Shown here one piece after another: positions 1 to 64,000 of a DNA stretch of 64,000 bases. The DNA is from Microbacteriaceae bacterium (GTDB lineage Bacteria; Actinomycetota; Actinomycetes; Actinomycetales; Microbacteriaceae): assembly GCA_024639845.1 (NCBI GenBank), contig JAHEGG010000004.1:62001-126000 (forward strand). Reading direction: 5' to 3'. Position 1 is the stretch's first letter, and each line of letters starts with the position of its first letter. The notes below the pieces were generated by a model. That model was not told the DNA's origin. It saw nothing but the letters and a program-made list of their open reading frames with translations, and searched no databases. Made by a program: the position numbers and the translations under genes.

Positions 1-39
1 GTCGACGATGGTCGGGCGCTGTGCGATTGACAGGGACAT
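1..39 (-). CDS. 5' end of a gene running out of the window (unidentified)
   Basis: An ATG on the minus strand at 39 is preceded by a strong ribosome binding site (AAGGAG, about 5 nt upstream) and opens a reading frame that leaves the window after 13 codons (MSLSIAQRPTIVD). It is divergent from the ABC-F gene, with 94 bp between them. Thirteen residues are too few for a firm call. The opening loosely resembles the start of actinobacterial BioY biotin-uptake proteins, but that is only an impression. The real basis for calling a gene is the ribosome binding site and the open frame. Confidence 0.55.
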   Translation of the reverse strand, partial: MSLSIAQRPTIVD

Positions 40-133
40 TAGGCTCCTTGGGATTCGAATACAACTCCGATTGTAGACTAGGGACTTTGGTAGCGCCTGT
101 CGTTACAAATTCTTTCTAAGGCCAAGTCTTTCG

Positions 134-1732
134 ATGATCAACGTTCGCGACCTCGAGATTCGCATTGGTGCACGCGTGCTGATGCAAGACGTGAACTTTC
201 GAGTGGACAAAGGCGACAAGGTCGGACTGGTCGGGCGAAACGGCGCTGGCAAAACCACGCTCACCAAAATTTTGGCAGGGGATGGGCAGCCAACGGCCGG
301 CTCGGTTGAGAAGTCTGGCGAAATCGGCTACCTACCGCAAGATCCTCGCACCGGGGACCCTGAGGAACTCGCGCGTACGCGAATCCTCAACGCACGTGGC
401 CTCGGCGACCTGCTGGCCCAGATGGAACGAGCATCCGAGGATATGGGTTCGGTCGATGAGGCGATCTATAACTCGGCCATGAAGCGCTATGCCAACGCCG
501 AGGAGCGTTTCGTGGCTCAGGGTGGCTACGCCGCCGAGGCAGAGGCCGCGGCCATCGCCTCTAACCTCGGCCTGAAAGACCACGTCCTAAACCAACCGCT
601 CAAGACGCTTAGCGGTGGTCAACGTCGACGCATCGAGTTGGCGCGCATCCTGTTTTCGAATGCCGAAACCATGATTCTTGACGAGCCAACCAACCACCTT
701 GACGCCGATTCGGTGATCTGGTTGCGCGATTTCTTGAAGTCTTATCAAGGTGGGTTGATTGTGATCAGCCACGATGTCGACCTGATCGGCGAGACCGTGA
801 ACCGGGTTTTCTATCTCGACGCGATGCGCACCGTCATCGACGTCTACAACATGGGTTGGCGCCAATACCTGAAGCAGCGCGAGGCCGACGAAGAGCGTCG
901 CAAACGCGAACGCTCGAACGCCGAAAAGAAGGCAACCGCCCTGCAACTCCAGGCCGCCAAGTTTGGTGCTAAGGCGACCAAGGCCGTGGCCGCGCAGCAG
1001 ATGCTCAAGCGCGCTGAACGTCTTATGTCGGGCCTCGAGGATGTTCGCCAAGCCGACCGCGTGGCGAAAATCCGTTTCCCAGACCCGGCTCCCTGTGGCA
1101 AGACTCCGCTGATGGCCAGCAACCTGTCTAAGTCTTACGGCTCACTCGAGATTTTCACTGCCGTAGACCTCGCGATCGACAAGGGTTCGAAGGTTGTTGT
1201 GTTGGGACTCAACGGCGCCGGCAAGACCACGTTGCTGCGCATCCTGTCCGGTTTAGACAAGCCGGACACTGGCGCGCTCGAACCAGGGCACGGGTTGAAA
1301 ATCGGTTACTACGCGCAGGAGCACGAAACCTTAGATGTTTCGAAGACGGTGCTGCAGAACATGCAGAAGGCCGCTCCGCAACTTGCCGACACGGATGCTC
1401 GAAAGGTGCTCGGGTCGTTCTTGTTCACCGGTGACGATGTTGACAAACCGGCTGGTGTTTTGAGCGGTGGAGAGAAGACGCGACTCGCGCTGGCTTCACT
1501 AGTGGTGTCTTCGGCCAACGTGCTCTTGCTCGACGAGCCAACCAACAACCTCGACCCAGCGAGCCGCGAAGAGATTCTGCGCGCCCTCGCAACCTTCACC
1601 GGCGCGGTCGTTCTGGTTTCGCACGACGAAGGGGCGGTGCTGGCACTGAATCCGGAGCGAGTTTTGATTCTGCCCGATGGCGTCGAGGATCACTGGAACG
1701 ATGGTTACGCCGACTTAATCTCGCTTAGCTAG
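134..1732 (+). CDS. ABC-F family ATPase (ribosome-associated type)
   Basis: The 532-residue protein has two ABC cassettes and no membrane segment, which is the ABC-F layout. These proteins act on the ribosome in translation or antibiotic protection rather than in transport. Cassette 1 has Walker A GRNGAGKTT (about residue 34), signature LSGGQ and Walker B ending DEPTNHLD. Cassette 2 has GLNGAGKTT, LSGGEKTR and DEPTNNLD. The linker between them is long, charged and probably helical (rich in K, R, A and E, about residues 245-320), like the P-site tRNA-interacting motif. The ATG at 134 puts the first cassette right at the N-terminus. Its role on the ribosome is family knowledge; the exact subfamily is not determined. 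It converges on SURF1, 20 bp away. Confidence 0.93.
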   Translation: MINVRDLEIRIGARVLMQDVNFRVDKGDKVGLVGRNGAGKTTLTKILAGDGQPTAGSVEKSGEIGYLPQDPRTGDPEELARTRILNARGLGDLLAQMERASEDMGSVDEAIYNSAMKRYANAEERFVAQGGYAAEAEAAAIASNLGLKDHVLNQPLKTLSGGQRRRIELARILFSNAETMILDEPTNHLDADSVIWLRDFLKSYQGGLIVISHDVDLIGETVNRVFYLDAMRTVIDVYNMGWRQYLKQREADEERRKRERSNAEKKATALQLQAAKFGAKATKAVAAQQMLKRAERLMSGLEDVRQADRVAKIRFPDPAPCGKTPLMASNLSKSYGSLEIFTAVDLAIDKGSKVVVLGLNGAGKTTLLRILSGLDKPDTGALEPGHGLKIGYYAQEHETLDVSKTVLQNMQKAAPQLADTDARKVLGSFLFTGDDVDKPAGVLSGGEKTRLALASLVVSSANVLLLDEPTNNLDPASREEILRALATFTGAVVLVSHDEGAVLALNPERVLILPDGVEDHWNDGYADLISLS

Positions 1733-1752
1733 CGAGCTCAGGAGGCCGACCT

Positions 1753-2547
1753 CTAGGCTCGGTCTTCGACCTCATTGTCGATTTGCGAGCGCGTCACCTT
1801 GCGGCGCTTCGGCACAAAAGTTGGGTCGGTCTGAACGCGATAGAACTCGTATTCCTTGTTGATCGCCCAGTAGAGCGCGGCAAAGGCGAGAATCGCGAAA
1901 AGAATCCACTGCAGAGCGTAGGACAGGTGGTTGCCTTCGTCGGTGCTCGGCTTCAGCAGGGGAATCGGGTTGGTCGACTGCTGATCTGACTCGGAGATAA
2001 GTCTGAGATACCAGTCCTGACGAAAATCGCCGTCGAACTTCGTCTTGAGCTCGTCAACGTTGATTCCCGCGATTTGTCCGGCAGGCGCATCTCGGTTCGG
2101 TCTGGCTTCGAAGGCGACCAGGCGCGCCGTGATGGTTTGAATTGCACCACTTGGAAGTGGCACCAAATCTGGCGAATCGGTTTTCGAGCCAGTCGCTAAC
2201 CATCCCCGAGACACGATCAGCACATCTCCGCCGATAGTTTGAAAGGGCAACACGGTCTCAAAGCCAGGTTGGCCGTTTTGAGGACGGTTACGAACGAGCA
2301 GTTGCTGCCCGAGGAGGTAGTGCCCATTCACTGTTACCGGTCGCCACTTATCCGCTGCCGTTGTCTTGAGCCCCTCGAGCGAAACCGGCGGGGAGTCGTA
2401 GTTGTTTTGCACCAGAGCGATTTCGGCCACCCGATGTGCCCGACGATCGAACTGCCACTGACTCAGGAACGCACACGCAATCGCAAAAATCGTGGCCAGC
2501 AGCAACCAAATCAGCCAGCGCTTCCAGGATTGCGCGAAGTAGCTCAT
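1753..2547 (-). CDS. SURF1 family cytochrome oxidase assembly protein
   Basis: The 264-residue protein has an N-terminal transmembrane helix (about residues 12-30), a central extracytoplasmic domain with the conserved stretch RGWLATG, and a second helix near residues 210-230. This is the two-helix SURF1/Shy1 topology. SURF1 proteins help assemble heme-copper oxidase subunit I in the membrane, and the aa3 oxidase genes lie at 34.6-42.7 kb in this window. Its ATG overlaps the TGA of the small upstream gene (ATGA), so the two are translationally coupled. The C-terminal 30 residues are charged and cytoplasmic. Confidence 0.9.
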   Translation of the reverse strand: MSYFAQSWKRWLIWLLLATIFAIACAFLSQWQFDRRAHRVAEIALVQNNYDSPPVSLEGLKTTAADKWRPVTVNGHYLLGQQLLVRNRPQNGQPGFETVLPFQTIGGDVLIVSRGWLATGSKTDSPDLVPLPSGAIQTITARLVAFEARPNRDAPAGQIAGINVDELKTKFDGDFRQDWYLRLISESDQQSTNPIPLLKPSTDEGNHLSYALQWILFAILAFAALYWAINKEYEFYRVQTDPTFVPKRRKVTRSQIDNEVEDRA

Positions 2548-2723
2548 AGGGCCTCGGTGTTCAGAAAAAAGTCTCGGGTTCTCAGATAGTCAACCAGAAA
2601 ATCGAGGTGCTCGGCACAGGCCGCCCAGCGCTTGGTGCGCCCATCCTTGTGCACTAGAGGGTTGCGCCAGACCACTGCCGTCGTTGCTTGGTTCTGGCAC
2701 CCAGCTCTGGAACATTTCTTCAC
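2544..2723 (-). CDS. Small Cys-containing protein upstream of SURF1 (59 aa)
   Basis: A GTG at 2723 opens a 59-codon frame ending in a TGA that overlaps the SURF1 start by 4 nt (ATGA). The product begins MKKCSRAGCQNQA and contains C4, C9, C36 and H39 (CSRAGC and CAEH), a possible zinc site, then a charged C-terminus. It has no membrane segment or signal peptide. Similar short proteins starting with a C-x4-C motif and containing a WRNP-like stretch occur next to SURF1/DUF3099 genes in Microbacteriaceae, often with meaningless automatic names. Without it the strand would have a 198-bp gap. The overlap, position and Cys pattern support a real gene; the function is unknown. Confidence 0.75.
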   Translation of the reverse strand: MKKCSRAGCQNQATTAVVWRNPLVHKDGRTKRWAACAEHLDFLVDYLRTRDFFLNTEAL

Positions 2724-2737
2724 GAGTCAATTAACTC
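2724..2737. repeat. Near-perfect 14-bp palindrome before the small Cys gene
   Basis: The sequence GAGTCAATTAACTC reads almost the same on both strands, with a single mismatched central pair position. It sits directly against the GTG of the small gene on the minus strand, where a ribosome binding site would be expected, and 8 bp past the stop of the DUF3099 gene. It could be an operator or a translation-masking hairpin; no regulator is identifiable. Confidence 0.35.
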
Positions 2738-2745
2738 AGGTTCCG

Positions 2746-3078
2746 TTAGTCCTTGGATGCGTTGCGAAATGCATCGGCAGAAATGGCGAGCGTTGGCGCT
2801 TCAACCTTGCTTGCCGTTTTTGGCACGCCAGGGTCGCCCTGAGCGTTTGCGATGATAACGGCGAAGTATGGCAGGAAAATCGCTCCGGCAAAGCAGACCC
2901 ACATTAGCCAACCCTGAGCCACCATCCCAAGAACTAGGCAAAGCACGCGCACGGTCATCGCAACCGTGTATTTGATCATGCGACGTTTGCGTTCTTCTTC
3001 AGGCGCTTGTCCAAGTGACGTTACGCTCTGGGTCTTTGCCATCTGGCTCCATTTGCTTGCCGGTCTATTTTCGCTCAT
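2746..3078 (-). CDS. DUF3099 family membrane protein
   Basis: The protein is 110 residues long from ATG 3078 (MSENRPASKW...), which is preferred over a longer frame that would run back into the divergent fabG promoter. A hydrophilic N-terminus (VTSLGQAPEEERKRR) is followed by two transmembrane helices separated by a short turn (about residues 33-80), which is the DUF3099 pattern. The C-terminal 30 residues are polar. It heads a minus-strand unit with the 59-aa protein and SURF1. The function of the family is not known. It starts 65 bp from fabG, transcribed the other way. Confidence 0.85.
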   Translation of the reverse strand: MSENRPASKWSQMAKTQSVTSLGQAPEEERKRRMIKYTVAMTVRVLCLVLGMVAQGWLMWVCFAGAIFLPYFAVIIANAQGDPGVPKTASKVEAPTLAISADAFRNASKD

Positions 3079-3083
3079 GCGGG

Positions 3084-3100
3084 TAGACTCAAGGTGTCTA
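3084..3100. promoter_or_regulatory. Inverted repeat between DUF3099 gene and fabG
   Basis: TAGAC, seven bases, then GTCTA form an inverted repeat in the 64-bp divergent promoter region. The arms are short, so chance is possible. Its position between two divergent starts suggests an operator or overlapping -10 elements. Confidence 0.25.
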
Positions 3101-3142
3101 AACCCCAACGTCGTGGCTGTATTCCCGAATAGAAGGCGAGCA

Positions 3143-3853
3143 ATGACAACCCCAAGAACCGTTCTAATCACCGGTGGAAACCGTGGCATCGGTCGCGCGA
3201 TTGCCGAGGAGTTTGTGCGTCAGGGTCACCGCGTGGCAGTAACCGTGCGATCGGGTGAAGGTCCAGCAGGCACCTTGAGCGTGGTCGCCGACGTCACCAA
3301 CGCCGATTCACTTGATGCAGCCTTTGCCGAGATCGAGGCCAAGCTCGGCCCGGTTGAGGTTTTGGTGGCTAATGCCGGCATCACCAAAGACACACTTCTG
3401 ATGCGCATGAGCGACGAAGAGTTCGAACAGGTGATCGACACCAACCTCTCCGGCTCGTTCCGAGTTATTCGTCGCGCCACAAAGGGCATGATGAAGGCAA
3501 AATTCGGGCGAGTAATTTTCATTGGTTCGGTCGTTGCACTTCTTGGCTCGGCGGGGCAGGTCAACTACTCGGCATCCAAGTCAGCACTGGTCGGTATGGC
3601 CCGCTCGCTCACTCGCGAACTTGGCGGCCGAGGAATTACCGCCAACGTTGTGGCACCGGGATTCATCGACACCGACATGACTTCGGTGCTTCCAGAAGAG
3701 ACCATCGAGCAATACAAAAAGAACATCCCTGCTGGTCGTTTTGCTCAACCAGAAGAAGTTGCCAAGGTGGTGGCTTGGTTGGCCGGCGACGATGCGTCAT
3801 ATATCTCTGGAGCAGTCATCCCAGTCGATGGCGGACTCGGAATGGGTCACTAA
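3143..3853 (+). CDS. fabG: 3-oxoacyl-ACP reductase FabG
   Basis: The product is a short-chain dehydrogenase of 236 residues from ATG 3143, with an AGGCGAG ribosome binding site upstream. A longer in-frame start at 2966 is rejected because it overlaps the divergent gene. The N-terminus has the NADPH motif GGNRGIGR, then NAGITKD, the catalytic Ser in IGSVV, and the YSASK motif (Tyr and Lys). The C-terminus ends in PVDGGLGMGH. NAGITKD and the IDTDM loop are typical of FabG, which reduces 3-oxoacyl-ACP in fatty acid elongation. The enoyl reductase gene follows 56 bp downstream, the same order as fabG1-inhA in mycobacteria. Confidence 0.95.
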   Translation: MTTPRTVLITGGNRGIGRAIAEEFVRQGHRVAVTVRSGEGPAGTLSVVADVTNADSLDAAFAEIEAKLGPVEVLVANAGITKDTLLMRMSDEEFEQVIDTNLSGSFRVIRRATKGMMKAKFGRVIFIGSVVALLGSAGQVNYSASKSALVGMARSLTRELGGRGITANVVAPGFIDTDMTSVLPEETIEQYKKNIPAGRFAQPEEVAKVVAWLAGDDASYISGAVIPVDGGLGMGH

Positions 3854-3909
3854 CCCGCTTTTCGGTCAAACTCTGGCACAATTTAGTTACCTCGATTCAA
3901 AGGAAAATA

Positions 3910-4677
3910 ATGGGCATTCTAGAAGGCAAGAAACTGCTGATTACCGGCGTTCTCACCGAAGCTTCGATCGCATTCTCAGTGGCGCGTTTGGCTCAGGAAG
4001 AGGGTGCCGAAATCATCCTGTCCTCGTTCGGACGCATGCTACCAATCACCACCAAGATCGCTGAGCGCCTCCCGAACGGTGCAAAGGTCATCGAACTCGA
4101 CGCAACCAACCAGGATGACCTCGACGCGCTCGTCGACCGGGTCAAGGAGCACCTGCCTCACCTCGACGGAATCGTTCACGCCATTGCCTTCGCTCCGCAG
4201 ACCGCGCTCGGCGGCAACTTCATGGAGACCGAGTGGGAAGACGTTTCGACGGCGGTTCACGTTTCTGCCTACTCGCTAAAGTCGATCACCACGGCGGCTC
4301 GTCCGCTGCTCAGGAGCGGATCTTCGGTAGTCGGTCTCACCTTCGATGCTTCGGTTTCTTGGCCGGTTTACGACTGGATGGGTGTTGCCAAGGCAGCCTT
4401 TGAGTCGACCTCGCGCTACCTCGCTCGCTACCTGGGCAAAGATGGTGTGCGTGTGAATCTGGTTTCTGCAGGACCACTGCGCACCACCGCCGCCAAGGGA
4501 ATCCCTGGCTTTGCAACCATGGAAGAGATTTGGGTCGAGCGTGCACCGTTGGCCTGGGATCTGACTGACACCGAACCTGCTGCCCGCGGAATCATCGCGC
4601 TACTCAGCGACTGGTTCCCGGCCACCACCGGTGAAATCGTTCACGTTGACGGTGGACTTCACTCAACTGGACAGTAA
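3910..4677 (+). CDS. fabI: Enoyl-ACP reductase (NADH), FabI/InhA type
   Basis: The protein has 255 residues from ATG 3910, preceded by AAAGGAAAATA. An upstream in-frame ATG lies inside fabG and is not used. The N-terminal GVLTEASIAFSVA is the split glycine motif of FabI. The catalytic pair Y-x6-K is in YDWMGVAKAAFES, matching InhA Tyr158/Lys165. The stretch RTTAAKGIPGF is the substrate-binding loop region, and VDGG is at the end. It catalyses the last reductive step of each FASII cycle and is the triclosan/isoniazid target class. A strong terminator follows. Confidence 0.96.
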   Translation: MGILEGKKLLITGVLTEASIAFSVARLAQEEGAEIILSSFGRMLPITTKIAERLPNGAKVIELDATNQDDLDALVDRVKEHLPHLDGIVHAIAFAPQTALGGNFMETEWEDVSTAVHVSAYSLKSITTAARPLLRSGSSVVGLTFDASVSWPVYDWMGVAKAAFESTSRYLARYLGKDGVRVNLVSAGPLRTTAAKGIPGFATMEEIWVERAPLAWDLTDTEPAARGIIALLSDWFPATTGEIVHVDGGLHSTGQ

Positions 4678-4693
4678 CCGGTTCGAAACCTAG

Positions 4694-4722
4694 AAAAGGA
4701 CACCTTCGGGTGTCCTTTTTTT
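4694..4722. terminator. Bidirectional Rho-independent terminator after fabI and serB
   Basis: The perfect stem GGACACC-TTCG-GGTGTCC (4698-4715) is preceded by AAAA and followed by seven T residues. It lies between the convergent fabI and serB genes and can serve both strands. Confidence 0.93.
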
Positions 4723-4766
4723 CGCGCACGGACTGATTTGCGCTCATCGACGAACCGACAGTTGCG

Positions 4767-5396
4767 CTAGGGGAGCAGTGGGATGAGTTCGGTCAAGTCC
4801 TGGCGCGCGATTACGACATCGGCTTGTTCGCGCACCCTTGGTTTCGCATTGAACGCGACTCCGAGCGCAGCTGCCTTGAGCATGTCGATGTCATTGGCGC
4901 CATCACCAACAGCTATCGTTTGATGGGGCGAAACTCCAGCCGACTTTGCCCATTCGGCTAGGGCAGTTGCCTTGGCTGGCCGATCGATGATTTGCCCTGC
5001 CACGGCACCGGTGAGCACTCCGTCAACGATTTCAAGTTGGTTGGCACGCCAAAAATCTAGTCCGAGTTGAGCTGCAAGGGGTTCGAGCAGTTGGTTGAAT
5101 CCACCAGATACAGCGCCTACTTTGCCACCCCTGGCATGAATTGCATCGATGAGTTCGTGAGCGCCTTTTGTGACCTGGATACGACCCAACGTGTGGTCGA
5201 TAACACTTTCGGGAAGCCCGGCGAGAGTTTGCACTCGAGCCTGAAGTGACGAGGCAAAGTCGAGCTCGCCGCGCATCGCGCGTTCGGTCACCTCGGCGAC
5301 TTCGGACCGCTTACCTGCAGCATCGGCGAGTAACTCGATAACTTCATCCTCGATGAGGGTCGAATCGACATCGAAGATAACGAAAAACCGGGTCAC
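4767..5396 (-). CDS. serB: Phosphoserine phosphatase SerB
   Basis: This is a HAD-superfamily enzyme of 209 residues. The nucleophile motif [10 protein letters not shown] has Asp9 and Asp11. A Ser in AVSGGF is motif II, followed by a Lys near residue 144 and the [10 protein letters not shown] motif that binds Mg. It removes phosphate from L-phosphoserine in serine synthesis. The start is GTG 5396 and overlaps the glgC stop (GTGA), so it is probably translated with glgC. There is no N-terminal ACT regulatory domain, making it shorter than many SerB proteins. Coupling serine and glycogen genes in one transcript is unusual and may simply reflect genome compaction. Confidence 0.93.
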
Positions 5397-6637
5397 GGTT
5401 TGACGACGACGGACTTGCCAACCACCGTGATACCAGAATCGGTGACGGTAAATCCTCGGTCTAAGTCTCGCTGACGGTCGACGCCGATCATTGCACCGTC
5501 GCTGACCACAACAGACTTGTCGAGAATTGCTCGGCGGACCGTGGCATTGCGGCCGATTTGAACTCCGTCGAGAAGCACAGAGTCGGTGACCAGAGCATGG
5601 GAGTTGACCTTGACCCAGGGGGAGAGCACCGAACGCTCAACGATTCCGCCAGAAACCACTGTTCCTAGCGAAACGATTGAATCGGTTGTTCGACCCTGAT
5701 TTCCTTCGCCGTCGTGCACAAACTTCGCCGGTGGCAGGTTGATCTGTTGGGTGAAGATTGGCCACTCGGTGTTGTAAAGGTTGAACACCGGCATAACCGA
5801 GATGAGGTCCATGTGGGCGTCGTAGTAGGAGTCGATAGTTCCTACGTCTCTCCAGTAGGAGTGATCGCGCTCGGTGGACCCAGGAATTTGGTTGTAGGTA
5901 AAGTCATACACGCCAGCGTCGTCGCGAGCCACCATGTATGGAACGATGTCGCCACCCATGTCGTGGCTCGAGTTTTCAAGTTCACCATCGTGCTCGATTG
6001 CGTCAATCAACGCGGATGCGGTGAACACGTAGTTTCCCATCGAAGCGAGCACCTCGTTAGGGGAGTCTGGCAGGCCCTTGGGGTTCGCAGGCTTTTCTTT
6101 GAACGCGGCAATCTTGTTTGGATCTTTAGCGTCGACCTCGATGACGCCAAACTGATTGGCGAGCGACATCGGCTGGCGGATAGCCGCAACGGTGACCCCG
6201 CGACCAGACTCGATGTGCGCTTCGATCATCTGCGCGAAGTCCATTCGATAAACGTGGTCGGCACCAACCACAACAACGATGTCTGGGCGTTCGTCGCTTA
6301 GTAGGTTCATGCTCTGCAAGATCGCGTCTGCACTTCCGCTGAACCAACGCTTTCCGAGACGCTGCTGAGCTGGCACGGATGCCACGTAGGCACCGAGTAG
6401 AGGCGACATGCGCCAGGTTTGAGAAATGTGTCGGTCGAGCGAATGCGACTTGTATTGAGTGAGCACGACGATGCGGCGAAGGCCGGAGTTGATCAGATTT
6501 GACAGCGCAAAGTCGATCAGTCGATAAGAACCACCGAAGGGCACGGCTGGCTTGGCGCGGTCAGCCGTTAGCGGCATGAGGCGCTTGCCTTCACCACCGG
6601 CGAGAACCATGCCGAAAATTCGTTGTTGCTTGCTCAT
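5393..6637 (-). CDS. glgC: Glucose-1-phosphate adenylyltransferase GlgC
   Basis: The 414-residue protein starts at ATG 6637. The nucleotidyltransferase domain begins [15 protein letters not shown] and continues with AKPAVPFGG and [10 protein letters not shown], both GlgC signatures. [13 protein letters not shown] carries the catalytic Asp. The C-terminal third is a left-handed beta-helix with hexapeptide repeats ([12 protein letters not shown] and following). It makes ADP-glucose for glycogen or maltose-1-phosphate synthesis. A TTG 6 nt upstream in frame is less likely: the ATG has TAACAT ending exactly 6 nt before it and no ribosome binding site, which suggests a leaderless message. Confidence 0.95.
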
Positions 6638-6643
6638 AGGCAA

Positions 6644-6687
6644 ATGTTATTGCTAAAACGCTTGCAGTGGCTCGATATCTGTAATCT
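6644..6687. promoter_or_regulatory. Divergent leaderless promoters of glgC and glgA
   Basis: On the minus strand, TAACAT (6649-6644) lies 6 nt before the glgC ATG. On the plus strand, TAATCT (6682-6687) lies 6 nt before the glgA ATG. Neither gene has a Shine-Dalgarno sequence. The two start codons are only 56 bp apart, so the -35 regions must overlap and RNA polymerase cannot easily occupy both promoters at once. Confidence 0.6.
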
Positions 6688-6693
6688 TGTGAC

Positions 6694-7884
6694 ATGCGCA
6701 TCGACTTGATCACCAGAGAATATCCACCGTTCATCTACGGCGGAGCCGGTGTTCACGTGGCCGAATTGGTCAAAGTTCTTCGTCAACACATCGACGTGCA
6801 AGTCCGCGCATTCGGTGAACCAGTGGCCGAAGCTGGCACTAAGGGCTATGCCCACGCATCCGAGTTCGATGGCGTAAACGCTGCGGTTCAAACCATGGCA
6901 ACCGACTTGAGCATGGTTTCTGACGTTGCCGGAGCCGATCTCGTTCACTCACACACCTGGTATGCCAACTTTGCCGGCCAGGTAGCTTCAAAACTTCACG
7001 GAATTCCTCACCTGATCACCGCGCACAGCCTCGAACCGCTGCGCCCCTGGAAAGAAGAGCAACTCGGAGGCGGCTACCGCCTCTCGTCTTGGATCGAACG
7101 CACGGCATACGAAGATGCCACCAAGATCATCGCGGTTTCGGCAGGGATGCGGGAAGACATCCTGCGCGCATATCCTCAAATTGATCCAGCCAAGGTCACA
7201 GTAGTTCACAACGGAATCGACCTATCGGCATTTCAGAGCGCGCGAAATGAAGACCTGGTCAGAAATCTCGGAATCGATCCCGAACAGCGTTCCGTTGTGT
7301 TTGTTGGGCGCATCACCCAGCAAAAAGGCTTGCCCTACCTTCTGAAGGCGGCCAAAGAGCTGCCCAGTGATGTGCAGCTGGTGCTCTGCGCTGGAGCACC
7401 AGATACAAAGGAGATTCAGGCTCAAGTCACCGAACTGGTCGACGAACTCAAGATGACCCGCTCGAATGTCCTTTGGGTCGAAAAGCACCTGAGCCGAGCC
7501 GAACTAATTGCCGTTCTTTCTTCGGCGACGGTTTTCGCCTGCCCATCGATTTATGAACCGCTCGGCATCGTGAATCTTGAAGCGATGGCCTGTGGCATAC
7601 CTGTTGTGGCAACTGCTACCGGCGGCATTCCCGAGGTTGTCGCGCACGGAGAAACGGGTTTGCTAGTTCCAATCGAGCAATTGATGGATGGTTCGGGCAA
7701 ACCCCTAGACGAGACCAAGTTCGTATCAGATTTTGCTGCAGCCCTGAATCAAATGCTCGAGAACCCAAACATTCAAGCCTTTGGTGCTGCTGGACGCCGC
7801 AGAGTCGAAGAGCACTTCTCTTGGGATCAGATTGCCTCTGACACCATCTCGGTTTACCGCGATGCGATAGCAAACTTCGCCTAG
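6694..7884 (+). CDS. glgA: Actinobacterial glycogen synthase / maltose-1-phosphate synthase (GT4)
   Basis: This is a GT-B glycosyltransferase of 396 residues. The N-terminal half starts MRIDLITREYPPFIYGGAGVHV, with the sugar-nucleotide loop GGAG, and contains HSHTWYANFAG. The C-terminal half has VGRITQQKG and the E-x7-E motif region PSIYEPLGIVNLEAMA. This GT4 type differs from the GT5 GlgA of enterobacteria. In mycobacteria the homologue (GlgM) makes maltose-1-phosphate from ADP-glucose and glucose-1-phosphate, feeding GlgE. Which reaction is used here cannot be read from sequence alone. Pairing with glgC, which supplies ADP-glucose, fits either. Confidence 0.92.
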   Translation: MRIDLITREYPPFIYGGAGVHVAELVKVLRQHIDVQVRAFGEPVAEAGTKGYAHASEFDGVNAAVQTMATDLSMVSDVAGADLVHSHTWYANFAGQVASKLHGIPHLITAHSLEPLRPWKEEQLGGGYRLSSWIERTAYEDATKIIAVSAGMREDILRAYPQIDPAKVTVVHNGIDLSAFQSARNEDLVRNLGIDPEQRSVVFVGRITQQKGLPYLLKAAKELPSDVQLVLCAGAPDTKEIQAQVTELVDELKMTRSNVLWVEKHLSRAELIAVLSSATVFACPSIYEPLGIVNLEAMACGIPVVATATGGIPEVVAHGETGLLVPIEQLMDGSGKPLDETKFVSDFAAALNQMLENPNIQAFGAAGRRRVEEHFSWDQIASDTISVYRDAIANFA

Positions 7885-7894
7885 GCTGGCTGTC

Positions 7895-8677
7895 ATGACC
7901 ACGGTAATTCGACTCGATGACGTGTCGCTTGTTCGCGACTCAAAACCAATTCTCGACCGTATCCACTGGACGGTAGAAGACAACCAGCGCTGGGTCATCA
8001 TCGGTCCAAACGGGGCAGGAAAAACCTCCCTGTTGAGAATTGCCGCAGCCCAGATTCATCCGAGCCTGGGCACCGCGCAGGTTCTCGCTGAGACTCTCGG
8101 TGAGGTCAATGTCTTCGAACTGCGCACCCGAATCGGTTTCGCTTCCTCTGCTCTCGCAGCACACATTCCAAACTCGGAAACCGTGCTCGATGCTGTTATG
8201 ACCGCCTCTTATGCGGTTACCGGCCGATGGAACGAAAAATATGACGAGATTGACGAGCGTCGAGCTCGCCGAGTGCTGGCGGAATGGCACCTTCAAGATT
8301 TTGCCGATCGCGCCTTCGGAACGCTGTCTGATGGCGAACGCAAACGCACCCAGATTGCCCGAGCCGTGATGACCGACCCGGAACTGCTGCTGCTCGACGA
8401 GCCAGTTGCGAGCCTGGATTTGGCGGCTCGAGAGCAAACCATCAAAATCATCGGTGCCTATGCAAGCGCTCCGAGCGCTCCGGCTATCGTCATGGTTACG
8501 CACCACCTAGAAGAAATTCCGGCCGGTTTCACTCACGCACTGATTTTGCAGAACGGCAAAATCTTTGCCGCCGGCGAAATCGAACACACCATCACCTCCG
8601 ACAAGATCAGCGAGGCGTTCGGGTTGCCGATCACCGTGGATGTTGTTGAAGGAAGGTATCGCGCTAGAGCCCACTAG
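7895..8677 (+). CDS. ABC transporter-type ATP-binding protein (single domain)
   Basis: The protein has 260 residues, with Walker A GPNGAGKTS near residue 43, signature LSDGERKRTQIA (the second Gly of LSGGE replaced by Asp), Walker B LLLLDEPVASLD and the switch His in VTHHLEEIP. The His-His-Leu-Glu-Glu-Ile sequence and spacing resemble stand-alone ModF-like ATPases. No permease or binding-protein gene is adjacent, so its partner is unknown and transport is not assured. TAGGCT, overlapping the glgA stop codon, lies 7 nt before its ATG, so it may have its own leaderless promoter. Confidence 0.88.
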   Translation: MTTVIRLDDVSLVRDSKPILDRIHWTVEDNQRWVIIGPNGAGKTSLLRIAAAQIHPSLGTAQVLAETLGEVNVFELRTRIGFASSALAAHIPNSETVLDAVMTASYAVTGRWNEKYDEIDERRARRVLAEWHLQDFADRAFGTLSDGERKRTQIARAVMTDPELLLLDEPVASLDLAAREQTIKIIGAYASAPSAPAIVMVTHHLEEIPAGFTHALILQNGKIFAAGEIEHTITSDKISEAFGLPITVDVVEGRYRARAH

Positions 8678-8679
8678 TC

Positions 8680-8710
8680 TGGTATAGTTTTCCCTTGGTG
8701 CCGTTGCACC
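8680..8710 (+). promoter_or_regulatory. rpmE2: Extended -10 promoter and 5' leader hairpin of the L31 gene
   Basis: TG-N-TATAGT (8680-8688) is a good extended -10 element. Transcription should start near 8695, at the base of a perfect GGTGC-CGTT-GCACC hairpin (8697-8710), and leave a leader of about 65 nt before the L31 start. No recognisable Zur palindrome is present. Confidence 0.5.
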
Positions 8711-8759
8711 GCAAATCCCTGGCGAGAGCCAAATCTTTAGACTTTAGGAAGTTATTCGC

Positions 8760-9011
8760 ATGAAGGCTGACATCCACCCTAAGTACGAGCAGATCGTTTT
8801 CCGCGACCTGGCCTCGGGTGTTGCATTCCTCACCCGCTCGACCGTCACCTCGAGCAAGACCATCGAGTGGGAAGACGGAAACACCTATCCTGTGTTCGAC
8901 GTCGAAATCTCGTCGGCTTCGCACCCGTTCTACACTGGCAAGCAGCGGATCATGGACTCCGCCGGACGTGTGGAGAAGTTCAACACCCGCTACAAGGGCT
9001 TCGGCGCTTAA
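8760..9011 (+). CDS. rpmE2: 50S ribosomal protein L31, type B (zinc-independent)
   Basis: The 83-residue protein begins [16 protein letters not shown] and contains [18 protein letters not shown] and VEKFNTRY, all hallmarks of type B L31. The CxxC zinc motif of type A L31 is absent and there is no cysteine at all. Type B proteins can replace the zinc form when zinc is short. The ATG has an AGGAAG ribosome binding site 8 nt upstream. The gene is monocistronic, with its own promoter and a strong terminator. Confidence 0.97.
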
Positions 9012-9026
9012 TTCAAGCTTCAAACG

Positions 9027-9054
9027 AAAAACCTCACCATTCGGTGAGGTTTTT
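9027..9054. terminator. Bidirectional terminator after the L31 gene
   Basis: The stem ACCTCACC-ATTC-GGTGAGGT (9031-9050) is flanked by A4 on the left and T4 on the right. It serves the L31 gene and the convergent exonuclease gene. Confidence 0.92.
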
Positions 9055-9096
9055 CGATTTAACGGCAGTTGCGAGCCGAGTTCGGTTTCAGAAAGG

Positions 9097-9834
9097 CTAT
9101 TTTTCTTCTTGAAACTTGAGTGGCCAACCGAGTTGCGGCTGAAAGCTGGGATCTTTGCCCTGCATGAAGCGGGCGAAATCCAGGTCTAAATCTTTAGCCC
9201 AAGCCACCTGAGACTGATGAAGTTGTTCTGCCGAGACATCGAGCCGATCAAAAAACTTTCTGGCGATGGCTTGCGCGACTCGACCTGCGGCAACCGCATC
9301 TGCGGTTGCATTGTGTGCATCATCAAGCGGAACCTGATAAAAATCGGCGGTCAGTTCTAGCCGGCGTTTGCCACCACGATAGCGATCTAGAAACTTGTCA
9401 ATCACCAGAGGGTCAACCACCGGACTCGGGTTTTGCAAAGGTTCGACACCGTGGCGAAGCGCTTCGAAGTGCAAGATCGTGAAGTCGTAAGGGGCGTTAT
9501 AGGCCACCACCGGAATGCCCTGCTCGAAGTAGCCACGAAGGCGTTCGACAATCTGGCCAACGACTTCTGCCGCCGGCCTGCCGTGCTCGCGTGCGTAGGC
9601 GGTGGTGATTTTGTGAACCGAAGTAGCGATTTCTGGAATCTCGATTACTGGGTCGGCTAACCATTCAACATCTTCGCCAATGACCTGACCGTTTTCATCG
9701 ATCAGCGCTGCACAAGCCGTTACGATTCTGGATTCTTTGAGATTCAAACCGGTGGTTTCTAGGTCAAAGACCGCCAATTTCTTGGCCCAGGCTGGAAGGG
9801 GAGACTGCGGCAAATCAAACAGAAAAGAGTTCAC
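9097..9834 (-). CDS. DnaQ-like 3'-5' exonuclease (DEDDh family)
   Basis: The protein has 245 residues from GTG 9834. ExoI motif FDLETTGLN supplies Asp and Glu. ExoII is near PVVAYNAPYDFTIL. ExoIII is HNATADAVAAG, with the His-x4-Asp of the DEDDh subclass. It is a single-domain protein, so it could be a proofreading subunit or an RNA/DNA trimming enzyme; the family does not settle this. A TTG 6 nt further upstream is in frame. GTG is preferred because TAGTGT lies exactly 6 nt before it, consistent with leaderless initiation, and no ribosome binding site serves the TTG. Confidence 0.88.
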   Translation of the reverse strand: MNSFLFDLPQSPLPAWAKKLAVFDLETTGLNLKESRIVTACAALIDENGQVIGEDVEWLADPVIEIPEIATSVHKITTAYAREHGRPAAEVVGQIVERLRGYFEQGIPVVAYNAPYDFTILHFEALRHGVEPLQNPSPVVDPLVIDKFLDRYRGGKRRLELTADFYQVPLDDAHNATADAVAAGRVAQAIARKFFDRLDVSAEQLHQSQVAWAKDLDLDFARFMQGKDPSFQPQLGWPLKFQEEK

Positions 9835-9840
9835 GCTCAA

Positions 9841-9846
9841 ACACTA
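9841..9846 (-). promoter_or_regulatory. -10 element of leaderless exonuclease gene
   Basis: TAGTGT on the minus strand is followed by six bases and then the GTG at 9834. The usual distance from -10 to transcription start places +1 on the start codon. Confidence 0.45.
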
Positions 9847-9869
9847 TCCGCGCGTGACGACATTGTGTC

Positions 9870-10823
9870 TCAGGCGAGCCCAGTAGCTCGAGCGATCTCG
9901 GTAGCGGCCGCACTCTGGTTCAGAGTGAAAATGTGAAGCCCTGGAGCGCCAGCGGCCAAGAGGTCACGACCGAGTTCTGCGGTGAAATCCATGCCGATTC
10001 GTCGCGCGGTGGCCTCATCGGCCTCTTCTAGAGCGCTCACAAGCCTCTCGGGAACCCTAGCACCGCTGAGCGACGCCATTCGAAGCACCTGCTTGGCATT
10101 AGCAATCGGCATGAGACCCGGCACGATCGGAATCATTACTCCGGCATTCTCGGCCGACTCAACCAGATCGACATACATCTGCACTGAGAAAAACAGCTGC
10201 GTCACTGCAAAATCTGCACCGGCTTCGGCTTTCAGCTTTAATACTCGGATGTCGTGGTCAAGGTTTTCCGACTCGGGATGCCCCTCGGGGAAAGCGCCAA
10301 CACCGACCTCGATTCCGGTAGCGCTCTTCGCGAGTTGCACCAGCTCGAGCGCGGTCTTCAGTTCGCCTTCGGCGAGCGCATCCAGGTTATCTTTTGGCGC
10401 ATCGCCTCGAATCGCGAGGATGGCCGCAACTCCAGCATCTTCGTAGCGGTGAATGATGTCGAGAGTGCCAGAGCGCGAAGCCCCGACGCAGGTCAGGTGG
10501 CCGACCGTCGGCACCTTGGTGGCGAGGTTCTCAACCACGGCGAGAGAGCGTTCACGATTGGAACCTCCTGCGCCGTAGGTCACCGAGATGTAATCGGGCT
10601 TGAGTTCGGCAAGTTGGTCGAAGGTCGCATAAAGCGAGTCGGTGGCTTCATCATCCTTGGGAGGAAAAAATTCGAACGAAAGCGTTGCTCGACTCGATTG
10701 GCGTGCTTGCTCGGTGATGCGACTGATGTTGCTAATCTGCGTTTCCTGATCGTTCGTTTTGAGAAATGGATTCGGCCCAGCCCCAAGTTTATCGGGGGCG
10801 TGGCGGTTAGAATTTAGTTTCAA
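9870..10823 (-). CDS. metF: Methylenetetrahydrofolate reductase MetF
   Basis: This is a TIM-barrel flavoprotein of about 317 residues. SFEFFPPKDDEA carries the catalytic Glu. YGAGGSNRERS, LTCVGASR, AILAIRGDAP and the FFSVQMYVDL stretch are typical of MetF. It reduces methylene-THF to methyl-THF, the methyl donor for the MetH encoded next door. The start is uncertain: TTG 10823 has a GAGAAGGG ribosome binding site about 5 nt upstream, while a longer GTG at 10922 would overlap metH by 100 bp. The first 40 residues after the TTG are low in conserved character. The TTG shares its first base pair with the first base of the divergent metH ATG. Confidence 0.9.
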   Translation of the reverse strand: MKLNSNRHAPDKLGAGPNPFLKTNDQETQISNISRITEQARQSSRATLSFEFFPPKDDEATDSLYATFDQLAELKPDYISVTYGAGGSNRERSLAVVENLATKVPTVGHLTCVGASRSGTLDIIHRYEDAGVAAILAIRGDAPKDNLDALAEGELKTALELVQLAKSATGIEVGVGAFPEGHPESENLDHDIRVLKLKAEAGADFAVTQLFFSVQMYVDLVESAENAGVMIPIVPGLMPIANAKQVLRMASLSGARVPERLVSALEEADEATARRIGMDFTAELGRDLLAAGAPGLHIFTLNQSAAATEIARATGLA

Positions 10824-13800
10824 TGTTCCCTTCTCGCGCCCAATCCCTGCTCGATGCCATGACCCAACGCGTCGTGGTCGCTGACGGCGCAATGGGAACG
10901 ATGATTCAGTCGGCTTCGCCAACTCTCGAGGATTTTCAGGGACACGAAGGCTGCAACGAGATCCTCAACGTGACTCGCCCAGAACTTATCGAATCGATTC
11001 ACAAACGCTACTTGGATGCCGGCTCTGAGGCCATTGAAACCAACACCTTTGGCGCAAACTTCGCCAACCTAGCCGAGTATGGCATCGAAGACCGCATAGA
11101 AGAACTGGCCCTGGCTGGTGCGGCGATTGCCCGCCGAGCAGCCGATGCCGCAGCGACTAAGGAGAAACCGCGCTGGGTGCTCGGTTCGGTTGGTCCTGGC
11201 ACGAAACTGCCAACTCTGGGTCACACCGAGTTCAGAATTCTGCGCGATGCCTATCAGGCGCAGGTGCGTGGGCTCCTGCTAGGTGGCACCGATGCCATGT
11301 TGATCGAGACTGCCCAGGATTTGTTGCAGGCGAAGTCGGCCGTAGTTGGCGCAAAACGTGCAATGTCGGCTCTGGGGGAGTATCGACCAATCATCGTCTC
11401 GGTAACCATCGAAACCACCGGAACAATGCTTCTTGGATCCGAAATCGGCGCGGCCCTGACCGCTCTTTCGGCTCTCGGCATCGACGCGATCGGGCTCAAC
11501 TGCGCAACCGGGCCCACCGAGATGAGCGAACACCTTCGCTATCTTTCGAAATACTCGCAACTGCCTCTCGTCGTCATGCCTAACGCCGGCCTGCCGATTC
11601 TAACCTCGGATGGCGCACACTACCCACTTGAGCCTCACGAACTAGCCACAGCGCAACTCCAATTCGTGCGTGAATACGGTGCCGGCATGGTCGGTGGTTG
11701 CTGTGGCACCACCCCGGAGCACATCGCTCAACTTGCGAAAAGCGTTGCCGCCGAAAATCCGAGCCGACCCGCTTGGATCAACGAACCGGGATTGGCCAGC
11801 CTTTATCAGCACCAACCTTTCGACCAAACTATGACCTACCTGTCGATCGGTGAGCGCACCAACGCCAACGGTTCCAAGGTGTTCAGAGACGCGATGCTGG
11901 CCGAAAACTGGGATGAGTGCCTCGAAATCGCCAAATCGCAAACCCGTGAGGGAGCTCACGCCCTCGACGTCTGCGTCGACTACGTCGGCCGCGACGGAGT
12001 TGCCGACATGCGAAACCTTGTGAGTCGTTTGGTGACCTCGACGACCCTGCCGATCGTGCTCGACTCGACCGAACCCGCAGTTCTCGAAGCCGGGCTCGAG
12101 TGCATCGGTGGTCGCGCCATGATCAACTCGGTGAACTACGAAGACGGCGATGGGCCGACCTCGCGATTTGCCCGCATCATGCCGATCGTCAAAGAGCACG
12201 GTGCAGCAGTAGTTGCACTGACCATCGACGAAACCGGTCAGGCCAGAACCGCAGACCACAAGGTCGAGATTGCCACTCGATTGATTACCGACCTTCGAGA
12301 CAACTGGAATTTGAAGCTTTCCGACATTGTGGTCGACACTCTAACCTTTCCGATTGCTACCGGCCAAGACGAAACGCGCCGAGACGGACTCGAGACGATT
12401 GAGGCGATTCGACGCCTGAACGATGCATTCCCCGGGGTGCAGACCACACTCGGTATCTCGAACATATCTTTCGGCCTTTCACCGGCCGCAAGACACGTGC
12501 TGAACTCAGTTTTCCTTCACGAGTGTGCGCAAGCGGGGCTGACCTCCGCCATAGTGCACGCCGCCAGAATCATGCCCCTGACTCAGATTCCGGAACGTCA
12601 GCTAAAGGTCGCTCTAGACCTGATCTATGACCGCCGTGAATACGATGCCGACGGCAATGTCAGCTTTGACCCGCTGACCCAGTTGCTCGACGAGTTTTCT
12701 GGCGTTGACAGCGCAGCGACCAAGCAATCTCGAGCCGCTGAACTAGCTGCGATGCCGCTGAATGAGCGACTACAACGACGCATCATCGATGGTGACAAGA
12801 AGGGGCTCGAAGCCGACCTCGACGAGGCTCTGGCCTCTGGCATGAAGGCGTTGGCCATCATCAATGACCACCTCCTTGCCGGCATGCAGGTGGTCGGTGA
12901 ACTGTTCGGCCGAGGCGAGATGCAGCTTCCGTTCGTGTTGCAAAGTGCAGAAGTCATGAAGGCCTCGGTGGCTCACCTCGAACCTCACATCGAAAAAACC
13001 GATGACTCGGGCAAGGGCAAGATCCTGCTGGCCACCGTGCGCGGCGACGTGCACGACATCGGCAAAAACCTGGTCGACATCATCCTGAGCAACAACGGCT
13101 TTGACACTGTGAACATCGGCATCAAGCAATCGGTGAACGACATCTTGATCGCGGCCGATGAGCACAACGTAGACGTGATCGGCATGAGCGGCCTGCTGGT
13201 GAAGTCCACTCAGGTGATGCGCGAAAACCTGGAGGAGATGAACCAGCGTGGCGTCGCAACTCGCTGGCCGGTAATTCTCGGCGGTGCGGCGCTCACTCGA
13301 GCTTTCGTCGAACAGGATCTCGCCGAAATCTATGAGGGTCAGGTTCGCTATGCACGCGATGCCTTCGAAGGTCTAAAACTCATGGATGCCCTGGTCAAGT
13401 TCAAGCGCGGTGAAACCGTCGAACTGCCCGCACTAAAAAAGCGGGTAACCCCGAAGGGCAATCTTCTAGAAAGAACGGCTCTCGAAGACATCCCAGCCCG
13501 CTCGGATGTCGCAACCGACAACTCGATTCCGACTCCACCGTTCTGGGGCGTTCGCGTCGTGAAGGGCATCGCCCTGCGTGATTACGCTAGCTTCTTGGAC
13601 GAACGGGCAACCTTCATGGGCCAGTGGGGCCTCAAGCCGGGGCGGGGCGACGACGGCGCGAGTTATGAAGAACTCGTCGAAACTGAGGGTCGCCCGCGTC
13701 TTCGCGCGTGGCTAGAACGAATCCAAACCGATTCGCTGCTGGAGGCGGCCGTGGTTTACGGTTATTTCCCTGCCGTCAGTGACGGTGACGATTTGATCAT

Positions 13801-14356
13801 CCTGCACCACCCATCCGAAGGCGCGACCGACGGCGGAAGCGGGGGAGCAGCGTTCACCGAAAGACTTCGGTTTAGCTTCCCGCGGCAGGCACGCGACCGG
13901 CACCTGTGTTTGAGCGACTTCGTTGCCGACAAAGACTCCGGCCGCATTGACGTGGTGCCATTCCAACTGGTGACCATGGGAAACCGGATCTCTGAGGCGG
14001 CCAACGAACTCTATGCCAAGAACGAGTATCGCGACTATCTTGAAATTCACGGATTGTCTGTGCAATTGACCGAGGCGCTAGCAGAATTCTGGCATCATAG
14101 AGTTCGCGACGAACTTGGGTTCGGTGGCGAAGACCCGTCAGAGATCGAAGGCTTTTTCAAGCTGGACTATCGAGGCGCACGTTATTCGTTTGGTTACCCG
14201 GCCTGTCCTAATCTCGAGGATCGAAGCAAATTGGTTGAACTTCTCAAGCCAGAGGTCATTGGGGTGACTCTGTCAGAAGAACTACAGCTGCATCCCGAAC
14301 AGTCAACCGATGCCATGATCCTTCACCACCCCGAGGCCAAGTATTTCTCGGTCTAG
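10823..14356 (+). CDS. metH: Cobalamin-dependent methionine synthase MetH
   Basis: The 1177-residue protein has all four modules. The homocysteine-binding barrel (1-310) carries the zinc ligands in GLNCATGP and GGCCGTT. The pterin domain is at about 340-610. The cobalamin cap and Rossmann domain (about 640-880) has DVHDIGKNL, whose His coordinates cobalt. The C-terminal reactivation domain has SAM-binding RGARYSFGYPACPN and ends in HHPEAKYFSV. It transfers methyl from methyl-THF through methylcobalamin to homocysteine. The length is close to the E. coli enzyme. TAGAAT lies 9 nt before the ATG, giving at most a 2-nt leader. There is no room for a cobalamin riboswitch. Confidence 0.97.
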   Translation: MFPSRAQSLLDAMTQRVVVADGAMGTMIQSASPTLEDFQGHEGCNEILNVTRPELIESIHKRYLDAGSEAIETNTFGANFANLAEYGIEDRIEELALAGAAIARRAADAAATKEKPRWVLGSVGPGTKLPTLGHTEFRILRDAYQAQVRGLLLGGTDAMLIETAQDLLQAKSAVVGAKRAMSALGEYRPIIVSVTIETTGTMLLGSEIGAALTALSALGIDAIGLNCATGPTEMSEHLRYLSKYSQLPLVVMPNAGLPILTSDGAHYPLEPHELATAQLQFVREYGAGMVGGCCGTTPEHIAQLAKSVAAENPSRPAWINEPGLASLYQHQPFDQTMTYLSIGERTNANGSKVFRDAMLAENWDECLEIAKSQTREGAHALDVCVDYVGRDGVADMRNLVSRLVTSTTLPIVLDSTEPAVLEAGLECIGGRAMINSVNYEDGDGPTSRFARIMPIVKEHGAAVVALTIDETGQARTADHKVEIATRLITDLRDNWNLKLSDIVVDTLTFPIATGQDETRRDGLETIEAIRRLNDAFPGVQTTLGISNISFGLSPAARHVLNSVFLHECAQAGLTSAIVHAARIMPLTQIPERQLKVALDLIYDRREYDADGNVSFDPLTQLLDEFSGVDSAATKQSRAAELAAMPLNERLQRRIIDGDKKGLEADLDEALASGMKALAIINDHLLAGMQVVGELFGRGEMQLPFVLQSAEVMKASVAHLEPHIEKTDDSGKGKILLATVRGDVHDIGKNLVDIILSNNGFDTVNIGIKQSVNDILIAADEHNVDVIGMSGLLVKSTQVMRENLEEMNQRGVATRWPVILGGAALTRAFVEQDLAEIYEGQVRYARDAFEGLKLMDALVKFKRGETVELPALKKRVTPKGNLLERTALEDIPARSDVATDNSIPTPPFWGVRVVKGIALRDYASFLDERATFMGQWGLKPGRGDDGASYEELVETEGRPRLRAWLERIQTDSLLEAAVVYGYFPAVSDGDDLIILHHPSEGATDGGSGGAAFTERLRFSFPRQARDRHLCLSDFVADKDSGRIDVVPFQLVTMGNRISEAANELYAKNEYRDYLEIHGLSVQLTEALAEFWHHRVRDELGFGGEDPSEIEGFFKLDYRGARYSFGYPACPNLEDRSKLVELLKPEVIGVTLSEELQLHPEQSTDAMILHHPEAKYFSV

Positions 14357-14366
14357 GAGAATCAAA

Positions 14367-15260
14367 TTGATTTCGCAAACCGAAGGCTTTGCAACCAGCG
14401 CTATCGGGCGCGCTGAACTGAATGCAAATCACCTAAGCAACGGAAAAAGCCCGTACTGGCTTTATCCAGCCACTGAGCCACGCAAGGGCTCGATACTATT
14501 CGTACACGGCTACCGTGGAACAAGACAAGGCGTAGAACCCATCGTCGGTGCACTACCGGCATATGACTGCTATGTTCTTGAAGTTCCTGGATTCGGTGAT
14601 GCACCGCCTTTGCCAGTCGAACACACGATCGAAAACTATGCCGATTGGCTAAATGAATTTGTTGAGGCGACTGACGTCCAAGGTGACCTAACGATTTTCG
14701 GTCACTCATTCGGAACCATTGTGATTGGTCGCTATGTAACCAAGTTCGCCAAGAGCAACCGCCTGGCCTTGCTCAACCCTGTGTCGATGCCAGCCATGCG
14801 TGGACCAAGAACCATCATGACCAAGGTTTCTCTCGCTTGGTACAAGATTGCGGCGCGCATCCCAGAAAAAGCCGGGCGCTGGATGCTCGGACATCCAATT
14901 GTCATCTGGCTGGTAACCGAGGTGCTTTACAAGGGCAACGACCCAATTCTGAAAGCTTGGATTCATACCCAGCACAAGGCGCATTTCAGCCGGTTTGCGA
15001 ACACCAGGATAGCCGAGCAGGCGTTCATCGCATCCTGCTCGCACAACCTGACCGAATACGCGGCCGAGATTAATCAACCGGTGCTGCTTCTCTGCGGAGA
15101 CAAAGACGACATCACCTCGATCGAGGCTCAGCGCGAAGCGGCGGCGCTCTATGCCAACGCCACCTACGTCGAAATGCTCGGGGTCGGCCACCTACCGCAC
15201 TACGAGCGCGTGCATGTCGTCGCCCAGCACACCGATGAGTTCATTACGCTCAACCAGTGA
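14367..15260 (+). CDS. Alpha/beta hydrolase
   Basis: The protein has 297 residues from TTG 14367, which has a clear AGGAG 7 nt upstream. The fold is shown by ILFVHGYRGT (oxyanion region), the nucleophile elbow FGHSFGTIV with its Ser, the acid in LLCGDKDD, and the His in GVGHLPHYERV. A long helical cap (about residues 135-215, rich in basic residues) lies between strands. The substrate is unknown. It lies 10 bp after metH and its stop overlaps the next start, so metH, this gene and the glycosyltransferase may be cotranscribed. With a glycosyltransferase as partner, a role in lipid or cell-envelope metabolism is possible but unproven. Confidence 0.85.
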   Translation: MISQTEGFATSAIGRAELNANHLSNGKSPYWLYPATEPRKGSILFVHGYRGTRQGVEPIVGALPAYDCYVLEVPGFGDAPPLPVEHTIENYADWLNEFVEATDVQGDLTIFGHSFGTIVIGRYVTKFAKSNRLALLNPVSMPAMRGPRTIMTKVSLAWYKIAARIPEKAGRWMLGHPIVIWLVTEVLYKGNDPILKAWIHTQHKAHFSRFANTRIAEQAFIASCSHNLTEYAAEINQPVLLLCGDKDDITSIEAQREAAALYANATYVEMLGVGHLPHYERVHVVAQHTDEFITLNQ

Positions 15261-16387
15261 GCATTTTCTTTGACGCACGGTTTATTCGAGTCGGTCACAC
15301 CGACGGAGTTAGCCGTTTTGCGGTCAATCTGTTTCGTGAGTTGAGCAAAATCCTGCCGGTTACCGCGATTGTGTCGAACGAGGCTCAGCTAGAGGAACTG
15401 CCCGAAGGATGCGACCACATTCTTGAGTGCCCGGTGGATTCACCTCGAGAGCTCGGGTTTGCCAAGCGCATGAACGCGCGGGGAGCATCCCTGATATTTT
15501 CACCGATGCAAACCACCGGCGGAATCGGCCGAAAATTCAAGCTCGTGCTCACGATTCACGATTTGATCTACTATCGTCATCGCACACCTCCTCGTGAATT
15601 CAACCCTTTGGTTCGTTTGCTCTGGCGCGCCTATCACCTGAGTTTTTTGCCGCAGCGTCTCTTGCTCAGAAAGGCGGATGCACTCGTCACAGTGAGCGAA
15701 ACATCAAAACGCGAAATAGTGTCTGCGCGGCTCTACCGCGGACCGATCGAGGTCATTCCTAACGCCGTCGACGAACGAATTCGGCTTGCACCTGCAACCA
15801 GTTCGCTGATTCGCGAGGGTGCCACGAATGAAAATGGCGACCAACCGAGCAAGGTTATCTATATGGGATCGTTCATGCCCTACAAAGACGTCGAAACCTT
15901 GATTCGTGGCTGCTCAAAGCGCTTAAACAACGTCGAACTTCACCTGGTCAGCCCGATCGACGAGCGAAGAAGAAACGAACTTGCGACTCTCGCTTTGAGC
16001 GAGACCACAGTCGTGGTCTTTCACAACGGGGTCACGGATGAGCAATACGTCGAGCTTCTCGACAGCAGTACACTCTTGGTCACGGCATCGAAGGCCGAAG
16101 GTTTTTGCATTCCGTTGGTCGAGGGTTTCGCAAGGGGAGTGCCTGCGGTTTGCAGCGACCTGCCGGTGCTTCGCGAGGTCGGAGCAGATGCTGCAGAGTA
16201 TTTTGAACCTGGAAACCCGCAGGCGCTTGGGGCTGCGATTCGGCGAGCGCGGGGCACTCGCGAGAACATGAGTTCCAAAGCGTTCGAGCGAGCCGAGGCA
16301 TTTTCATGGTCGAGTTCGGCTCAGAAGTTAGCCGACTTGTTAGTCGGGTTGGCTATGCTCCCAGAGGATTCGGCTGATAGTCGCTGA
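15257..16387 (+). CDS. Glycosyltransferase family 4 protein
   Basis: The 376-residue GT-B enzyme starts at GTG 15257 within the stop region of the hydrolase (GTGA). The N-terminal half shows FIRVGHTDGVSRFAVNL and a TIHDLIYY motif. The C-terminal half has YMGSFMPYKDVETLI and the nucleotide-sugar motif SKAEGFCIPLVEGFARGVPAVCSDLPVLREV, in which the E-x7-E pattern is visible. It resembles mannosyltransferases of the GT4 group. The acceptor is unknown. Its 3' end overlaps the convergent phosphatase gene by 35 bp. Confidence 0.87.
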   Translation: MSIFFDARFIRVGHTDGVSRFAVNLFRELSKILPVTAIVSNEAQLEELPEGCDHILECPVDSPRELGFAKRMNARGASLIFSPMQTTGGIGRKFKLVLTIHDLIYYRHRTPPREFNPLVRLLWRAYHLSFLPQRLLLRKADALVTVSETSKREIVSARLYRGPIEVIPNAVDERIRLAPATSSLIREGATNENGDQPSKVIYMGSFMPYKDVETLIRGCSKRLNNVELHLVSPIDERRRNELATLALSETTVVVFHNGVTDEQYVELLDSSTLLVTASKAEGFCIPLVEGFARGVPAVCSDLPVLREVGADAAEYFEPGNPQALGAAIRRARGTRENMSSKAFERAEAFSWSSSAQKLADLLVGLAMLPEDSADSR

Positions 16388-16934
16388 CGCTCCATCGGTG
16401 TCCGTCAAAGTGGAGCTTGGTCAGGCTCGTATTAGCAAACCGATCACCCTCTAGCGGTAAACGCTTCTCGCTGACCACTCGAACAACCTTGCGGATTAGC
16501 GCGCCATGGCTGACCGCGAGCACCCTCTTGCCGATAAAACGGCTCGCCAATTCTTCTAACAGTTTCAAAGCTCTCACTTCAAGCTCGACCAGTGATTCTC
16601 CGCCGGGAATGCCTTGCTTGGGGTCGTGGGTCAACTTCCACTCGTGGTAGTTGAGTCCTTCGGCCTCGCCGAAGGCGCGTTCGAGTAGCAAAGGCTCGAT
16701 GATTACCTCGCCGAGAGCGTTAGCATCCGAAATGATTCGAGCCGTCTCACGGGCTCTAGAAAGTGGCGAAGACACCACTAAATCCCAATCTTTGGATTCG
16801 ATCACTCGAGCGGCCCGCACGGCTTGAAGGATGCCATTTTCGTTTAGTGGAATGTCGCTGGTTCCTTGAAGGCGGCTTTGAACGTTCCAGTCGGTTTCGC
16901 CATGCCTTAGCAGCCCGAGGGTCAGTGAAGACAT
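16353..16934 (-). CDS. Histidine phosphatase (phosphoglycerate-mutase-like)
   Basis: The protein has 193 residues. LLRHGETDWN holds the catalytic His and Arg near the N-terminus. SSPLSRARETA, LLERAFGEAEG and AVSHGALIRKVV hold the remaining Arg, Glu and His. This is the branch-2 style cobC/PhoE-like layout. Substrates in the family range from sugar phosphates to alpha-ribazole phosphate, so no specific function is given. ATG 16934 is chosen over ATG 16943 because AAAGGA lies at proper distance from it. It is divergent from the methylase gene. Confidence 0.88.
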   Translation of the reverse strand: MSSLTLGLLRHGETDWNVQSRLQGTSDIPLNENGILQAVRAARVIESKDWDLVVSSPLSRARETARIISDANALGEVIIEPLLLERAFGEAEGLNYHEWKLTHDPKQGIPGGESLVELEVRALKLLEELASRFIGKRVLAVSHGALIRKVVRVVSEKRLPLEGDRFANTSLTKLHFDGHRWSVSDYQPNPLGA

Positions 16935-16963
16935 GCACCCCATCCTTTCAACAAGAACAAGTG

Positions 16964-16969
16964 TAACTT
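16964..16969 (+). promoter_or_regulatory. -10 element of leaderless methylase gene
   Basis: TAACTT is followed by six bases and the GTG at 16976. There is no Shine-Dalgarno sequence for this GTG. Confidence 0.45.
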
Positions 16970-16975
16970 TGACGA

Positions 16976-18022
16976 GTGATCAAGTATTTGGGCTCGAAGC
17001 GCACGTTGGTGCCGATGCTTGGCGAAATCGCAACCGCGACAGGTTCGAAAACCGCACTGGATCTATTCACCGGAACTACTCGCGTGGCCAGAAGGTTTAA
17101 AGAGCAGGGGCTCGCGGTCACGGCCGTGGATACCGCGAGCTATTCAGAAGTTTTTGCCAAGACCTGGATTGCCATCGATGCCAAAGATTGCGACCAGAAC
17201 GAACTCGAGGATGCGGTTGCCCGTTTAAATTCGGTCGCTCCGAGTGCTGGTTATTTCACCAAGACCTTCTGCGAGGATGCCCGTTATTTTCAACCGATGA
17301 ACGGTGAAAAAATTGATGCCGTTCGCGATCGCATCGAGACTGACTATCGCTCGACCTGGCTGTATGAGCCATTGCTCGCGTCGTTGATTCTTGCGGCCGA
17401 TCGCGTCGATTCCACGACGGGCATTCAAATGGCCTATCTCAAGCAGTGGTCAAAACGGTCCTACTCTGCCCTCAAGCTGACCAACCCCGGCCTTCTGGCC
17501 GGAAATGGTGTGGCGATTAGGGGAGACGCCATGGAGATCGCACCACAGCTTCCCAGCGCAGATCTTGCCTACCTCGATCCGCCTTATAACCAACATCGCT
17601 ATTTCGCGAACTATCACATCTGGGAAACCCTGGTCCGCTGGGATGCCCCGGAGGTCTATGGCATCGCTAACAAGCGCACAGATGTTCGCGAGGCCGAGCA
17701 TCGCAGCCGTTTCAACTCGAAGCCAGACATGCCCCGGGCCATTCGCGAGCTGATCCAGGGAGTCAAATGCGAAACCTTGGTGCTGAGTTACAACAACGAG
17801 TCGTGGCTCACCCGAGACGAACTAATCGAAATCTGCTCTTCGAACGGGCACGTGGAGGTGCTCGATGTAGATTTCAAAAGGTACATCGGTTCACAAATTG
17901 GCGTGTTCAACAAATCCGGCGAGCGAGTGGGAAACCCCGGCGCAAAGCGCAACACGGAGCACATATTGATCGCTGGCGATCGAAAAATGGTGTCGTCGAT
18001 TGCCAAGCAACTCAGGGATTAG
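16976..18022 (+). CDS. DNA adenine methylase (D12 class), solitary
   Basis: The 348-residue protein begins MIKYLGSKRTLVPML (motif X), then DLFTGTTRVARRF (SAM-binding motif I) and AYLDPPYNQHRYFANYH (catalytic DPPY motif IV). The order X-I-IV is that of alpha-class (Dam-like, D12) N6-adenine methyltransferases. No restriction endonuclease, specificity subunit or mobile gene is nearby, so it looks like a stand-alone, housekeeping-type methylase. The recognition sequence cannot be predicted from this text. Flanking genes are ordinary chromosomal genes, which argues against recent acquisition. Confidence 0.88.
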   Translation: MIKYLGSKRTLVPMLGEIATATGSKTALDLFTGTTRVARRFKEQGLAVTAVDTASYSEVFAKTWIAIDAKDCDQNELEDAVARLNSVAPSAGYFTKTFCEDARYFQPMNGEKIDAVRDRIETDYRSTWLYEPLLASLILAADRVDSTTGIQMAYLKQWSKRSYSALKLTNPGLLAGNGVAIRGDAMEIAPQLPSADLAYLDPPYNQHRYFANYHIWETLVRWDAPEVYGIANKRTDVREAEHRSRFNSKPDMPRAIRELIQGVKCETLVLSYNNESWLTRDELIEICSSNGHVEVLDVDFKRYIGSQIGVFNKSGERVGNPGAKRNTEHILIAGDRKMVSSIAKQLRD

Positions 18023-18042
18023 TTCTAGTTGTCGCAAAAGAA

Positions 18043-18069
18043 AAATCCCGACTTTTTTGGTCGGGATTT
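18043..18069. terminator. Bidirectional terminator between methylase and tRNA-Leu
   Basis: AAATCCCGAC, a T-rich loop, then GTCGGGATTT form a 10-bp stem. It lies between two convergent units, the methylase gene (+) and the tRNA gene (-). Confidence 0.88.
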
Positions 18070-18073
18070 CTTG

Positions 18074-18156
18074 TGTCCGAAAGGGGACTTGAACCCCTAC
18101 CCTCTAATGAGGACTAGCACCTCAAGCTAGCGCGTCTGCCATTCCGCCACCCGGAC
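18074..18156 (-). tRNA. tRNA-Leu (anticodon GAG)
   Basis: On the minus strand, the acceptor arm GTCCGGG pairs with TTCGGAC plus discriminator A, using two G-U pairs. The anticodon stem CTAGC/GCTAG encloses the loop TTGAGGT, giving anticodon GAG. A long class II variable arm (TCCTCATTAGAGGG) follows, then the T arm AGGGG-TTCAAGT-CCCCT. The 3' CCA is not encoded. It reads CUC and, by wobble, CUU leucine codons. The length is 83 nt. Confidence 0.95.
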
Positions 18157-18240
18157 AGGTGTCTGCAACGACTCACCACTCTAACACGAAACGCTGGTTT
18201 CATTCGACCGCGGATGCTGTTGCAAAGAGGCTCGGGGGAG

Positions 18241-18246
18241 TAGGTT
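18241..18246 (+). promoter_or_regulatory. -10 element of leaderless small acidic gene
   Basis: TAGGTT is followed by six bases and the ATG at 18253, the same geometry as several other genes in this window. Confidence 0.45.
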
Positions 18247-18252
18247 AGGGCT

Positions 18253-18462
18253 ATGGCTACCGAAACTAGACACGCATTGGCCCAGTTCATTGCAGCCCTT
18301 GAACGCCATCACGAAGCCGTCACAATGCGAAGATCCGATGACGATCCAGCCGTGGCAAATGCCTATAACGTGCTCAAGAACGCGTTCCTCGACTACGAAG
18401 AGTCGCTCGAGGCAGCCTTCGGTGAATGGCTACCTTTCGAAGAAGCCGACGACGGAGAGTAA
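18253..18462 (+). CDS. Small acidic protein of unknown function
   Basis: The protein has 69 residues, mostly predicted helix, with an acidic C-terminus (FEEADDGE). It has no cysteine, signal peptide or membrane segment. The pattern ALERHHEAV, then RRSDDDPAVANAYNVL and FLDYEESLEAAFGE, suggests two amphipathic helices. Small proteins of this look occur beside uppP in Microbacteriaceae, sometimes mislabelled as primosomal proteins. Its TAA is followed immediately by the uppP TTG, so the two are cotranscribed. The GGAGAG near its 3' end serves as the uppP ribosome binding site. Confidence 0.8.
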   Translation: MATETRHALAQFIAALERHHEAVTMRRSDDDPAVANAYNVLKNAFLDYEESLEAAFGEWLPFEEADDGE

Positions 18463-19299
18463 TTGGATTTCTTTTCAGCCCTAGTCCTCGGGCTCATCCA
18501 AGGGCTCACCGAATTCCTCCCGATTTCCTCTAGCGCTCACGTTCAGATAGCCGAACAACTTTTCAGCCTCGACTCGAGCTTGACCCGCCCAGAGCTCACC
18601 GCGTTCATCGCGACCATCCAGTTGGGCACCGAAGCCGCCGTGCTGCTCTTCTTCTGGAAAGACATCATTCGCATCGCCCAAGCATGGTTTGCCAGCCTCA
18701 AGCCAGGTTCGCAAACCAAAACTCAGGATTCCAAGCTGGGCTGGTTGGTGATTGCTGGCTCTATTCCTGTGGCGGTCATCGGGCTACTTTTCAAAGATTT
18801 CATCGAAAACGACCTTCGCAACCTGAGCATTGTCGCGTTCACGCTGATTGCCTTTGGTTTGCTTCTCGGTTTCGCCGACAAGATCGGCAAGAAGGCGACT
18901 CCGATCGAAGAGCTTTCGGTCAAGCACGGGCTACTTTACGGACTCGGGCAGGCCCTGGCAGTCATCCCTGGAGTGTCTCGCTCTGGCGGAACCATCACGG
19001 TCGGTCTGCTGCTCGGCTATACCCGCGCGGCCGCGGCAAGGTTCTCATTCCTGCTCGCCATACCGGCAGTAATCGCAAGCGGACTTTACGAGTTCGCCAA
19101 AACCGTCGGCGATCTTTCTTCTTCGGCAATCATTGCAACCGCGGTCGCGACTGTCGTGTCGTTTGTGGTCGGCTACCTGGTGATCGGGTATCTGCTCAAA
19201 TATCTCGAGCGTGGCTCGTTTATGCCATTTGTGATCTGGCGCGTAGCGGTCGGCCTCTTGCTGATTGTCGGGTTATCGACTGGGATACTCACCGCATAA
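18463..19299 (+). CDS. uppP: Undecaprenyl-diphosphatase UppP (BacA)
   Basis: This is an integral membrane protein of 278 residues with about eight hydrophobic segments. The two signatures are QGLTEFLPISSSAHV near the N-terminus (catalytic Glu) and PGVSRSGGT near residue 170 (Ser and Arg). It recycles undecaprenyl diphosphate to the monophosphate carrier for peptidoglycan and other wall polymers, and can raise bacitracin tolerance. The TTG start directly follows the stop of the small acidic gene and has GGAGAG upstream. It converges on the PAC2 gene with 18 bp between them. Confidence 0.96.
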   Translation: MDFFSALVLGLIQGLTEFLPISSSAHVQIAEQLFSLDSSLTRPELTAFIATIQLGTEAAVLLFFWKDIIRIAQAWFASLKPGSQTKTQDSKLGWLVIAGSIPVAVIGLLFKDFIENDLRNLSIVAFTLIAFGLLLGFADKIGKKATPIEELSVKHGLLYGLGQALAVIPGVSRSGGTITVGLLLGYTRAAAARFSFLLAIPAVIASGLYEFAKTVGDLSSSAIIATAVATVVSFVVGYLVIGYLLKYLERGSFMPFVIWRVAVGLLLIVGLSTGILTA

Positions 19300-19317
19300 C
19301 CTAGGCAAAAGCCTCAA

Positions 19318-20193
19318 CTAGTTCTCCGGCTCACCATCTTCGCCGACATCCTTGGCTTCATTCTGATTCGCCAAAAACTTTTCAAACTCCATCGCGATCG
19401 CGTCACCGCTGGCCGCCTCTGAATCGGATGCATCACGACTTTGCTCGAGTTGCTCGATGTAACCAGCCATATCCTCGTCGTTCTCAGCCAGTTCGTCGAT
19501 GTTGCGTTCCCAGGTAAATGCGTCGTTGGCAAGCTCACCATGGTCAAACGAGACACCCAGGTAGCGTTCAATCTCGGTGACCAATGCCAGCATCGCCTTC
19601 GGTGAAGGGCCGTTTTGAACGTAATGCGGAACCGAAGCCCAGAGAGCGAGAGTCGGGATTCCGGCCCGCTCCAATTCGAGTGCAAGCACCGACTGAATGC
19701 CAACCGGTCCCTGGTAGTTGCTCTTTTCAGCGCCGGTCTGCTCTCTAACCAGCTGATTCTGGCTGTGAGCGCTCACCGGAACCGGACGCGTGTGCGGAGC
19801 ATCCGCTGGAATCGAACCCAAGAAAATCACTGCCTGAATGTCTTGGTCGAGAATCATTTCCATGATTTCCGAGACAAATGCCTTCCACCGCCGGCTCGGT
19901 TCGGACCCGAGCAAAAAGAAGACTCGCTCGAACTGGTTGGGCACATCGGATTCGAAAGTTGGTGCGTAAAGCTCTGCGGTTGGCCAGTTGAGCTGGCGCT
20001 CGCCATCTTCGTCGAGCACGACCTGCGGTCTGGAGAACAAAAAGTCGTAGTACTCCTCGGAGTCGATTTGTCCAACCATTTCGGCTTCGGCCGAGACGGT
20101 CATGAACTTGGCGGCCCCGCTCGCGGCGTCGGCGGAGTCACTCCAACCGTCGAAACCTACGATAAGAGTTCTTCCCGAGAAGATTGAAGACAC
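19318..20193 (-). CDS. PAC2 family protein
   Basis: The protein has 291 residues from GTG 20193, with AGGGG upstream. The N-terminus LIVGFDGWSDSADAASGA and the stretch VIFLGSIPADAPHTRPVPV are characteristic of actinobacterial PAC2 (proteasome assembly chaperone-like) proteins. The C-terminal 70 residues are acidic (Glu and Asp rich) and likely flexible. The family is named after eukaryotic proteasome chaperones, but its bacterial role is not established. It lies near pafBC, as in other actinobacteria, although no proteasome genes are present here. Confidence 0.87.
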   Translation of the reverse strand: MSSIFSGRTLIVGFDGWSDSADAASGAAKFMTVSAEAEMVGQIDSEEYYDFLFSRPQVVLDEDGERQLNWPTAELYAPTFESDVPNQFERVFFLLGSEPSRRWKAFVSEIMEMILDQDIQAVIFLGSIPADAPHTRPVPVSAHSQNQLVREQTGAEKSNYQGPVGIQSVLALELERAGIPTLALWASVPHYVQNGPSPKAMLALVTEIERYLGVSFDHGELANDAFTWERNIDELAENDEDMAGYIEQLEQSRDASDSEAASGDAIAMEFEKFLANQNEAKDVGEDGEPEN

Positions 20194-20262
20194 TTAAAAA
20201 CCCCTGTCAATACGCTAGATAAAACTCTAAGCGAAACTTTGGCGGGGCTAAACTCGAGGGGT

Positions 20263-20931
20263 ATGTTTGACGCTTCCACTAACCCCGCGGCGGTCCTTTT
20301 CGACCTAGATGGAACGCTTATCGACTCCGAGTATTACTGGATGGCATCGGAGCGTGCGCTGGCAGAGAACCACGGAAAAGACTGGACCGAGGAAGACGGC
20401 AAAAACCTAATCGGCCTGAGCCTCGATGAAAGTTCACGACTGATCAAGGCTCACCTTCAATCCGACCTCGAACCGGTCGAAATCGTGCGTCAACTCACCG
20501 ATTCGGTAAACAACTTGCTGGGCTCGAAGGTGCCCTGGCGACCAGGCGCTCGGGAACTGCTGCTGACGCTGCGTGAAGCAGGAATCAAGACCGCCCTGGT
20601 GACCATGTCGATGCGCAGAACCGCACTTCAAGTGGTCGACGCCATCGGCTTTGAAGCCTTCGACGTAATCGTTGCCGGTGACGATGTGGTGCGTGGCAAG
20701 CCTCACCCGGAACCATACCTGAAGGCGGCGGAACTCCTAGGCGTTCGCCCTGAAGACTGCGTAGCCTTCGAAGATTCCGTGAACGGCCTAACCTCGGCGG
20801 AGGCCGCGAATACCAAAGCGGTGGGAATACCGAATATGATGAACATCCCAGCAAAATCTGGCCGGATTCTATGGCCGACCCTCGACGGGGTCACCGTTCA
20901 AGACCTGCAAAACCTATTTAGGGACGAATGA
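20263..20931 (+). CDS. HAD-IA hydrolase (beta-phosphoglucomutase-like)
   Basis: The protein has 222 residues from ATG 20263; an in-frame TTG at 20239 is less likely. The nucleophile motif VLFDLDGTLIDSE, a helical cap domain (about 25-95), Thr in LVTMSMRR, Lys in VVRGKPHPEPYL and the acid motif CVAFEDSVNG give a complete HAD-IA enzyme. Substrates are probably phosphorylated sugars or similar metabolites, not specified by sequence. TAAACT lies 8 nt before the ATG. The stop overlaps the start of trmI (ATGA), showing coupling. Confidence 0.87.
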   Translation: MFDASTNPAAVLFDLDGTLIDSEYYWMASERALAENHGKDWTEEDGKNLIGLSLDESSRLIKAHLQSDLEPVEIVRQLTDSVNNLLGSKVPWRPGARELLLTLREAGIKTALVTMSMRRTALQVVDAIGFEAFDVIVAGDDVVRGKPHPEPYLKAAELLGVRPEDCVAFEDSVNGLTSAEAANTKAVGIPNMMNIPAKSGRILWPTLDGVTVQDLQNLFRDE

Positions 20932-21923
20932 CAAATCATCTAAAGCGCGGCCCATTTCGCGTGGGGGACAAGGTTCAGCTGACCGGCCCAAAGGGTCGAA
21001 TCAACACCATCACCTTGGTCGAGGGCTCCGCCTTTGGCACCCACCGAGGCGACCTGAAGCACGATGAAATCATCGGCAAGCCAGAGGGTTCGATCGTCAA
21101 AAATCAGAACGGCATCGAATACCTTGCCATGCGACCACTTCTGACCGACTTCGTGCTTTCGATGCCACGCGGGGCCGCGATTATTTATCCCAAGGATGCT
21201 GCACAAATCGTCGTCGAGGGTGACATCTTTCCTGGCGCTCGGGTCGTCGAGGCCGGCGTAGGTTCGGGCGCACTAAGCATGTATCTGCTCCGTGCCGTGG
21301 GAACCGAAGGTGCGCTGTTTTCGTTCGAGCGTCGCGAAGAATTCGCCGAGATCGCGCAGGGAAACGTGGTCACCGAGCTCGGCTATCGCCCCGACAACTG
21401 GACGGTCACCCTGGGCGACCTTCAAGACAAGCTTCCGGCCACGGTCGAGTCCGGGTCTATCGACCGAGTGGTTCTCGACATGCTCGCGCCATGGGAGTGC
21501 ATCGAACAGGCGGCCGATTGCCTAATGTCGGGCGGCCTGCTTATCGGCTACGTAGCGACTGTTACCCAACTTTCTCGACTTGCCGAGGCGTTGCGCGAGA
21601 GCAAACGCTTTGCCGAGCCATCCGCTTGGGAATCGATGGTGCGACCATGGCACCTTCAAGGTCTGGCCGTTCGACCAGAACACCGCATGATCGGGCACAC
21701 CGGTTTCTTGATCACGGCGCGAAAGCTAGCCGACGGCACGGTTCTACCCGAGTTCAAGTCGCGGCCGAGCAAGAGCGATTTCGCCGATGAAGACATTTCG
21801 GTCTGGAATCCCGACCATCTCGGGCAAAAGCGCGTTTCCGACAAGAAACTCCGCAAAAACATCCGCAACGCACAGCAATCGGCGGATGTCAGCGTGCAGC
21901 GTAATGACCCGACTGCCGAATAA
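20928..21923 (+). CDS. trmI: tRNA (adenine-58-N1)-methyltransferase TrmI
   Basis: The 331-residue protein has a small N-terminal beta domain (RVGDKVQLTGPKGR) and a Rossmann methyltransferase domain with VVEAGVGSGALSMYLL as the SAM motif and RVVLDMLAPWECIEQA as motif IV. Actinobacterial TrmI makes m1A58 in the T-loop of tRNAs and stabilises them. The C-terminal 50 residues are basic and unconserved. In actinobacteria with proteasomes this gene precedes arc/mpa; here the next gene is the FKBP gene after 38 bp. Confidence 0.93.
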   Translation: MTNHLKRGPFRVGDKVQLTGPKGRINTITLVEGSAFGTHRGDLKHDEIIGKPEGSIVKNQNGIEYLAMRPLLTDFVLSMPRGAAIIYPKDAAQIVVEGDIFPGARVVEAGVGSGALSMYLLRAVGTEGALFSFERREEFAEIAQGNVVTELGYRPDNWTVTLGDLQDKLPATVESGSIDRVVLDMLAPWECIEQAADCLMSGGLLIGYVATVTQLSRLAEALRESKRFAEPSAWESMVRPWHLQGLAVRPEHRMIGHTGFLITARKLADGTVLPEFKSRPSKSDFADEDISVWNPDHLGQKRVSDKKLRKNIRNAQQSADVSVQRNDPTAE

Positions 21924-21961
21924 AGCACAACTAGACTTAATAAAAAATCGAAGGAATCATC

Positions 21962-22963
21962 TTGCGTAAACTGCTCGCCGCCGTCTCGGCAGCTGTGTTG
22001 GCTCTGTCGCTCAGCTCTTGCTCATCAATTGACTCGGAACAGGCAATGTTTGACACCCTCAAACCAGCTTGTGGCGATGTAACGACCCAGCCAACCTCGG
22101 GTCGCGAAATTGATCGAGTCACCGTGGGTGGCACGGATGCTGCGCCAACGGTTGACTTTGCCACTCCGCTTTCGTCCAAAGAAGTGCAAACCAAGATTCT
22201 TTCCGAAGGTACCGGCCCGATCATCACCGGAAACCAGACCGTTAGCCTCGAGTACCTTGGCGTAAACGCTGGCACCGGCGATGTCTTTCAGCCGACCTCG
22301 TTCGACGGCAGTGGTGCTTCGGTTCAGGTGCTAAACCCAGATCAAGAACCTGGTTTTTGTGAGGCCCTAGGCAGTGTTCACGAGGGGAGCCGTGTTGCGA
22401 TCTTGTTTCCCGCCTCTGTGATTCACCAAAACCAAGGCATCGAGCAACTCAAGCTCGGCAAGAACGACGACGTGCTTTTCATCATGCAAATTCACAAGGT
22501 TTACCTGCCTTATGCCGTTGGTAACGAGCGAGCTGGGCAGACCGGTTTTCCAACAATCGTGCGTGCCGTCAACGGCATCCCTGGCGTAAAGATTCCAACC
22601 GAGTCACCATTCCCGAAGGCCTCGAAAGACGGACAGGAAGCCACAGCTCTTGAAGTCTTAATCGAGGGCGCTGGCCGAACGGTTACTGAAGGCGACTCGG
22701 TGCTTCTTCACTATGCTGGCTACACTTGGGCCGATGGAGCTAAGTTCGACTCTTCATGGGACAAGGGCACTCCAGCGACATTCACTATCGCCAAAGGCCA
22801 GCTGATTCAGGGATTCGTTGACGCAGTTGTCGGCCAAAAGGTTGGCTCGCAAATCGTTGCGGTGATTCCGCCAAACCTCGGATACGGCGCTCAGGCTCAG
22901 GGAACAATCCCAGCCAATTCCACGCTCGTGTTCGTGATCGACATCCTTGGAATTCAGAAGTAG
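21962..22963 (+). CDS. FKBP-type peptidyl-prolyl isomerase, lipoprotein
   Basis: The protein has 333 residues from TTG 21962, with GAAGGA 6 nt upstream. A short hydrophobic signal ends in the lipobox LSSC, so it should be lipid-anchored outside the membrane. Two FKBP-like domains follow. The first (about 60-185) is degenerate. The second (about 220-333) keeps LLHYAGYTWADGAKFDSS, LIQGFVDAVVGQKVGS and GYGAQAQGTIPANSTLVFVIDIL, the active-site pattern. It probably assists folding of exported proteins. It leads the unit continuing into pafB and pafC. Confidence 0.9.
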   Translation: MRKLLAAVSAAVLALSLSSCSSIDSEQAMFDTLKPACGDVTTQPTSGREIDRVTVGGTDAAPTVDFATPLSSKEVQTKILSEGTGPIITGNQTVSLEYLGVNAGTGDVFQPTSFDGSGASVQVLNPDQEPGFCEALGSVHEGSRVAILFPASVIHQNQGIEQLKLGKNDDVLFIMQIHKVYLPYAVGNERAGQTGFPTIVRAVNGIPGVKIPTESPFPKASKDGQEATALEVLIEGAGRTVTEGDSVLLHYAGYTWADGAKFDSSWDKGTPATFTIAKGQLIQGFVDAVVGQKVGSQIVAVIPPNLGYGAQAQGTIPANSTLVFVIDILGIQK

Positions 22964-22983
22964 CTGGTGATTTAGAAACTTCG

Positions 22984-23988
22984 ATGGCAGATCAAGATCA
23001 GGCGTCAAACTGGCAACCCGAAGGGGATGACAGCGCGGAGCGCTTGCTCAGCTTGACTCTGACTCTCTTGAGCAACCCTTACGGGTTTACCAAAGAAGAA
23101 CTTTTCAAGTCGGTGCGCGGATACCGCATGATGATCGAGTCGGGCGCCAAGGTTGATGCTCTCAACAAAAAGTTCGAACGTGACAAGACCGCTCTAAAGG
23201 AGATGGGCGTTCAGGTTGTCACTTTCACCCGCAACTCCGATATGGAAGACAACCAGCAGAGTCGCTACTTCATCCCTGCCGATACCTTCGTCTGGCCAAA
23301 AGGCACGAATCTCACACCAAACCAGCTTCGGTTGCTCGAACTAGCAGCAAAGGTTTGGGCGAGGGCAAGCTTCTCAACCGAGGCATCCCGAGCTGTGATG
23401 AGACTTAAAGCGCTTGGCATGCCAAGCGACGGCCTCGATCTGGCCGGCTTTGCACCGCGCATCCTCACCAACGAACCTGGAATTCTTCAACTCGAAGAAG
23501 CCGCCAGAGATGGGCTCGAAGTTACCTTCGAATACCGAACTCCAGACCACCAAGTAACCACTCGAGTCGTTCAGCCTTGGCAGGTGCGCCACGTTTCTGG
23601 TCAGTGGCTCTTGATGTGCTGGGATGTCGGTCGAAACGACATTCGAAACTTCATGCTCAAGCGCATCGTCAGCCGAATTTCAGAAACCGGAAATAAGTTC
23701 AATACCGCAACTTCCGCACAGCTCGAAGAAGCCACCAGACGGCTCAACGAGTTCACCGATGGCAACGTCGCGGTTCTCAAGGTTGAACCTAAAACCGAAG
23801 CATGGGTTCACTACGAGCTCGAGCATCACACGGGTCCAGATGGCGAAGTAACCCTGAACTTCATGGACCTCCACCTGCTCGCCGAACAGATTCGCGAGTT
23901 TGGTCCGACCGTGACAGTTGTTTCACCTCCCGAACTCGCCGAGGTCATACGCCGTGGGCTCGAAAAAGTGGTGAACCTGCATGCCTAA
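22984..23988 (+). CDS. pafB: PafB, WYL-domain transcriptional regulator
   Basis: The protein has 334 residues. A winged-helix N-terminus (LLSLTLTLLSNPYGFTKEEL) is followed by a WYL domain around residues 160-240 (EYRTPDHQVTTRVVQPWQVRHVSGQWLLMCWD) and the WCX extension at the C-terminus. In mycobacteria PafB and PafC form a heterodimer that activates the RecA-independent DNA damage response. The stop overlaps pafC by 8 nt, consistent with equal production. The proteasome accessory genes after which it was named are not present in this window. Confidence 0.92.
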   Translation: MADQDQASNWQPEGDDSAERLLSLTLTLLSNPYGFTKEELFKSVRGYRMMIESGAKVDALNKKFERDKTALKEMGVQVVTFTRNSDMEDNQQSRYFIPADTFVWPKGTNLTPNQLRLLELAAKVWARASFSTEASRAVMRLKALGMPSDGLDLAGFAPRILTNEPGILQLEEAARDGLEVTFEYRTPDHQVTTRVVQPWQVRHVSGQWLLMCWDVGRNDIRNFMLKRIVSRISETGNKFNTATSAQLEEATRRLNEFTDGNVAVLKVEPKTEAWVHYELEHHTGPDGEVTLNFMDLHLLAEQIREFGPTVTVVSPPELAEVIRRGLEKVVNLHA

Positions 23989-24991
23989 GCTTCGCAACGT
24001 GCTTTCTGGCGACGACCAGTTCAACTTTTTGATCACACTGATCGGCCTCATCATGCGCGAAGGCGAGATGCACATCGACGACGTTGCCGCTCGCATGGGA
24101 ATGACCAAGCAGGCCGTTAGAAAGGCTATGTCTACGCTGGTTGTTGCCGGTCGAGTAGACGAAACCGGTTTCGAGCGTCTGCCATTCAACTTCGACTGGG
24201 ATCTCTTCGACGAAACCGAACGTCTGGCCTTTTTGAACTACGACATCATCACAGATGCACCTAGGATTTCAACTCGTCAGGCTTCCGCAATCGCCGCGGG
24301 GCTTTCATACCTGCGCACCCTGCCAGAGTTCGCGGTCGAAGAAGAAATCGATGAACTGATAACCCTGCTGTCGAGTTCGCAACCAACCTCAAGCCCACCA
24401 ACCATCGCCTATGAATTCGGCACCATCGGAGCAGACGTTTCACTGCTGCGAAAAGCCATCATGGCCGGCATTCAAGTGCGCTGCAACTACACGAACCAGC
24501 GAGGCGAATCGACCGATCGCATTCTCGAACCGCTCCGCATAGACCCTCGTGGTTCGGTTTGGTATTTGCGGGCATGGTGCCCGACCAGTGAAGCGAGCAA
24601 GTCATTCAGGCTAAATCGCATGCGCTCGGTCGAACTGCTTTCCGAAGCGAGAAGCGCAGCCGCTGAGGTTGCTCTATTGGCAATTGAGGATGAAGACAGA
24701 CTTTACGTTCCGGGTGAGCACGACACGGATGTTGTGGTCGAGGTTGATCCCGAGGCATACGAGTTGGTCGCCGAATACGCGAACGTTGAAACCTCTACCT
24801 CAACTAATCGAGGCACCATTCGCGTGACAATCAAGGTTGGCCACCTGCCAAACCTAGGCCACTTGATCAGCAAATACGGGGGAGCGGCGAGGGTAATCGA
24901 GCCAGCAGCAGCCCGAGACATCGTTAGAATCTACGCGCTAGGCAGCCTCGGTGAGAGCATCCCTTCTGAGGCACCCGGAGACGAGGAATAG
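23981..24991 (+). CDS. pafC: PafC, WYL-domain transcriptional regulator
   Basis: The protein has 336 residues. A winged helix (MHIDDVAARMGMTKQAVRKAMSTLV) is followed by a WYL domain with RCNYTNQRGESTDRILEPLRIDPRGSVWYLRAWCP and a WCX region. It is the partner of PafB in the DNA damage regulator. It overlaps pafB and is followed 2 bp later by a small membrane protein gene, so the run FKBP-pafB-pafC-membrane protein-tatA-tatC-helicase is probably one long unit. Confidence 0.92.
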   Translation: MPKLRNVLSGDDQFNFLITLIGLIMREGEMHIDDVAARMGMTKQAVRKAMSTLVVAGRVDETGFERLPFNFDWDLFDETERLAFLNYDIITDAPRISTRQASAIAAGLSYLRTLPEFAVEEEIDELITLLSSSQPTSSPPTIAYEFGTIGADVSLLRKAIMAGIQVRCNYTNQRGESTDRILEPLRIDPRGSVWYLRAWCPTSEASKSFRLNRMRSVELLSEARSAAAEVALLAIEDEDRLYVPGEHDTDVVVEVDPEAYELVAEYANVETSTSTNRGTIRVTIKVGHLPNLGHLISKYGGAARVIEPAAARDIVRIYALGSLGESIPSEAPGDEE

Positions 24992-24993
24992 CC

Positions 24994-25326
24994 GTGGGTT
25001 TCTGGTTCTGGTTCTGGATTTTCGTTGGTATCGCTCTTGGCGCGCTTGCCATTTATGCCTACATCCTTTGGGATCTCGTGGCGCGAGCCAAATCACTTCG
25101 AGCGCCTGTGAAACGTCTCGAAGCCATCCGAGACAAGCTGCAAGCGGCCCAAGAAAAAGCTGCCGAATTTCCAAAATTGGTTTCCGCTCTAGAACTAACC
25201 GAAGAAGCGGTAATCAAGCGCCGAAAGGGTGTCGAAAAGGCCAACCGTCAACGCAAAGAAGACCGACAGCGTAGGCTTGTTTCTAGGCTCAAAGATATCG
25301 ATTACGACGAAAGTAGGCTCCAGTGA
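24994..25326 (+). CDS. Small single-pass membrane protein with coiled coil
   Basis: The protein has 110 residues from GTG 24994, with GAGG upstream. One aromatic-rich N-terminal helix (FWFWFWIFVGIALGALAIY) is followed by an extended charged helix rich in Lys, Arg, Glu and Ala, a likely cytoplasmic coiled coil. The stop region overlaps the tatA GTG by 4 nt. A gene of this kind is usual between pafC and tatA in Microbacteriaceae. Its function is unknown; the position suggests a link to the Tat translocase or simple cotranscription. Confidence 0.82.
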   Translation: MGFWFWFWIFVGIALGALAIYAYILWDLVARAKSLRAPVKRLEAIRDKLQAAQEKAAEFPKLVSALELTEEAVIKRRKGVEKANRQRKEDRQRRLVSRLKDIDYDESRLQ

Positions 25327-25514
25327 TTCCAAAGGGTTTCGAGTGGATCATCATCCTGGTCATCGTTCTGCTGTTCTGGGGCGCTCCTAAGCTCCCAGGC
25401 CTGGCCAAGGGGCTAGCTCAGTCGCTTCGCGTCTTCAAAAAAGAAATGAAGAGCGATGCACCTGTCGACAACACCGACGAGAAGCCTAAGTCGCAAGACA
25501 AGCCTGCCGAATAG
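25323..25514 (+). CDS. tatA: Twin-arginine translocase subunit TatA
   Basis: The 63-residue protein has one N-terminal membrane helix (WIIILVIVLLFWG), the conserved FG-like hinge (FWGAPKLPGLAKGLAQSLRVFKKE) forming the amphipathic helix, and a polar acidic tail. TatA oligomers form the protein-conducting element for folded Tat substrates. It begins with GTG and overlaps the preceding gene. tatC follows 3 bp after the stop. Confidence 0.94.
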   Translation: MIPKGFEWIIILVIVLLFWGAPKLPGLAKGLAQSLRVFKKEMKSDAPVDNTDEKPKSQDKPAE

Positions 25515-25517
25515 ACA

Positions 25518-26297
25518 GTGGCTCGCAAAAAGAATCCCGAGGCGCGTATGAGCCTTGGGGGTCACCTCAGGGAACTCCGAAAGCGCCTCTTTTGGTCTGC
25601 GCTTTTCGTGACGACCGGGGCTATCGGTGGTTGGTATTTCTATGACCCGTTCTTTCAACTTCTCAAGGCCCCGTTAGACGCTCTGGCTGCAGCCGATTCG
25701 AGAATCAGCGTAAATTTTCCAGATGTAATGTCGGCCTTTGACTTGAGGCTGCAGGTTTCAATTTTTCTGGGCTTGCTGGCCACATCACCGGTTTGGCTTT
25801 ATCACCTCTGGGCATTCATAACTCCCGCTCTGAGAAAGCGCGAACGACGTTACACACTGGCATTCTTACTAACCGCGATTCCACTGTTCTTGGCTGGCGC
25901 TTGGCTGGCCTGGGTTTCGTTGCCTGCGTTCATGACGGCGCTGCTGGGACTTACCCCTGAAGGTGCTACGAACATCATCAATGCCAAGGACTACATCCTC
26001 TTCAATCTGCGCATTTTGTTGGTTTTTGGCCTAGCGTTCGTGATGCCGGTGATCCTGGTGATTCTTAATCTCGCTAATCTAATTACCGCAAAGGCGATTT
26101 TCAAGTCTTGGCGCATAGCGATTTTCGTCATAGCGGTGATTAGTGCCGTGGCAACGCCGACTGCCGATCCGCTTTCGATGTTTGTTCTAATGGTTCCGCT
26201 TGCCATTCTTTACTTTGCCTCGGGTGGTGTGGCGTTTATCACCGATCGTCGTCGCCAAAAGCGAGCCGTCGCCATCGAGCAAGAAATCGAAGGCTAG
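25518..26297 (+). CDS. tatC: Twin-arginine translocase subunit TatC
   Basis: The 259-residue protein has six membrane helices. The N-terminal MSLGGHLRELRKRLFWS is the signal-recognition site (conserved Glu in HLRELR). PVWLYHLWAFITPALRKRERR is the first periplasmic-to-helix signature. TatC binds twin-arginine signal peptides, for example on the Rieske protein QcrA, a typical Tat client encoded at 36 kb. The start is GTG 25518, chosen because it immediately follows the tatA stop. Confidence 0.95.
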   Translation: MARKKNPEARMSLGGHLRELRKRLFWSALFVTTGAIGGWYFYDPFFQLLKAPLDALAAADSRISVNFPDVMSAFDLRLQVSIFLGLLATSPVWLYHLWAFITPALRKRERRYTLAFLLTAIPLFLAGAWLAWVSLPAFMTALLGLTPEGATNIINAKDYILFNLRILLVFGLAFVMPVILVILNLANLITAKAIFKSWRIAIFVIAVISAVATPTADPLSMFVLMVPLAILYFASGGVAFITDRRRQKRAVAIEQEIEG

Positions 26298-26303
26298 CGG
26301 CTA

Positions 26304-28748
26304 GTGAGCGAAGAAGAGCTGAGCCCTGCCGAACGCTACGCAAGATCTCGAAAGCAACAGGCGAACCCAGAGCTAACCACATTCACCGCACTCTTGAAGT
26401 TTCCGCTGGATGATTTTCAACAACGCGCCTGCAATGCCCTCAGCTCAGGCAAAGGTGTTCTGGTTGCTGCGCCAACCGGCGCGGGAAAGACAGTTGTAGG
26501 CGAGTTCGCAATCCACCTCGCGATCGCAAAGGGCTTGAAGGTCTTTTACACGACTCCGATCAAAGCCCTGAGCAACCAAAAGTATGCCGAACTTGCGACT
26601 CGCTACGGCGAAAAAATGGTCGGCTTGCTCACCGGGGACACCAACAACAACGGCGACGCGCCCATCCTGGTGATGACCACCGAGGTTCTTCGCAACATGA
26701 TTTATGCCAACTCCGATGCTCTGATGAGCCTTGGTTACGTGATCATGGACGAGGTGCACTATCTCGCAGATCGCTTCAGGGGAGCGGTTTGGGAAGAGGT
26801 GATTTTGCACCTGCCAAAGGATGTGAAAATCGTCTCACTGAGTGCAACGGTTTCGAACGCCGAAGAGTTTGGTGCCTGGCTCGACGAGGTGCGTGGCGAG
26901 ACCGAAATCATCGTCTCCGAAATCCGGCCAGTACCACTAAACCAACATGTTCTGTTCGGTGACGAATTGCTCGAGTTGTTCGAACCGAATGGCAATCGCG
27001 TCAATCCCGAACTGAGTCAGCGTCACGCAAACAAGCTGCGTCAACCGGTGAACAAGCCAGCGCGCGGTAGACGCGGGCACGACAACAACTGGCAAAAACA
27101 ACAGAATCGAATCCCAAAGGTTTCGAAGCCAGAAATCATCGAGATTCTTCAAGACGAAGATCTTTTACCCGCAATCTTCTTTATCTTTTCACGAGCCGCT
27201 TGCGAGGCGGCCGTCAAGGAGTGCGTTCGGCACAGTCTGCGCCTGACTGACGCCGAAGAGCGACGGGAAATCCGACTGTTGGTCGAAGAAAAATGTGCCA
27301 ACATCGCTGATGAAGACCTAGCTACCCTCGGCTATTTCGAGTGGTTAAACTCTCTCGAAAGAGGAGTGGCCGCGCACCATGCTGGCATGTTGCCTGCATT
27401 CAAGGAGGTGGTCGAAGAACTCTTTCTGCGCAAACTGGTCAAAGTAGTTTTTGCCACCGAAACCCTCGCTCTCGGCATCAACATGCCGGCTAGAACCGTG
27501 GTTCTCGACCGTCTGGACAAATACAACGGCGAGGGTCGGGTGCAAATTACTCCGGGGGAGTATACACAGCTGACCGGGCGTGCCGGACGACGCGGAATCG
27601 ACACGCAAGGTCATTCGGTGATTCAGTGGTCTGGAAACCTAGACCCGCAGGTTGTTGCCGGCCTCGCCTCCAAGCGCACCTATCCGCTGATTTCTTCGTT
27701 CAAGCCCACCTACAACATGGCGGTGAATCTGGTCGACGCTTTCGGTCGAGATAGAGCGCGTGAGGTTCTCGAAATGTCGTTTGCGCAGTTCCAGGCCGAC
27801 CGTTCGGTCGTCGGGCTTGCCAAGGGACTTCGGGACCGTGAGGTTTCGATCGCAGGCTATGCCAAGTCGATGGAATGCCACCTGGGAGACTTCGCCGGCT
27901 ATGCCGAGATGCGACGCGAAATAAGCGACATTGAACGAGAGCTGGCTGCCGGCCGAGTTCGGCACGAGCGTGGCAAAGACATTCGCCAAACCAAGGGTCG
28001 GGCCGCTCGCGAGCGACACCTGACCGACCTGCGCAGGCGACTGAAACAGCATCCTTGTCACTCTTGTTCAGACCGTGAAACCCACGCCCGCTGGGGCGAA
28101 CGCTGGCAGAAACTGCGCCGTGAAACCGACAATTTACTCAACCAGATTGAAGGACGCACCAACCAGGTCGCCAAGACCTTCGACCGAATTTGTGAGCTTC
28201 TGGTCGAGCTCGAATATCTCGCTGAAGACGGCACTGAGCTTTCAACCACGAATGCTGGACTCAAGCTGGCCCGTATCTACGGCGAGCGCGATTTGCTGGT
28301 CGCCGAGTGTTTGCGGCTAAACGTATGGAACAAAGTCGACGCACCTACGCTCGCCGCGATCGTGGCTGCGTTGGTTTATGAAGCGCGTCGTGATGACGAA
28401 GACATCGCTCCACGCACTCCGCGTGGAGACTTCGTCGAGGTCATGGAGTCAACCCTGCAGGTTTGGGAAGAAATCGAGTATCTGGCAAAGCGGCACAAGC
28501 TAGGGCAAACAACCCCACCTGATGTTTCTTTCAGCCTGCCAATACATCGATGGGCGTCGGGCGCGAGGCTCGACGCGGTTTTGGCCGATGGAGCGATGCT
28601 GCCCGGCGACTTTATCCGCTGGACCAAACAGATCGTCGACCTGCTCGATCAAATCGCTCAGGTGAGCGAGGGTCGGGTTCAACAAACGGCAAGAGACGCC
28701 ATCGATAAAGTCAAACGCGGCATCGTGGCCTACTCCTATTACGGTTAG
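26304..28748 (+). CDS. helY: Ski2-like DEAD/DEAH-box helicase (HelY)
   Basis: The protein has 814 residues from GTG 26304. Motif I APTGAGKTVVGEFA, motif II MDEVHYLADRFRG, motif III SLSATVSNAEEFG, motif V LALGINMPARTVV and motif VI QLTGRAGRRGID define the Ski2/Mtr4 class. A C-terminal DSHCT-type helical domain (about 640-814) and a spacer with the Cys pair in HPCHSCSDRE follow. The substrate is probably RNA, by family analogy. Position after tatC is conserved in actinobacteria. Confidence 0.92.
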   Translation: MSEEELSPAERYARSRKQQANPELTTFTALLKFPLDDFQQRACNALSSGKGVLVAAPTGAGKTVVGEFAIHLAIAKGLKVFYTTPIKALSNQKYAELATRYGEKMVGLLTGDTNNNGDAPILVMTTEVLRNMIYANSDALMSLGYVIMDEVHYLADRFRGAVWEEVILHLPKDVKIVSLSATVSNAEEFGAWLDEVRGETEIIVSEIRPVPLNQHVLFGDELLELFEPNGNRVNPELSQRHANKLRQPVNKPARGRRGHDNNWQKQQNRIPKVSKPEIIEILQDEDLLPAIFFIFSRAACEAAVKECVRHSLRLTDAEERREIRLLVEEKCANIADEDLATLGYFEWLNSLERGVAAHHAGMLPAFKEVVEELFLRKLVKVVFATETLALGINMPARTVVLDRLDKYNGEGRVQITPGEYTQLTGRAGRRGIDTQGHSVIQWSGNLDPQVVAGLASKRTYPLISSFKPTYNMAVNLVDAFGRDRAREVLEMSFAQFQADRSVVGLAKGLRDREVSIAGYAKSMECHLGDFAGYAEMRREISDIERELAAGRVRHERGKDIRQTKGRAARERHLTDLRRRLKQHPCHSCSDRETHARWGERWQKLRRETDNLLNQIEGRTNQVAKTFDRICELLVELEYLAEDGTELSTTNAGLKLARIYGERDLLVAECLRLNVWNKVDAPTLAAIVAALVYEARRDDEDIAPRTPRGDFVEVMESTLQVWEEIEYLAKRHKLGQTTPPDVSFSLPIHRWASGARLDAVLADGAMLPGDFIRWTKQIVDLLDQIAQVSEGRVQQTARDAIDKVKRGIVAYSYYG

Positions 28749-28763
28749 TCAGAGGGTCACCCG

Positions 28764-28769
28764 TAGGCT
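28764..28769 (+). promoter_or_regulatory. -10 element before lnt
   Basis: TAGGCT is directly followed by ATGAGC and then GTG. It would place transcription start at the GTG 28776 (leaderless) or, less typically, at the ATG 28770. Confidence 0.35.
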
Positions 28770-30290
28770 ATGAGCGTGAAAAGGTTCAGCGACGACGTTT
28801 TTATCAGTTCGAGGTTGTTGCTCGCTGCATTCAGCGGAGCGTTGAGTTTTTTCGCCTATCCGAAACCTGGGCTCTGGCCGCTGATTTTCTTGAGCCTCGC
28901 CGGCCTTCTGATTTCAGTTCGCGGCGCAACCCTTGGCAAAGCCTTTTTGGTGGGATTTGTTGGGGGCTGGACCTTTTTTGCCAGTCAATGCTGGTGGTTG
29001 AGCCAATACCTAGGCCCGTTACCTCTGGTTGGACTTGCCACTATCGAAGCAATCATTTTTGGCCTAGGGATGGCCGTCTACCAGTGGCTGCATCGAAATC
29101 TTTCAGCAAAGTGGTTGCTGGTGCTTGCCTTTGCGTCGATCTGGACGGCACGCGAATGGCTGTCAACGCATTTTCCCTATGGCGGTTTTCCGTGGTCGAG
29201 GCTTTCGATGTCGCAGGCCGACTCACCACTTGCTAACTGGGTGTTCTTCGGCGGCCTAAGCCTCCTGAGTTTCGTCGTGGCCCTGATCACATCGACGATC
29301 GTCGAATTTGCGCCGACACTGCTCGATAACGCAAAGCGCCTTCAAGCAATGGTCGCCATCGCACTCGTCCTTCTGATGGCGCTCACGGTGCCGATGTCGG
29401 TTAGTTTTCAATCGAGCACCGACAAATTTCGGGTAGCGGCAATCCAGGGAAATGCCAACGCTGGGCTTTTTGCCAAGACCTATCCGGGCGAAGTCCTAGA
29501 CAACCACCTCGCCGTCACCAGAAAGATGATCACTGATGGCAAAGCTGAAGGCGTGCAACTGGTCGTCTGGCCAGAGAACGCATCCGATCTCAACCCCGAA
29601 TACAGCACGCGCGCCGCTCTCGAACTCGATTCGCTGGTCAATCGGGAGTTGAAGGTGCCATTCACCTTTGGAACAATCACGGCGACCGAGTCCGACATCT
29701 TCAACTCGTCGCTTCTTTGGCTGCCGGGCCAGGGTTTTGCCGACCAGTACGACAAGAAACGTCCAGTTCCCTTCGCCGAATTCGTTCCAGATCGAGGCTT
29801 TTGGTATCAACTTGCTCCCGACCTGATTGGCCTTATTTCTCGGGGCTACACCTTCGGTGAGCGCGACCCAATTTTTGAAGTTGACGGAAAGAAGTTCGGG
29901 GTGCTCATTTGTTTCGAGATTGCGATCGATGAAATCGCCCAAGACATCGTCGATTCCGGGGCGCAAGCCATCTTGTCGCAAACCAACAACGCCGATTTCG
30001 GCCACAGCGACGAAGCCTTTCAGCAGCTCGCCATCGCCAAGCTTCGAAGCATCGAAACCGGTCTGCCCCTGGTGAACGCATCAACCGTTGGCCCATCCGC
30101 TATCTTCGATGCTGGTGACACTCTCGCCCGCAGTAGCGCCTTCGAACCCGCATACCTGGTGGCCGATATCGGCTTGTCGAGCGTCAAAACTCCGGCAATG
30201 ACCATCGGCCGCTACTTCGACCTGTTGAACCTGCTGGTTGTGGCTGCACTTGTCTCGATCGTGCTCTACCGCCGACGCAAGGCTCGCTGA
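28770..30290 (+). CDS. lnt: Apolipoprotein N-acyltransferase Lnt
   Basis: The 506-residue protein has about six N-terminal membrane helices, an extracytoplasmic nitrilase-type domain (about 215-470) and a final helix. The catalytic triad is Glu in VWPENASDLN, Lys in QYDKKRPVPFAEFVP and Cys in GVLICFEIAID. It adds the third acyl chain to lipoproteins, and LspA is encoded at 59 kb. ATG 28770 and GTG 28776 are both possible starts in the same frame. The stop overlaps the next ATG by 1 nt. Lnt followed by a polyprenol-phosphate mannose synthase matches the mycobacterial ppm1 locus, where the two are fused. Confidence 0.93.
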   Translation: MSVKRFSDDVFISSRLLLAAFSGALSFFAYPKPGLWPLIFLSLAGLLISVRGATLGKAFLVGFVGGWTFFASQCWWLSQYLGPLPLVGLATIEAIIFGLGMAVYQWLHRNLSAKWLLVLAFASIWTAREWLSTHFPYGGFPWSRLSMSQADSPLANWVFFGGLSLLSFVVALITSTIVEFAPTLLDNAKRLQAMVAIALVLLMALTVPMSVSFQSSTDKFRVAAIQGNANAGLFAKTYPGEVLDNHLAVTRKMITDGKAEGVQLVVWPENASDLNPEYSTRAALELDSLVNRELKVPFTFGTITATESDIFNSSLLWLPGQGFADQYDKKRPVPFAEFVPDRGFWYQLAPDLIGLISRGYTFGERDPIFEVDGKKFGVLICFEIAIDEIAQDIVDSGAQAILSQTNNADFGHSDEAFQQLAIAKLRSIETGLPLVNASTVGPSAIFDAGDTLARSSAFEPAYLVADIGLSSVKTPAMTIGRYFDLLNLLVVAALVSIVLYRRRKAR

Positions 30291-30994
30291 TGCGAACGCT
30301 GGTTATTCTGCCCACCTACAACGAGGCCGAAAATATCGAGGCAACCCTCGCTTCGCTTTTTGAATACAATCCCGAGGTCGATGCTCTTGTAGTCGATGAC
30401 GGTTCCCCAGACGGCACCGCCGATTTGGTCGAGAAACTACGCGCCCGCGATCCTCGCGTTCACCTTCTAAAGCGAGCCACCAAGGATGGTCTGGGCGCTG
30501 CCTATCGCGCCGGATTCGCCTGGGGGCTCGAGCGCGGCTACAAGTTGCTCGTCGAGATGGACGCCGACGGCAGTCATCGAGCAGCAGATCTGCCACAACT
30601 TCTGAAGCGCGCCGTCGAGGCCGACCTAGTGATCGGAAGTCGCTGGGTTAGCGGGGGAGCGGTGGTCAACTGGCCGGCTCATCGCCAATTTTTGTCTCGG
30701 ATGGGCAACCGCTACGCCCGCGTGATGCTCCGTTCGAGCATCCGCGACCTGACCGCTGGGTTTCGCGTTTATCGCGCCGAGGTACTGCATCATCTTTTGA
30801 GCCATGAAATCGCGGCTCAGGGATATTCGTTCCAAGTCGAAATGGCGTGGCTAACCGAACGTTCTGGGTTTCAGATTGTCGAAGTGCCAATCACTTTCGT
30901 AGAGCGAGTCAACGGCTCCTCAAAAATGAGTTCAGCCATAGTGCTTGAGGCGCTATGGCTGATTACTCGTTGGGGTTTATTCGGCAAAAAATAA
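30290..30994 (+). CDS. Polyprenol-phosphate mannosyltransferase (GT2, Ppm1/Dpm1 type)
   Basis: The GT2 protein has 234 residues. LPTYNEAENIEATL, VVDDGSPDGTAD and the metal-binding MDADGSH are the DPM synthase signatures. RDLTAGFRVYR, EMAWLTERSG and ERVNGSSKM complete the family pattern. It is soluble, without the membrane anchor of some homologues. It probably makes polyprenyl-phosphate-mannose for lipoglycan or protein mannosylation. It is coupled to lnt (TGATG). No terminator is seen in the 12 bp before the convergent rbpA. Confidence 0.93.
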   Translation: MRTLVILPTYNEAENIEATLASLFEYNPEVDALVVDDGSPDGTADLVEKLRARDPRVHLLKRATKDGLGAAYRAGFAWGLERGYKLLVEMDADGSHRAADLPQLLKRAVEADLVIGSRWVSGGAVVNWPAHRQFLSRMGNRYARVMLRSSIRDLTAGFRVYRAEVLHHLLSHEIAAQGYSFQVEMAWLTERSGFQIVEVPITFVERVNGSSKMSSAIVLEALWLITRWGLFGKK

Positions 30995-31006
30995 CCGTGG
31001 ATCTGA

Positions 31007-31369
31007 CTAAATGTCAGCTTCCCCGGCCTTGCGGCGAGCGCGAATGTATTCGAGGCGTTCTTGCAGAATCTCTTCAAGCTCTTCGCGCGTGCGCCGCTCG
31101 AGGAGCATTTCCCAGTGGCTTCTCGGAGTCTTGTCGTCATTAGCTTCAAGAGTTACCTTCTTGCCATCTTCGAGCAAGGTGCCTTCCAGCGCGCACTGTT
31201 TGCACTGCCAGGTCTGAGGAAGTTCGGCTTCGGCCGCGAAAACCACCTGGGTGTCGTGTTCGTTCGCGCAGCGATAGATGTGGGTGGCTCGCTCAGAGTA
31301 GGCAACACCCTTTTCGCTCTCGAGAGACTGAGTGCCTAGACGCATACCGCGCATGGTTGACTGTGCCAT
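31007..31369 (-). CDS. rbpA: RNA polymerase-binding protein RbpA
   Basis: The 120-residue protein starts MAQSTMRGMRLGTQSLES, followed by the core domain with YRCANEHDTQVVF and WQCKQCALEG (zinc-binding Cys) and the C-terminal sigma-interacting helix RTREELEEILQERLEYIRARR. RbpA is an actinobacteria-specific activator that binds RNA polymerase and the principal sigma factor. ATG 31369 has an AGGAGG ribosome binding site 5 nt upstream, one of the strongest in the window, fitting an abundant protein. Confidence 0.97.
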   Translation of the reverse strand: MAQSTMRGMRLGTQSLESEKGVAYSERATHIYRCANEHDTQVVFAAEAELPQTWQCKQCALEGTLLEDGKKVTLEANDDKTPRSHWEMLLERRTREELEEILQERLEYIRARRKAGEADI

Positions 31370-31411
31370 TTTTCCTCCTGCTTACTAAATCAAAAACTTC
31401 GCCGACTGGCT

Positions 31412-31437
31412 AGTTGGTCTAAACCAAAGACCTAACT
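31412..31437. repeat. Imperfect inverted repeat upstream of rbpA
   Basis: AGTTGGTCT, seven bases, then AGACCTAACT form a 9-bp stem with one bulged base. It lies between the end of the phosphodiesterase gene and rbpA. It has no T-run, so it may be an operator or leader hairpin rather than a terminator. Confidence 0.3.
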
Positions 31438-31462
31438 GATTTGTTCCCGAATGAAACGAAAA

Positions 31463-32233
31463 CTAATTGCCGTTTCGAAGAGTTCGAGCTGCAATGTCCG
31501 CGCGATCGGTCACGATACCGTGCGCGCCTAGGGCGACCATCTCATGCATCGTCTGCTCATCGTTGACTACCCAGTAGTGAAGCCGAATACCAGCATCCAG
31601 CACACGACTGACAAATCGGGGATGCAGGGTGTTCAGCAAGGCGTGTTCGTAGGGAATCTGCATCGCGTGCGTGCCGCGCATGACCCTATCGAACAGACGT
31701 TGTGAGCCAAACCGTGCCGCCAGATAACCGGCCAAGATGCGCCCGAGGCCAGCCCCGGTAGCTACCTCAACTCCCGCCGACCGAAGTGCATTGACGGCCT
31801 TCTTTCTCCGACCCTCGCTGAACGAAGAAACGAGAACTCGGTGCGAAGCGTCAGATTCAAGGATCGCTCTCACGGTCGGCCCGATTGCGTTCGCGCGCTT
31901 GATGTCTAGGTTGAACCGAGCTTCGGAAAGTGCAGCGAGCGCTTCCGCCAGCGTAGGAATGCCACCACCGGCGATCGAAACCTTGCGAACCTCATCGAGG
32001 GTCAGTTGCGAAATGTCGCGCTTGATGCCAGCCACTCGAGCCAAGTCGTCGTCGTGAAAAAGCACAGCCACGCCATCCTTGGTAGCCTGCACGTCTGACT
32101 CGATGTGGGTCGCACCGGCTGCAAGGGCCGCCCTGAAGGCAGCGATGGTGTTTTCTTCGGCATCCACCCCAGCCAAGCCTCGGTGGGCAAAAACATGCAC
32201 ACCCGTGGGGGAGAGGTAGGGCAACTCGGTCAA
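31463..32233 (-). CDS. Glycerophosphodiester phosphodiesterase
   Basis: The 256-residue TIM-barrel protein carries the GDPD motifs: FAHRGLAGVDAEENT (His, Arg and Glu), HIESDVQATKDGV (Glu and Asp) and VLFHDDDLARV (His). LHYWVVNDEQTMHEMVALGAHGIVTDRAD is the C-terminal signature. It cleaves glycerophosphodiesters to glycerol-3-phosphate and an alcohol. No signal peptide is visible, so it is likely cytoplasmic. The start TTG 32233 has little ribosome-binding support and a GTG near the HRG motif is an alternative. Confidence 0.9.
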   Translation of the reverse strand: MTELPYLSPTGVHVFAHRGLAGVDAEENTIAAFRAALAAGATHIESDVQATKDGVAVLFHDDDLARVAGIKRDISQLTLDEVRKVSIAGGGIPTLAEALAALSEARFNLDIKRANAIGPTVRAILESDASHRVLVSSFSEGRRKKAVNALRSAGVEVATGAGLGRILAGYLAARFGSQRLFDRVMRGTHAMQIPYEHALLNTLHPRFVSRVLDAGIRLHYWVVNDEQTMHEMVALGAHGIVTDRADIAARTLRNGN

Positions 32234-32265
32234 CTGGGTGCACCAATCCGTGGTCGATTGCCACC

Positions 32266-32271
32266 TAGGCT
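32266..32271 (+). promoter_or_regulatory. -10 element of leaderless YczE-like gene
   Basis: TAGGCT is followed by six bases and GTG 32278. There is no Shine-Dalgarno sequence at that GTG. Confidence 0.45.
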
Positions 32272-32277
32272 GGCAAG

Positions 32278-32892
32278 GTGGCTCTGACTTTTGATTCTAG
32301 GATGCTGGCGCGGTTCGCCCGGCTTTGGATCGGTCTTTTCATCTATGGGCTAGGGCTCGCGCTGATTGTCGAAGCGAGCGTTGGCGTGCCACCCTGGGAT
32401 GTTCTCGCTCAAGGAATTTCGAAACAAGCCGGAATCAGCTACGGCTGGGCATCGGTGATTGTCAGCGGCCTCGTGTTGCTGGCCTGGATTCCACTGCGTC
32501 AGCGATGGGGCATTGGCACTGTGCTAAACGGAATCTTCATTGGTCTGTTCGCGGACTTCTGGATGAATATCGTTCCAGATCCAGTCGAATATGCGCTTCA
32601 GCTCGGCTCGTTCATCCTCGGCATGCTCCTGGTGGCATTAGCCACGGGGCTTTACATCTCTGCAAATCTCGGCACCGGTCCGCGTGATGGCCTCATGATC
32701 GGCACCCAGCGTGTTCTGAGCTGGAAATTTTGGCAGATCCGCACGATGTACGAAACCATCGTGCTCGCCATCGGCTGGATGCTCGGCGGGCAGGTTCGCG
32801 AGGGTACCCTGATTTTCGCGCTGGGCATTGGCTACTTAATGCAGCTTTCACTGAAGCTTTTCAAGTTCGTCGATCCCCAAGCTAAGAATTAG
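32278..32892 (+). CDS. YczE/YitT-like integral membrane protein
   Basis: The 204-residue protein has five to six membrane helices. FIYGLGLALIVEASVGVPPWDVLAQGIS and LYISANLGTGPRDGLMIG are the internal-repeat signatures of the YczE family (a conserved Gly and Pro, and GTGPRDG). The family is linked to transport or regulation, but no substrate is established. It sits divergent from the phosphodiesterase gene, and NUDIX follows 2 bp after its stop, so the two are cotranscribed. Confidence 0.85.
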   Translation: MALTFDSRMLARFARLWIGLFIYGLGLALIVEASVGVPPWDVLAQGISKQAGISYGWASVIVSGLVLLAWIPLRQRWGIGTVLNGIFIGLFADFWMNIVPDPVEYALQLGSFILGMLLVALATGLYISANLGTGPRDGLMIGTQRVLSWKFWQIRTMYETIVLAIGWMLGGQVREGTLIFALGIGYLMQLSLKLFKFVDPQAKN

Positions 32893-32894
32893 TC

Positions 32895-33356
32895 ATGGTC
32901 TACCCAGGTCAACATCGAGCAACCGCGAGGGTGCTGCTCCACAACGACGCTGGGGAAGTTTTCCTGTTGCTCACTCATTTCGACCCAGAAGTTGGTTTGC
33001 CGCCCCGCTGGCTCACACCGGGTGGAGGAATCGACAACGGTGAGTCTGTCAGGGATGCAGCTGTGCGCGAACTTCGTGAAGAAACCGGAATCGTGCTCAG
33101 CGTCGATGAGCTTGGCCAACCGATTTTTCAAGAGGTCGGACGTTGGGATTGGTCTGACGGTCAGCATCACACCTACGAGGACACAATCTTTCAACTAAAG
33201 GTTGAAGGTTTTCAGATTGATACCAGCGGATGGACTCAGGACGAACATCGTGACGTCGTCGTTTATCGCTGGTGGAAGCCAGCCGATCTGCTGGCCAGTG
33301 GAGAACCGGTTGCGCCGCACGGCCTGGTTGAGTTTCTGGTGGAGTATCTGGGCTGA
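32895..33356 (+). CDS. NUDIX hydrolase
   Basis: The protein has 153 residues. The Nudix box runs from GGGIDNGESVRDAAV to RELREETGIVL and has all the required Gly, Glu, Arg and Glu positions. The N-terminus (ATARVLLHNDAGEVFLLLTHFDPE) and a C-terminal DEHRDVVVYRWWKPADL are typical of ADP-ribose/NTP-type members. The substrate is unknown. It follows the YczE-like gene directly and ends 117 bp before the convergent trpD. Confidence 0.9.
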   Translation: MVYPGQHRATARVLLHNDAGEVFLLLTHFDPEVGLPPRWLTPGGGIDNGESVRDAAVRELREETGIVLSVDELGQPIFQEVGRWDWSDGQHHTYEDTIFQLKVEGFQIDTSGWTQDEHRDVVVYRWWKPADLLASGEPVAPHGLVEFLVEYLG

Positions 33357-33473
33357 CGGAAAACCCCGCCCAAAGCCCCCTAGAAAAACGCCGATAATGA
33401 ACATTATGTAAAGTAATAATTATTTGGCCACTACCCCCAAAATGCGCATTATTTGGTTCTGTGGCGCGTGTGG
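33357..33473. repeat. AT-rich intergenic island with three palindromes
   Basis: In this 117-bp gap between convergent NUDIX and trpD there are ATAATG-AA-CATTAT (33394-33407), the perfect palindrome AATAATTATT (33415-33424) and the perfect palindrome AATGCGCATT (33441-33450). TTATTTGG is repeated directly at 33420-33427 and 33449-33456. No hairpin with a T-run and no reading frame of note is present. The base composition is far more AT-rich than the flanking genes. Confidence 0.6.
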
Positions 33474-34541
33474 CTAGGCCTGAGTTGCAGAAATCCATGC
33501 AGAGAGTTTCTCTGCTGCCGCACCGGAGTCGAGTGCAACTCGAACCTGCTCAAGGGCTTCGGCGAAACGCTCATTTAGATCGCGACTAGCCTGCGAGGAA
33601 TCCTTTGCCAAGCGATAGGCCACGACTCCTCCGGCAGCATTGAGCAACACGATGTCACGAGCGGCGCTCAGCGAAGCATCCCAGTCGTCTGAGCCAAGAA
33701 CCACGCGGGCAACCTTGGCATTCTGGTGGGCGTCGCCGCCAACCAAGTCATCAACCGAGGAACGGGGTAGCCCCAAAATAGTCGGATCGAGCACGAATTC
33801 GGTGACCACTCCCCCAGAAACTTGCCAAATTCGGCTGGTTCCGGTGGTGGTGAGCTCGTCTAGCCCGTCTGAACCGCGGAAAACCAGTGCGGTTCTGCCG
33901 CGCGCGGCCAACTCGGCGGCCATCAGAGGCGCGATGAACTCGTTTGAAACGCCGAGAGAGGTGGCAATCGGCTGGGCCGGGTTAGCGAGCGGGCCCAAGA
34001 AGTTGAAGGTGGTTGGCACCCCGAGCGCCTTGCGAACAGGAGCGACGTGGCGCATCGCGGGGTGAAAAACAGGGGCAAAGAAGAAGGTTAGCCCTACCTG
34101 GCGAAAAACGTCGGCCACGGCTTCAGGCGAAAGATCCAAGCGGATTCCCAAAACTTCGAGCATTTCGCTCGAACCGGTCTTGCCAGAGGCCGATCTTGAG
34201 CCGTGCTTCATCACTGGGATGCCCGCTGCCGCAGTCAGAATCGCGGCCATGCTCGAGACGTTCACGGTGCCGGCCAGGTCTCCCCCAGTCCCAACGATGT
34301 CGACCGCATCCGAGCCAGTGTTTAGCAACACCGCGTGCTGAAGCATCACGTCGACTAGGCCGGCCAGTTCATCGACCGACTCGCCCTTTGACCGCAGTGC
34401 CATCATGAACGCGCCAACCTGAGCTTCGCTGGCTTCACCTGACATAATCTCAGCCATGACCCAGGCCGCTTCCGATCGGCTGAGATCACGTTTTGCCAGC
34501 AATTTCTGCAGGATTGACGGCCAAGATTGAGATTCGGTCAT
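33474..34541 (-). CDS. trpD: Anthranilate phosphoribosyltransferase TrpD
   Basis: The protein has 355 residues from ATG 34541 (MTESQSWPS...). The helical N-terminus contains EIMSGEASEAQVGAFMMALR. The PRPP-binding motif VGTGGDLAGTVNVS and the anthranilate-site stretch KHGSRSASGKTGSSEMLE identify the family. It transfers phosphoribosyl to anthranilate in tryptophan synthesis, and no other trp gene is in the window. It is divergent from ctaE with 83 bp between starts, an arrangement common in actinobacteria. TAAACT (34554-34549) lies 7 nt before the ATG, so the message may be leaderless. Confidence 0.95.
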   Translation of the reverse strand: MTESQSWPSILQKLLAKRDLSRSEAAWVMAEIMSGEASEAQVGAFMMALRSKGESVDELAGLVDVMLQHAVLLNTGSDAVDIVGTGGDLAGTVNVSSMAAILTAAAGIPVMKHGSRSASGKTGSSEMLEVLGIRLDLSPEAVADVFRQVGLTFFFAPVFHPAMRHVAPVRKALGVPTTFNFLGPLANPAQPIATSLGVSNEFIAPLMAAELAARGRTALVFRGSDGLDELTTTGTSRIWQVSGGVVTEFVLDPTILGLPRSSVDDLVGGDAHQNAKVARVVLGSDDWDASLSAARDIVLLNAAGGVVAYRLAKDSSQASRDLNERFAEALEQVRVALDSGAAAEKLSAWISATQA

Positions 34542-34612
34542 GCGGCTAAGTTTATCGGTCAAATTCCGCGTGTTTCCGCGCCAAAAACGCTTTTTGACCG
34601 TTACCAAAGGGT

Positions 34613-34618
34613 TATGAT
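34613..34618 (+). promoter_or_regulatory. -10 element of leaderless ctaE
   Basis: TATGAT matches the -10 consensus at five of six positions and is followed by six bases and the ctaE ATG. A TTGACC lies upstream but at a short 13-bp distance. Confidence 0.55.
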
Positions 34619-34624
34619 TTAGGT

Positions 34625-35251
34625 ATGTCTACGAGTGTCGCAGCCACCAAATCCGCTCCCGTGATCAACCGCCCAAGCCCAACTTCGGTTGGAACCATTG
34701 TTTGGCTCGGTAGCGAAGTCATGTTCTTCGCCGGATTGTTCGCGATGTACTTCAGTCTTCGTGCCAACTCCCCCGAGATTTGGGCGGTCGACACCGAGAA
34801 GTTGAACATTCCGTTCGCACTGACCAACACGATCATCCTCGTGCTTTCATCTTTCACGGCGCAATTCGGCGTGTTCGCCGCGGAGCGCATGCAGCCTCGA
34901 GCAACCGGCCTCTCCCCTGTCAAATGGGGCATGGTCGAGTGGTTCTTCCTTTCATATCTGATGGGTGCAATCTTCGTTGCCGGTCAGGCATGGGAGTATG
35001 CAACCCTGATTTCTGAAGGCGTCGCACTGAACTCGAACTCTTACGGAAGCGCGTTCTACATCACCACCGGATTCCACGCTCTGCACGTGACCGGCGGCCT
35101 TATTGCGTTCCTTTTGGTCATCGGCAAAACCTTTGCGGCCAAGAAGTTTGGCCACTACGAGGCAACCAGCGCCATCGTCGTTAGCTACTACTGGCACTTT
35201 GTGGACGTGGTCTGGATCGGCCTGTTCCTAATCATCTACGTTCTCAAATAG
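34625..35251 (+). CDS. ctaE: Cytochrome c oxidase subunit III CtaE
   Basis: The 208-residue protein has five membrane helices. [25 protein letters not shown] and [16 protein letters not shown] are subunit III signatures (conserved Glu, His-x-x-His). The C-terminus [18 protein letters not shown] is typical. It belongs to the aa3 oxidase that in actinobacteria forms a supercomplex with cytochrome bc1, and qcrCAB follow in the same direction after 14 bp, so the four genes are likely one operon. Confidence 0.97.
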
Positions 35252-35265
35252 GCGAAAGCACACAA

Positions 35266-36057
35266 ATGAACAAGCGCAAGATCAATAACGCTCGTAGAAG
35301 CCCGTTCGCGGCCATCCTAGTGATCGCTGCCGGTCTTTTAGTTGCTGGTGGCGGATACGCTGGTGCAACTGCCGCGGTGGCCCACTCGACCTCGGGTTCT
35401 TACACCCAAGAGCAGGTCGATCTTGGCAAGAAGCTCTTTCTCTCGAACTGCGCATCGTGCCACGGCAAAAACGCCGAAGGCACCAACTACGGCCCAAGCC
35501 TGATTGGCGTCGGCGCGGCTTCGGTGGACTTCCAGGTCGGCACCGGGCGTATGCCTGGCCAAGCTTCTGGTCCTCAGCTAATGAAGAAACCAGTTCAGTT
35601 CAAGCAAGACCAAATCGACGCTCTGGCAGCGTACGTCTCGTCGCTGGCTCCCGGGCCATCGGTGCCAGACGAGAAATATCTAGCTACGAACGGAAACACG
35701 ACTCGCGGTGGAGAACTATTCCGCATCAACTGTGCAATGTGTCACAACGCAGTTGGAGCCGGTGGAGCCCTCACCGAAGGCAAGTTTGCCCCTAACCTAA
35801 AGGGCGTTGAGGCTAAGCACATTTACGAGGCGATGGTTACCGGACCTCAAAACATGCCAGTGTTCAACGATGCGAATCTGACCCCTACCGACAAAAAAGA
35901 CATCATTTCTTATCTCAAGTACATCGAAGCCAACCCTTCGGCCGGTGGCGAGGAACTCGGCGGTCTCGGACCGGTAGCCGAGGGACTTTTCCTCTGGCTG
36001 TTCGTGTTGGGTGGCATTGTCGGAATCACGATTTGGCTTGGCGCCAAGTCCAACTAA
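35266..36057 (+). CDS. qcrC: Cytochrome bc1 complex diheme cytochrome c subunit QcrC
   Basis: The 263-residue protein has an N-terminal membrane anchor or signal (about 14-35) and two class I cytochrome c domains with heme motifs CASCH (62-66) and CAMCH (156-160). A C-terminal helix is at about 238-258. Met ligands are in RMPGQ and NMPVF. Two covalent hemes let it bridge bc1 and aa3 without a separate cytochrome c, as in other actinobacteria. Confidence 0.97.
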   Translation: MNKRKINNARRSPFAAILVIAAGLLVAGGGYAGATAAVAHSTSGSYTQEQVDLGKKLFLSNCASCHGKNAEGTNYGPSLIGVGAASVDFQVGTGRMPGQASGPQLMKKPVQFKQDQIDALAAYVSSLAPGPSVPDEKYLATNGNTTRGGELFRINCAMCHNAVGAGGALTEGKFAPNLKGVEAKHIYEAMVTGPQNMPVFNDANLTPTDKKDIISYLKYIEANPSAGGEELGGLGPVAEGLFLWLFVLGGIVGITIWLGAKSN

Positions 36058-36081
36058 GACCAACCTCAAGGAGAGCATCAA

Positions 36082-37140
36082 GTGAGTTCCAAGGGTAAAT
36101 CCGTAGCCAAGAAGAAGGCGTCGGTCGAAGCCGAACACGAATACGAGGGCGGTCTCGCGGTAATCGCACCAGACGCAATCAAAGACCCGGGTCTTGAGCC
36201 TCACCGCGTTCGCATGACCGACAAGAGCCCAAAGCACGAAAAGGCTGCCGAACGCCAGGTCGTGTTCCTCTTCCTGTTGTCGATTCTCGGTAGCGCCTTC
36301 GCTCTCTACGCTTACTTCGCCTATCCACTAAGTGAGACGGATCTCGGAAGTGTGCGCAACAACACCCTTTTCCTCGGTCTTGGCATCACTCTGGGTTTGA
36401 TGGGCATCGGTATTGGCGCGGTGCACTGGGCAAAAACTCTGATGCCAGATGCCGAAGTTTCTGAAGCTCGTCACCAGACTCGCGGAAGTGAAGAAACTCG
36501 TGCACGCGCCATCGAAATTATCGAGCTGGCCAACCAGGAGTCGGGTTTCACCCGCCGCAAACTAATTCGCAGAACTCTTTATGGAGCGCTCGCGTTCTTT
36601 CCGTTGCCAGGCATCATCATCTTTGGTGATCTTGGACCAAACCCGAAGAACACGCTAAAGCACACCATGTGGGAAAAGGGCGTTCGTCTAACCCGGGACC
36701 CATACGGCACCCCAATCAAGGCTTCCGATGTCACCATTGGATCCGTGTTCCACGTGATTCCAGAAGGTTTGAGCGAACTTGAGCACCACAAACTTGAAGA
36801 AAAAGCAAAGGCAGCCGTACTCCTCGTGCGCGTCGACCCCAAGGAACTGAACCCTTCTAAGGGTCGCGAGAACTGGGCCTACGACGGAATCGTCGCATAC
36901 TCAAAGATTTGCACCCACGTCGGTTGCCCGGTTGCTCTATACGAGCAGCACACCCACCACCTACTTTGCCCTTGCCACCAGTCGACCTTCGACCTAGCCA
37001 ACGAGTGCGCCGTGGTCTTCGGACCAGCCTCTCGTCCGCTGCCACAGTTGCCGATCACCGTTGACGCAGAGGGTTACCTCGTGGCACAGAGCGACTTCAC
37101 CGAACCTGTCGGCCCTAGCTTCTGGGAGAGATCAGCATGA
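36082..37140 (+). CDS. qcrA: Rieske iron-sulfur subunit QcrA of cytochrome bc1
   Basis: The protein has 352 residues from GTG 36082, with AGGAG upstream. An N-terminal charged region is followed by three membrane helices (about 57-80, 94-117 and 167-188), as in actinobacterial Rieske proteins, then the Rieske fold. The 2Fe-2S ligands are C277 and H279 (CTH) and C296 and H299 (CPCH), with C282 and C298 forming the disulfide. It transfers electrons from quinol to QcrC. The stop overlaps the qcrB ATG. Confidence 0.97.
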   Translation: MSSKGKSVAKKKASVEAEHEYEGGLAVIAPDAIKDPGLEPHRVRMTDKSPKHEKAAERQVVFLFLLSILGSAFALYAYFAYPLSETDLGSVRNNTLFLGLGITLGLMGIGIGAVHWAKTLMPDAEVSEARHQTRGSEETRARAIEIIELANQESGFTRRKLIRRTLYGALAFFPLPGIIIFGDLGPNPKNTLKHTMWEKGVRLTRDPYGTPIKASDVTIGSVFHVIPEGLSELEHHKLEEKAKAAVLLVRVDPKELNPSKGRENWAYDGIVAYSKICTHVGCPVALYEQHTHHLLCPCHQSTFDLANECAVVFGPASRPLPQLPITVDAEGYLVAQSDFTEPVGPSFWERSA

Positions 37141-38747
37141 GCACCGCCACTTCAAACGCACAAAAAAAGGGTGGCTTCCTAGCCGGCACTGCTAACTACT
37201 TGGACGAGCGAGTCGGCGTTGCCGGAATTCTCAAGGAGTTCGGCCGCAAGATCTTCCCGGACCACTGGTCGTTCATGCTCGGCGAGGTAGCCCTCTATTC
37301 GTTCCTCGTTCTGCTTCTTTCAGGAACCTTTCTAACCTTCTGGTTCCAGCCTTCGATGGTTCCGGTCATCTATGACGGCGCTTACGGTCCGCTAAAGGGT
37401 GCCGAAATGTCGATTGCCTACTCTTCAACTCTCGACATTTCGTTTGAGGTTCGTGGCGGTCTGCTGATGCGTCAGGTTCACCACTGGTCGGCACTTCTAT
37501 TCGTCGCTGCTGCCGGCCTTCACATGCTTCGCGTGTTCTTTACCGGCGCGTTCCGCAAACCTCGCGAGATCAACTGGGTGGTTGGTTTTGCCCTGTTCGT
37601 GCTCGGCATGGCCGGTGGATTCACGGGCTACTCGCTTCCAGACGACCTGCTTTCGGGTAATGGTCTTCGCATCATCGACGGCATGATCAAGGGAATCCCC
37701 GTCATTGGCGCCTACACCTCATCGCTGCTCTTCGGTGGTGAGTTCCCGGGTGAGAGCATCGTGGGTCGTCTCTACAGCCTTCACATCATGCTGATTCCTG
37801 CGCTCATCCTGGTGTTTGTGGCAATCCACTTGTTCATGGTGGTCATTCACAAGCACACCCACTACTCGGGACCAGGTAAGCGTGATGACAACGTCGTCGG
37901 TTATCCGCTTATGCCGGTGTATGTGGCCAAAGCCGGTGGATTCTTCTTCATCGTGTTCGGTGTGATCATGGCCGTTGCAGCAACCTTCACCATCAACCCG
38001 GTCTGGAGCTACGGTGGCTACGACCCTTCCCCTGTTTCGGCAGGAACACAGCCCGACTGGTACATCGGATGGTTGGATGGCGCACTTCGCCTGGCTCCTA
38101 CTCACCTCGAATTCGTAATCGGTGGCTACACGCTCTCGATGAACATATTGTTGCCGATGGTAGTTGGAATCGCGTTCCTAGTTGTCGTAGCACTGTATCC
38201 GTTCATTGAAGGTTGGGTAACCGGCGACAAGCGCGAGCACCACGTGCTAGACCGTCCACGCAACGCTCCGACAAGAACAGCGATCGGTGTTGCCGGTGTC
38301 GTTTTCTATGCCGTGCTTTGGGCCGGCGCGTCTACCGACTTGATCGCGACTCACTTCAAGATGTCGTTGAATCACGTGCTAACCACGATGCAGATTTCGC
38401 TGATCGTGCTACCGATCGTTTCGTACATCATCACCAAGCGTGCCTGTCTTTCGCTTCAGCGCAAAGACCGAGAGATCGTGCTACACGGTCGCGAATCCGG
38501 CCGAGTGGTGCGTTTGCCACACGGTGAGTACATCGAAGTTCACGAGCCGATGAACGAATACGAAATCTACAAGTTGGTTGACTTCAAGGCATACCAGCCG
38601 ACCCTGGCTAGACCAAATGCCAAGGGAGTCATCACCGTGCGCGCTCGCATCCGTGCTCGACTTTCACGATTCTTCTTTGAAGACCGTGTAGAGCCGGTGA
38701 CTCAAGCAGAACTAGAAGCGGCGCACGACCACAAGGAACTGCACTAA
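37137..38747 (+). CDS. qcrB: Cytochrome b subunit QcrB of cytochrome bc1
   Basis: The 536-residue protein has about eight to nine membrane helices. Heme b ligands are paired in RQVHHWSALLFVAAAGLHMLRVF and SLHIMLIPALILVFVAIHLF. The quinol-oxidation loop carries the PDDLLSGNGLR and PVWSYGGYDPSPVSAGTQPDWY region in place of the PEWY motif, as expected in actinobacteria. A long polar C-terminal tail (about 420-536) faces the cytoplasm. It ends the ctaE-qcrCAB operon before a strong terminator. QcrB is the target of several antimycobacterial drugs. Confidence 0.97.
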   Translation: MSTATSNAQKKGGFLAGTANYLDERVGVAGILKEFGRKIFPDHWSFMLGEVALYSFLVLLLSGTFLTFWFQPSMVPVIYDGAYGPLKGAEMSIAYSSTLDISFEVRGGLLMRQVHHWSALLFVAAAGLHMLRVFFTGAFRKPREINWVVGFALFVLGMAGGFTGYSLPDDLLSGNGLRIIDGMIKGIPVIGAYTSSLLFGGEFPGESIVGRLYSLHIMLIPALILVFVAIHLFMVVIHKHTHYSGPGKRDDNVVGYPLMPVYVAKAGGFFFIVFGVIMAVAATFTINPVWSYGGYDPSPVSAGTQPDWYIGWLDGALRLAPTHLEFVIGGYTLSMNILLPMVVGIAFLVVVALYPFIEGWVTGDKREHHVLDRPRNAPTRTAIGVAGVVFYAVLWAGASTDLIATHFKMSLNHVLTTMQISLIVLPIVSYIITKRACLSLQRKDREIVLHGRESGRVVRLPHGEYIEVHEPMNEYEIYKLVDFKAYQPTLARPNAKGVITVRARIRARLSRFFFEDRVEPVTQAELEAAHDHKELH

Positions 38748-38760
38748 AGCCAAAAATAAG

Positions 38761-38792
38761 AAACCCACCTCGAGTTGAGGTGGGTTTTTTTA
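38761..38792. terminator. Terminator after qcrB
   Basis: AAACCCACCTC, a 5-nt loop, then GAGGTGGGTTT followed by more T residues form an 11-bp stem. It lies between qcrB and a convergent gene and can act in both directions. Confidence 0.94.
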
Positions 38793-38801
38793 TTGGCTGA
38801 A

Positions 38802-39620
38802 CTAGCGGCCGAACCACGACTTCTTGCGCTTTTCGACGGGTGCTCCCCAACCGTCATATTCAGCTCGGGTCTTGTAGGCCACGTCGAACATGCGCAGGGT
38901 GTGTCCCCAAGTGTTCTCGAAGTCCGGCGCGTAAACCTTCGTTGCAACGACTTCCCAGCAGTCATCTTCGCCGTCTCTGCCTTCGAGATAGTTCGGACCG
39001 TCGATTTGATAGTCGGCCGAAAGCTCGCTCACGACGGCCAGAGCGATTTGCTCGGATGAGCAAGCAAAGCTGTGGTCTACCTCACGCTCCTTCTCGAAAT
39101 CGTCTTTCATCTGATTGCGAGTGTTGAGCAGGTGGAGGTTGATGGCTCGCTGGTGCTGCCATGTGCCTACTTCGAGCTCGTCGTTCTCTTCGGGAGCTCT
39201 GCCCAAAAGCAGGTCGCCCTGTCGCAGCGGCTCCTCGGAATCGAAACCAAGAGCTTGGGCCATGATGTTGAACTGCTGCGCCTTGAGCTTTAGCACTTCT
39301 TCGTCGATTTCTGACCAGCGAGCGAGGTACTCTCCCCCGAGTTCGCGAATGACCCGCAGCGTCGCCCCTGCAGATTCGATTAGATCTGGGGTCGGCTTGA
39401 ACTTGAGTGTTTCGGCACTGATGGCTTCGGCATCCTGGGTAACGATCGCGGCGATCGTGTATGCGGCGGCAAACCCCTCGGCATGTTGTTCCGGCCTCGA
39501 ATCCGAATAGCGTGCGTCGCGACAGGCCCTTGCAAGTGCGGCCAAACCTGCGCGTTTGATTTCGTAAGCGAAATCAATGCTGTCATCGTCATCGAACGGG
39601 CTGAGCCCCCAAACAGTCAT
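38802..39620 (-). CDS. DUF4259-like / RraB-like fusion protein
   Basis: The protein has 272 residues. The first ~100 begin MTVWGLSPFDDDDSIDFAYEI and resemble DUF4259 proteins (WG-x-x-PFD-x-D start and Ala-rich helices). The last ~95 (EVDHSFACSSEQIALAVVSELS ... CWEVVATKVYAP ... TRAEYDGWGAP) resemble RraB, a regulator of RNase E. A helical linker joins them. Both assignments are from pattern memory. It may touch RNA turnover, but no function is established. TAGACT lies exactly 6 nt before the ATG. It lies between the two convergent halves of the oxidase cluster. Confidence 0.75.
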   Translation of the reverse strand: MTVWGLSPFDDDDSIDFAYEIKRAGLAALARACRDARYSDSRPEQHAEGFAAAYTIAAIVTQDAEAISAETLKFKPTPDLIESAGATLRVIRELGGEYLARWSEIDEEVLKLKAQQFNIMAQALGFDSEEPLRQGDLLLGRAPEENDELEVGTWQHQRAINLHLLNTRNQMKDDFEKEREVDHSFACSSEQIALAVVSELSADYQIDGPNYLEGRDGEDDCWEVVATKVYAPDFENTWGHTLRMFDVAYKTRAEYDGWGAPVEKRKKSWFGR

Positions 39621-39626
39621 GTGTGA

Positions 39627-39632
39627 AGTCTA
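39627..39632 (-). promoter_or_regulatory. -10 element of leaderless fusion-protein gene
   Basis: TAGACT on the minus strand, then six bases, then ATG 39620. This element falls just before the ctaF terminator. Confidence 0.45.
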
Positions 39633-39635
39633 GCC

Positions 39636-39669
39636 AAAAAAAACACCGACCCAGAAGGATCGGTGTTTT
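39636..39669 (-). terminator. Terminator after ctaF
   Basis: On the minus strand the stem AACACCGATCC / GGGTCGGTGTT with a TTCT loop is followed by eight T residues. It ends the ctaC-ctaD-ctaF unit just ahead of the next gene's -10 element. Confidence 0.92.
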
Positions 39670-39687
39670 GGAAGGTTCTTGATGCGT

Positions 39688-40101
39688 TTAGTGGGCGAAG
39701 TGTCCGCGACTGTGTTCGAAAACGAAGCCGACGATGGCGATTACTGCCAGAGGCACTGCGATAAAGAACATCCACCAGCCCACAGCTAGCGAGGTAAACG
39801 CAAGGGCACAGCCGAGACCTAGTGCCAGTGGCCACCAAGACCATGGTGCAAAGAAGCCGATCTCGGCATCGCCGTCTTCGATGTTTGCGTCGAGGCGATC
39901 TTCTGGAACTGGTCCTTGCACACGGGCGGTCTTCTCAATATAGAAACCGATGAAGCCAGACATGAACACGAGCATCGAAATGGCTGCGAAGCCGATTACT
40001 TCAACCGTGCCATTATCGAGATATCCCCAAAGTGCATAGCCACCAGCAGAGACGATGTAGAAGGCGGTCAAAAGCCAAAATAGGTTTGCATTTGTACGCA
40101 T
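39688..40101 (-). CDS. ctaF: Cytochrome c oxidase subunit IV, actinobacterial type (CtaF)
   Basis: The 137-residue protein has four membrane helices in two pairs separated by a polar loop (EKTARVQGPVPEDRLDANIEDGDAEI with FFAPWSWWP after it). This is the four-helix subunit IV found only in actinobacterial aa3 oxidases. It lies 6 bp after ctaD, in one unit with ctaC and ctaD. Confidence 0.94.
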   Translation of the reverse strand: MRTNANLFWLLTAFYIVSAGGYALWGYLDNGTVEVIGFAAISMLVFMSGFIGFYIEKTARVQGPVPEDRLDANIEDGDAEIGFFAPWSWWPLALGLGCALAFTSLAVGWWMFFIAVPLAVIAIVGFVFEHSRGHFAH

Positions 40102-40107
40102 CGGTTA

Positions 40108-41784
40108 CTATCCCTTCTTGGCCGTTGCTTTTGGTGCTGACTTGGTCGCAACCTTCGCTTCGGCGGCAGCGAACTCTGGGTGGTTTAGGTCGAATGCTGG
40201 AGACTCACTGCGAACGCGAGGGATCGAAGTGAAGTTGTGCCGTGGGAATGGGCTAGCGGTAGCCCACTCGAGCGAGCGGCCATAACCCCAAGGGTCGTTG
40301 AGCGTGGTGCGCTCGCCCTTGCGCCAGGTGATGAAGACGTTCCAGAAGAACGGAATCATCGAAACACCCAAGATGGCCGCACCAACGGTTGAAATCATGT
40401 TGAGGTCACCGAAGCCATCTTCGAACAGGTATGTGGCATAACGGCGAGGCATACCTATGATTCCCAACCAGTGCTGCACCAAGAAGGTGACATGGAAACC
40501 GACGAAAAGCAACCAGAAGTGGATCTTTCCGATTCTCTCGTTCAGGAGCTTGCCAGTCATCTTTGGGTACCAGAAGTAGATTCCGGCGAACATCGCAAAC
40601 ACCACGGTTCCGAACACCACGTAGTGGAAGTGGGCAACAACGAAGTAAGAGTCCGATAGGTGGAAGTCGAGGGCCGGCGAAGACAGGATGACACCGGTGA
40701 GTCCACCGAAGATAAATGTTGTCAAAAAGCCGAGGCTGAACAGCATTGGGGTTTCGAAAGTGATCGAACCCTTCCACATCGTTCCAATCCAGTTGAACAC
40801 CTTCACACCGGTTGGCACCGCGATCAACATGGTCGTGAATGCGAAGAACGGAAGCAGAACCTGACCCGTGACATACATGTGGTGAGCCCAAACGGTCATC
40901 GACAGAGCGGCGATGGCGATGGTTGCATAAACCAGCGTCTTGTAACCAAAGATTGGCTTGCGGCTGAAGACCGGGAAGATTTCCGAGACGATTCCGAAGA
41001 ACGGAAGAGCAAGGATGTAAACCTCAGGGTGACCGAAGAACCAGAACAGATGCTGCCAGAGCATTGGGCCGCCGTTTGCCGGGTCAAAGATGTGCGCGTC
41101 AAAACGACGGTCGGCACCCAGTGCGAACAGCGCGGCCGCAAGCGGCGGGAAGCACATGATTACCAGAATCGAGGTGACCAGAGTGTTCCAGGTGAAGATT
41201 GGCAAACGGAACATCGTCATACCAGGCGCACGCATGGTGAGGATGGTGGTGATGAAGTTGACACCACCCATGATGGTTCCGAAACCGCTGAGTGCCAGAC
41301 CGAAGACCCAGAGGTCACCACCTAGTCCAGGTGAGAACGTGGTGTTCGAAAGAGGCGCGTAGGCAAACCACCCGAACGACGCTGCACCCTGAGGGGTGAA
41401 GAAGCCGGCCACTGCGATGAACGAACCGAAGAAGTAGAACCAGTAGGCAATCGCGTTCAAGCGTGGGAACGCGACATCCGGCGCGCCAATCTGAACCGGC
41501 ATCAGGATGTTTGCAAAAGCTGCAAAAAGCGGGGTTGCAAACATAAGAAGCATGATGGTGCCGTGCATAGTGAACAGCTGGTTGTATTGCTCTTTGCTGG
41601 CCACAATCGATAGACCAGGAGCGGCTAGCTGGGCACGGATGACAAGTGCCATCACACCGGCGATTACGAAGTAGGCAATCGAGGTGATCAGGTAAAGGTA
41701 ACCGATTTTCTTGTGGTCGGTAGTGGTCAACCAGTCAATCAGAATCTGACCTTTAGATTTTTTCGCGAGGTTGTTGGTTGCCAT
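40108..41784 (-). CDS. ctaD: Cytochrome c oxidase subunit I CtaD
   Basis: The 558-residue protein has twelve membrane helices. Heme a and a3/CuB ligands are in [29 protein letters not shown] (His and Tyr of the cross-linked pair), WAHHMYVTG and [12 protein letters not shown] and D channel residues are in the expected helices. It is the catalytic subunit reducing oxygen to water. ctaC is immediately upstream with 3 bp between, and ctaF downstream. Confidence 0.98.
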
Positions 41785-41787
41785 GAT

Positions 41788-42657
41788 TTATCCTCTAACG
41801 TCTGGGTTGTCGCCCGGTAGGTTTTGGTTTCTGACGAGGTCGAGGCCGAGCTGACCGGTCTGACCCTTCGCGGCAAGTTCAGCTAGGTGGGTCTTGTATT
41901 CAGCATCGCTCACAACGTGCACATTGAAAAGCATCAGCGAGTGAGACTCACCACATAGTTCGGCACATTTTCCGGCAAACCAACCCTCTTTGGTCGGAGT
42001 GAAGTAGATGTGGTTCACGCGCCCAGGGAACATGTCTTTCTTGTAAAGGAAGTCCACCACCCAGAACGAGTGAATTACATCACGTGAGGTCAGATCGATT
42101 TCTACCGATTTGTTGACCGGCAAAACCAAAACTGGGATGGCCGCATCTTCCCTCGAGTTATAGGTCTCGGTTCCATCGAACTGGGCTTGGATTCCGCTGT
42201 CATAGACATTGGCGTCAACATAGTTGAAGTCCCACGACCACTGCTTTGCGATCACCTGGATTTTTACATCGGAATCAACAGGTTTTTCGATCGCGGCCAT
42301 GTCGCGCGCGGTGAAGGCGAAGAAACCAATCACGAGAATCAAGGGAACGACGGTGAAAAGGGTTTCGATCGGGTTATTGTAACGAAGTTGCGCAGGAGGC
42401 TTGGTGTCGCCCTTGCGACGGCGATAAACCACTAGAGCCCATGCCATAAGTGCCCAGGCGATGATTCCGACAACCCAAAGAATTGCCCAGGATCCGACCC
42501 AGAGGTCGGTGATTCGCTGAGTGTGGTTTGTTGCATCCACGGAGTTTTTGGGAAGAAGACCTGGACCGGTGGTCAGATCATCACAACCGGTTAGAACCAG
42601 AGCAAGGCTGGAGATGGCTGGAATTGCCGCCCAGCGAAGTGCACGCTTTGAAAGCAC
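41788..42657 (-). CDS. ctaC: Cytochrome c oxidase subunit II CtaC (lipoprotein)
   Basis: The protein has 289 residues from GTG 42657, with GAAGGG upstream. A signal sequence ends in lipobox LTGC (Cys25). Two membrane helices (about 55-77 and 98-118) precede a cupredoxin domain with CuA ligands H196, C231, E233, C235, H239 and M242. It receives electrons from QcrC. It heads the ctaC-ctaD-ctaF operon; the 178 bp upstream hold its promoter region, with no clear consensus elements. Confidence 0.97.
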   Translation of the reverse strand: MLSKRALRWAAIPAISSLALVLTGCDDLTTGPGLLPKNSVDATNHTQRITDLWVGSWAILWVVGIIAWALMAWALVVYRRRKGDTKPPAQLRYNNPIETLFTVVPLILVIGFFAFTARDMAAIEKPVDSDVKIQVIAKQWSWDFNYVDANVYDSGIQAQFDGTETYNSREDAAIPVLVLPVNKSVEIDLTSRDVIHSFWVVDFLYKKDMFPGRVNHIYFTPTKEGWFAGKCAELCGESHSLMLFNVHVVSDAEYKTHLAELAAKGQTGQLGLDLVRNQNLPGDNPDVRG

Positions 42658-42788
42658 AATCGACCCTTCGGATATCGAATCGTTACCTCATAATCCTACG
42701 CTTCCGCCAGCGTGAAAACTGCCTTTTGTGGCGAAAACACGCGGTTTTTGGCTGATATCGAGTGGCATTCGAACATCTGTCTAGCCAA

Positions 42789-42819
42789 AAGGAAACCCTC
42801 CCCGTTTTATAGAGGAGGG
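42789..42819 (-). terminator. Probable terminator after erpA
   Basis: On the minus strand CCCTCC / GGAGGG enclose a loop of about 14 nt and are followed by TTTCCTTTT. The stem is short, so strength is moderate. Confidence 0.6.
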
Positions 42820-42835
42820 CCGAATACTTTGCGAT

Positions 42836-43177
42836 TTAGCTGAATGAATCTCCGCAGGCGCAGGTGCTCTGCGCGTTCGGGTTGTCGATCGTGAATCCCT
42901 GCTTTTGGATCGAGTCTTCGTAATCAATCGACGCGCCATCTAGATAGGGAACCGACTTGAAGTTCACGACCACCTCGACACCGTCGAATTCACGCACGGC
43001 GTCGTTCTCTTCGACGATTTCGTCAAAGTAGAGCTGGTAGATAAATCCAGAGCAACCACCGGTTTTCACATCGATGCGAAGGCGAAGCTCGTCGTTTCCT
43101 TCTGCGTCGATGAGAGCCTTTACCTTCTCGCGCGCGGTATCCGTCAGGTTGACGTTGTGGGTTAGTGTCTCGGTCAT
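42836..43177 (-). CDS. erpA: Iron-sulfur cluster insertion protein ErpA (A-type carrier)
   Basis: The 113-residue protein contains the three conserved Cys of A-type carriers in GGCSGFIYQL and STCACGDSF. It delivers 4Fe-4S clusters to apoproteins. The ATG has an AAGGAG ribosome binding site. It lies upstream of the ctaC unit in the same direction but is separated from it by a terminator. Confidence 0.94.
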   Translation of the reverse strand: MTETLTHNVNLTDTAREKVKALIDAEGNDELRLRIDVKTGGCSGFIYQLYFDEIVEENDAVREFDGVEVVVNFKSVPYLDGASIDYEDSIQKQGFTIDNPNAQSTCACGDSFS

Positions 43178-43233
43178 AAAAACTCCTTCTGAATCTGGTT
43201 CAAGTCTAAATCGTGATTCGGTATTCCGATTCG

Positions 43234-44643
43234 CTACTGGGTCGACATGCCGTTAGCCCTAAGCAGAATCAACGACTCGGCAATCATTGCGCCGCGAAGA
43301 GTGTCCAGGTGAACCGACTCGTTTGGACTGTGGGCTCGGCCGTCTGGCTCTTCAACACCGGTGACCAGGATTTGCGCCTGCGGGAACACCTCGGTGAGAT
43401 CGGCAATGAACGGGATGCTTCCGCCGATGCCAATCTCGACGGATTCGGTTCCGAAGGCGTCGGATAGCGACTGTTTCGCGAGCTTGAAGGCCCAACCGTC
43501 GGTGTCAGAAGCAAACGGTTTGCCAAGCTCGATGTCGCCGAACTCCACCCGAGCACCCCACGGCAGGTGCGCGAGGATGTGCGACCTGAGTTTTTCGAGG
43601 GCGCGCTCGGGAACATCCCCTGGCGCAATTCGCATGCTGATCTTGGCCTTTGCCGATGGCAGCAGGGTGTTCGAAGAAATGTCGATGGTTTTGGCGTCGA
43701 TGCCAATCACGGTGATGGAAGGTTGGGTCCAAAGTCGCGACAGGAACGACCCCCTGCCAATCGGCGTCGAGGTTTCAAGCAATCCGCTATCGCCCCTGAG
43801 GGTTGCCTCGTCGAACGGTAGGTCAGCTGCCTCGGTCGAAGTTAGCCCCTGAACAGCAACCGAACCGTCTTCGTTGTGCAGCGATGCGAGAACACGGATG
43901 AGCGCCATGGTGGCGTCGGGCACCGCTCCCCCGTACATTCCGCTGTGCACGGCGTGATCCAGCGTTGAAACTTCGATGACCTGCGACACGAGGCCGCGAA
44001 GCGTGGTGGTGATGGCCGGAACATCGACCGTCCAGTTAGAGGAATCGGCAACAACAATGGCGTCGGACTTCAAAATTTCTCTGTTCTCGTTGAGAAAGTT
44101 TCGAAACGAAGGCGAGCCCGCTTCTTCTTCGCCTTCAATAAACATTGAAATACCGACCTCAAAATCATCACCGGCGAGTTGCTTGAGGGTGCGAAGCGCG
44201 GTCAAGTGGGCAACGATGCCCGCCTTGTCATCGGCCGCTCCGCGAGCGTAGATTCGACCATCCCTGACGGTCGGCTCGAATGCCGGAGAGAGCCACTGAT
44301 CTTCTGAGCCAGGTGGCTGCACGTCGTGGTGTGCATAGAGCAAGAAGTGCGGCTTGCCGTTTTTCGCATCGCGCCGAGCGACCACTGCAGGCGCACCTTG
44401 CTTATCGCCAGCACTTGCAGAACGGATCTCTACCGTTTCAAAGATGCCGAGCTCCTCAAGTAGAGCCTTAACGGCTTCGGCGCTTCGTTGAAGTTCGGCG
44501 GGGTCAAAGGCGTCCCACGCGATGCCTGGGATGCGCACCAGAGTGCTTAGGTCGGCCAACCTCGCTGGAAATTGGTTTGCGACAGACTGTTTGACTTGTT
44601 CGACTGAGATGGTACTCTCACTTGGCGCTTCGTTGCTGGTCAT
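43234..44643 (-). CDS. M20 family dipeptidase/peptidase
   Basis: The protein has 469 residues from ATG 44643; a longer frame would overlap the divergent gene. Metal ligands and catalytic residues are in LLYAHHDVQPPG (His, Asp), RGAADDKAGIVAH (Asp) and FIEGEEEAGSPSF (catalytic Glu and ligand). A dimerisation lid lies at about 215-330. It resembles CNDP-like dipeptidases active on short peptides. TAAGAT (44656-44651) lies 7 nt before the ATG, hinting at a nearly leaderless message. Confidence 0.91.
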   Translation of the reverse strand: MTSNEAPSESTISVEQVKQSVANQFPARLADLSTLVRIPGIAWDAFDPAELQRSAEAVKALLEELGIFETVEIRSASAGDKQGAPAVVARRDAKNGKPHFLLYAHHDVQPPGSEDQWLSPAFEPTVRDGRIYARGAADDKAGIVAHLTALRTLKQLAGDDFEVGISMFIEGEEEAGSPSFRNFLNENREILKSDAIVVADSSNWTVDVPAITTTLRGLVSQVIEVSTLDHAVHSGMYGGAVPDATMALIRVLASLHNEDGSVAVQGLTSTEAADLPFDEATLRGDSGLLETSTPIGRGSFLSRLWTQPSITVIGIDAKTIDISSNTLLPSAKAKISMRIAPGDVPERALEKLRSHILAHLPWGARVEFGDIELGKPFASDTDGWAFKLAKQSLSDAFGTESVEIGIGGSIPFIADLTEVFPQAQILVTGVEEPDGRAHSPNESVHLDTLRGAMIAESLILLRANGMSTQ

Positions 44644-44686
44644 AAAGGTAATCTTAAGTTCGAATGACCGACCAAGAGGTGTGTTA

Positions 44687-45229
44687 ATGACCGAAACTAC
44701 AAACGAGCCGCAAAATGTCGCCGGCAAGGGCCGACCGACTCCGTCTCGAAAAGAACGCGAAGCCGCGAACAAGCGACCACTGGTTGGCAATAAGACACCC
44801 GAGGCGAAGCGTGCCGAAAAGGTTCGACTAGCCGCCAAGCGCGCTGAGGCTCGTGAGGGTTTGCTCAACGGTGACGAACGCTACCTCGGCCCTCGCGACA
44901 AGGGCCCTCAGAAGCGTTTTGCCCGCGACTACGTGGATGTTCGTTACACCGGTGGCGAACTGCTTCTGCCGACCGCTTTCGGTGCCGTTATTTTGAGTTC
45001 AATCAACAACCCCTACATCCAGATCGGTTCAACTGTATTGCTCTGGGGTTTGATGGTTCTGATCGGCTTCAACTCGTGGTGGATCTCCCGAGGTGCAGCT
45101 AAGGCTATCGAAGCCAGGTTTGGCTCGACCGAACGCGGCATCAAGTCTTATGTGATCATGCGTTCGCTGCAGATGCGCCCGATGCGCCTGCCGAAACCGC
45201 AGATTAAACGAGGCTCCAAGATAGGCTAA
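44687..45229 (+). CDS. DUF3043 family membrane protein
   Basis: The protein has 180 residues from ATG 44687, with AGAGG upstream. The first ~90 residues are highly charged and Lys/Arg/Glu rich (GKGRPTPSRKEREAANKR is typical). Two membrane helices (about 95-135) follow, then a basic tail. This architecture is the actinobacterial DUF3043 family, whose function is unknown. It is divergent from the M20 gene, 43 bp apart. Confidence 0.88.
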   Translation: MTETTNEPQNVAGKGRPTPSRKEREAANKRPLVGNKTPEAKRAEKVRLAAKRAEAREGLLNGDERYLGPRDKGPQKRFARDYVDVRYTGGELLLPTAFGAVILSSINNPYIQIGSTVLLWGLMVLIGFNSWWISRGAAKAIEARFGSTERGIKSYVIMRSLQMRPMRLPKPQIKRGSKIG

Positions 45230-45283
45230 CGATTGAGCCAAAAGCTCGCGTAACACCACTGGACAAAGACAAAGGAGTCTTAA

Positions 45284-46681
45284 GTGGAGCCCCGAGAAAT
45301 AAAACTTTCCGATTACGCCCCGAAGATGATCGAAGCGATCGACGCAATCAAATCGAGTTACGGCAGTTTTTCCGCGCATCCTAGTTTGCAAGCCGACCCA
45401 CAAAAGGTTGAATCGGTTTTGGCCGAGCTGACCACGAGACTCGAAGATAACTTTCCGTTTTTCCACCCGCACTATGCGGGTCAAATGCTAAAGCCACCGC
45501 ATCCGGTCGCCATGGCCGCCTACATAGCCACGATGATGCTTAACCCGAACAACCACTCGATTGACGGCGGGCGTGCGACCACCATGATGGAGCGCGAGGT
45601 TTTGCGGGATTTGGCCGCAATGTTCGGTTACCCGGAAGAGTTTTTGGGTCATTTAACCTGGAGCGGAACCACGGCTAACCTTGAGGCACTCTGGATTTCG
45701 AGGGAAATCAATCCGAACCTCGCAATCGCGCACAGCAAGGATTCGCACTACACGCACACGCGAATGGCAGAGGTTCTGAACATCCCAGCGCTGGCGATTG
45801 AATCGGATGCCGCTGGCCGCATGGACCTGAACGATCTCGAAGAAAAACTGAAGACCGGACAGATTGGCACAGTCGTGGCAACGCTGGGAACCACCGGACT
45901 CGGCGCAGTTGACCCGCTGGCAGACATCATTCCGCTGGCAAAAAAGTATGGCGCACGCGTTCACGTAGACACAGCATACGGTGGCTTCTTCAGCCTGATT
46001 CCGAACAGTCTCGACCCAGAAACCGCCAGGCACTTCGCAGCGATTTCAGAGAGCGACTCCGTGGTGGTAGACCCGCACAAGCACGGTCTTCAGCCATACG
46101 GCTGTGGCGCGGTGTTCTTCAGGGAACGCTCGATTGGCCGATTCTACAAGCACGACTCGCCCTATACCTACTTCGCGAGCGAAGACTTGCACTTCGGTGA
46201 AATTCAGCTCGAGTGCTCGCGGGCCGGAGCCTCAGCGGCGGCACTTTGGGCGACGCTTCAGGTCTTTCCGCTCAACGCCGATGGCCTAGGTGCGGTCCTG
46301 CAGGCGGGGCGAAATGCCGCCACTTCCTGGCATGCCCTTCTAGAAAAGTCCGAGGTGTTAGTTCCGCTGCAACAGCCAGAACTAGACATCGTGACCTATT
46401 TTCCTAGGATGAACACACTCGAGCAGATCGACCGTGTTTCGGCAGAGCTGTTCCACAGGTCAGCCGCGGTTGATCGCAAAGAACAGATTCACTTGGCCAC
46501 CTATGTGATGAAACAGTCTGGGTTCGCCAAGCGCGGCTTCGACATCCCCGTCGACCCGGCTCGAGATTCCGCTCGAATCATGCGCTCAGTTTTGATGAAG
46601 CCCGAGCAAGAAAATTGGATTCCCGACCTGCATTCGCATGTTGAAAACGTCACCAAAGAAATCACCGAGGAGAACAAATGA
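45284..46681 (+). CDS. Pyridoxal-dependent decarboxylase (group II)
   Basis: The protein has 465 residues from GTG 45284, with an excellent AAAGGAG ribosome binding site. The PLP lysine is in VVDPHKHGLQPYGCG, and the pyridine-binding Asp in RVHVDTAYGGFFSL. The stretch FHPHYAGQMLKPPHPVAMAAY at the N-terminus is typical of the aromatic/glutamate decarboxylase fold. The amino acid decarboxylated is not clear from sequence. The stop overlaps an aldo-keto reductase start (ATGA), so the pair may act in sequence on an amine or aldehyde. Confidence 0.88.
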   Translation: MEPREIKLSDYAPKMIEAIDAIKSSYGSFSAHPSLQADPQKVESVLAELTTRLEDNFPFFHPHYAGQMLKPPHPVAMAAYIATMMLNPNNHSIDGGRATTMMEREVLRDLAAMFGYPEEFLGHLTWSGTTANLEALWISREINPNLAIAHSKDSHYTHTRMAEVLNIPALAIESDAAGRMDLNDLEEKLKTGQIGTVVATLGTTGLGAVDPLADIIPLAKKYGARVHVDTAYGGFFSLIPNSLDPETARHFAAISESDSVVVDPHKHGLQPYGCGAVFFRERSIGRFYKHDSPYTYFASEDLHFGEIQLECSRAGASAAALWATLQVFPLNADGLGAVLQAGRNAATSWHALLEKSEVLVPLQQPELDIVTYFPRMNTLEQIDRVSAELFHRSAAVDRKEQIHLATYVMKQSGFAKRGFDIPVDPARDSARIMRSVLMKPEQENWIPDLHSHVENVTKEITEENK

Positions 46682-47682
46682 AATATCGCTATCTAGGTAA
46701 CAGCGGCTTCAAGGTCGGAGAAATGACCTATGGAAACTGGCTAACCCATGCTAGCCAGATCGATGATGCGGCAGCGATTGCAACCGTTCACGCGGCACTG
46801 GATGCGGGGATCACGTCGTTTGACACAGCCGATGTCTATGCAAATCAGGCGGCCGAAGTGGTCTTGGGCAAGGCGCTTTCCGGGCAGCGCCGCGAGGGTC
46901 TCGAAATTTTCACCAAGTGCTACTGGCCGGTTGCAGCCAGCGGACCGAATGACACCGGGCTTTCACGCAAGCACATCATGGAGTCAATCAACGGCTCTCT
47001 CAAGCGCCTGGGGGTTGACTACTTCGACCTCTACCAAGCTCATCGATTCGACTATGAGACTCCCCTCGAAGAAACCATGCAAGCATTTGCCGACATCGTT
47101 CGTCAGGGCAAAGCGCTTTATATCGGCGTTTCGGAATGGCGTGCAGAAGAAATCGCAGCCGGCCACAAACTGGCCAAGGACCTGGGAATTCAGCTGATTT
47201 CGAATCAGCCTCAGTACTCGATGCTTTGGCGCGTGATCGAGGCCGAAGTTATCCCGACATCCGAGTCTTTAGGCGTCAGCCAGATCGTTTGGTCGCCGAT
47301 GGCCCAGGGCGTGCTGACCGGCAAATACCTGCCGGGGCAACAAGCGCCAGCCGGCTCACGCGGTGCACACGAAAAGGTCGCCAAACCGATGGAACGCTTG
47401 CTCACCAACGAGGAATTACTTCGTCGAGTGCAGCTGCTCAAGCCGCTCGCGGATGATTGCGGCGCGACCATGGCCCAGTTTGCTCTGGCCTGGGTGCTGC
47501 GCAACTCAAACGTGTCGAGCGCGATTGTCGGTGCCACGACACCCGAGCAGATCAAAGCGAACGTTGGGGCTCTAGAGATTCAAATCCCGGATGACGTGGC
47601 CAAGGTCGCCGAGGACATCCTCGGAGATTCCGCGGTGTTTGACCCGGCTGAAACCAAGAGCCCTCCGGCTCGACTCACCTAA
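46678..47682 (+). CDS. Aldo/keto reductase
   Basis: The 334-residue TIM-barrel protein has Asp in FDTADVYANQA with its Tyr, Lys in IFTKCYWP and His in YQAHRFDYETP, which form the catalytic tetrad. SQIVWSPMAQGVLTGKYLPG and GATTPEQIKANV are NADPH-site signatures of the KCNAB/AKR6-like group. The substrate is unknown. It is translationally coupled to the PLP decarboxylase and converges on pyrD. Confidence 0.92.
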   Translation: MKYRYLGNSGFKVGEMTYGNWLTHASQIDDAAAIATVHAALDAGITSFDTADVYANQAAEVVLGKALSGQRREGLEIFTKCYWPVAASGPNDTGLSRKHIMESINGSLKRLGVDYFDLYQAHRFDYETPLEETMQAFADIVRQGKALYIGVSEWRAEEIAAGHKLAKDLGIQLISNQPQYSMLWRVIEAEVIPTSESLGVSQIVWSPMAQGVLTGKYLPGQQAPAGSRGAHEKVAKPMERLLTNEELLRRVQLLKPLADDCGATMAQFALAWVLRNSNVSSAIVGATTPEQIKANVGALEIQIPDDVAKVAEDILGDSAVFDPAETKSPPARLT

Positions 47683-47693
47683 GGGTTGCAGGG

Positions 47694-48719
47694 CTAGTTG
47701 GAGGCTAGTTCGCGATTGATTTTGCGGGCCCAGAATGGGCCTTCATAGATGTAGCCTGTGTAACCCTGAACTAGCGTTGCTCCGTTGTTTAGGCGAACCC
47801 GCGCATCTTCACCTGTTTCGATGCCACCCACAGAGATGATGATTTGACCTTCGGCAAGTCGGCCTTTAAGCAGGTTCAAGACATCGAGCGCACGAGCTTG
47901 GAGCGGCAAACCCGACAGTCCGCCAGCGCCGATCTGCTCAACCCGAGCCGAGTCTTCCTCGAGGCCTTCGCGGCTGATTGTCGTATTGGTCGCGATGATG
48001 CCGGCTAGTTTTAGGTCCTTAGCCAGGGCGGCCACCGCCAAGATGTCTTCATCGGCCAAATCAGGCGCGATCTTCACTAGGACGGGGCGCCCCTTAGCCT
48101 CCTCTAGGACAGCGCTGAGGATGGGGCGTAAAGCGGTGACGTCTTGTAGTGAACGCAGACCCGGGGTGTTTGGCGACGAAACGTTGACCACCAAGTAGTC
48201 GGCTAGGTGGGCCAGTTTCTGGGTACTGTAGCGATAGTCGTCCGCCGCCTGCTCCACCGGAGTCACCTTGCTCTTGCCGATGTTGACCCCGATGATTGGA
48301 AGCTTCGCGCCGTGCCTAGCTCGCAGTGTAGAGAGGCGTTCGGCTACGACATCCGCGCCATCATTATTGAAACCCATGCGGTTGATCAGGGCTCGATCCG
48401 CGATTAGTCGAAACAGTCTCGGCTTTTCGTTGCCCGGTTGGGGTTTGGCAGTAACGGTTCCGATTTCAACGTGAGAAAATCCGAGATCGGAAAGCGGTCT
48501 GATTAGTTTGGCGTTCTTGTCGAATCCTGCGGCGAGCCCGAAAGCGCCGGAAAAGGTCAAACCCATCGCCTTGACCGGCTTGGTTTGGGTTGGTTTCAGC
48601 TTTCCGAGGGCGGTGATTCTGAGAAACCCGCCAACGCGCATTCCGAAGGCGACAAGGTGGTGCGCAAACTCAGGATCGAGACGCGCAAAAAAGACTTTGA
48701 AGACCAGCTGGTAGAACAC
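47694..48719 (-). CDS. pyrD: Dihydroorotate dehydrogenase (quinone), class 2 PyrD
   Basis: The protein has 341 residues from GTG 48719. The N-terminal helical region (FYQLVFKVFFARLDPEFAHHLV) is the membrane-association domain of class 2 enzymes. FGLAAGFDKNAK, EIGTVTAKPQPGN, NRMGFNNDGAD and VNVSSPNTPGLR (catalytic Ser) bind FMN and orotate. It oxidises dihydroorotate and passes electrons to quinone in pyrimidine synthesis. TAACCT lies exactly 6 nt before the GTG. Confidence 0.95.
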   Translation of the reverse strand: MFYQLVFKVFFARLDPEFAHHLVAFGMRVGGFLRITALGKLKPTQTKPVKAMGLTFSGAFGLAAGFDKNAKLIRPLSDLGFSHVEIGTVTAKPQPGNEKPRLFRLIADRALINRMGFNNDGADVVAERLSTLRARHGAKLPIIGVNIGKSKVTPVEQAADDYRYSTQKLAHLADYLVVNVSSPNTPGLRSLQDVTALRPILSAVLEEAKGRPVLVKIAPDLADEDILAVAALAKDLKLAGIIATNTTISREGLEEDSARVEQIGAGGLSGLPLQARALDVLNLLKGRLAEGQIIISVGGIETGEDARVRLNNGATLVQGYTGYIYEGPFWARKINRELASN

Positions 48720-48725
48720 TCCCCT

Positions 48726-48731
48726 AGGTTA
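48726..48731 (-). promoter_or_regulatory. -10 element of leaderless pyrD
   Basis: TAACCT on the minus strand, then AGGGGA, then GTG 48719. The AGGGGA could also act as a weak ribosome binding site but is too close to the start. Confidence 0.45.
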
Positions 48732-48787
48732 CCTTTCATTGCGGTCGAACAGCCGAGGCACACATGGATGTTTGGTCAGTCGAGGTT

Positions 48788-48826
48788 TAAAACGAAGTGG
48801 GCCGACCTAAGTCGACCCACCTCGTG
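48788..48826 (-). terminator. Terminator after nrdJ
   Basis: On the minus strand, the CGAGGTGGGTCGAC / GTCGGCCCACTTCG stem (14 positions, two wobble or mismatch) with a TTAG loop is followed by TTTTAAA. It ends the nrdR-nrdJ unit before pyrD. Confidence 0.88.
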
Positions 48827-48837
48827 TTGTTTCGGGT

Positions 48838-51693
48838 TTAGCTGCAACCGCTGGTCGATCCACAGCCTTCGCAGACGTGGCATGAACCCGATGGTCGCAT
48901 CTTGATTCCACAGTTGAAGCAGAGTGGAGCGTCAGACTCCTTGCCCTGTAGCAACTCGAAGAGTTCGGCCGAGGAGTGTGCTTCACGCTGCTCTGGCTTG
49001 GCTTCGATGGTTACCGGCTGAGGTGCTGCAGCAGCAACTTCGACCACTGCTTCGATCTCTTCGGCTGCAACTGCTGCTGCCGAGGTGGTGCCGAGCTCAA
49101 CCACAGGTGGGTAACCACCAGCGGCGTCGAGGGCTGCCGAGCGCTCTGCTGCGGTGTTGATGCCGAGGGCCGAGCGGGTTTCGTATGGCAGGTAGTCCAA
49201 AGCCAGGCGACGGAAGATGTAGTCCATCAGCGACTTGGCCATGCGAATGTCGGCGTCGTCGGTGAGACCAGCTGGTTCGAAGTTCACGTTGGTGAACTTC
49301 TTGACATAGGTCTCTAGTGGCACGCCGTACTGCAGACCGATCGAAACAGCGATCGAGAAGGCATCCATCACGCCGGCCAGGGTCGAACCCTGCTTGCCGA
49401 GCTTCAGGAATACCTCGCCGAGGCCGCCGTCTGGGTAGGAGGACGCGGTCATGTAACCCTCTGCGCCACCCACGGTGAACGAAGTGGTCGACGACGGGCG
49501 CGACTTTGGCAGACGCTTGCGAACTGGGTGAGCCAGGTCGGCAACCGGAGCAGCGGCAGCAGCCGGCTTCTCCTCGGTCTTGGCCTTGGCGTCGCTCAGC
49601 GGCTGTCCAACCTTGCAGTTGTCGCGGTAGATGGCTAGAGCCTTGAGGCCGAGCTTCCAGCCCTGGAAGTAGACATCTGCGATCTCATCCTTGGTGGCGG
49701 TTTCAGGCATGTTCACGGTCTTCGAGATTGCTCCCGAGAGGAACGGCTGAACGGCTGCCATCATTCGAACGTGACCCATTGGCTCGATCGCACGGATACC
49801 GACTGCGGTATCGAAGATTGCGTAGTGCTCCTGCTTTAGACCAGGTGCGTCAACAACGTGGCCGTGCTGGCTGATGTGGTCGACGATTGCCTCGATGGTC
49901 TCTTGTGAGTAGCCAAGACGGTGCAGCGCGAACGGGATGGTCTGGTTGACGATCTGCATCGAACCACCGGTCGACAGCTTCTTGTATTTGACCAGTGAGA
50001 AGTCAGGCTCGATACCGGTGGTGTCACAGTCCATCATGAATCCAATGGTTCCGGTTGGAGCAAGCAGCGAAATCTGCGAGTTTCTCCATCCGTTGACTGC
50101 ACCAATCTGGCTGTTGAGCGCCCACTGCTCGGTGGCGGCGACCAGAACGTCGGCGTCGATGTCGCTTACTGGTGAAAGCTGGGCGTTTGCAGCCTTGTGC
50201 TTCTCCATTACGCGGTCGTGACCGGCCTTGTTCTTGGGGTAACCGGCGTAGGTGCCGACAACACCAGAGAGTTCAGCCGAACGGCGGTAGGTTGCAGCCG
50301 ACATCAGCGAGGTAATCGACGCTGCGAGAGCGAAGCCTTCCTTGCTGTCGTAAGGCACACCGATGGCCATAAGTAGCGCACCAAGGTTTGCGTATCCGAT
50401 ACCCAGCTGACGGAAGTTGCGAGTGGTCTCGCCGATGGCTTCGGTTGGGAAGTCGGCGAACGAGATCGAGATGTCCATCGCGGTGATGATCAACTCGGAT
50501 GCCTTCACGAACTTCTCGCTGTCGAACGAGCCGTCTGGGTTCAGGAACTTCAGAAGGTTGAGCGAGGCGAGGTTGCAAGAGGAGTTATCGAGGTGCATGT
50601 ACTCGGAACATGGGTTCGAAGCGGTAATGCGACCAGACTCTGGAGTGGTGTGCCAGTCGTTGATGATGTCGTCGTACTGGATGCCTGGGTCGGCGCACTC
50701 CCAAGCCGCAATCGCAATCTTGTCGAACAGTTCACGCGCGTCGACTTCTTCGATGACTTCACCGGTGGTGCGGGCACGAAGACCGAACGTGGTTCCGTTT
50801 TCGACGGCCTCCATGAATTCGCGGTTTACGCGAACCGAGTTGTTGGCGTTCTGGTACTGAACCGAGTTGATGTCCTTGCCACCGAGCTCCATGTCGTAGC
50901 CAGCGTCACGGAGAACGCGGATCTTCTGCTCTTCGCGCGACTTGGTCTCGATGAACTCTTCGATGTCTGGGTGGTCAACGTCAAGCACGACCATCTTGGC
51001 GGCACGGCGGGTTGCTCCACCAGACTTGATGGTTCCTGCCGAGGCGTCAGCACCGCGCATGAACGAAACTGGGCCAGAGGCCGAGCCACCGCTCGACTTG
51101 AGCAGCTCCTTCGACGAACGGATGCGCGAAAGGTTCAGGCCTGCACCGGAACCACCCTTGAAGATCATTCCTTCTTCGCGGTACCAGTTCAGAATCGACT
51201 CCATCGAGTCATCGACCGAAAGGATGAAGCAAGCCGAGACCTGCTGTGGGCTCTTGGTGCCAACGTTGAACCACACTGGCGAGTTGAACGAGAAGACCTG
51301 GTTCAGGAGCATGTAGGTCAACTCGTGCTCGAAAATCGTTGCGTCGTCTTCGCTGGCGAAGTAACCGTGATCGCGACCAGCCTGGGTGTAGGTGAGCACA
51401 ACCCGGTCGATTAGCTGACGGAGGCTGAACTCGCGCTCTGGGGTGCCGACGGCACCGCGGAAGTACTTGGTGGTGACAATGGTCGAAGCGTTGATGCTCC
51501 AGAATTCTGGGAACTCTACGCCGCGCTGCTCGAAGATCACCTCTCCGTTCTTCCAGTTGGTCTGTACAACGTCGCGGTACTCCCAGTTGACCTGGTCGTA
51601 AGGGTGTACACCTTCGCTGGTGTAAATGCGCTCGATCGTTAGACCCGCTCCGGTTCCGGCGGTGTTGCCGGTGAATGCCGATGTATCGGTCAC
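48838..51693 (-). CDS. nrdJ: Adenosylcobalamin-dependent (class II) ribonucleotide reductase NrdJ
   Basis: The protein has 951 residues from GTG 51693, with AAAGG upstream. Key stretches are GMIFKGGSGAGLNLSRIRSS, NPCSEYMHLDNSSCNLASL (active-site NPCSE), SLLAPTGTIGFMMDCDTTGIEPD and YLPYETRSALGI. The C-terminus has a long Ala/Glu linker and a zinc-ribbon tail CFNCGIKM ... CHVCEGCG. It makes all four deoxynucleotides with B12 and no oxygen requirement. It follows nrdR by 35 bp in one transcript. Confidence 0.97.
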   Translation of the reverse strand: MTDTSAFTGNTAGTGAGLTIERIYTSEGVHPYDQVNWEYRDVVQTNWKNGEVIFEQRGVEFPEFWSINASTIVTTKYFRGAVGTPEREFSLRQLIDRVVLTYTQAGRDHGYFASEDDATIFEHELTYMLLNQVFSFNSPVWFNVGTKSPQQVSACFILSVDDSMESILNWYREEGMIFKGGSGAGLNLSRIRSSKELLKSSGGSASGPVSFMRGADASAGTIKSGGATRRAAKMVVLDVDHPDIEEFIETKSREEQKIRVLRDAGYDMELGGKDINSVQYQNANNSVRVNREFMEAVENGTTFGLRARTTGEVIEEVDARELFDKIAIAAWECADPGIQYDDIINDWHTTPESGRITASNPCSEYMHLDNSSCNLASLNLLKFLNPDGSFDSEKFVKASELIITAMDISISFADFPTEAIGETTRNFRQLGIGYANLGALLMAIGVPYDSKEGFALAASITSLMSAATYRRSAELSGVVGTYAGYPKNKAGHDRVMEKHKAANAQLSPVSDIDADVLVAATEQWALNSQIGAVNGWRNSQISLLAPTGTIGFMMDCDTTGIEPDFSLVKYKKLSTGGSMQIVNQTIPFALHRLGYSQETIEAIVDHISQHGHVVDAPGLKQEHYAIFDTAVGIRAIEPMGHVRMMAAVQPFLSGAISKTVNMPETATKDEIADVYFQGWKLGLKALAIYRDNCKVGQPLSDAKAKTEEKPAAAAAPVADLAHPVRKRLPKSRPSSTTSFTVGGAEGYMTASSYPDGGLGEVFLKLGKQGSTLAGVMDAFSIAVSIGLQYGVPLETYVKKFTNVNFEPAGLTDDADIRMAKSLMDYIFRRLALDYLPYETRSALGINTAAERSAALDAAGGYPPVVELGTTSAAAVAAEEIEAVVEVAAAAPQPVTIEAKPEQREAHSSAELFELLQGKESDAPLCFNCGIKMRPSGSCHVCEGCGSTSGCS

Positions 51694-51728
51694 GGTATTA
51701 CCTTTCTTATTTCGTTTCTACTCAGGTT

Positions 51729-52232
51729 TTAACGCTGAGAAAGTTCGGATATTCCTTCGCGCTTCGAGTCGAGTTCGCTTGTGGCATCTCTAGTCGAGCG
51801 CAAAACATTTATGGCCGCTTCGAAGTCATCGAGGGTCTCCCAACCCTGATAAACACTGGCGAATCGCATGAATGCGACTTCATCCAGCTTTCTTAGCGGT
51901 TCGAGAATGGCCAGACCAATCTCATTTGCTTCTATCTGTGACGATCCGGTGGTGCGAACGGTTTCTTCTACCGTCTGAGCTAGCAGGGCTAGATCGGCCT
52001 CACTGACCGGTCTTCCCTGGCAAGCCTTGCGCACGCCGTTTACGATTTTGTGTCGGCTGAAGGGTTCGATTACTCCGCTTCGCTTGACCACGGTCAAGCT
52101 GGCGGTTTCGGTGGTGCTGAACCGCTTTCCACACTCAGGGCATTCGCGACGTCGTCTGATTGAGACGCCATCCTCGGATGTTCTGGAGTCGATTACTCGG
52201 GAATCGGCGTGACGACAGAACGGACAGTGCAT
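51729..52232 (-). CDS. nrdR: Transcriptional repressor NrdR
   Basis: The protein has 167 residues from ATG 52232 (MHCPFC). GGAGG lies 9 nt upstream, so a longer frame starting at 52262 is not used. The N-terminal zinc ribbon has CPFC and CPEC pairs and RRRREC; the ATP-cone follows ([20 protein letters not shown]). NrdR senses ATP/dATP and represses ribonucleotide reductase genes by binding NrdR boxes. A pair of such boxes lies in its own promoter. Confidence 0.96.
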
Positions 52233-52265
52233 GTCGAAAGCCTCCTCCCTGAGTAAATGCAAAAG

Positions 52266-52284
52266 TTATCCACAGTTTTCCACA
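52266..52284 (+). promoter_or_regulatory. Two tandem DnaA boxes in the nrdR leader
   Basis: TTATCCACA (52266-52274, the perfect high-affinity form) and TTTTCCACA (52276-52284) both fit TTWTNCACA. They are separated by one base, so their spacing is one helical turn on the same face. They lie 34-52 bp upstream of the nrdR ATG, downstream of the predicted transcription start. Confidence 0.75.
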
Positions 52285-52288
52285 GGGG

Positions 52289-52335
52289 ACACAATATCTA
52301 GACGCTTTTTGCATTGCGGTCACTATATCTTGTGG
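52289..52335. promoter_or_regulatory. Pair of NrdR boxes over the nrdR-nrdJ promoter
   Basis: Box 1 (52289-52304, ACACAATATCTAGACG) and box 2 (52320-52335, TCACTATATCTTGTGG) fit the NrdR consensus acaCwAtATaTwGtgt and are exactly 31 bp apart, three helical turns. On the minus strand -35 TTTAGA (52351-52346), an 18-bp spacer and -10 TATAGT (52327-52322) form a good promoter, with box 2 over the -10. Confidence 0.85.
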
Positions 52336-52517
52336 TCTGAAGGGGTCTAAATCAAATTCATTCGCTTTTCGGCGTGTCGCTAGTGTTTTGGCGGAATGCG
52401 GGCCGAAATCCAGTCAATCCGCGTCTCGAAAAGCACAAAAATAGATAACGAGATGGCAACAAAACCGCGGATGCTCGCGAACCACGTAAGGCCCTTGGGC
52501 CTCGGTGAACCTATTGA

Positions 52518-53819
52518 CTACTCGAACCGAGCCTGCACAGCATCCGCGTGGCCAGGCAGACCCTCGGCGCGAGCGAAAACCTGAATCTCAGACGAAATCT
52601 CAGCAAGCCCCGAATTCGAATAGTCGATTAGCTGCTGAGCGCGAAGGAATGTGTGCACGCCAAGCCCAGCTCCGAACTTGGCTTGCTGACCCGTCGGCAG
52701 TACGTGGTTGGACCCGGCGCTGTAGTCGCCGAGGCTGACCGGCGAACTTTGACCGAGGAAAATCGCACCGGCGTTTGATATGACTCGGGCATCCCCTGTT
52801 GGGTTTTGCGTGTGAAGTTCTAGGTGCTCGGTCGCGTAGTGGTTTGCGAAACTCAGTGCTGCCGCTAGGTCATCGACCAAAACGAGCGCGGACTGCACCG
52901 AATTCAAGGCTGTGGAGACGCGCGCAGCATTCTCGGTCGCGGCAACGACCGATTCGAGCTCGTGCTGCACGGCATCGACTAAATCTTCAGAATCGGTCAC
53001 CAGCACGCAAGCAGCCGCCTCGTCGTGTTCGGCCTGACTGACAAGATCGAAGGCAATCAGGCGCGGATCGGCCGAACTATCGGCCACAATCAAAATTTCG
53101 GTGGTTCCCGCTTCGCTGTCGATGCCGATGACCCCGCGAAGTGCACGCTTTGCCGCGGCAACGAAGATGTTACCCGGACCGGTGACCATTGCAACGACTT
53201 CAAGCCCAAGCGTTGGAACCCCATAGGCGAAAGCGGCCACTGCCGCCGGACCGCCGATGGCATAGACGTCTTTCACACCGAGCAGCGCTGCCGTGGCCAG
53301 CACGGTCGGATGTGGGCGTCCACCGAATTCCTTCTGACCCGGTGTGGCAATCACCAGTCGTGAAACTCCGGCCACCTGAGCGGGAACCACATTCATGATC
53401 ACGCTGCTGGGATAAACCGCCTTGCCACCTGGCACATACAAGCCGACCGAATCGACCGGCTGCCAGCGCTGGTGCACCGAAGCGCCGTTGGAAAGTTCAA
53501 CTGAAAAAGCCTGGGGAACGGATGCCTTTGAAACCCGGCGAACGCGATCGATGCTGGTTTCAATCGCTAGGCGCAAATGCGCATCGAGACAGGACAGCGC
53601 GGCTTCCAGTTCGGCCTCCGAAACCTTGAAAGGTCTGGGGTCAAAGCCATCGAACCTTTGAGCTACTTGGACCAGAGCATCCTCGCCTCGGTTTTTAACG
53701 TCGGCGAGAAGCGGTCGAATCTGCTCAACGGCGGAGTCGATGTCGAGTTCGGCTCGCGGCACTCGCGAATTTACGAGGGCGTTCGACAGCGTTAAACCGC
53801 GCAGGTCTTCGATTCTCAT
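52518..53819 (-). CDS. hisD: Histidinol dehydrogenase HisD
   Basis: The protein has 433 residues from ATG 53819, with AGAGGG upstream. VGLYVPGGKAVYPSSVIMNVVPAQVAGV and FVAAAKRAL with GPGN are the NAD region. LVSQAEHDEAAACVLVT carries Gln/His zinc ligands, and YATEHLELHT the C-terminal His and Glu. It performs the last two oxidations to histidine. It is divergent from the flavin reductase gene and is followed by the 285-bp nrd control region. Confidence 0.96.
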   Translation of the reverse strand: MRIEDLRGLTLSNALVNSRVPRAELDIDSAVEQIRPLLADVKNRGEDALVQVAQRFDGFDPRPFKVSEAELEAALSCLDAHLRLAIETSIDRVRRVSKASVPQAFSVELSNGASVHQRWQPVDSVGLYVPGGKAVYPSSVIMNVVPAQVAGVSRLVIATPGQKEFGGRPHPTVLATAALLGVKDVYAIGGPAAVAAFAYGVPTLGLEVVAMVTGPGNIFVAAAKRALRGVIGIDSEAGTTEILIVADSSADPRLIAFDLVSQAEHDEAAACVLVTDSEDLVDAVQHELESVVAATENAARVSTALNSVQSALVLVDDLAAALSFANHYATEHLELHTQNPTGDARVISNAGAIFLGQSSPVSLGDYSAGSNHVLPTGQQAKFGAGLGVHTFLRAQQLIDYSNSGLAEISSEIQVFARAEGLPGHADAVQARFE

Positions 53820-53876
53820 GCTGCCCTCTTTCAAACGAAAGATAATTCTAAGGCTCGGGGGTTAACCTAGAAGCGA

Positions 53877-54374
53877 ATGAACATGACTGAGCCCAATAAC
53901 TCCGCAGCCGTAGACGCGCTGAAACAAACTTTCCGCAGGCACGCCTCGGGAGTCGCCGTGCTAACCACCCACGATATCGACGGGAAGCCGGTGGGTTTCA
54001 CGGCCACATCGGTCACCTCGCTCGGCGCTACTCCCCCGCTGGTTTCGTTCAACGTCGCCAGGGGTTCGTCCTCTTGGTCTGCACTCGAATCTGCCGAATA
54101 TGTTGCACTTCACACGCTTGGCATCGACAACGTCGAACTCGCTCAGCGGATGGCCGCTGACCACACCCAGCGATTCGCTCACGATGACTGGAAATTTGAC
54201 GATCGAAAGCTTCCGATCATCGACGGTGTGACCTCGGTTTTGATTCTGAGAATCAGAGAGATTGTGAATATTGAAGCGAATGCGGTGCTAATCGGCGACG
54301 TTGTCGACGGTTTCGTCGGCACCGAACAGCAGCCCCTGGTTTACTTCCAGCGCGGCTACCGCAGCGTCGACTGA
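53877..54374 (+). CDS. Flavin reductase-like FMN-binding protein
   Basis: The protein has 165 residues. FRRHASGVAVLTTHDIDGKPVGFTATSVTSLGATPPLVSFNV is the split-barrel FMN-binding signature, and QPLVYFQRGYRSV is its usual C-terminus. It likely reduces FMN/FAD with NAD(P)H or acts as the reductase of a two-component monooxygenase; no partner is adjacent. ATG 53877 or 53883 could be used. TAACCT lies 8 nt before the first. The last 87 bp overlap the convergent dnaE gene. Confidence 0.9.
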   Translation: MNMTEPNNSAAVDALKQTFRRHASGVAVLTTHDIDGKPVGFTATSVTSLGATPPLVSFNVARGSSSWSALESAEYVALHTLGIDNVELAQRMAADHTQRFAHDDWKFDDRKLPIIDGVTSVLILRIREIVNIEANAVLIGDVVDGFVGTEQQPLVYFQRGYRSVD

Positions 54375-57300
54375 CTCTTCAGCTTCATTCGCGACCGGTT
54401 TTAGCTGACTGAGCGAACCGATACCGAACAAACCCTTGATTTCAGACGCGAACGCCGTCGTATATCGAACCTTTTTAGCGAGCTCAAAAATGCGACCGCC
54501 GCTCGCGGAGCTCATGTTGATGATCACGTTGCTATAACCGGGATGCATCGAGCAAATCTTGTCGAGTCGCTCGATGTTTTCATGCGTGGCCTGACGCTCT
54601 TGAATGTTTATCGAAACGGGTCGGTTATCGCCTTCTGCGTCACCTTCAATGATGCCGATGTCATAGATTCGGAGCGATCTTTCATCGTCGCGAATGGTCA
54701 CCTGACCGCGAATCGAAATCACGGTGTCTGGTGACAACTTCGAGGAGTATTCGTCAAAAGTCTTTCCGGCCAGCATGAGCGTCAACTCGGACTCGAAGTC
54801 TTCGAAAGTGAGCATCAGATAGGGCTTGCCCGACTTGCGCCCAAGCTTCGTAACCGCCGAAGTCACCAAACCTGCAAGTGATATGACGTCGCCTTCTTTG
54901 AGCTGAGTTGACTCTTTGAATGCAGCGATCGACATCTCGGCGAAGCTGGCCAGTTGGCGTTCGCGTCCAGAGAGCGGATGATCGCTCACGTAAAGCCCGA
55001 GCATCTCCTTCTCCATTGCCAAACGTTCACGTTTGTCGAACTCGACCACCTCCGGAACGTCCACGCTGATCGGGTCTGCACCGAACATCCCGCCAAACAA
55101 ATCGACTTGACCACTGGCTTCGTTCTTTTTTAGCGAAGACTGGGTGTCGACAGCGTTTTCAAAAATCATGATGAGCGAGCGTCTGGTGTGACCCAGGGAA
55201 TCAAACGCGCCGGCCTTGATAAGCGACTCGACCACTCGCTTGCTGCACACCTGGGCAGGAACCTTATTCAAGAAGTCTGCGAATGAGGTGAAGCGACCCT
55301 TGTCTTTTCTGGCTTGAACGATTCCTTCGACGACGTTGGCACCGACGTTTTTGATTGCGGTGAGCCCGAAGCGGATGTCGTTGCCTACGGCGGTGAAGTT
55401 TCCGAAGGATTCGTTAACATCGGGCGAGAGAACCTTGATGCTCTGTTTGCGGCACTCGCTCAGGTAAACCCCGAGTTTGTCTTTCGAGTCGCCCACCGAG
55501 GTCAACAGCGCCGCCATGTACTCGCTTGGGAAGTTTGCCTTTAGATAGCCTGTCCAATACGAAATTACGCCGTAGCAAGCGCTGTGTGCCTTGTTGAAGG
55601 CGTAACCGGCGAAGGGTAGGAGCGTTTCCCAAAGTCGCTTGACGGCTTCTGGCTCGAAGCCGTTTCCGAGCATGCCTGCAGAGAATGATTCGAAAAGCTT
55701 CTTTAGCTCAGCCTCGTCTTTCTTTCCCATCGCCTTTCGCAAAATATCTGCTTCGGCAAGCGAGTAGCCTGCGACTTTCTGCGCCGCAGCCATTACCTGC
55801 TCCTGGTAAATAATCAGGCCGTAGGTTGGGTCAAGAATTTCGGCTAGCGGTTCTTGAAGGCTCGGATGAATCGGAACGTTCGGTTGGCGGCCGTTCTTTC
55901 GCAGCGCATAGTTGGTGTGCGAGTTTTCACCCATTGGCCCTGGACGATAGAGCGCAATCGCCGCCGAGATGTGCTCAAATTCGGTAGGTCGAAGCTGCCT
56001 CAGCAGAGTTCGCATGTTGTCACCGTCGAGCTGGAATACGCCGAGGGTGTCGCCGGCAGAGAGCAGTTGGTAGGTCTTCTCGTCGGCGTCAAGGTCGAGT
56101 TCCTCGAGAACCGGAGGGGTCTTGCCGTTGTTGCGAATGTTTTCGAGAGCATCGTCAATCACCGTCAGGTTTCGAAGCCCCAAGAAGTCCATCTTGAGTA
56201 GGCCCAGTTTCTCGAGCGGTGGTTGATCGAATTGCGTGACAATACCGTCTTCGCCTTCGCGAGTCATGATCGGAATGACGTCGAAAAGTGGCTGCGCCGA
56301 AATGATCACACCGGCGGCGTGCACGCCAGTCGAACGCTTGAGACCTTCGATGCCCTTGGCTACGGCAAACGCCTCAGCCGCTTCGCTGTCGGTTTCGACC
56401 AGTTTGCGGAACTCGGCGGCTTCGGCATAACGCTCGGCTTCGGGATTTTCGATGGCATCGAGTGTGATGTCTTTTCCGAGAACCATCGCGGGAAGCGCCT
56501 TGGTTAACCTCTCGCCCACCGCATACGGAAAGTCCAGGATGCGGGCGGCATCTTTGAGCCCAGCCTTCGCCTTAATCGAACCAAAGGTGATGATTTGCGC
56601 GACTCGGTCTTCGCCGTATTTCTGGTTCACATAGCGAATCACCTCGCCACGACGACGATCGTCGAAGTCAACATCGATATCCGGCATCGAGATACGCGAA
56701 GGGTTCAGGAAGCGCTCAAAGATGAGGCCGTGCTTGATCGGGTCGAGTTCTGTGATTCCCATCGCGTAGGCCACGATTGCTCCACCGGCCGAGCCTCGAC
56801 CAGGCCCTACTCGGATGCCCTGCTCGCGTGCCCAGTTGATGAAGTCGGCCACCACCAAGAAATAGCCGGAGTAGCCCATCGCATGGATCACGCCGATCTC
56901 GTATTCGGCTTGTTTGCGGTGGGCGTCTGGAATGCTGCCGCCAAAGCGCTTTTCGAGCCCCGCGTAGACCTCTTTTTCGAACCAGGTGTCTTCGGTTTCG
57001 CCGGCAGGCACATCGAATCTCGGCATCAGTTCGCGCTCTCGCTGGGCAAACTCAACCTCGCAGCGCTCGGCAATCAGGAGGGTGTTGTCACAAGCCTCGG
57101 GCAAGTCTTTGAAGAGCGAACGCATTTCGGCCGGCGACTTGAGATAGTAACTATTTCCGTCGAAGTGAAACCTCTTGGGGTCGTTTAGGGTGCTGCCAGA
57201 TTGCACCGCGAGCAGCGCGTTGTGCGCATCCGCGTCTTCTGGGTGAATGTAGTGCAGATCGTTGGTCGCCAGAAGTAGCAAGCCGAGCTCTTTGGCCAAC

Positions 57301-57917
57301 TTGATCATGTCGCGATAGGTGGCCTGTTCGATCGGAATATCGTGGTCCATGATCTCGACGAAGTAGTTGTCTTTTCCGAATATGTCTCGATAAGTAGCCG
57401 CGGCTTCGAGCGCCGCCTCATAACCAACACTGCGCATCAGGGTCTGAACTTCACCGGAAGCACAACCCGTGGTTGCAATTAGACCCTTCGCGTATTTGGC
57501 CAGTATTTCTCTGTCCATGCGCGGCTTGTAGTAGTACCCGTCGAGATAGGCCTGTGACGAAAGCCTGAAGAGGTTGTACATTCCCTCGGTGGTCTCTGCC
57601 AGTATCGTTGCGTGCGTGTATGCGCCGCCGCTTGCCACATCTTCTGCGCCTTCACCGAATCTAACCCGCGTGCGTTCGGTGCGCGAGGTTGCACCAGGCG
57701 CGAGATAGGCCTCGATGCCGATGATTGGCTTGATGCCGGCCTTCTTCGCGGCCGAATAGAAGTCGTAAGCGCCGAAAAGGCTGCCGTGGTCGGTCATCGC
57801 AATTGCCGGCATGCCAAACTCGGCGGCGGCCTTCATCAGCGGTTGAACTCGGGCTGCACCATCGAGCATCGAATATTCGGTGTGAACGTGAAGGTGCACG
57901 AATGAGTCAGAACTCAC
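54288..57917 (-). CDS. dnaE: DNA polymerase III alpha subunit DnaE
   Basis: The protein has 1209 residues from GTG 57917, with GAGGTG upstream; an in-frame TTG at 57935 is less likely. The PHP domain begins HLHVHTEYSMLDG. The catalytic Asp residues are in PDIDVDFDDRRRGEV and nearby. The fingers and tandem HhH region follow, then an OB fold (GDVISLAGLVTSAVTKLG). The C-terminal tail VNQGLLFGADETV is acidic. It is the replicative polymerase. It is upstream of hisD and downstream of rluD. Confidence 0.97.
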   Translation of the reverse strand: MSSDSFVHLHVHTEYSMLDGAARVQPLMKAAAEFGMPAIAMTDHGSLFGAYDFYSAAKKAGIKPIIGIEAYLAPGATSRTERTRVRFGEGAEDVASGGAYTHATILAETTEGMYNLFRLSSQAYLDGYYYKPRMDREILAKYAKGLIATTGCASGEVQTLMRSVGYEAALEAAATYRDIFGKDNYFVEIMDHDIPIEQATYRDMIKLAKELGLLLLATNDLHYIHPEDADAHNALLAVQSGSTLNDPKRFHFDGNSYYLKSPAEMRSLFKDLPEACDNTLLIAERCEVEFAQRERELMPRFDVPAGETEDTWFEKEVYAGLEKRFGGSIPDAHRKQAEYEIGVIHAMGYSGYFLVVADFINWAREQGIRVGPGRGSAGGAIVAYAMGITELDPIKHGLIFERFLNPSRISMPDIDVDFDDRRRGEVIRYVNQKYGEDRVAQIITFGSIKAKAGLKDAARILDFPYAVGERLTKALPAMVLGKDITLDAIENPEAERYAEAAEFRKLVETDSEAAEAFAVAKGIEGLKRSTGVHAAGVIISAQPLFDVIPIMTREGEDGIVTQFDQPPLEKLGLLKMDFLGLRNLTVIDDALENIRNNGKTPPVLEELDLDADEKTYQLLSAGDTLGVFQLDGDNMRTLLRQLRPTEFEHISAAIALYRPGPMGENSHTNYALRKNGRQPNVPIHPSLQEPLAEILDPTYGLIIYQEQVMAAAQKVAGYSLAEADILRKAMGKKDEAELKKLFESFSAGMLGNGFEPEAVKRLWETLLPFAGYAFNKAHSACYGVISYWTGYLKANFPSEYMAALLTSVGDSKDKLGVYLSECRKQSIKVLSPDVNESFGNFTAVGNDIRFGLTAIKNVGANVVEGIVQARKDKGRFTSFADFLNKVPAQVCSKRVVESLIKAGAFDSLGHTRRSLIMIFENAVDTQSSLKKNEASGQVDLFGGMFGADPISVDVPEVVEFDKRERLAMEKEMLGLYVSDHPLSGRERQLASFAEMSIAAFKESTQLKEGDVISLAGLVTSAVTKLGRKSGKPYLMLTFEDFESELTLMLAGKTFDEYSSKLSPDTVISIRGQVTIRDDERSLRIYDIGIIEGDAEGDNRPVSINIQERQATHENIERLDKICSMHPGYSNVIINMSSASGGRIFELAKKVRYTTAFASEIKGLFGIGSLSQLKPVANEAEESVDAAVAALEVNQGLLFGADETVDNVAD

Positions 57918-58000
57918 GGGGCACCTCGCTCGCAAATAAAAGGGTTAGGGCACTAAGAATAACTTGCCCAAAAGACACTCGGGTTCAGGCTTGCCGAAGG

Positions 58001-58930
58001 TCAGTGCTGATTGCGCAGAGCCTCGAGCACGCGAGCAAGTTCGGCCGGATACTCGCTGACAAACTTGACCTCCTGACCCGTGATCGGATGCTCAAAACTG
58101 AGTTCCTTGGCGTGCAACCACTGGTGTTCCATGCCAAATCGTGCCGCAAGTTTGGGATCAGCCCCATACATGGTGTCGCCTAGCAAAGGGTGCCTAAACG
58201 CAGAAAAGTGCACTCGAATCTGATGGGTTCGGCCGGTCTCAAGCACAATTTCTAGTAGGGATGCCGAGGCGAATGCCTCGAGCGTCTCGTAATGTGTCAC
58301 CGAGGGTTTTCCGTTGGGCCCAACCGTGAACTTAAACTCGGCCTTGTGGTGACGATCGATCGGCGCGTCGATGGTGCCCGAGGAAGGGTCGGGATGCCCC
58401 TGGACCACCGCGTGATAAACCTTGTGAACGGTGCGATCGCGGAACGCCTGCTTCAGTATCGAATATGCAAGCTCAGACTTGGCAACCATCATCAGGCCAC
58501 TCGTGCCAACATCGAGTCGCTGAACGATTCCCTGCCGCTCGCTTGCCCCCGAGGTTGTTACCTTGATTCCGGCCTGCAACAGCGCTCCGACCACGGTTGG
58601 TCCGACCCAACCCACCGAGGGGTGAGCAGCTACACCCGCGGGCTTGTCGATGACCACCAGGTCTTCATCCTCGTAAATGACTTTCAGGTCTTCAACCAAC
58701 GCAGGCACCACTTCGAGTGGGTTTTTGGGTTCTGGGATGCTCACCTCGAGCATCGCTCCGCCCTCGAGCCGATCGCTCTTGGTCAGAAGCTTCGAGTTCA
58801 TCGAGGCGTGCCCGGCATCGATTAGGTCAGCGCAGGATGAGCGACTCAACCCCAACAACTTGGCTAGGCCCGAGTCGGCACGCTGCCCGGCTAGCCCATC
58901 GGGAATCGGAAAGCTGCGAAGCTCAGGCAC
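58001..58930 (-). CDS. 23S rRNA pseudouridine synthase, RluD family
   Basis: The 309-residue protein has an N-terminal S4 RNA-binding domain (about 12-75) and the RluA/RluD catalytic domain with [16 protein letters not shown] (catalytic Asp). [24 protein letters not shown] is the C-terminal signature. The start GTG overlaps the lspA stop, giving coupling. RluD modifies helix 69 of 23S rRNA; whether this copy does so is a family inference. Confidence 0.93.
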
Positions 58931-59426
58931 TCTGAGCGCCCCCGATTTTGTGCCCGCGGATGATCAAGAGAGCCACAATGAACATCGTGGAGGTGATAAA
59001 GATGTCGGCGACGTTAAAAATAGGAAAGTTGAATGGAATCTGAATGAAGTCGACAACCTGACCACTGCCAAAGCCAGGGGCGCGAGTGAGACGATCTATG
59101 AGGTTTCCCGAAATGCCTCCGACCAGCATCCCAGCCAGAACCAGCCAACCGATGGTTTGGATTCGCGGCGTGCGCCACAGCACCGCTAGCAATGCGATCG
59201 AAGAAATGATCGTGAAAATCCAGGTGACCCCGAAGCCGATGCTAAAGGCCGCCGAGTCGTTATAGGTCAGGTACCAACCCAGTATGTCTCCCCAGACCGG
59301 CATGGTGCGATTTGGGGTCAAGGCGGCGATTGCGGCTTCTTTGGTCAACTGATCGACCAGTGCAATAGTTGAGCCGATGGCAAGCACCAGCGCCAACTTG
59401 GCCGAGTTTGGAATTACGCGCGCCAC
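58923..59426 (-). CDS. lspA: Lipoprotein signal peptidase LspA
   Basis: The 167-residue protein has four membrane helices. The catalytic Asp residues are in [11 protein letters not shown] and [10 protein letters not shown]. It cleaves signal peptides of lipoproteins such as CtaC and the FKBP protein of this window. It lies 3 bp downstream of wag31, in the dcw-linked unit. Confidence 0.95.
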
Positions 59427-59429
59427 AAC

Positions 59430-60080
59430 CTAGATCTCGGTCAGGCCCAGAAAGCCGGTCGGGGCAGAATTTGGCGTTGGTGCGACCCTTGAGTTGTCAA
59501 TCTCGGCGAGCTGGCTCTCGATGAAGGTTTTGATCTTGAGTCGGTACTCACGCTCGAAGGCATAAAGTTCAGAGATCGAGTGCTCGATGAGGGCTTTCTC
59601 TTGCTCGAGACGAATCTGGTCGGACTTTTGCTGAGCCTCGGCTTCACGCACGATGCGAGCCGCGGTAGCGTGACCTTCGGCGATTAGGGCTTCTTTCTTA
59701 GCCATGCCTTCACGAACGTGTTCGTCGTGAAGTTTTCTTGCCAACTGAAGCAGGTTGTTAGTGGTGTTTCCGTCGAGTGAGCTTGGATCGCTGACCGCCT
59801 CAGGGAACGCGCTTGTGGGGTCGATAACCGCAATCGGGCTAGCGGCCGGGGCCTGAACCACGAGTTGGCCCGCCATACCGGCTGGGGTTCTCTGAAGTTC
59901 AGCCAATCTGGCCTCGGAGGCTAGAAGGCGTTGACGAAGGTCGTCGTTCTCTTGAGAAATGCGACGCATCTCGATGACGATTTCATCGAGAAAGTCATCG
60001 ACTTCATCCTGGTCGTATCCTTCACGGAACTTTGTAGGTTGAAATCTTTTATTGACCACATCTTCTGGAGTCAATGGCAT
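59430..60080 (-). CDS. wag31: DivIVA/Wag31 cell-pole protein
   Basis: The 216-residue protein has an N-terminal LTPEDVVNKRFQPTKFREGYDQDEVDDFLDE, the membrane-binding DivIVA head. Coiled coils (about 35-65 and 120-190) follow, separated by an Ala/Pro-rich linker. It recruits the wall-synthesis machinery to poles and septa in actinobacteria. The ATG has a GAGG ribosome binding site 7 nt upstream, and the gene follows yggT. Confidence 0.96.
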   Translation of the reverse strand: MPLTPEDVVNKRFQPTKFREGYDQDEVDDFLDEIVIEMRRISQENDDLRQRLLASEARLAELQRTPAGMAGQLVVQAPAASPIAVIDPTSAFPEAVSDPSSLDGNTTNNLLQLARKLHDEHVREGMAKKEALIAEGHATAARIVREAEAQQKSDQIRLEQEKALIEHSISELYAFEREYRLKIKTFIESQLAEIDNSRVAPTPNSAPTGFLGLTEI

Positions 60081-60138
60081 TTCAGGCCTCGTTTCTGTTG
60101 CGTTGACGCGACTAAAAGGTTATCGCACTGCAGCGCGA

Positions 60139-60426
60139 CTAGGCGATGCTCGCTACCAGACCCTGTGCAATAACTATCAAAATCATTGATGCGGTCCAAC
60201 CGAGGTCTAGACCAATCATGCCAACCCGGATAGTCGGAATAACTCGACGAACGGTTTTAACTATTGGGTCGGTGACTGTCAGGGCAATTTCGGCGATGAC
60301 CAGAATAACTCTGCGAGGCTTCCAAGCGGGATTCGCCGAGCGAGCAATTTCTACAAAAAATCGCACCCACATTGCCCAAAACAGCAACTGTAGGGCGATG
60401 CCCAAAAGCAGCTTGACGGCAAGCAT
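60139..60426 (-). CDS. YggT family membrane protein
   Basis: The 95-residue protein has two membrane helices. TDPIVKTVRRVIPTIRVGMIGLDL is the conserved turn and basic region, with Pro and Arg residues. YggT proteins sit in the division cluster, often between sepF and divIVA. Their precise role is unsettled. The start codon overlaps the stop of sepF by 1 nt. Confidence 0.93.
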   Translation of the reverse strand: MLAVKLLLGIALQLLFWAMWVRFFVEIARSANPAWKPRRVILVIAEIALTVTDPIVKTVRRVIPTIRVGMIGLDLGWTASMILIVIAQGLVASIA

Positions 60427-60851
60427 TACGGCTTGACTACGTCGTCGCTTTCACCAATGGCGTCGTCTTCATCATTCACATCGACGCTTTGAGGGGTGAG
60501 CAAGAAGACCTTTGGGGTGATGCGCTTCATGTGTCCCTGCAGACCGTGCTGCAGACCGAGCATGAAGTTGAGCAGGTTCTTGGCATCGGCCTCTGAAAGC
60601 TTCGCCATGTTGATGATCACAGGGATGCCTTCGCGGTAAACCGCGGCAATCTCTGGTGCGTCGTGGAAGCCATCTGGGTCGATGGTGTGGATTTCTGAAA
60701 TATCAGAGCCGGAGCGACGACGAATCGGGGTCACTCTCGAGATACGCGAGACCGAGCTCGACGAAGTGGTTGCGGTGCTGGCAGGACCGGACGACGCTTC
60801 TTTTTCGCCGCCGAAGCCAAGGTAGTCAAATACCGATGCAATAACGCCCAT
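60426..60851 (-). CDS. sepF: Cell division protein SepF
   Basis: The 141-residue protein has an N-terminal amphipathic helix (MGVIASVFDYLGFGGE), a linker, and the SepF domain (EIAAVYREGIPVIINMAKLSEADAKNLLNFMLGLQHGLQGHMKRITPKVFLLTP). It anchors FtsZ to the membrane, a duty it holds alone in actinobacteria that lack FtsA. An AGGAGGG site 5 nt before the ATG is very strong. It follows yggS by 38 bp. Confidence 0.96.
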   Translation of the reverse strand: MGVIASVFDYLGFGGEKEASSGPASTATTSSSSVSRISRVTPIRRRSGSDISEIHTIDPDGFHDAPEIAAVYREGIPVIINMAKLSEADAKNLLNFMLGLQHGLQGHMKRITPKVFLLTPQSVDVNDEDDAIGESDDVVKP

Positions 60852-60889
60852 GAAACCCTCCTAGGAATCCAATCAGGTTCAGGATATGG

Positions 60890-61573
60890 CTAATCTGCGC
60901 GTTTACCCGTTATTGCGGTGCCGATTCTTAAGTGTGTCGCACCGTGTTCCAGGGCCTCGAGATAGTCACCAGACATCCCTGCTGAGATCTTGTTTGCACT
61001 TGGATGCTCACGCACAAGCATCGCGCTCAATGCGGCAACTCGTTCAAACTCGGCGCGAGGATCGACTTCGAGACCCCCCACCGCCATGACTCCGAGCAGG
61101 TTTAGCCCTGGCGCGGAGGCCACTTGCTCGGCCATCGGCAGGAGCTGATTCGGGTTCACTCCCCCGCGATTCTCGTCTTCGGTTAGATTCACCTGAAGAA
61201 ATACATCGATTGATTTATCATCGCCGGCTGTTGCCGCAACCAACGCGTCGAGCAAGGATTGCCGGTCGACGCTGTGAATCGTGCTGGCATACCGAACGAC
61301 ACGCTTAGCCTTGTTGCTTTGCAACTGCCCAACGAAGTGCCAGTTGAGCTCGGAAGTGTCGGCAAGTTCGGCCAGATGCTCGGCTTTCGGCCCTGCCTCT
61401 TGATCTCGGTTCTCACCGAAATCGCGAACGCCGAGTTCGAAAAGCTGCAAAGCGAGTTCAACCGTGTGGTTCTTGGTCACCACGATTCTGGTGACTTGAT
61501 CAACACGGCCTAGCTCACGAAGTTTCGACGAGATCGCTTCGTCTACCTCGCGAAGTCGCGCCGCGAGCTCCAT
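60890..61573 (-). CDS. YggS-family PLP homeostasis protein
   Basis: The 227-residue alanine-racemase-fold protein has a PLP Lys near the N-terminus (IVVTKNHTVE), followed by WHFVGQLQSNKAKR, VFLQVNLTED and the C-terminal MSGDYLEALEHGATHLRIGTAITG. It buffers pyridoxal phosphate. It sits between ftsZ and sepF, as is usual in actinobacteria, and starts 2 bp after the ftsZ stop. Confidence 0.95.
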   Translation of the reverse strand: MELAARLREVDEAISSKLRELGRVDQVTRIVVTKNHTVELALQLFELGVRDFGENRDQEAGPKAEHLAELADTSELNWHFVGQLQSNKAKRVVRYASTIHSVDRQSLLDALVAATAGDDKSIDVFLQVNLTEDENRGGVNPNQLLPMAEQVASAPGLNLLGVMAVGGLEVDPRAEFERVAALSAMLVREHPSANKISAGMSGDYLEALEHGATHLRIGTAITGKRAD

Positions 61574-61575
61574 TT

Positions 61576-62826
61576 CTAGCGAAGGAAGTCTGGAATGTCC
61601 AGGTCGTCTCCGAAGGTTCCGTCTTCGGACTGCGTCACCTCTTCGACCACTGGGATTGCAGTGGTGCTAGGTGATTCCTCATCAAAGAAGGAACGTGAGG
61701 CCGAAGGAGTGGTTTCTTCGGCGCTGTCGAACCATGATGCCGGCTTGGTTTCAGCTGGCGCTTCGCTGGCAACCTCGGTTGCCTCCGCCGCTGCGGCTGG
61801 CGTGAACGCTGCTGGGACGATCGACTCAACCTTTGGCGCGGTGTATGACGGGCGGGCTACCGGACGACGCACCTGGCTTGCCGAGTCGAACCCTGCCGCA
61901 ATCACGGTGATGCGGATTTCATCACCAAGGCTGTCATCGATCGTGCATCCGAAGATCACGTTCGCCTGAGGGCTAACGGCCTCTTGCACAAGGCGAGCAG
62001 CTTCGTCGATTTCGTGAAGACCGATGTTTGACGCACCTTGGAACGAAAGCAAGACTCCGTGTGCTCCATCAATGCTGGTCTCGAGCATCGGGCTCGAAAT
62101 GGCGGCTTCGGCTGCGCGAACGGCGCGATCTTCGCCCTTGGCACTTCCGATACCCATCAGGGCCGAACCGGCTCCTTGCATGACCGAACGGACGTCGGCA
62201 AAGTCGACGTTGATCAAGCCAGGTACTGCGATTAGGTCGGTGATGCCCTGAACACCAGAGCGGAGAACGTCGTCTGCAATCATGAACGCGTCAACAAAGG
62301 TTACGGCTCGGTTTTCTATCTCAAGCAGACGCTGGTTCGGCACCACGATAAGGGTGTCTACCTCTTGACGAAGTACTTCGATGCCAGCTTCGGCTTGGGC
62401 AGCGCGACGAGGACCTTCAAATCCGAATGGTCGGGTGACAACGCCAACGGTCAAGGCTCCCGACTGCTTGGCTACTCGCGCAACTACCGGGGCTGCACCG
62501 GTTCCGGTGCCACCGCCTTCACCGGCGGTGACGAAAACCATGTCGGCTCCGCGAAGCACGGCCTCGATCTCGTCGGCGTGGTCTTCGGCGGCACGACGGC
62601 CAACCTCTGGGTCGGCGCCCGCTCCGAGTCCTCGGGTGAGCTCGCGACCGATGTCTACCTTGACGTCGGCTGCACTCATGAGTAGTTGCTGAGCATCCGT
62701 GTTGACTGCGATGAACTCTACGCCACGCAAACCGGAATCGATCATGCGGTTGATGGCGTTCACGCCACCGCCACCGACACCGACAACCTTGATGACCGCC
62801 AGGTAGTTGTTGCTCAGTCCAGCCAC
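61576..62826 (-). CDS. ftsZ: Cell division GTPase FtsZ
   Basis: The protein has 416 residues from GTG 62826, with GGAGG 6 nt upstream; longer in-frame starts lack a ribosome binding site. Tubulin-like features are [15 protein letters not shown], the signature [15 protein letters not shown], and the T7-loop region [12 protein letters not shown] variable, Glu/Ser/Thr-rich linker precedes the C-terminal peptide [10 protein letters not shown], which binds SepF. It polymerises into the Z ring. Confidence 0.98.
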
Positions 62827-63075
62827 TTTGTTCCTCCAAAGTTCAAGCAATCCCGAAACCCTAAACCTCTTGGTGAGGCTTAATGTCACTTCACATTTTT
62901 AGATTGCGCCAGAAAAGTAAGTGACGCGAAGGCAAATTTCAGGCAGGCGCGTAGGCGTGTCACGTGAATTTATTCAGCCGCAGGTTGAGGGTTCTAGAAC
63001 GCGACTTCTTCGGGCCCCGGTTGTGCCTTTGCGTGTTTCGGTAGCAAGCCAAATCTGCAGCAATTTATGCCCAGG
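62827..63075. other. Intergenic region between ftsQ and ftsZ
   Basis: This is 249 bp with no convincing reading frame. It probably carries the ftsZ promoter(s), which lie in this interval in other actinobacteria, but I see no clear consensus -35/-10 pair. The start-proximal part is covered by the ftsZ ribosome binding site. Confidence 0.5.
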
Positions 63076-63996
63076 TCAGTAACGAACGACAGGTGCGCTG
63101 GGCGACGACACGTCGTAGGTAACCCGGTCTGACAGGGGTTGATTTTTGATCAACGCTGCCAAAACCCTGGATTTGAGCACGGCGTTTTTAGGTCCGCCCC
63201 AAATCACTTTCTGACCCGCATAGCCGCGCAGCTGGAAAGACACGTTGTCGGCCGAGGTGGCAGTCATATTAGAAATCTTGGGAAGCAGATTGGCGGGCAG
63301 GGCCAGCAAGACATCGATGGCCGCCTTGAAACTCGGACTCTTGCCTGGTGTCCCACTCACCTTGAGGGTCGGCAATTGGTCGGTGCGGGTGGCTTTTCCA
63401 ACCTTCACGCCAGCTGGATCGAAGTATGAGTAGCCGAAACCGTCGACCCAGATTATTGCGATTGGTGTGCGTTCAGTCACTTTAATAATCAATGTGTGGG
63501 GCGGTGCGCTAATCGCCGAAAAAGACTCAATCAAGACATACTTCTTGAGCAACCCGGCTATCTCTTCTGAATTGATCTGCGGAAGAGGCTTGCCGAGCTG
63601 TGATTTCAGCGCAGCTTTTATCTGCTTCTCAGAAACTAACTTTTCGCCACGCACCGAAATGCGCTCGACCGCCATCATCGGCGAAAAAACCGCGGCCAAA
63701 ACCAAGGCAATCAAGACCAGGAATGCACCTAGGGAACTGAGAATTACCGTCCGCTTTACCTTGCTTGCGCCACCGAACTTGGCAAGTTCAACCACGTTCG
63801 AAATAGAACGACGTTCGGCCCGAAGTCGTTTGACGGCAACCTTTTGACGTTTTGCCTGTCGCTTGAGAACTGCAGAATTCGTTTCGCTCGTTTTCGAAGA
63901 TCTTGCAACCTTCGAAGCTTTGGGCGCTTTCGCTGGCTTCTCACGCTTGGGCTTTTTGCCAACCCGTGCGTCCAGTTTTGACGAGTCGAACTTCAC
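63076..63996 (-). CDS. ftsQ: Cell division protein FtsQ (POTRA)
   Basis: The protein has 306 residues from GTG 63996, although the window ends 4 bp beyond, so the true start may lie outside. A long Lys/Arg-rich cytoplasmic N-terminus (1-80) is followed by one membrane helix (about 85-107), the POTRA domain with VERISVRGEKLVSEKQI, and the FtsQ domain (VTERTPIAIIWVDGFGYSYFDPAG). It links the Z ring to septal wall synthesis. It is transcribed toward ftsZ. Confidence 0.92.
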   Translation of the reverse strand: MKFDSSKLDARVGKKPKREKPAKAPKASKVARSSKTSETNSAVLKRQAKRQKVAVKRLRAERRSISNVVELAKFGGASKVKRTVILSSLGAFLVLIALVLAAVFSPMMAVERISVRGEKLVSEKQIKAALKSQLGKPLPQINSEEIAGLLKKYVLIESFSAISAPPHTLIIKVTERTPIAIIWVDGFGYSYFDPAGVKVGKATRTDQLPTLKVSGTPGKSPSFKAAIDVLLALPANLLPKISNMTATSADNVSFQLRGYAGQKVIWGGPKNAVLKSRVLAALIKNQPLSDRVTYDVSSPSAPVVRY

Positions 63997-64000
63997 CGAC

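Follow-up and report, generated by a model that had tools for sequence, protein, structure and literature searches.

Predicted DnaA boxes beside the NrdR operator of an nrdR-nrdJ operon in Microbacteriaceae and of ribonucleotide reductase promoters across the Actinomycetes

To our knowledge, the matching of dNTP supply to replication initiation has been well studied only in E. coli. In that organism DnaA binds the nrdA and nrdD promoters, as detected by ChIP-seq, and prefers paired boxes 2-3 bp apart (PMC11317965). Repression by NrdR under dATP is established for the NrdR family, as is the binding of NrdR to the nrdRJ boxes of S. coelicolor (PMC9110341). In S. venezuelae, WhiA footprints GACAC upstream of nrdR, and nrdR is upregulated in a whiA mutant (PMC3781837). 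DnaA boxes with nrdR, nrdJ, or nrdH in actinobacteria were found nowhere in the non-subscription literature searched. We present here an analysis of an nrdR-nrdJ operon in a 64-kb stretch of DNA (the window) from a Microbacteriaceae bacterium, together with the corresponding promoters of its congeners and of the class Actinomycetes.

The locus resembles E. coli nrdAB and nrdDG in that a ribonucleotide reductase (RNR) promoter carries NrdR boxes together with two closely spaced DnaA boxes (PMC11317965), those of the window being predicted. It differs in its enzyme, which is class II, whereas the E. coli enzymes are class Ia and III with boxes 2-3 bp apart; in the presence of a putatively autoregulated nrdR in the operon; and in its DnaA boxes, which lie downstream of the NrdR pair with a gap of 1 bp. 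Much of the class, again unlike E. coli, has a multi-unit phased array. With S. coelicolor nrdRJ it shares the order nrdR then nrdJ and a promoter region with two NrdR boxes separated by about three turns (PMC9110341); that paper, in contrast, does not mention DnaA, and the four loci sampled from family f34, probably Streptomycetaceae, have no DnaA array. A GACAC sequence upstream of nrdR is shared with S. venezuelae, where it is footprinted by WhiA (PMC3781837); in the window the site is predicted, the element is longer (GCGACACGCCGA) and stands at a fixed distance from NrdR box 1, and further copies in the window's genus stand at dnaB, hup, ftsR-like, mraZ, rapZ, and class I nrd promoters. 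Regulation of RNR genes by DnaA is already known from E. coli; as far as the literature searched shows, the actinobacterial array beside NrdR boxes is new in extent and arrangement.

The nrdR-nrdJ operon, its promoter, and the NrdR boxes

The intergenic region between hisD and nrdR spans positions 52233-52517 (285 bp). By direct reading, the gene strand of the control region reads ...CAGACCACAAGATATAGTGACCGCAATGCAAAAAGCGTCTAGATATTGTGTCCCCTGTGGAAAACTGTGGATAACTTTTGCATTTACTCAGGGAGGAGGCTTTCGACATG, and the order on the minus strand is GCGACACGCCGA, TTGATT, NrdR box 1, NrdR box 2, two DnaA 9-mers, a GGAGGAGG ribosome site, and the nrdR ATG. The features are as follows.

48838-51693, minus strand: nrdJ, B12-dependent class II ribonucleotide reductase (NF005122, 1538 bits; TIGR02504)
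51729-52232, minus strand: nrdR, 167 aa, ATG at 52232-52230, predicted dNTP-sensing repressor (open reading frame and TIGR00244 equivalog, E 5e-45)
52266-52274, plus strand: perfect consensus DnaA 9-mer TTATCCACA, by direct reading
52276-52284, plus strand: DnaA 9-mer TTTTCCACA, by direct reading; degenerate to AATTCCACA or ATTTCCACA in the nearest relatives
52289-52304, minus strand: NrdR box 2, TCTAGATATTGTGTCC, 31 bp downstream of box 1, called by pair score, spacing conserved
52320-52335, minus strand: NrdR box 1, CCACAAGATATAGTGA, promoter-proximal, called by pair score; CACAAGATATAG invariant in 37 of 37 congeneric promoters
52327-52332, minus strand: alternative -10 hexamer CAAGAT, overlapping NrdR box 1
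52350-52355, minus strand: likely -35 hexamer TTGATT
52369-52380, minus strand: GCGACACGCCGA, candidate WhiA site, with GACAC at 52378-52374

An initial annotation of this DNA had placed a B12-dependent RNR behind nrdR, and the family assignments bear this out (NF005122 and TIGR02504 for the enzyme, TIGR00244 for nrdR). Searching the window's genome, which is about 94% complete, with PF02867 gave a single match, nrdJ, the sole RNR large subunit found. The genome encodes a member of the NrdR family (Zn ribbon plus ATP cone) above the TIGR00244 cut-off, and its function is predicted accordingly from the family. A cobalamin riboswitch or other known RNA was sought in the leader, and there was no Rfam match within 51500-53000, so a B12-regulated leader of the riboswitch type was rejected. 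Of the species sampled in the genus, about half have nrdJ. Most Microbacteriaceae, the nearest named relatives, have nrdR and lack nrdJ; they are uninformative for the control region because, in the cases examined, their nrdR follows hisD without NrdR boxes.

The two NrdR 16-mers start at 52335 and 52304 and occupy 52335-52320 and 52304-52289, exactly the 31 bp apart that had been reported, and the pair is kept in 37 of 37 congeneric nrdRJ promoters, the window's own counted among them. The operon has a candidate NrdR operator of two palindromic boxes, with the spacing inside the 31-32 bp required of such pairs. A palindrome, GTTACAnnGnTGTAAGT, lies between the NrdR boxes in much of the class and is as conserved there as the boxes themselves (e.g., L279, L286, and L293); it is absent from the window's genus.

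For the promoter, conservation among the congeners points to TTGATT-17-CAAGAT as the likely arrangement, with a start near 52320: a TTG-type hexamer stands 17 bp before CAAGAT in 31/37, and CAAGAT is invariant (37/37), an invariance equally expected of an NrdR box. Counted from such a start, NrdR box 2 would cover roughly +17 to +32, with the DnaA boxes farther on, at roughly +37 to +55. The initial annotation had instead read TATAGT over an NrdR box as a good -10. TATAGT is present at 52327-52322, inside the promoter-proximal box, and the promoter scan pairs it with TTTAGA at 18 bp. As a conserved -10 it is doubtful next to the invariant CAAGAT and was rejected, since the hexamer at that position is TATAGT in only 8 of the 37 promoters, TATAGG in 26, and TATAGA in 3; it may still serve in the window's species alone.

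DnaA boxes in the window, the genus, and the class

The two DnaA 9-mers that had been reported one turn apart before nrdR were recovered at 52276-52284 and 52266-52274. They form a tandem with a 10-bp period and a 1-bp gap within the same intergenic region as the NrdR boxes, shortly before the nrdR ATG. Direct reading and conservation likewise upheld the main claim of the initial annotation, that NrdR and DnaA elements occur together at an nrdJ operon; its inventory was right for both box pairs and missed three things described below, namely the GACAC element and the arrays found class-wide and at class Ib promoters. The roadblock action that it had suggested for DnaA is, like any effect of DnaA here, hypothetical.

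The two 9-mers are the only matches to TTWTNCACA in the 64-kb window, where 3.0 are expected by chance. The bare count is unremarkable, and with about three matches expected in 64 kb of such composition, as a reading of these 9-mers as chance matches in AT-richer intergenic DNA would have it, the argument for DnaA boxes rests on clustering and conservation. Genome-wide statistics for the 1.4-Mb genome were taken from pattern searches. TTWTCCACANTTWTCCACA, two TTWTCCACA in tandem separated by 1 bp, is found there once. Only two pairs among the 27 TTWTCCACA sites of the genome are less than 20 bp apart; one is in the nrdRJ leader and the other in the dnaA-dnaN intergenic region, where the arrangement, TTATCCACA then TTTTCCACA, matches that at nrdRJ. 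Both 9-mers are also boxes of the dnaA-dnaN region in the congeners, and the nrdRJ leader carries predicted DnaA boxes that match the organism's own oriC consensus. The 1-bp gap falls outside the 2-3 bp of the E. coli type; gaps between boxes in the organism's own dnaA-dnaN region are 0 and 3 bp, and those of the class-wide arrays are 2-3 bp (11/12-bp period).

Lack of conservation in relatives had been named as grounds for refuting the 9-mers, and such a lack was not seen. Exact TTATCCACA is found in 14/37 congeneric nrdRJ leaders from several tree lineages, against a shuffle mean of 0.015, each time on the non-gene strand, 23-55 nt ahead of the ATG; arrays across the class, given below, add to this. 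The exact pair, on the other hand, is confined to the window, and 23/37 promoters are without the strong box, including all of a 12-species clade. Five changes are needed to explain the distribution of TTATCCACA on a tree of nrdR plus nrdJ DNA. The second box is reduced to a TCCACA core at the same 10-bp spacing in the five nearest relatives, and in other congeneric lineages a second, box-like site stands at a distance of 21 bp. What the genus conserves is thus a single strong box, and that box is frequently lost. No DnaA box stands at nrdRJ in G008, G016, and G059, three congeners that combine nrdJ with a class I RNR; they are too few to argue from. The recurrence of exact TTATCCACA largely refutes chance, the uniqueness of the tandem pair outside the dnaA region also speaks against it, and we give that reading hardly any credence.

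For the class, 168 genomes were searched for nrdRJ leaders, which were delimited by a custom NrdR-box score and scored for DnaA sites with a weight matrix built from the dnaA-dnaN DnaA boxes of the same class. Array counts leave out L164-L167, in which nrdJ has NrdR boxes and no linked nrdR. Past NrdR box 2, the leaders of 90 loci hold 152 DnaA-like sites, compared with 22.4 ± 4.4 in shuffles (maximum, 38); on the upstream side of the NrdR boxes, 14 kb contain only 19 such sites. At least two sites are present in some locus of 22/29 families, which is the scale on which these counts are to be read, loci within one family not being independent. The sites favor one strand (145:11), and 112/118 same-strand distances of up to 46 bp fall at 11-12, 21-23, 32-35, or 43-46 bp, versus 41/121 in shuffles, with the array units in helical phase with NrdR box 2. 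Because the weight matrix presupposes a DnaA motif, two model-free tests were made. Autocorrelation of leaders aligned on box 2 peaks at lags 11, 21-23, and 33-34, and de novo motif discovery returns TTGTCCACAGG with an LLR of 499, versus 103-132 for shuffled leaders. This motif is a DnaA box by its match to the oriC boxes of the class, the variants TTTCCCACA, TTGTCCCCA, and TTATCAACA included. What the computations show is that the elements are present and conserved, that the class-wide array consists of DnaA boxes, and that it keeps helical phase with the NrdR boxes. The nrdRJ leaders sampled from families f34 (6- to 10-Mb genomes), f32, and f38 (both 1.2- to 1.5-Mb genomes) have no array. 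In the window's genus the boxes and the class-wide array occupy different strands, and common descent of the two may therefore not hold.

The phased TCCACAGG units could alternatively be extra half-sites for NrdR or another factor, as the halves of the NrdR box also read CCACA and the conserved palindrome GTTACAnnGnTGTAAGT between the boxes leaves room for another factor to act. We regard this as quite improbable: TTGTCCACAGG has the T-T-purine-T 5' half typical of DnaA boxes, outside the NrdR palindrome, and the unit variants TTxCCCACA, TTxTCCCCA, and TTxTCAACA recur in oriC of the same class.

Class Ib promoters show a comparable arrangement. The 150-bp stretches just upstream of the NrdR pair in 15 Microbacteriaceae nrdHIEF promoters contain 76 DnaA-like sites where 9.3 would be expected; most share a strand, and the distances between them are multiples of roughly 10.7 bp, as far as 76 bp. 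Judged from both sets of promoters, what is common to class II and class Ib is a phased DnaA array adjoining the NrdR operator, not the side on which it lies. This bears on whether the 9-mers mainly titrate DnaA, as a small datA-like sink with little effect on nrdRJ. E. coli has DnaA clusters such as datA (PMC11317965), and same-strand box arrays resemble the oligomerization arrays of the oriC type; a sink, however, would not need to stand at class II and class Ib RNR promoters beside NrdR boxes and in helical register, and we consider titration improbable.

The GACAC element and candidate WhiA sites

Upstream of the promoter, ACACGCCGA is present in 32 of the 37 congeneric promoters (shuffle, 0.03), and in 34 of them ACACGCCG begins 42 bp ahead of NrdR box 1. 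Across the class, GACACGC lies upstream of the NrdR boxes in 54/86 loci, versus 4.2 by shuffling. WhiA is encoded in the window's genome (PF02650 match at G000:C19:40889-41137), and by analogy with S. venezuelae the GACAC site in GCGACACGCCGA is probably bound by WhiA.

In the window's genome and two complete congeners, intergenic ACACGCCGA is found at nrdRJ, class I nrd, dnaB, hup, and mraZ, as well as at an FtsR-like MerR gene and a dnaE2-type operon with a LexA-like repeat; a further copy lies next to rapZ, about 1.6 kb before whiA. The copies before the dnaE2-type operon, hup, ftsR-like, mraZ, rapZ, and class I nrd genes (L221, L229, L236, L357, L358, L360, L361, L363, L365, and L367) outline a candidate WhiA regulon in the genus, made up of genes for replication and division. 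The label FtsR-like is given by resemblance, the family search having returned MerR-type matches only, below the cut-off. FtsR was considered as the factor for ACACGCCGA and rejected, its published motif being a 25-bp AACCCTAAAGTAAAGGTTGAGGGTA repeat (PMC6683498). Searching the literature for the ACACGCCGA string returned unrelated sequence matches only.

Three further observations concern these elements. The dnaB leader (L208, G000:C5:174682-174900) has several DnaA boxes and two elements of the GGCGTGTC/ACACGCCGA type, the same combination as at nrdRJ. Some nrdHIEF promoters (L169-L189) carry GACACGC beyond the DnaA-like array. A second whiA is held on a 3.4-kb contig, G000:C6 (L230 and L231), which is probably assembly contamination.

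A proposed circuit for dNTP supply and replication initiation

We think it rather likely that the nrdR-nrdJ control region integrates NrdR, DnaA, and probably WhiA signals, with DnaA as a timing gate; binding, transcription start, and sign of regulation are what we infer from the elements above. NrdR charged with dATP plus ATP would bridge both boxes over the promoter and start region and repress when dNTPs are plentiful, and nrdR, as part of the operon, would be autoregulated. DnaA on the two 9-mers, which would fall within the leader's first 60 nt next to NrdR box 2, would tie expression to the DnaA-ATP cycle of replication initiation. The GACAC-type site upstream of the -35 would probably be occupied by WhiA. 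Bound at roughly +37 to +55, DnaA-ATP would most likely act as a timing gate that limits transcription when DnaA-ATP is high; DnaA may also compete with NrdR for box 2.

The main rival to such hindrance by DnaA is anti-repression by competition with NrdR, in which a DnaA-ATP filament would spread from the strong distal box along the phased array into box 2 and displace NrdR at initiation. In the class profile, box 2 reads TCgTCCACAgGTTGTG, and through most of the class its left half comes near the DnaA-box consensus; the array units hold helical phase with box 2. Class Ib arrays abut the NrdR boxes from upstream, so that adjacency to NrdR is the constant, not position relative to the start. 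The window's own box 2 (TCTAGATATTGTG), however, is not DnaA-like, and competition there would have to be steric; we judge relief of repression unlikely, and keep the timing gate as the preferred reading.

More broadly, and tentatively, since we rate this as possible but short of probable, the RNR promoters of two enzyme classes in most sampled Actinomycetes families would carry a DnaA-oligomer array in register with an NrdR operator. There, a DnaA-ATP filament and the dATP-NrdR tetramer would compete or cooperate as a conserved checkpoint between dNTPs and initiation, to which WhiA would add division state.

The prediction is sharp, and testing it in vitro and in relatives that can be cultured would be cheap. 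Helically phased DnaA sites next to NrdR sites across the class suggest an unrecognized link between the start of replication and precursor synthesis. If it holds, DnaA would control RNR genes far more widely than is now recognized, with a direct connection to the dNTP sensor; in the window's organism, in which nrdJ is the only RNR found, all dNTP synthesis would be under this circuit, which would be B12-dependent.
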